Assembly (NCBI GenBank): GCA_016188625.1
Contig: JACPHL010000030.1
Coordinates: 1-9,828 of the forward strand
Reading direction: 5' to 3'
Length of the DNA stretch: 9,828 nucleotides
Source: Candidatus Rokuibacteriota bacterium
GTDB lineage: Bacteria; Methylomirabilota; Methylomirabilia; Rokubacteriales; JACPHL01
The notes under the pieces were generated by a model. That model worked only from the letters and a program-made list of their open reading frames with translations, was not told the DNA's origin and did not search any database. Below, piece after piece: positions 1 through 9,828 of the stretch (positions are counted from its first letter, which is position 1; each line of letters begins with the position of its first letter). A program made the position numbers and the translations under genes.

Positions 1-61
1 CACTATCATCTCACGGAGTCGGCCTCCTGCAAAGACCGTCCCGGCCAATGGGCCCGCGGGC

Positions 62-91
62 TCGACAGCCCCGGCGCCTGCTTGGTATAGT
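62..91 (+). promoter_or_regulatory. Putative sigma70-type promoter of the amidase operon
   Basis: A TCGACA box (62-67, five of six matches to TTGACA) lies 18 nt upstream of TATAGT (86-91, five of six matches to TATAAT). Transcription would start near position 98, giving a short leader of about 40 nt before the first gene. The call rests on the consensus match and position only. Confidence 0.5.
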
Positions 92-136
92 AGGCGCACT
101 TTGAAGGCCGACGGGTAAACCATGAGGAGGGATGAT

Positions 137-316
137 ATGGCGGTGGAGCCCGAGACCCTGAGACGCGTCGCCGGGGAGCTGGCCGCGCTCCCGGTGCCCG
201 AGGAGGACCTCGCCTCGGTCCAGCAGCAGGTGGAGCGGGGCGTGGAGGCCGTGCGCGCCCTCGACGAGCTTGACCTCACCGGGGTCGAGCCTCCGCTCGC
301 CTACCGGGTCGTGTAG
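137..316 (+). CDS. GatC/AtzG-like small amidase subunit (59 aa)
   Basis: This is a small acidic helical protein of 59 residues. Its ending, LDELDLTGVEPPLAYRVV, matches the conserved GatC pattern in which an 'E-x-D-T-x-G-V-E-P' stretch follows two helices. GatC is usually about 95 aa; this protein stops just after the VEPPLAYRV element, so it lacks the GatC C-terminal tail. Its length is closer to AtzG, the roughly 68-aa GatC-like partner of the amidase AtzE. I chose ATG 137 because AGGAGG (125-130) sits 6 nt upstream; the earlier in-frame ATG at 122 would overlap that ribosome binding site. An amidase-signature gene starts 14 nt downstream, so the two products probably form a complex in which this one stabilises the amidase. 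Family similarity is clear; assignment to GatC versus an AtzG-like group is inference. Confidence 0.8.
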   Translation: MAVEPETLRRVAGELAALPVPEEDLASVQQQVERGVEAVRALDELDLTGVEPPLAYRVV

Positions 317-330
317 ACGGGGCCCCCCCG

Positions 331-1743
331 ATGCCGGAGCTCCACTGGCTCTCCGTGACCGACCTCGCCCGCCAGATCGCGGCCGGCGCCGTCTCCCCGG
401 TGGAGGTCGTCGAGGCCCATCTCGCGCGGATCGAGGCGCTCGACGGCAAGCTCAAGGCCTTCATCAGTCTCTTCGCGGACCGGGCCCTCGAGGCCGCCAA
501 GGCGGCGGAGGCGACCCTGGCGAAGGGGGAGGCGCCGGGCCCCTTGCATGGGGTCCCCATCGGCCTCAAGGACCTCTACGACGTCCGGGGGGTCCCCACG
601 ACCGGGGGCTCGAGCTTCCTCAGGCAGCCGGCGGCCGAGGATGCCACGGTGACGCGCCGTCTCAGGGAGGCGGGGGCGATCGTCCTCGGCAAGCTGAACC
701 TCCACGAGTTCGCCTTCGGCCCGGAGGGGCTCAACGCGACCTACGGCACGGCCTGGAACCCGTGGGATCCGACGACCCACCGGCTCCCGGGCGGGTCGAG
801 CTCCGGCTCCGGGGTGGCGGTGGCGGCCGGGCTCTGCCCCGCGGCGCTGGGCTCGGACACCGGCGGCTCGATCCGCATCCCGGCCGCGCTCTGCGGGATC
901 GTGGGGGTGAAGCCGACCTACGGGCGCGTGAGCCGCGCCGGCGTACTCCCCCTCGCCTGGTCGCTCGACCATGCCGGCCCCATGACCCGGACCGTCGCCG
1001 ACGCCGCCCTCCTCCTCCGGGTCCTCGCCGGGTACGACCCCGGGGATCCGACCACGAGCGTCCTCCCGGTGGCCGACTACCCGGCGGCGCTGGACGGTCC
1101 GGTCAAAGGGCTCCGGGTCGGGCTCCTCCGCGAGTACTTCCTCGAGGCGGCCGACCGCGAGATCCAGGGCCTCGTCGCGGCCGCGGCCGGGGTCCTCGAG
1201 GGGCTCGGCTGCGCCGTCGAGGAGGTCCGGCTCCCGCACGCGACGTACACCGCGGCCGCCGCCTATGCCGTCATCACCGCGGAGGCGCTGGCCGTCCACG
1301 AGCCGCTCCTCCGGCGCCACGCGGCCGAGTACGCCCCGGACGTCCGCCAGCGCCTCCTCACCGGCCAGTTCCTCCTGGCCACGCAGTACCTCAAGGGCCA
1401 GCGGGTCCGTCATCTCCTCCGCCGGGACGTCGAGCAGGCCTTCGAGCGGGTGGACTGTCTCCTCGCCCCCACCGTTCCCATCGCCGCGCCCCCGCTCGAG
1501 GGCGGACGGGTCACGGTCAACGGCGAGAGCCGGGACCGCCGCGGCACCCTCCTCCGCCTCACCCGGGGGTTCAACCTGACGGGTCACCCGGCGGTCTCGG
1601 TCCCGTGCGGCTTCACCGCCCAGGGTCTGCCCGCCGGCCTGCAACTGGTCGGCCGCCCATTTGACGAGGCCACCATCCTCCGTCTGGCCCACGCCTACGA
1701 GCAGGCGACGGCGTGGCATCGCCGCCGCCCGCCGGCAGGATGA
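331..1743 (+). CDS. Amidase-signature family hydrolase (GatA/AtzE-like)
   Basis: This 470-aa protein hydrolyses or transfers an amide group through the amidase-signature Ser-cisSer-Lys triad. The parts are visible: Lys80 in GLKD, the cis-Ser at about Ser156 in GGSSSGS, and nucleophile Ser180 in SDTGGSIRIPA, with the family's 24-residue serine spacing. The C-terminus has the usual FNLTGHPAVSVPCGF and GLQLVGRPFDE motifs. The length is close to GatA (about 485 aa), and the gene would often be annotated as Asp/Glu-tRNA(Gln) amidotransferase subunit A. However, no gatB lies nearby and its GatC-like neighbour is shortened, so a stand-alone amidase resembling AtzE (1-carboxybiuret hydrolase) or another small-molecule amidase is at least as likely. 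The substrate cannot be told from sequence. The start has no clear Shine-Dalgarno but lies 14 nt after the small-subunit stop, suggesting coupled translation. The stop overlaps the next ATG (ATGA). Confidence 0.92.
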   Translation: MPELHWLSVTDLARQIAAGAVSPVEVVEAHLARIEALDGKLKAFISLFADRALEAAKAAEATLAKGEAPGPLHGVPIGLKDLYDVRGVPTTGGSSFLRQPAAEDATVTRRLREAGAIVLGKLNLHEFAFGPEGLNATYGTAWNPWDPTTHRLPGGSSSGSGVAVAAGLCPAALGSDTGGSIRIPAALCGIVGVKPTYGRVSRAGVLPLAWSLDHAGPMTRTVADAALLLRVLAGYDPGDPTTSVLPVADYPAALDGPVKGLRVGLLREYFLEAADREIQGLVAAAAGVLEGLGCAVEEVRLPHATYTAAAAYAVITAEALAVHEPLLRRHAAEYAPDVRQRLLTGQFLLATQYLKGQRVRHLLRRDVEQAFERVDCLLAPTVPIAAPPLEGGRVTVNGESRDRRGTLLRLTRGFNLTGHPAVSVPCGFTAQGLPAGLQLVGRPFDEATILRLAHAYEQATAWHRRRPPAG

Positions 1744-2435
1744 GCCTCTCCGGCACGGTCGTCGCCCTCCACCTCTCGGTGGGGTCCCGCGAGCCGCCGC
1801 CACCGGTCCCGGAGGTCCGCGCCCTCGCCGACTCCGGCCTCGAGGGGGATCGCCACGCCAGGCCGGGGGGACGGCGCCAGGTCCTCCTGATGGAGGGCGA
1901 GGTCCTCCGCGAGCTCGGCCTCGGGCCCGGCGACGTCCGCGAGAACATCACCACCGAGGGGCTCCAGCTCGCAGAGCTGGCACCGGGGACCCGGCTCCGG
2001 CTGGGCGGGATGGCCGTGCTCGAGCTGACCGGGTCCTGCCGCCCGTGCGCGCGGATGGACGAGGTCCGGTCCGGGCTGGCCGGGGCCCTGGAGGGGCGCC
2101 GCGGGGTCCTGGCGAGGGTCCTCGCCGGGGGGGTGATCCGGGTCGGCGACCCGATCGAGGTCGAGGCGGTCGCCCTGCCGCTCGAGGACGCCCTGGACCT
2201 CCACCCCTTCCGTCCCGAGGAGATCGCCTCGGTGGTGGCGGAGTACCTCGCCCAGGCCTCGAGCGCCGGCCTCGGGGAGGTCCGGCTCATCCACGGCCGG
2301 GGGCGGGGGATCCAGCGCGCGGTGATCCGCCGGGTGCTGGGCGAGCTCCCCCAGGTCCTCGCCTTCGCCGACGCCCCGCCCGAGCGGGGCGGCTGGGGGG
2401 CGACCGTGGTCCGACTCAGGCGGGAGGGCCCGTGA
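1740..2435 (+). CDS. MOSC domain-Smr domain fusion protein
   Basis: This 231-aa protein joins two domains. Residues about 1-143 are a MOSC domain, the sulfur-carrier fold related to the molybdenum-cofactor sulfurase C-terminus. It shows GLEGDRH (33-39), GGRRQVLLM (43-51), the RENITTEG motif (67-74), the candidate sulfur-carrying Cys100 in GSCRPC with Cys103, and the closing GGVIRVGDPI. Residues about 151-227 are an Smr domain, the MutS2 C-terminal nuclease/nucleic-acid-binding fold. It has LDLH (152-155), IHGRG (184-188) and the terminal GGWGATVVRL. ATG 1740 overlaps the amidase stop as ATGA, giving translational coupling; a GTG at 1713 is in frame but lies inside the amidase and is less likely. 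MOSC proteins are predicted to deliver sulfur to metal-sulfur sites, and Smr domains cleave or bind branched DNA or RNA. What the combination does is unknown. Both domain calls rest on several motifs. Confidence 0.88.
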   Translation: MSLSGTVVALHLSVGSREPPPPVPEVRALADSGLEGDRHARPGGRRQVLLMEGEVLRELGLGPGDVRENITTEGLQLAELAPGTRLRLGGMAVLELTGSCRPCARMDEVRSGLAGALEGRRGVLARVLAGGVIRVGDPIEVEAVALPLEDALDLHPFRPEEIASVVAEYLAQASSAGLGEVRLIHGRGRGIQRAVIRRVLGELPQVLAFADAPPERGGWGATVVRLRREGP

Positions 2436-2451
2436 GCGGGGAGACGGCCGC

Positions 2452-2652
2452 GTGCGGTTGAAGCTCCAGGAGGTGGAGCGGATGCTCGGGGCCGAGCCCG
2501 GGAAGTCGCTGGAGGAGGTCCTCGGGGTCTTCGAGGTCTTCGCCTCGGGCTCGCTGACCGACGAGGTCTACGTCCTGGAGGACGTGGCCGGCAAGCGGAT
2601 CGCCATCGCCCCCAAGGAGTTCAAGGAGCGCCACCGCCCCCCCGCAGGCTAG
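2452..2652 (+). CDS. Hypothetical protein, 66 aa
   Basis: I do not recognise this short protein. It starts at GTG 2452, preceded by GGGGAG (2438-2443) at an 8-nt spacing, and follows the MOSC-Smr stop by 16 nt, so it is the last gene of the amidase operon. The protein is mixed acidic and basic, with an N-terminal amphipathic stretch (LKLQEVERML), a central segment that looks like beta strands (DEVYVLEDVAGKRIAIAP) and a basic tail (KEFKERHR). No signal peptide, membrane segment or metal-binding cysteine is visible. Codon use matches the neighbours. The well-placed ribosome binding site and operon position support a real gene; function unknown. Confidence 0.65.
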   Translation: MRLKLQEVERMLGAEPGKSLEEVLGVFEVFASGSLTDEVYVLEDVAGKRIAIAPKEFKERHRPPAG

Positions 2653-2678
2653 CCGGGCTCGCGCGCTCCCGACCCTCG

Positions 2679-2770
2679 GCTCGCGGAGGGGGTGGTCCGC
2701 TCCGAGCGCGGGCTTCGCCCGCGCAACGTTAGGGGGGAGGCTCGGAGGGGGGTGGAGCCCCCCTTCGAGC
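2679..2770. repeat. Hairpin-rich spacer between convergent operons (repeat module A, likely bidirectional terminator)
   Basis: Three inverted repeats lie between converging genes. The first pairs GCGGA (2683-2687) with TCCGC (2696-2700), extended by GCTC/GAGC. The second is GCGCGGGC-TTC-GCCCGCGC (2706-2724), an 8-bp stem. The third runs 2740-2770 with a 13-bp stem containing six G (2747-2752) against six C (2758-2763) around a TGGAG loop. Parts recur at 3646-3768: GGGCTTCGCCC, GGGGGGAGGC, and a G6-yGGAG-C6 hairpin core matching at 16 of 17 positions. No T-run follows, so a classic intrinsic terminator is not certain, but the site is right for stopping both transcripts. Confidence 0.7.
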
Positions 2771-2947
2771 TTACTCCTTGGGGGGCGACTTGATGTTGCG
2801 GTAGAGGAAGTCGGCGTCGAGGGGGGTGAGGTCGAACCGCCGGCAGGCCTCGTCGATCAGGCGCGTGCGGTCCGCCTTGGGGTTCTCCTCGAGCTGCTCG
2901 TTCACCCACTTGAGGGCCTTCCTCACGCTGGGCTCGCCGAGACCCAT
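2771..2947 (-). CDS. Conserved-looking small protein, 58 aa
   Basis: This gene is short but well supported. ATG 2947 is preceded on its strand by AAGGAGGAG (2964-2956) with an 8-nt spacer, and it starts 4 nt after the HAD phosphatase stop. The ribosome binding site therefore lies in the 3' end of the HAD gene and translation is probably coupled. The product starts MGLGEPSVRKALKWV, carries a charged helical segment (NEQLEENPKADRTRLIDEA) and ends with CRRFDLTPLDADFLYR followed by NIKSPPKE. It is soluble, probably all-helical, with one cysteine, and has no signal peptide or membrane segment. I cannot assign a function. The layout (two helices joined by a PKAD turn) could be a small helical adaptor or DNA-binding fold, but that is a guess. 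The stop is followed directly by the hairpin spacer. Confidence 0.75.
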   Translation of the reverse strand: MGLGEPSVRKALKWVNEQLEENPKADRTRLIDEACRRFDLTPLDADFLYRNIKSPPKE

Positions 2948-2951
2948 CTCG

Positions 2952-3623
2952 TCAACTCCTCCTTGCCGTGGCGTTCAGCGAGGCCAGCGCCTCGGGGAGG
3001 GCCTCCAGGCTGGCCAGCACGAGGTCGGCCTCGGAGAGGTCCTGCCCGCGGGTCGCGGGGCAGGGGATCGCCACGCACGCCATCCCGGCGGCCTTGGCCG
3101 CCAGCACGCCGTTCCGCGAGTCCTCCACGGCCAGGCACGCCGCCGGCGCGACGCCGAGCCGCCGGGCCGCGAGGAGGTAGACGTCGGGGGCGGGCTTCCC
3201 GCGCAGGAGCTCCTCCCCCGAGACGATGGCGGCGAAGCAGTCGGCGAGCCCGAGGACGTCCAGGGTCGCGTCGATCAGGGGTCGGACGGAGGAGGAGGCC
3301 AGGCCGAGGGGGACCCCCTGGACCCGGAGCCGCCGGGGGATCTCGGGGACCCCCGGCAGCGGCCGCGGCTCGGCCCGGATGAGCCGGACCAGGGCGTCGG
3401 TCTTCTCCCGGACCAGGGCCTCGGTGCCCGGCTCCAGGTTGTGGATGATCCTGAGGATGCGGAACAGCTCGGCGTCGGTGGCGCCGAAGAACGCCTGGTT
3501 GTCGCGCTCGGTGTAGGTGGCGCGGTGGGAGGCGAGGATCTCCCGGACCGCCCGGAAGTGGAGCGGCTCGGAGTCCACCAGGACCCCGTCCATGTCGAAG
3601 ACGACCGCCACAGGCTGTTCCAT
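2952..3623 (-). CDS. HAD-superfamily hydrolase, beta-phosphoglucomutase-like phosphatase
   Basis: This 223-aa cytosolic protein belongs to HAD subfamily I with a helical cap, the group of beta-phosphoglucomutase, phosphoglycolate phosphatase and sugar-phosphate phosphatases. Motif I is FDMDGVLVDSEP, with nucleophile Asp10 and general acid/base Asp12. Motif II is Ser110 in LASSSVR, motif III Lys143 in GKPAPDVYL, and motif IV Glu167-Asp168 in EDSRNGV, the Mg2+ site. The cap lies at about residues 15-88. Length is typical and every catalytic residue is present, so the enzyme should be active on a small phosphorylated metabolite; the substrate cannot be deduced. ATG 3623 is the natural start just before motif I, although its upstream G-rich sequence gives only a weak ribosome binding site. 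The 58-aa gene is coupled downstream; the AhpD-like gene lies 149 nt upstream on the same strand, separated by the hairpin repeats. Confidence 0.92.
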   Translation of the reverse strand: MEQPVAVVFDMDGVLVDSEPLHFRAVREILASHRATYTERDNQAFFGATDAELFRILRIIHNLEPGTEALVREKTDALVRLIRAEPRPLPGVPEIPRRLRVQGVPLGLASSSVRPLIDATLDVLGLADCFAAIVSGEELLRGKPAPDVYLLAARRLGVAPAACLAVEDSRNGVLAAKAAGMACVAIPCPATRGQDLSEADLVLASLEALPEALASLNATARRS

Positions 3624-3645
3624 GGCGACCCCCGGCCTCCCGCCG

Positions 3646-3768
3646 CCCCCCAGGAGTGCTTTTTGGGGGGAGGCAGGCCCCGAAGCCTTTCGTCAGCGGC
3701 GAAGCCGGACTGGCGAAAGGTGGGCTTCGCCCAGGGCCGTCGGAAGGGGGGCGGAGCCCCCCTCCGAG
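3646..3768. repeat. Modular hairpin repeat (module B) between the AhpD-like and HAD genes
   Basis: A run of inverted repeats fills this spacer: six C (3646-3651) against six G (3665-3670); an 11-bp stem CCTTTCGTCAG/CTGGCGAAAGG (3686-3696 with 3710-3720) enclosing GGC-GAA-GCC; TGGGC-TTC-GCCCA (3721-3733); and a G6/C6 hairpin (3741-3766). It shares GGGGGGAGGC, GGGCTTCGCCC and the G6-yGGAG-C6 core with 2679-2770, in a different order. It looks like a REP-like mobile or slippage-generated intergenic family, and may attenuate or end the upstream transcript. Confidence 0.7.
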
Positions 3769-3772
3769 GCTC

Positions 3773-4066
3773 CTAGGCCTTCTGGGCCTGCTCCTTCTCG
3801 TAGCGGGTCTTGAACTCCTTGTTCAGGTCCTCGATCCCGTCGATGTGCTTGATGGTACTCCAGGCGGCCCGGGCGGCCCCCCGCATGGCGTAGTAGAGCG
3901 CCTCCATGATCTCGTCATCGGTGGCACCGGCTTGCTTCGCGGCCGCGAAGCGCGCTGGCACTCAGGAGGTGCAGCCCGCCGCGGCCATGGCCGCCATGGC
4001 CACGAGCTGGCGGGTCTTCTCGTCCAGGACCTCTGGGTAGTGAATGCCAGCGAACTCTTTCAGCAT
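3773..4066 (-). CDS. AhpD-like / carboxymuconolactone decarboxylase-family protein, putative selenoprotein (CxxU)
   Basis: Read with UGA (3964-3962) as selenocysteine, this gene encodes 97 aa of the AhpD/CMD family, small helical thiol peroxidase-type reductases using a CxxC redox pair. Family features lie on both sides of the UGA: LDEKTRQLVAMAAMAAAGCTS before it and VPARFAAAKQAGATDDEIMEAL after it. They match the usual 'D-x-K-x-R-x-L-...-G-C-x-x-C-...-A-G-A-T-x-x-E-I-x-E-A' pattern. The UGA stands exactly where the second cysteine belongs, giving Cys32-Thr-Ser-Sec35. A strong hairpin follows (separate entry). ATG 4066 has AGGAGG (4080-4075) 8 nt upstream; an earlier ATG at 4168 overlaps the -10 box and adds an unrelated N-terminus. 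AhpD-like selenoproteins with CxxU are known in other bacteria. The alternative is a nonsense mutation or base error (UGC/UGU to UGA). Selenocysteine genes (selA, selB, selC, selD) cannot be checked here. Confidence 0.82.
3924..3961 (-). promoter_or_regulatory. Putative bacterial SECIS element directly after the UGA
   Basis: On the minus strand the 38 nt after the UGA can fold into one hairpin. The apical part is the perfect palindrome GCTTCGCGGCCGCGAAGC (3951-3934), a 7-bp stem with a GGCC loop. A lower stem pairs the first 8 nt after the UGA with 3931-3924, apart from one mismatch and a 2x2 internal loop. The loop begins 18 nt after the UGA and starts with G, in line with known bacterial SECIS features (loop roughly 16-37 nt from the UGA, G early in the loop). 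GC-rich coding DNA forms hairpins easily, so this supports but does not prove the case. Confidence 0.6.
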
Positions 4067-4163
4067 CGACGATTCCTCCTGACAGTCAGGTTCGGGTTCG
4101 GCCCTCCGGGGCGTCCGGTCCTCCCACCCCGGCAGGCAAGGGTGAAACAGCGCGCAGGTCGCT

Positions 4164-4193
4164 ATCATACCTCCGAAGGCGCGATCCCCCCAA
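4164..4193 (-). promoter_or_regulatory. Putative promoter of the AhpD-like gene
   Basis: On the minus strand TATGAT (4169-4164, five of six matches to the -10 consensus) is preceded, at 18 nt, by TTGGGG (4193-4188), a weak -35. Transcription would start near 4157, leaving about 90 nt of leader before ATG 4066. Confidence 0.4.
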
Positions 4194-4207
4194 AAATTTC
4201 GGACCAG

Positions 4208-4248
4208 GCCAATTGGCTCTTTACATCGTTGGAATTTTGAGGTAAATG
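4208..4248 (+). promoter_or_regulatory. Putative promoter and operator of the PdxR-type regulator
   Basis: This AT-richer stretch in a GC-rich genome carries the perfect 10-bp palindrome GCCAATTGGC (4208-4217) and a second TTGG (4229-4232) in direct orientation 16 nt from the first. TTTACA (4220-4225, five of six to -35) lies between them, with TAAATG (4243-4248) 17 nt downstream as a weak -10. MocR-type regulators often bind direct repeats in their own promoter, so this is a plausible autoregulatory site, possibly also acting on the divergent AhpD-like gene. The spacing to the gene start is tight. Confidence 0.35.
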
Positions 4249-4268
4249 GATGGGTAGGAGCAGATGCC

Positions 4269-5784
4269 GTGCAGATCCCCCTGGACCGCGCCAGCCCGGT
4301 CTCGCTCTCGCGCCAGATCTCGCGCCATCTCGAGCGCCTGATCCAGACCGGGGTCCTCCAGCCAGGTCAAGCTCCCCGCCACCCGGGAGCTGGCCCGGAC
4401 CCTCGGGGTGAACCGGGCCACGGTCGCCACCGCCTACCAGACCCTGGTGGCGGAGGGGCTGGCCTCCGCCCACGTGGGGCAGGGGACCTTCGTCGCCCGC
4501 CGGGACGGGGGTTCGCTGGCCCCGCCGCCGGCCGAGCCGTTCCTCGACTGGGACGGGCACTCCTCCCGGGCCGCCCGCCGCCTGGTGGCCGATACCCGTC
4601 GGCGGAGCTCCTTCGACCTCCTGGCCCGCGCCCGTCCGGGTCTCATCTCCTTCGCGGGGGCGATGCCGGACGCGAGCCTCTTCCCCACGGACGCCTTCCG
4701 GCAGGTCCTGAACCGGGTCATCAAACGGGAGGGCGCCGCGCTCCTCCAGTACCACGCCGTCAGCGGCTACCCGCCCCTCAAGCGCTTTCTCATGGGCTGG
4801 CTCCTAAGGCACGGGATCGAGGCCACGGAGGACGAGATCCTGATCGTCAACGGCTCCCAGCAGGGGCTCGACCTGATCGTCCGGATCCTGCTCGACCCCG
4901 GCGACCCGGTGGCGATCGAGCAGCCGACCTACCCCGGGGCGCTCCAGACCCTGGAGGCCTTCCAGGCCCAGCTCCTCACCGTCCCCGTGGGTGAGGCCGG
5001 GCTCCGCCCCGAACCCCTGGCCCGGCTCCTCGACCAGCACCGCCCGAAGCTCCTCTACTGCCAGCCGACGGCCCAGACCCCCACCGGGCTCTCGATCCCC
5101 CAGGAGGCCCGCCTCGAGCTGATGGCGCTGGCGGCCCGTCGCCGGCTCCCCGTCGTGGAGGACGGGTTCGGGGGGCCGAGCTACCAGGAGACGCCGCCCC
5201 CGCCGCTCAAGGCCCTCGATCCCCACGGGCTCGTCATCCACCTCGGGAGCCTGTCCAAGATCCTCTTCCCGGGGTTGCGCCTGGGATGGATCGTGGCGTC
5301 CCGGCCGGTGATGGAGCGGCTGCTCGCCCTCAAGCAGCTCTCGGATCTCCACACGAGCGCGCTCCTGCAGGCGGCGGTCTTCCAGTTCTGCCAGCGCCGG
5401 CTGCTGGAGCGCCACACCCGGGTGGTCCGGGCCGAGTACGCCCGCCGCCGGGCCGCGCTGCTCGCCGCCCTCGGCCGGCACATGCCGGCGGGGACCTCCT
5501 GGACGGTGCCCGACGGCGGGTTCTCGCTCCTGGTCACCCTCCCCGGGCGGGTGGACACCGACGCCCTGCTCCCCGAGGCCGTGGAGCGCGGGGTGGCCTA
5601 CACCCCCGGGGCCTTCTTCTTCGCCGACGGCAGGGGGGCCTCGACCCTCCGCCTGAGCTTCTCCGGGATCCCGGCCCCCCGGATCGAGGAAGGGGTCCGG
5701 CGCCTGGCCGAGACCGCGCGCCCGGCGCTCCGGCGGCGGGCCCCGCGCGCGGTCGGGGAGCGGAGCGAGCTCCCCCTGGTCTAG
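4269..5784 (+). CDS. pdxR: MocR/PdxR-type regulator (GntR HTH + aminotransferase domain), frameshifted in the HTH
   Basis: The protein joins an N-terminal GntR winged helix to a fold-type I aminotransferase-like domain. GTG 4269 has AGGAG (4256-4260) 8 nt upstream and opens with PVSLSRQISRHLERLIQ and GVLQPG. The expected continuation KLPATRELARTLGVNRATV, then YQTLVAEGL and VGQGTFV, lies in another frame starting around 4369. Joining them as P-G-x-K-L-P needs two extra bases at 4365-4368; loss of two G from a GGGG run would explain it. The C-terminal domain has the PLP lysine in HLGSLSKILFPGLRLGW (4408-frame residue 284), ED(251-252)GFGGPSY, and QTPTG where many relatives have QNPTG. PdxR senses PLP and controls pdxST, which follow 86 nt downstream on the same strand rather than divergently. 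As written, only a product from GTG 4408, lacking the first HTH helices, would be made. A sequencing error and a real lesion cannot be told apart. Confidence 0.85.
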
Positions 5785-5870
5785 TGAAACTTCACGAGCT
5801 AAAGCAAAGCCGGGCAGGCGGTGTGCCGGGGATGCCCCGCCGGAGCGATGCCTGAAAGGAGGACAGGACG

Positions 5871-6758
5871 ATGGAGATCGGGACGTTGCGGTTGAAGGTC
5901 GGCCTCGCGGAGATGCTGAAGGGCGGGGTCATCATGGACGTGACCACGGCGGAGCAGGCCAAGATCGCCGAGGACGCCGGCGCGGTGGCGGTGATGGCCC
6001 TCGAGCGGGTCCCGGCGGACATCAGGGCGCAGGGTGGCGTGGCCCGGATGGCCTCGGTCCGGAGGATCAAGGAGATCATGGCCGCGGTCACCATCCCGGT
6101 CATGGCCAAGTGCCGGATCGGGCACTTCGCCGAGGCCCAGATCCTGGAGGCCCTGGGGGTGGACTACATCGACGAGTCGGAGGTCCTGACCCCGGCGGAC
6201 GAGCAGCACCACGTGGACAAGTTCGCCTTCAAGGTCCCCTTCGTCTGCGGGGCCCGCGACCTCGGCGAGGCCCTGCGCCGGATCGGCGAGGGCGCGGCGA
6301 TGATCCGCACCAAGGGGGAGGCCGGCTCGGGGAACATCGTCGAGGCCGTACGCCACATGCGGAAGGTCACAGGCCACATCAAGCGGCTGACCACGCTGGG
6401 GCCCGAGGAGCTGATGCACGAGGCCAAGGAGCTCGGGGCGCCGTACGAGCTGGTCCGCTGGGCGGCCCAGCACGGCCGGGTCCCGGTCCCGAACTTCGCG
6501 GCGGGAGGGATCGCCACCCCCGCGGACGCGTCGTTGATGATGCAGCTCGGCGCCGAGGCGGTCTTCGTCGGCTCGGGGATCTTCAAGTCCTCCGATCCGG
6601 AGCGGCGCGCGAAGGCGATCGTCCAGGCCACGACCCATTACAAGGACCCCGATGTCCTGGCCCGGGTCTCCGAGGAGCTGGGCGAGGGCGAGGCGATGCG
6701 CGGGATCGACACCTCGAAGCTGGCCGAGGAGGAGTTGCTCCAGACGCGGGGGTGGTGA
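5871..6758 (+). CDS. pdxS: Pyridoxal 5'-phosphate synthase subunit PdxS
   Basis: PdxS is the synthase subunit of the DXP-independent vitamin B6 pathway. It condenses ribose 5-phosphate, glyceraldehyde 3-phosphate and ammonia from PdxT into PLP in the cytosol, as a dodecamer decorated by PdxT. The 295-aa length is standard and conservation is high throughout. The (beta/alpha)8 barrel carries Asp23 in GGVIMDV and the two catalytic lysines, Lys80 in VMAKCRIGH and Lys148 in [11 protein letters not shown], matching Lys81 and Lys149 of the Bacillus enzyme. Other signatures are [32 protein letters not shown] and the phosphate-binding [16 protein letters not shown] 5871 has AAAGGAGG (5855-5862) with an 8-nt spacer, the strongest ribosome binding site in the locus, fitting a product needed in large amounts. 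pdxT starts 4 nt after the stop. Confidence 0.98.
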
Positions 6759-6762
6759 GGCC

Positions 6763-7347
6763 ATGCGGATCGGGGTGCTCGCCTTGCAGGGCGATTTCGC
6801 CCTCCACGCGGAGGCCCTCCGGCGGGTCGGCGTCGAAGCCGTGGAGGTGCGCAAGCCCGCCGAGCTCGAGGCCGTGGACGGCCTGATCATCCCGGGCGGG
6901 GAGAGCACGACCCTGCTCAAGCTCATGGAGGCCTGGGGGTTCGTCCCCGCGCTGGAGAAGTTCCACGCCCAGGGCCGGCCGATCTTCGGGACCTGCGCCG
7001 GGCTCATCGTGCTGGCGCGGGAGGTGCTGAACCCGCCCCAGTTCTCCCTCGGGTTGATCGACGTCACGGTCGAGCGGAACGCCTACGGCCGCCAGCGGGA
7101 GTCCTTCGAGACCGAGGGGGAGGCCGCGCTCGGCCGGGAACCCGTGCCGATCAAGATGGTCTTCATCCGCGCCCCCCGCATCCGCCGCGTCGGCCCGGCC
7201 GTGACCCCGCTGGCCGGGCACCGGGGCGAGTGCGTGATGGCGCGCGAGGGCTCGGTGCTGGCGGCCGCCTTCCACCCGGAGCTCACCGACGACCCCGCCG
7301 TCCACCGCTACTTCGCGGGGATGGTGGAGGCCGCTCACCCCTGCTGA
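6763..7347 (+). CDS. pdxT: Pyridoxal 5'-phosphate synthase glutaminase subunit PdxT
   Basis: PdxT is the class I glutamine amidotransferase partner of PdxS. It hydrolyses glutamine and channels ammonia into the PdxS barrel. The 194-aa length is typical. The nucleophile is Cys78 in FGTCAGLIVLA, and the triad is completed by His171 and Glu173 in AFHPELTDD. The N-terminal GVLALQGDFALH and the PGGESTT loop (44-50), both PdxT hallmarks, are intact, as is VFIRAPRI. ATG 6763 lies 4 nt after the pdxS stop with GGTGAGG close upstream, so the two are translated together, as expected for obligate partners. Nothing looks broken. Confidence 0.98.
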   Translation: MRIGVLALQGDFALHAEALRRVGVEAVEVRKPAELEAVDGLIIPGGESTTLLKLMEAWGFVPALEKFHAQGRPIFGTCAGLIVLAREVLNPPQFSLGLIDVTVERNAYGRQRESFETEGEAALGREPVPIKMVFIRAPRIRRVGPAVTPLAGHRGECVMAREGSVLAAAFHPELTDDPAVHRYFAGMVEAAHPC

Positions 7348-7360
7348 CCTGGAGGGACCC

Positions 7361-8434
7361 ATGGCGGCGCCCCCCCGAACCGCGCACCCCTATCACATGT
7401 ACGACGCCATCCAGGCCCAGCCGGAGGCGATCCGCGCCGTCCTGGCCGCCAACCGCGACGCCGTCCGCGCCGCGGCCGAGCGGCTCCGGGGACTCGACCG
7501 GCTCCTCCTGGCCGGGATCGGCACCTCCTGGCACGCCACCCTGGTCGGCGAGCTCCTCCTCGCCACCGTGGGCGGCCTCGGGCAGCGGGTCCGGGCCTTC
7601 CACTCCTTCGAGTTCACCCACTACTGGCCGGCCCCCGGCCCTGCGACCGGCGCGATCGTCGTCAGTCACCGGGGGACGAAGCGCTACTCCCTGGAGGCCC
7701 TGGACAGGGCCCGCGGGGCCGGCGCGGTCACGGTGGCGGTCACGGGGAAGGGGAGCGGGGACGGGATCAAGATCGCCGACGTCGTCCTCACCACGGTCGA
7801 GCAGGAGGCCTCGGCCGCCCACACCATCAGCTACACCGCGGCGATGGCGCTCCTGGCGGCGCTGGCCGCGGAGCTGGGCGGGGGGGCCGTCGCCGAGGTC
7901 GAGCGGCTCCCGGACCTGGTGGCGGCGATGCTGGGGCAGGAGCCGGCGGTCCGGGCCCTGGCGGCCCGGTTCCGGGACCGGCGGCGCTACTACTTCGTCG
8001 GGGGCGGTCCCAACACCGCGACCGCCTACGAGGCGGCCCTGAAGATGAGCGAGGCGAACCACACCACGGCCCTCGGGTTCAACGCCGAGCAGGTCCTCCA
8101 CGGCCCCTGGGTCGCCATGGACGCCGAGGATCTGGTCGTCCTCATCGCCCCGCCCGGGCCGGCCTACGAGCGCTGCCTGGCCCTGGCCAGGGTGGCGCAG
8201 GCGATCGGGGCGCCGGTCGTCGCCCTCGTGGAGGAGGGGGACCGGGAGATCGCGCCCCTGGCGGCCGCCGTGCTCCCGCTCCCGCGGACGCCCGAGCCGT
8301 TGACCCCGATCCCGGCGGTGATCCCGCTCCAGCTCTTCACCTACCACCTGGCCCTCGAGCGGGGCGCCAACCCCGACAGCTTCCGGGCCGAGCATCCGTC
8401 CCACGCGCGCGCCCGCGCCGCCTACTCCCTCTGA
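7361..8434 (+). CDS. Double-SIS sugar-phosphate isomerase/deaminase, GlmS-like without glutaminase domain
   Basis: This 357-aa protein has two SIS (sugar isomerase) domains, at about residues 45-175 and 205-345. It resembles the isomerase half of GlmS (glucosamine-6-phosphate synthase) and the AgaS/FrlB-type deaminases. Visible signatures are GIGTSWHATLVGELLL (52-67) and SHRGTKRYSLEAL (102-114) for the first phosphosugar site; KMSEANHTTA followed by AEQVLHGPW (242-250), the counterpart of the GlmS 'E-x-K-H-G-P' element; and LALERGANPDSFR near the C-terminus. The N-terminal Cys glutaminase domain is absent, so glutamine cannot be the amine donor; an isomerase or amino-sugar-phosphate deaminase is more likely, and the substrate is unknown. 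It starts 13 nt after the pdxT stop with GGAGGG (7351-7356) upstream, so it belongs to the pdxST transcript. A link to the PdxS sugar-phosphate substrates is possible but unproven. Confidence 0.9.
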   Translation: MAAPPRTAHPYHMYDAIQAQPEAIRAVLAANRDAVRAAAERLRGLDRLLLAGIGTSWHATLVGELLLATVGGLGQRVRAFHSFEFTHYWPAPGPATGAIVVSHRGTKRYSLEALDRARGAGAVTVAVTGKGSGDGIKIADVVLTTVEQEASAAHTISYTAAMALLAALAAELGGGAVAEVERLPDLVAAMLGQEPAVRALAARFRDRRRYYFVGGGPNTATAYEAALKMSEANHTTALGFNAEQVLHGPWVAMDAEDLVVLIAPPGPAYERCLALARVAQAIGAPVVALVEEGDREIAPLAAAVLPLPRTPEPLTPIPAVIPLQLFTYHLALERGANPDSFRAEHPSHARARAAYSL

Positions 8435-8456
8435 ACCGACTGGAAAGGAGATCGAG

Positions 8457-8855
8457 ATGCCCGCCACCATCCCCGAGGAGTACCGCGACCTGTTCGAGAA
8501 GCGCATCTTCCCGCATCTCACCACCGTGATGCCCGACGGGAGCCCCCAGGTGACCCCGGTCTGGTGTGACTTCGACGGGACCTACATCAGGATCAACTCC
8601 TCGAAGGGGCGGGTAAAGGACCGGAACATGCGCCGGGACGCGCGCGTGGCCCTGGCCGCGATCGACCCCGACAACCCTTACCGCCACCTCCTCGTGCGCG
8701 GGCGCGTCGTGGAGATCACCGAGACCGGCGCCGACGATCACATCGACGCCCTGGCCAAGAAGTACCTGGGCAAGGACCGCTACCCCTACCGCCAGCCCGG
8801 CGAGGTCCGGGTCACCTACAGGATCACCCCCGAGCGGGTCCGCGGCGCGGGGTAG
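8457..8855 (+). CDS. PPOX/FDOR-class split-barrel oxidoreductase (FMN or F420 dependent)
   Basis: This 132-aa protein has the split beta-barrel of pyridoxamine-phosphate-oxidase-like flavoproteins. Motifs are TVMPDGSPQVTPVWCDFDG (23-41), the phosphate-binding SKGRVKDRNMRRDARVAL (49-66), RGRVVEI (81-87) and the helix HIDALAKKYLG. The pattern and length match small FDOR-B proteins often annotated 'PPOX class F420-dependent oxidoreductase'. FMN, F420 and haem binders share this fold, so the cofactor is uncertain, and it should not be called PdxH without further support. It starts 22 nt after the SIS gene, with AAAGGAG (8444-8450) 6 nt before ATG 8457, and is the last gene of the vitamin B6 operon. 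The context makes a role in B6 salvage or redox chemistry tempting, but that is inference. Confidence 0.9.
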   Translation: MPATIPEEYRDLFEKRIFPHLTTVMPDGSPQVTPVWCDFDGTYIRINSSKGRVKDRNMRRDARVALAAIDPDNPYRHLLVRGRVVEITETGADDHIDALAKKYLGKDRYPYRQPGEVRVTYRITPERVRGAG

Positions 8856-8861
8856 ATCGCG

Positions 8862-8878
8862 GCGCCTGACCCTGGCGC
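8862..8878 (+). terminator. Weak hairpin after the pdx operon
   Basis: GCGCC (8862-8866) and GGCGC (8874-8878) form a 5-bp stem with a 7-nt loop just past the last pdx-operon stop. Only a pyrimidine-rich stretch, not a T-run, follows. It is a possible terminator by position and otherwise weakly supported. Confidence 0.25.
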
Positions 8879-9025
8879 GTCCGGACTTCCCTCTTGACCG
8901 GACACGGCTCCCGTGGTAGTCAGGGGGACACTGCCGTCAGGGGCGTTCGAGTTCCGCTCGGCCGGGGTCTCTGTCGGCGTGCGTCGGGTGAAGTGGCCTA
9001 CTCGTAGGGCTTGGGAGGAACAGCG

Positions 9026-9495
9026 ATGCGGTACCTGGCTTCTGCGGTGATCCTGCTCTGTTTGAACCTGCTCAGCTACAGCTCGTGATCGGGAGCGTGA
9101 TCTTCACGCAGGAGATAGACGGGGTCAGGGTCGCCGTCGAGGCGTCCAACCTGCCCCCCTGGTTCCACGGCTTTCACATCCACGCGGTCGGCAAGTGCGA
9201 GCCGCCCTTCACCTCAGCCGGCGGACACTTCAACCCGGCCGGGCGTCCCCACCCGGTCCATGCCGGCGACCTGCCCAATCTCCTTGTGAACGACGGTGGG
9301 AAGGCGGCGATGGCGGTCAAGACCGCCCGCTTCGCGGTCAACGACCTGTTCGACGCCGACGGGAGCGCGGTCATCATTCACGCCGATCCCGACAACCACG
9401 CCAACAGCCCCAAGCGATACGGGACGCCCGATGATGCCACGCTCGCCACCGGGGATGCCGGGGGCCGGATCGGCTGCGGGGTGATCAGTCGATGA
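9026..9495 (+). CDS. sodC: Cu/Zn superoxide dismutase with frameshift between signal peptide and mature domain
   Basis: SodC dismutates superoxide outside the cytoplasm. The mature domain (frame from 9085) has HGFHIH and GGHFNP, then a short zinc loop HPVHAGDLPN, the DADGSAVIIHADPDNHANSP motif and GDAGGRIGCGVI. Numbered from 9085, the ligands are His31, His33, His48, His56, His59, Asp62 and His99, and the disulfide cysteines are Cys38 and Cys131. Only two residues separate His56 and His59; this short-loop form occurs in other bacterial SodC-like proteins. Upstream, ATG 9026 with GGGAGGAA (9013-9020) encodes a hydrophobic export signal, MRYLASAVILLCLNLLS, but that frame stops at TGA 9086-9088. 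The mature frame is offset by one base and has no good start: GTG 9085 lacks a ribosome binding site and would omit the signal and first strand. One missing base around 9058-9072 would rejoin them; some of the first beta hairpin may also be lost. Confidence 0.85.
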
Positions 9496-9556
9496 GGGCA
9501 TAGGGGCGCGGACCCCGGTAGGGACAACTCGTTCCGGACGACCTGCTCACGACCCA

Positions 9557-9578
9557 GGGGAGGGAGGTCTCCCTCCTC
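9557..9578 (+). terminator. Putative terminator hairpin after sodC
   Basis: GGAGGGA (9559-9565) pairs with TCCCTCC (9570-9576) around a GGTC loop, extendable by two more pairs (one G-T). The stem is stable, but no T-run follows, so termination is inferred from its position between sodC and the next promoter. Confidence 0.4.
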
Positions 9579-9653
9579 AGAGGCTCCGTGAGACCCCGCC
9601 AGACCGGATCCATTCTCCTCATAAGTGACTATATGTGAAGGTGAAATTATCCC

Positions 9654-9683
9654 TTGACACCGGGCGTGACTGGGTGGGATAGT
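9654..9683 (+). promoter_or_regulatory. Sigma70-type promoter of the last gene
   Basis: A perfect TTGACA (9654-9659) stands 18 nt before GATAGT (9678-9683, four of six to TATAAT), behind an AT-rich stretch (9620-9650) unusual here that may act as an UP element. The start of transcription would be near 9690. It is the best promoter match in the window. Confidence 0.6.
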
Positions 9684-9697
9684 AGTGGTCAGACCAT

Positions 9698-9713
9698 AAT
9701 ACCGGAATACCGG
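9698..9713 (+). repeat. Tandem 8-bp repeat, possible operator
   Basis: Two perfect adjacent copies of AATACCGG (9698-9705 and 9706-9713) lie just downstream of the predicted transcription start, between promoter and gene. Direct repeats at this place could be a repressor site; no regulator can be named. Confidence 0.4.
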
Positions 9714-9749
9714 ACCCAGGCGTCGCAACGCGAGCCGGCAGGAGGCACC

Positions 9750-9828
9750 ATGGCGCATCTGATCTGTGAGGTCGTCTATCGCGGGATCTTCCAGAAGAAC
9801 CTGGCGTCCCGGATCACCCGGGGGATCG
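9750..9828 (+). CDS. Start of an unrecognised gene, cut by the window edge
   Basis: ATG 9750 follows AGGAGG (9740-9745) with a 4-nt spacer and lies downstream of a TTGACA promoter, so a gene clearly starts here. The visible 26 residues are MAHLICEVVYRGIFQKNLAS followed by RITRGI, continuing past the window end. There is no signal peptide. The fragment is too short for me to name the family. Its own promoter separates it from sodC. Confidence 0.75.
   Translation, partial: MAHLICEVVYRGIFQKNLASRITRGI

Follow-up and report, generated by a model that had tools for sequence, protein, structure and literature searches.

The locus analyzed here raises the question of whether a single in-frame UGA on the minus strand ends translation or encodes selenocysteine (Sec), and what kind of protein would be made in the latter case. 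The window, that is, the whole stretch of 9828 nucleotides that was analyzed, forms contig 88 in a bin of 2.6 Mb, 84% complete, assigned to a Candidatus Rokuibacteriota bacterium. Judging from the sequence, we consider it highly probable (about 95%) that the frame running from 4066 to 3773 encodes a genuine selenoprotein with Sec at position 35. The features that bear on this reading are collected in Table 1.

Table 1. Predicted selenoprotein gene, associated signals and neighboring genes in the window
Feature	Position	Strand	Remarks
Ribosome-binding site AGGAGG	4075..4080	-	8 nt upstream of ATG; read directly
AhpD/CMD-like gene, predicted selenoprotein	3773..4066	-	97 codons including putative Sec35; TAG stop
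In-frame UGA (predicted Sec, codon 35)	3962..3964	-	Second position of C32-T-S-U35
SECIS-like core hairpin GCTTCGC-GGCC-GCGAAGC	3934..3951	-	18 nt; begins 10 nt after UGA
Outer hairpin extension (GUGCC...GGUGCC)	3924..3961	-	Imperfect; varies between sequences
pdxR (MocR-like), pdxS, pdxT	4408..7347	+	Divergent from the selenoprotein gene; conserved neighbors

The frame translates as MLKEFAGIHYPEVLDEKTRQLVAMAAMAAAGCTSUVPARFAAAKQAGATDDEIMEALYYAMRGAARAAWSTIKHIDGIEDLNKEFKTRYEKEQAQKA; of its 97 codons one, codon 35, is an internal TGA. The initial annotation had described a frame that passes from a well-placed ATG through a UGA at the second position of a CxxC motif to a normal stop, and all of this was reproduced; a Shine–Dalgarno-like AGGAGG stands ahead of the start. 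It had also foreseen that automatic annotation would cut the gene in two; a plain six-frame ORF scan indeed broke it into ORFs of 68 and 62 aa. The similarity to AhpD/CMD proteins, said to be continuous over the UGA, was recovered by the Pfam CMD model (PF02627) with 53 bits against a curated cut-off of 23. The AhpD core domain model TIGR00778 was passed as well (30.6 bits, cut-off 27.8); this general AhpD-domain model was the only NCBIfam model that was, the subfamily lying under every specific cut-off.

The AlphaFold2 model of the complete product (pLDDT 95, pTM 0.73) consists of four helices and two short strands, with U35 starting the helix of residues 35–45. Its best structural matches are CMD/AhpD proteins, namely 7y4r RclX (Z 9.8), 3bey (Z 9.7), 2ouw (Z 8.8), 1vke (Z 8.1) and M. 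tuberculosis AhpD, 1gu9 (Z 6.2), and Foldseek agrees in kind. Taken alone, these Z values are modest for a small helical protein, so that the assignment to the family is carried by the sequence matches.

The published relay of AhpD is formed by Glu118, Cys130, His132, Cys133 and His137 (PMC3141380). As in the Cys-type proteins M. tuberculosis AhpD and P. aeruginosa PA0269, a two-helix hairpin is predicted in which the catalytic pair, here C32-T-S-U35, starts the second helix (PMC3141380). Unlike in these proteins, Sec takes the place of Cys133, and, in an alignment with solved CMD proteins, Gln20 that of the relay Glu118 and Arg39 that of His137, four residues past the second Cys (the position being defined relative to CxxC). 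Arginine is found at position 39 in all 42 full-length orthologous sequences. It follows that the name "peroxidase" is unproven, since neither the Glu nor the His used by AhpD in catalysis is retained, and the statement of the initial annotation that Sec would raise peroxide reactivity at this site is unsupported as written. That the selenoprotein is also a true AhpD-type alkyl hydroperoxidase, as its CMD/AhpD fold and CxxU motif might suggest, therefore appears unlikely; moreover, an NCBIfam scan of ten window proteins revealed no AhpC.

We rather favor, with some reserve, a relay-less CxxU thiol/selenol oxidoreductase with a putative substrate and redox partner, which is likelier than a peroxidase. 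Cys32 and U35 would form a redox pair at the N-terminal end of one helix in the predicted fold, where the U35 selenolate probably attacks an oxidized substrate and is then resolved by C32 as a selenenyl-sulfide, presumably through a C32–U35 bond. By the general chemistry of selenocysteine, a selenolate would need no relay for its deprotonation, and the replacement of the Glu/His relay by Gln20 and Arg39 is plausibly due to this lack of need for a deprotonating base.

The decoding of the UGA itself was assessed on 59 genomes of the same order, among them that of the window, and on GTDB contigs. Some CMD/AhpD match was found in 58 of the 59 genomes, and 34 have an orthologue, each with an internal TGA and, outside the window, with 71–81% identity. 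Over both sources 67 loci were read, 44 of them distinct in sequence (61–81% protein identity to the window), and TGA occupies the codon in every one of the 44, invariably as TGAG. They come from Rokubacteria, NC10 (64% identity), a record labeled Nitrospinota (75%), a Tectomicrobia bacterium (62%) and the Olavius Delta 1 symbiont (L069, 64%), and most of the relatives that carry a name are Candidatus Rokubacteria / Methylomirabilota. No Cys orthologue was present among the 44 distinct sequences. The expectation that homologues would have Cys or UGA here was thus borne out for UGA in all orthologues, and for Cys only in distant relatives, i.e., CMD proteins with open frames and solved structures. 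Upstream of the TGA the ratio pN/pS is 0.23, and downstream it is 0.31; the latter value indicates that selection acts on the downstream half at the protein level.

These data bear on the view that the UGA is a real stop followed by a separate gene of 62 aa, starting from GTG at 3961. The GTG abuts the TGA here, as it does in most orthologues, and ORF callers would list such a gene; nevertheless, we regard this as very improbable, because the CMD domain is unbroken across the codon, both halves belong to one confidently predicted fold, and distant family members have Cys exactly at this point. Furthermore, GCA, GCC or GCG replaces the GTG in L069, L074 and L079, and there is no clear ribosome-binding site just upstream of it.

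Still less probable is that the TGA arose by nonsense mutation in a pseudogene or by miscalling of TGC or TGT, a reading for which the fragmented and incomplete state of the bin could be cited. The codon recurs in all distinct orthologues, in independent assemblies and several phyla, and the relatives exhibit none of the further decay named by the initial annotation as a sign of a pseudogene. With TGA in every orthologue and purifying selection on both sides of it, the data agree neither with an error of sequencing nor with the decay of a pseudogene.

The presence of the Sec machinery, which the initial annotation had expected in the genome, was confirmed in full. In the same bin, contig C273 carries tRNA-Sec (75.7 bits, anticodon TCA) together with selA (600 bits) and selB (381 bits), and selD (396 bits) is found as well. 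It should be noted that selD (L105, G000:C179:1347-2267) contains one in-frame TGA of its own and is probably a selenoprotein gene itself. In two fairly complete relatives that have the TGA gene, G007 (G007:C82, L025) and G026 (G026:C53, L028), selA and selB were not found; one missing contig could probably explain each case, because the two genes are usually adjacent. Nearly all of the 59 genomes have the machinery, and the co-occurrence of the gene with selA and selB over the relatives is uninformative. A search of plasmid records gave no match. TGA terminates 7 of the 10 other genes checked in the window and is therefore an ordinary stop here, so that insertion of another amino acid, whether Trp by a changed code or a product of near-cognate readthrough, is as improbable as a pseudogene: no point in its favor was found, distant relatives have Cys at the position, and tRNA-Sec and SelB are both present.

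The reading of the codon as Sec requires attention to the RNA downstream of it. The initial annotation had reported a foldable hairpin of 38 nt with a GGCC loop after the UGA, and the hairpin is indeed present, its core stem being invariant among orthologues and placed where a bacterial SECIS element would be expected. The loop begins 17 nt after the UGA and has G as its second base; with the outer part, the hairpin can be extended to about 38 nt, and the 57 nt from the UGA onward have a folding energy of −22.4 kcal/mol. Compared with a synonymous null, this energy is not unusual (of 2000 recodings, 46% match its stability); we therefore do not use energy as evidence and rely on conservation.

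Throughout the family the core has the form GCTTCGC-GGCY-GCGAAGC, with GGCA as the loop in one sequence, and none of the seven stem pairs is altered in any of 29 distinct sequences. The codons within the stem are strongly biased, although the counts ignore shared ancestry: its two alanines are encoded by GCG in 84 of 84 cases versus 245 of 644 in the rest of the gene, and the glutamine at its end is encoded by CAA in 40 of 42 cases versus 8 of 60 in the rest. The mean synonymous divergence pS, which likewise ignores shared ancestry, amounts to 0.12 for the codons of the hairpin and to 0.44–0.46 in the flanks. As the stem never varies, no covariation is possible within the orthologue family. 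The pattern TGA-N10-GCTTCGC-N4-GCGAAGC has 35 matches in the 59 genomes; 34 of them fall in this gene and the remaining one in the UxxU paralogue described below, and the backwards control of the pattern has none in the same genomes. An Rfam scan of the region gave no match to a SECIS model, chance matches only. We propose that this short stem-loop, beginning 10 nt past the UGA, would recruit SelB with Sec-tRNA(Sec), and that the UGA would then be decoded as selenocysteine to give a mostly helical AhpD/CMD-fold protein of 97 residues.

Two paralogous families carry UGA as well. The UxxU paralogue (L086, G013:C330:6879-7121, plus strand), present in 1 of 95 genomes of the phylum, has two in-frame TGAs (GULPUSKNRFAVAKQSG), and the hairpin after the second, GCTTCGC-AGTT-GCGAAGC, has the same stem as the CxxU gene. 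In a phylum-wide search with this paralogue as query, matches appeared in further families of the class, only with TGA. UxxU entries are listed in a 2026 review for other protein families. In the NTHU family (L087–L099, several genomes of the order), the motif is GNTHU; Sec is retained and the first Cys of CxxU is replaced by Asn. Its hairpin, CCTGGC-AGGT-GCCAGG, differs in stem sequence from that of the CxxU gene. In both families the four-base loop keeps exactly the register to the UGA that it has in the CxxU gene, and its second base is G.

From this we draw a broader picture, which is tentative and somewhat less probable than not: a distinct subfamily of AhpD-like selenoproteins, always with Sec in the orthologues seen, may have dispensed with a Glu/His relay that selenium renders superfluous, and may have paralogues that include a double-Sec UxxU form and an NTHU form, with all of these forms relying on a minimal hairpin that holds its tetraloop at a constant distance from the UGA.

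With regard to the genomic neighborhood, most Rokubacteria loci (L016–L081) have a divergent pdxR homologue upstream of the gene, followed by pdxS-pdxT where the locus extends that far. SelA is a PLP enzyme. Elsewhere in the window, an ORF at 9085-9495 resembles Cu-Zn superoxide dismutase and matches SodC models below their cut-offs.

As the initial annotation stated, AhpD-like CxxU selenoproteins have been predicted before, having been catalogued for about twenty years. AhpD-like 1 (COG2128) and AhpD-like 2 (pfam02627), both with CxxU, were described from the Sargasso Sea and GOS surveys (PMC1088965, PMC2398784). Compared by description, the present gene shares CxxU with them and, with type 2, the same Pfam domain; unlike this gene, they come from marine metagenomes. 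Several AhpD/CMD forms with CxxU also appear in a 2026 review (PMC13188914), where the GSU3128 family is listed as a "distant AhpD homolog" with CxxU. The accessions given in reviews are AAR36519 for the distant AhpD homolog and MBW1767730 for a CMD-like CxxU protein. The corresponding NCBIfam model, GSU3128 family (seleno)protein (NF041047), is the best-scoring specific model for our protein (63.7 bits, E 1.3e-17), and its members likewise combine a small CMD/AhpD fold with CxxU. Unlike its members, however, our protein falls below the curated cut-off of 110 bits and aligns over residues 4–68 alone. The gene thus adds a member, and perhaps a new subfamily, to the known AhpD-like CxxU selenoproteins.

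For annotation, the gene is useful as one more case that automatic procedures would split in two. Work on SelB binding could take its hairpin, whose stem sequence is constant over several phyla, as a candidate minimal SECIS, and the CxxU, UxxU and NTHU forms make up a natural series for probing the role of selenium in the AhpD active site. With the recent description of one Methylomirabilota MAG in which 63 selenoprotein genes are predicted (PMC13188914), the selenoprotein richness of this phylum is already on record; the predicted subfamily, which has no NCBIfam model of its own, would enlarge the selenoproteome of the phylum.
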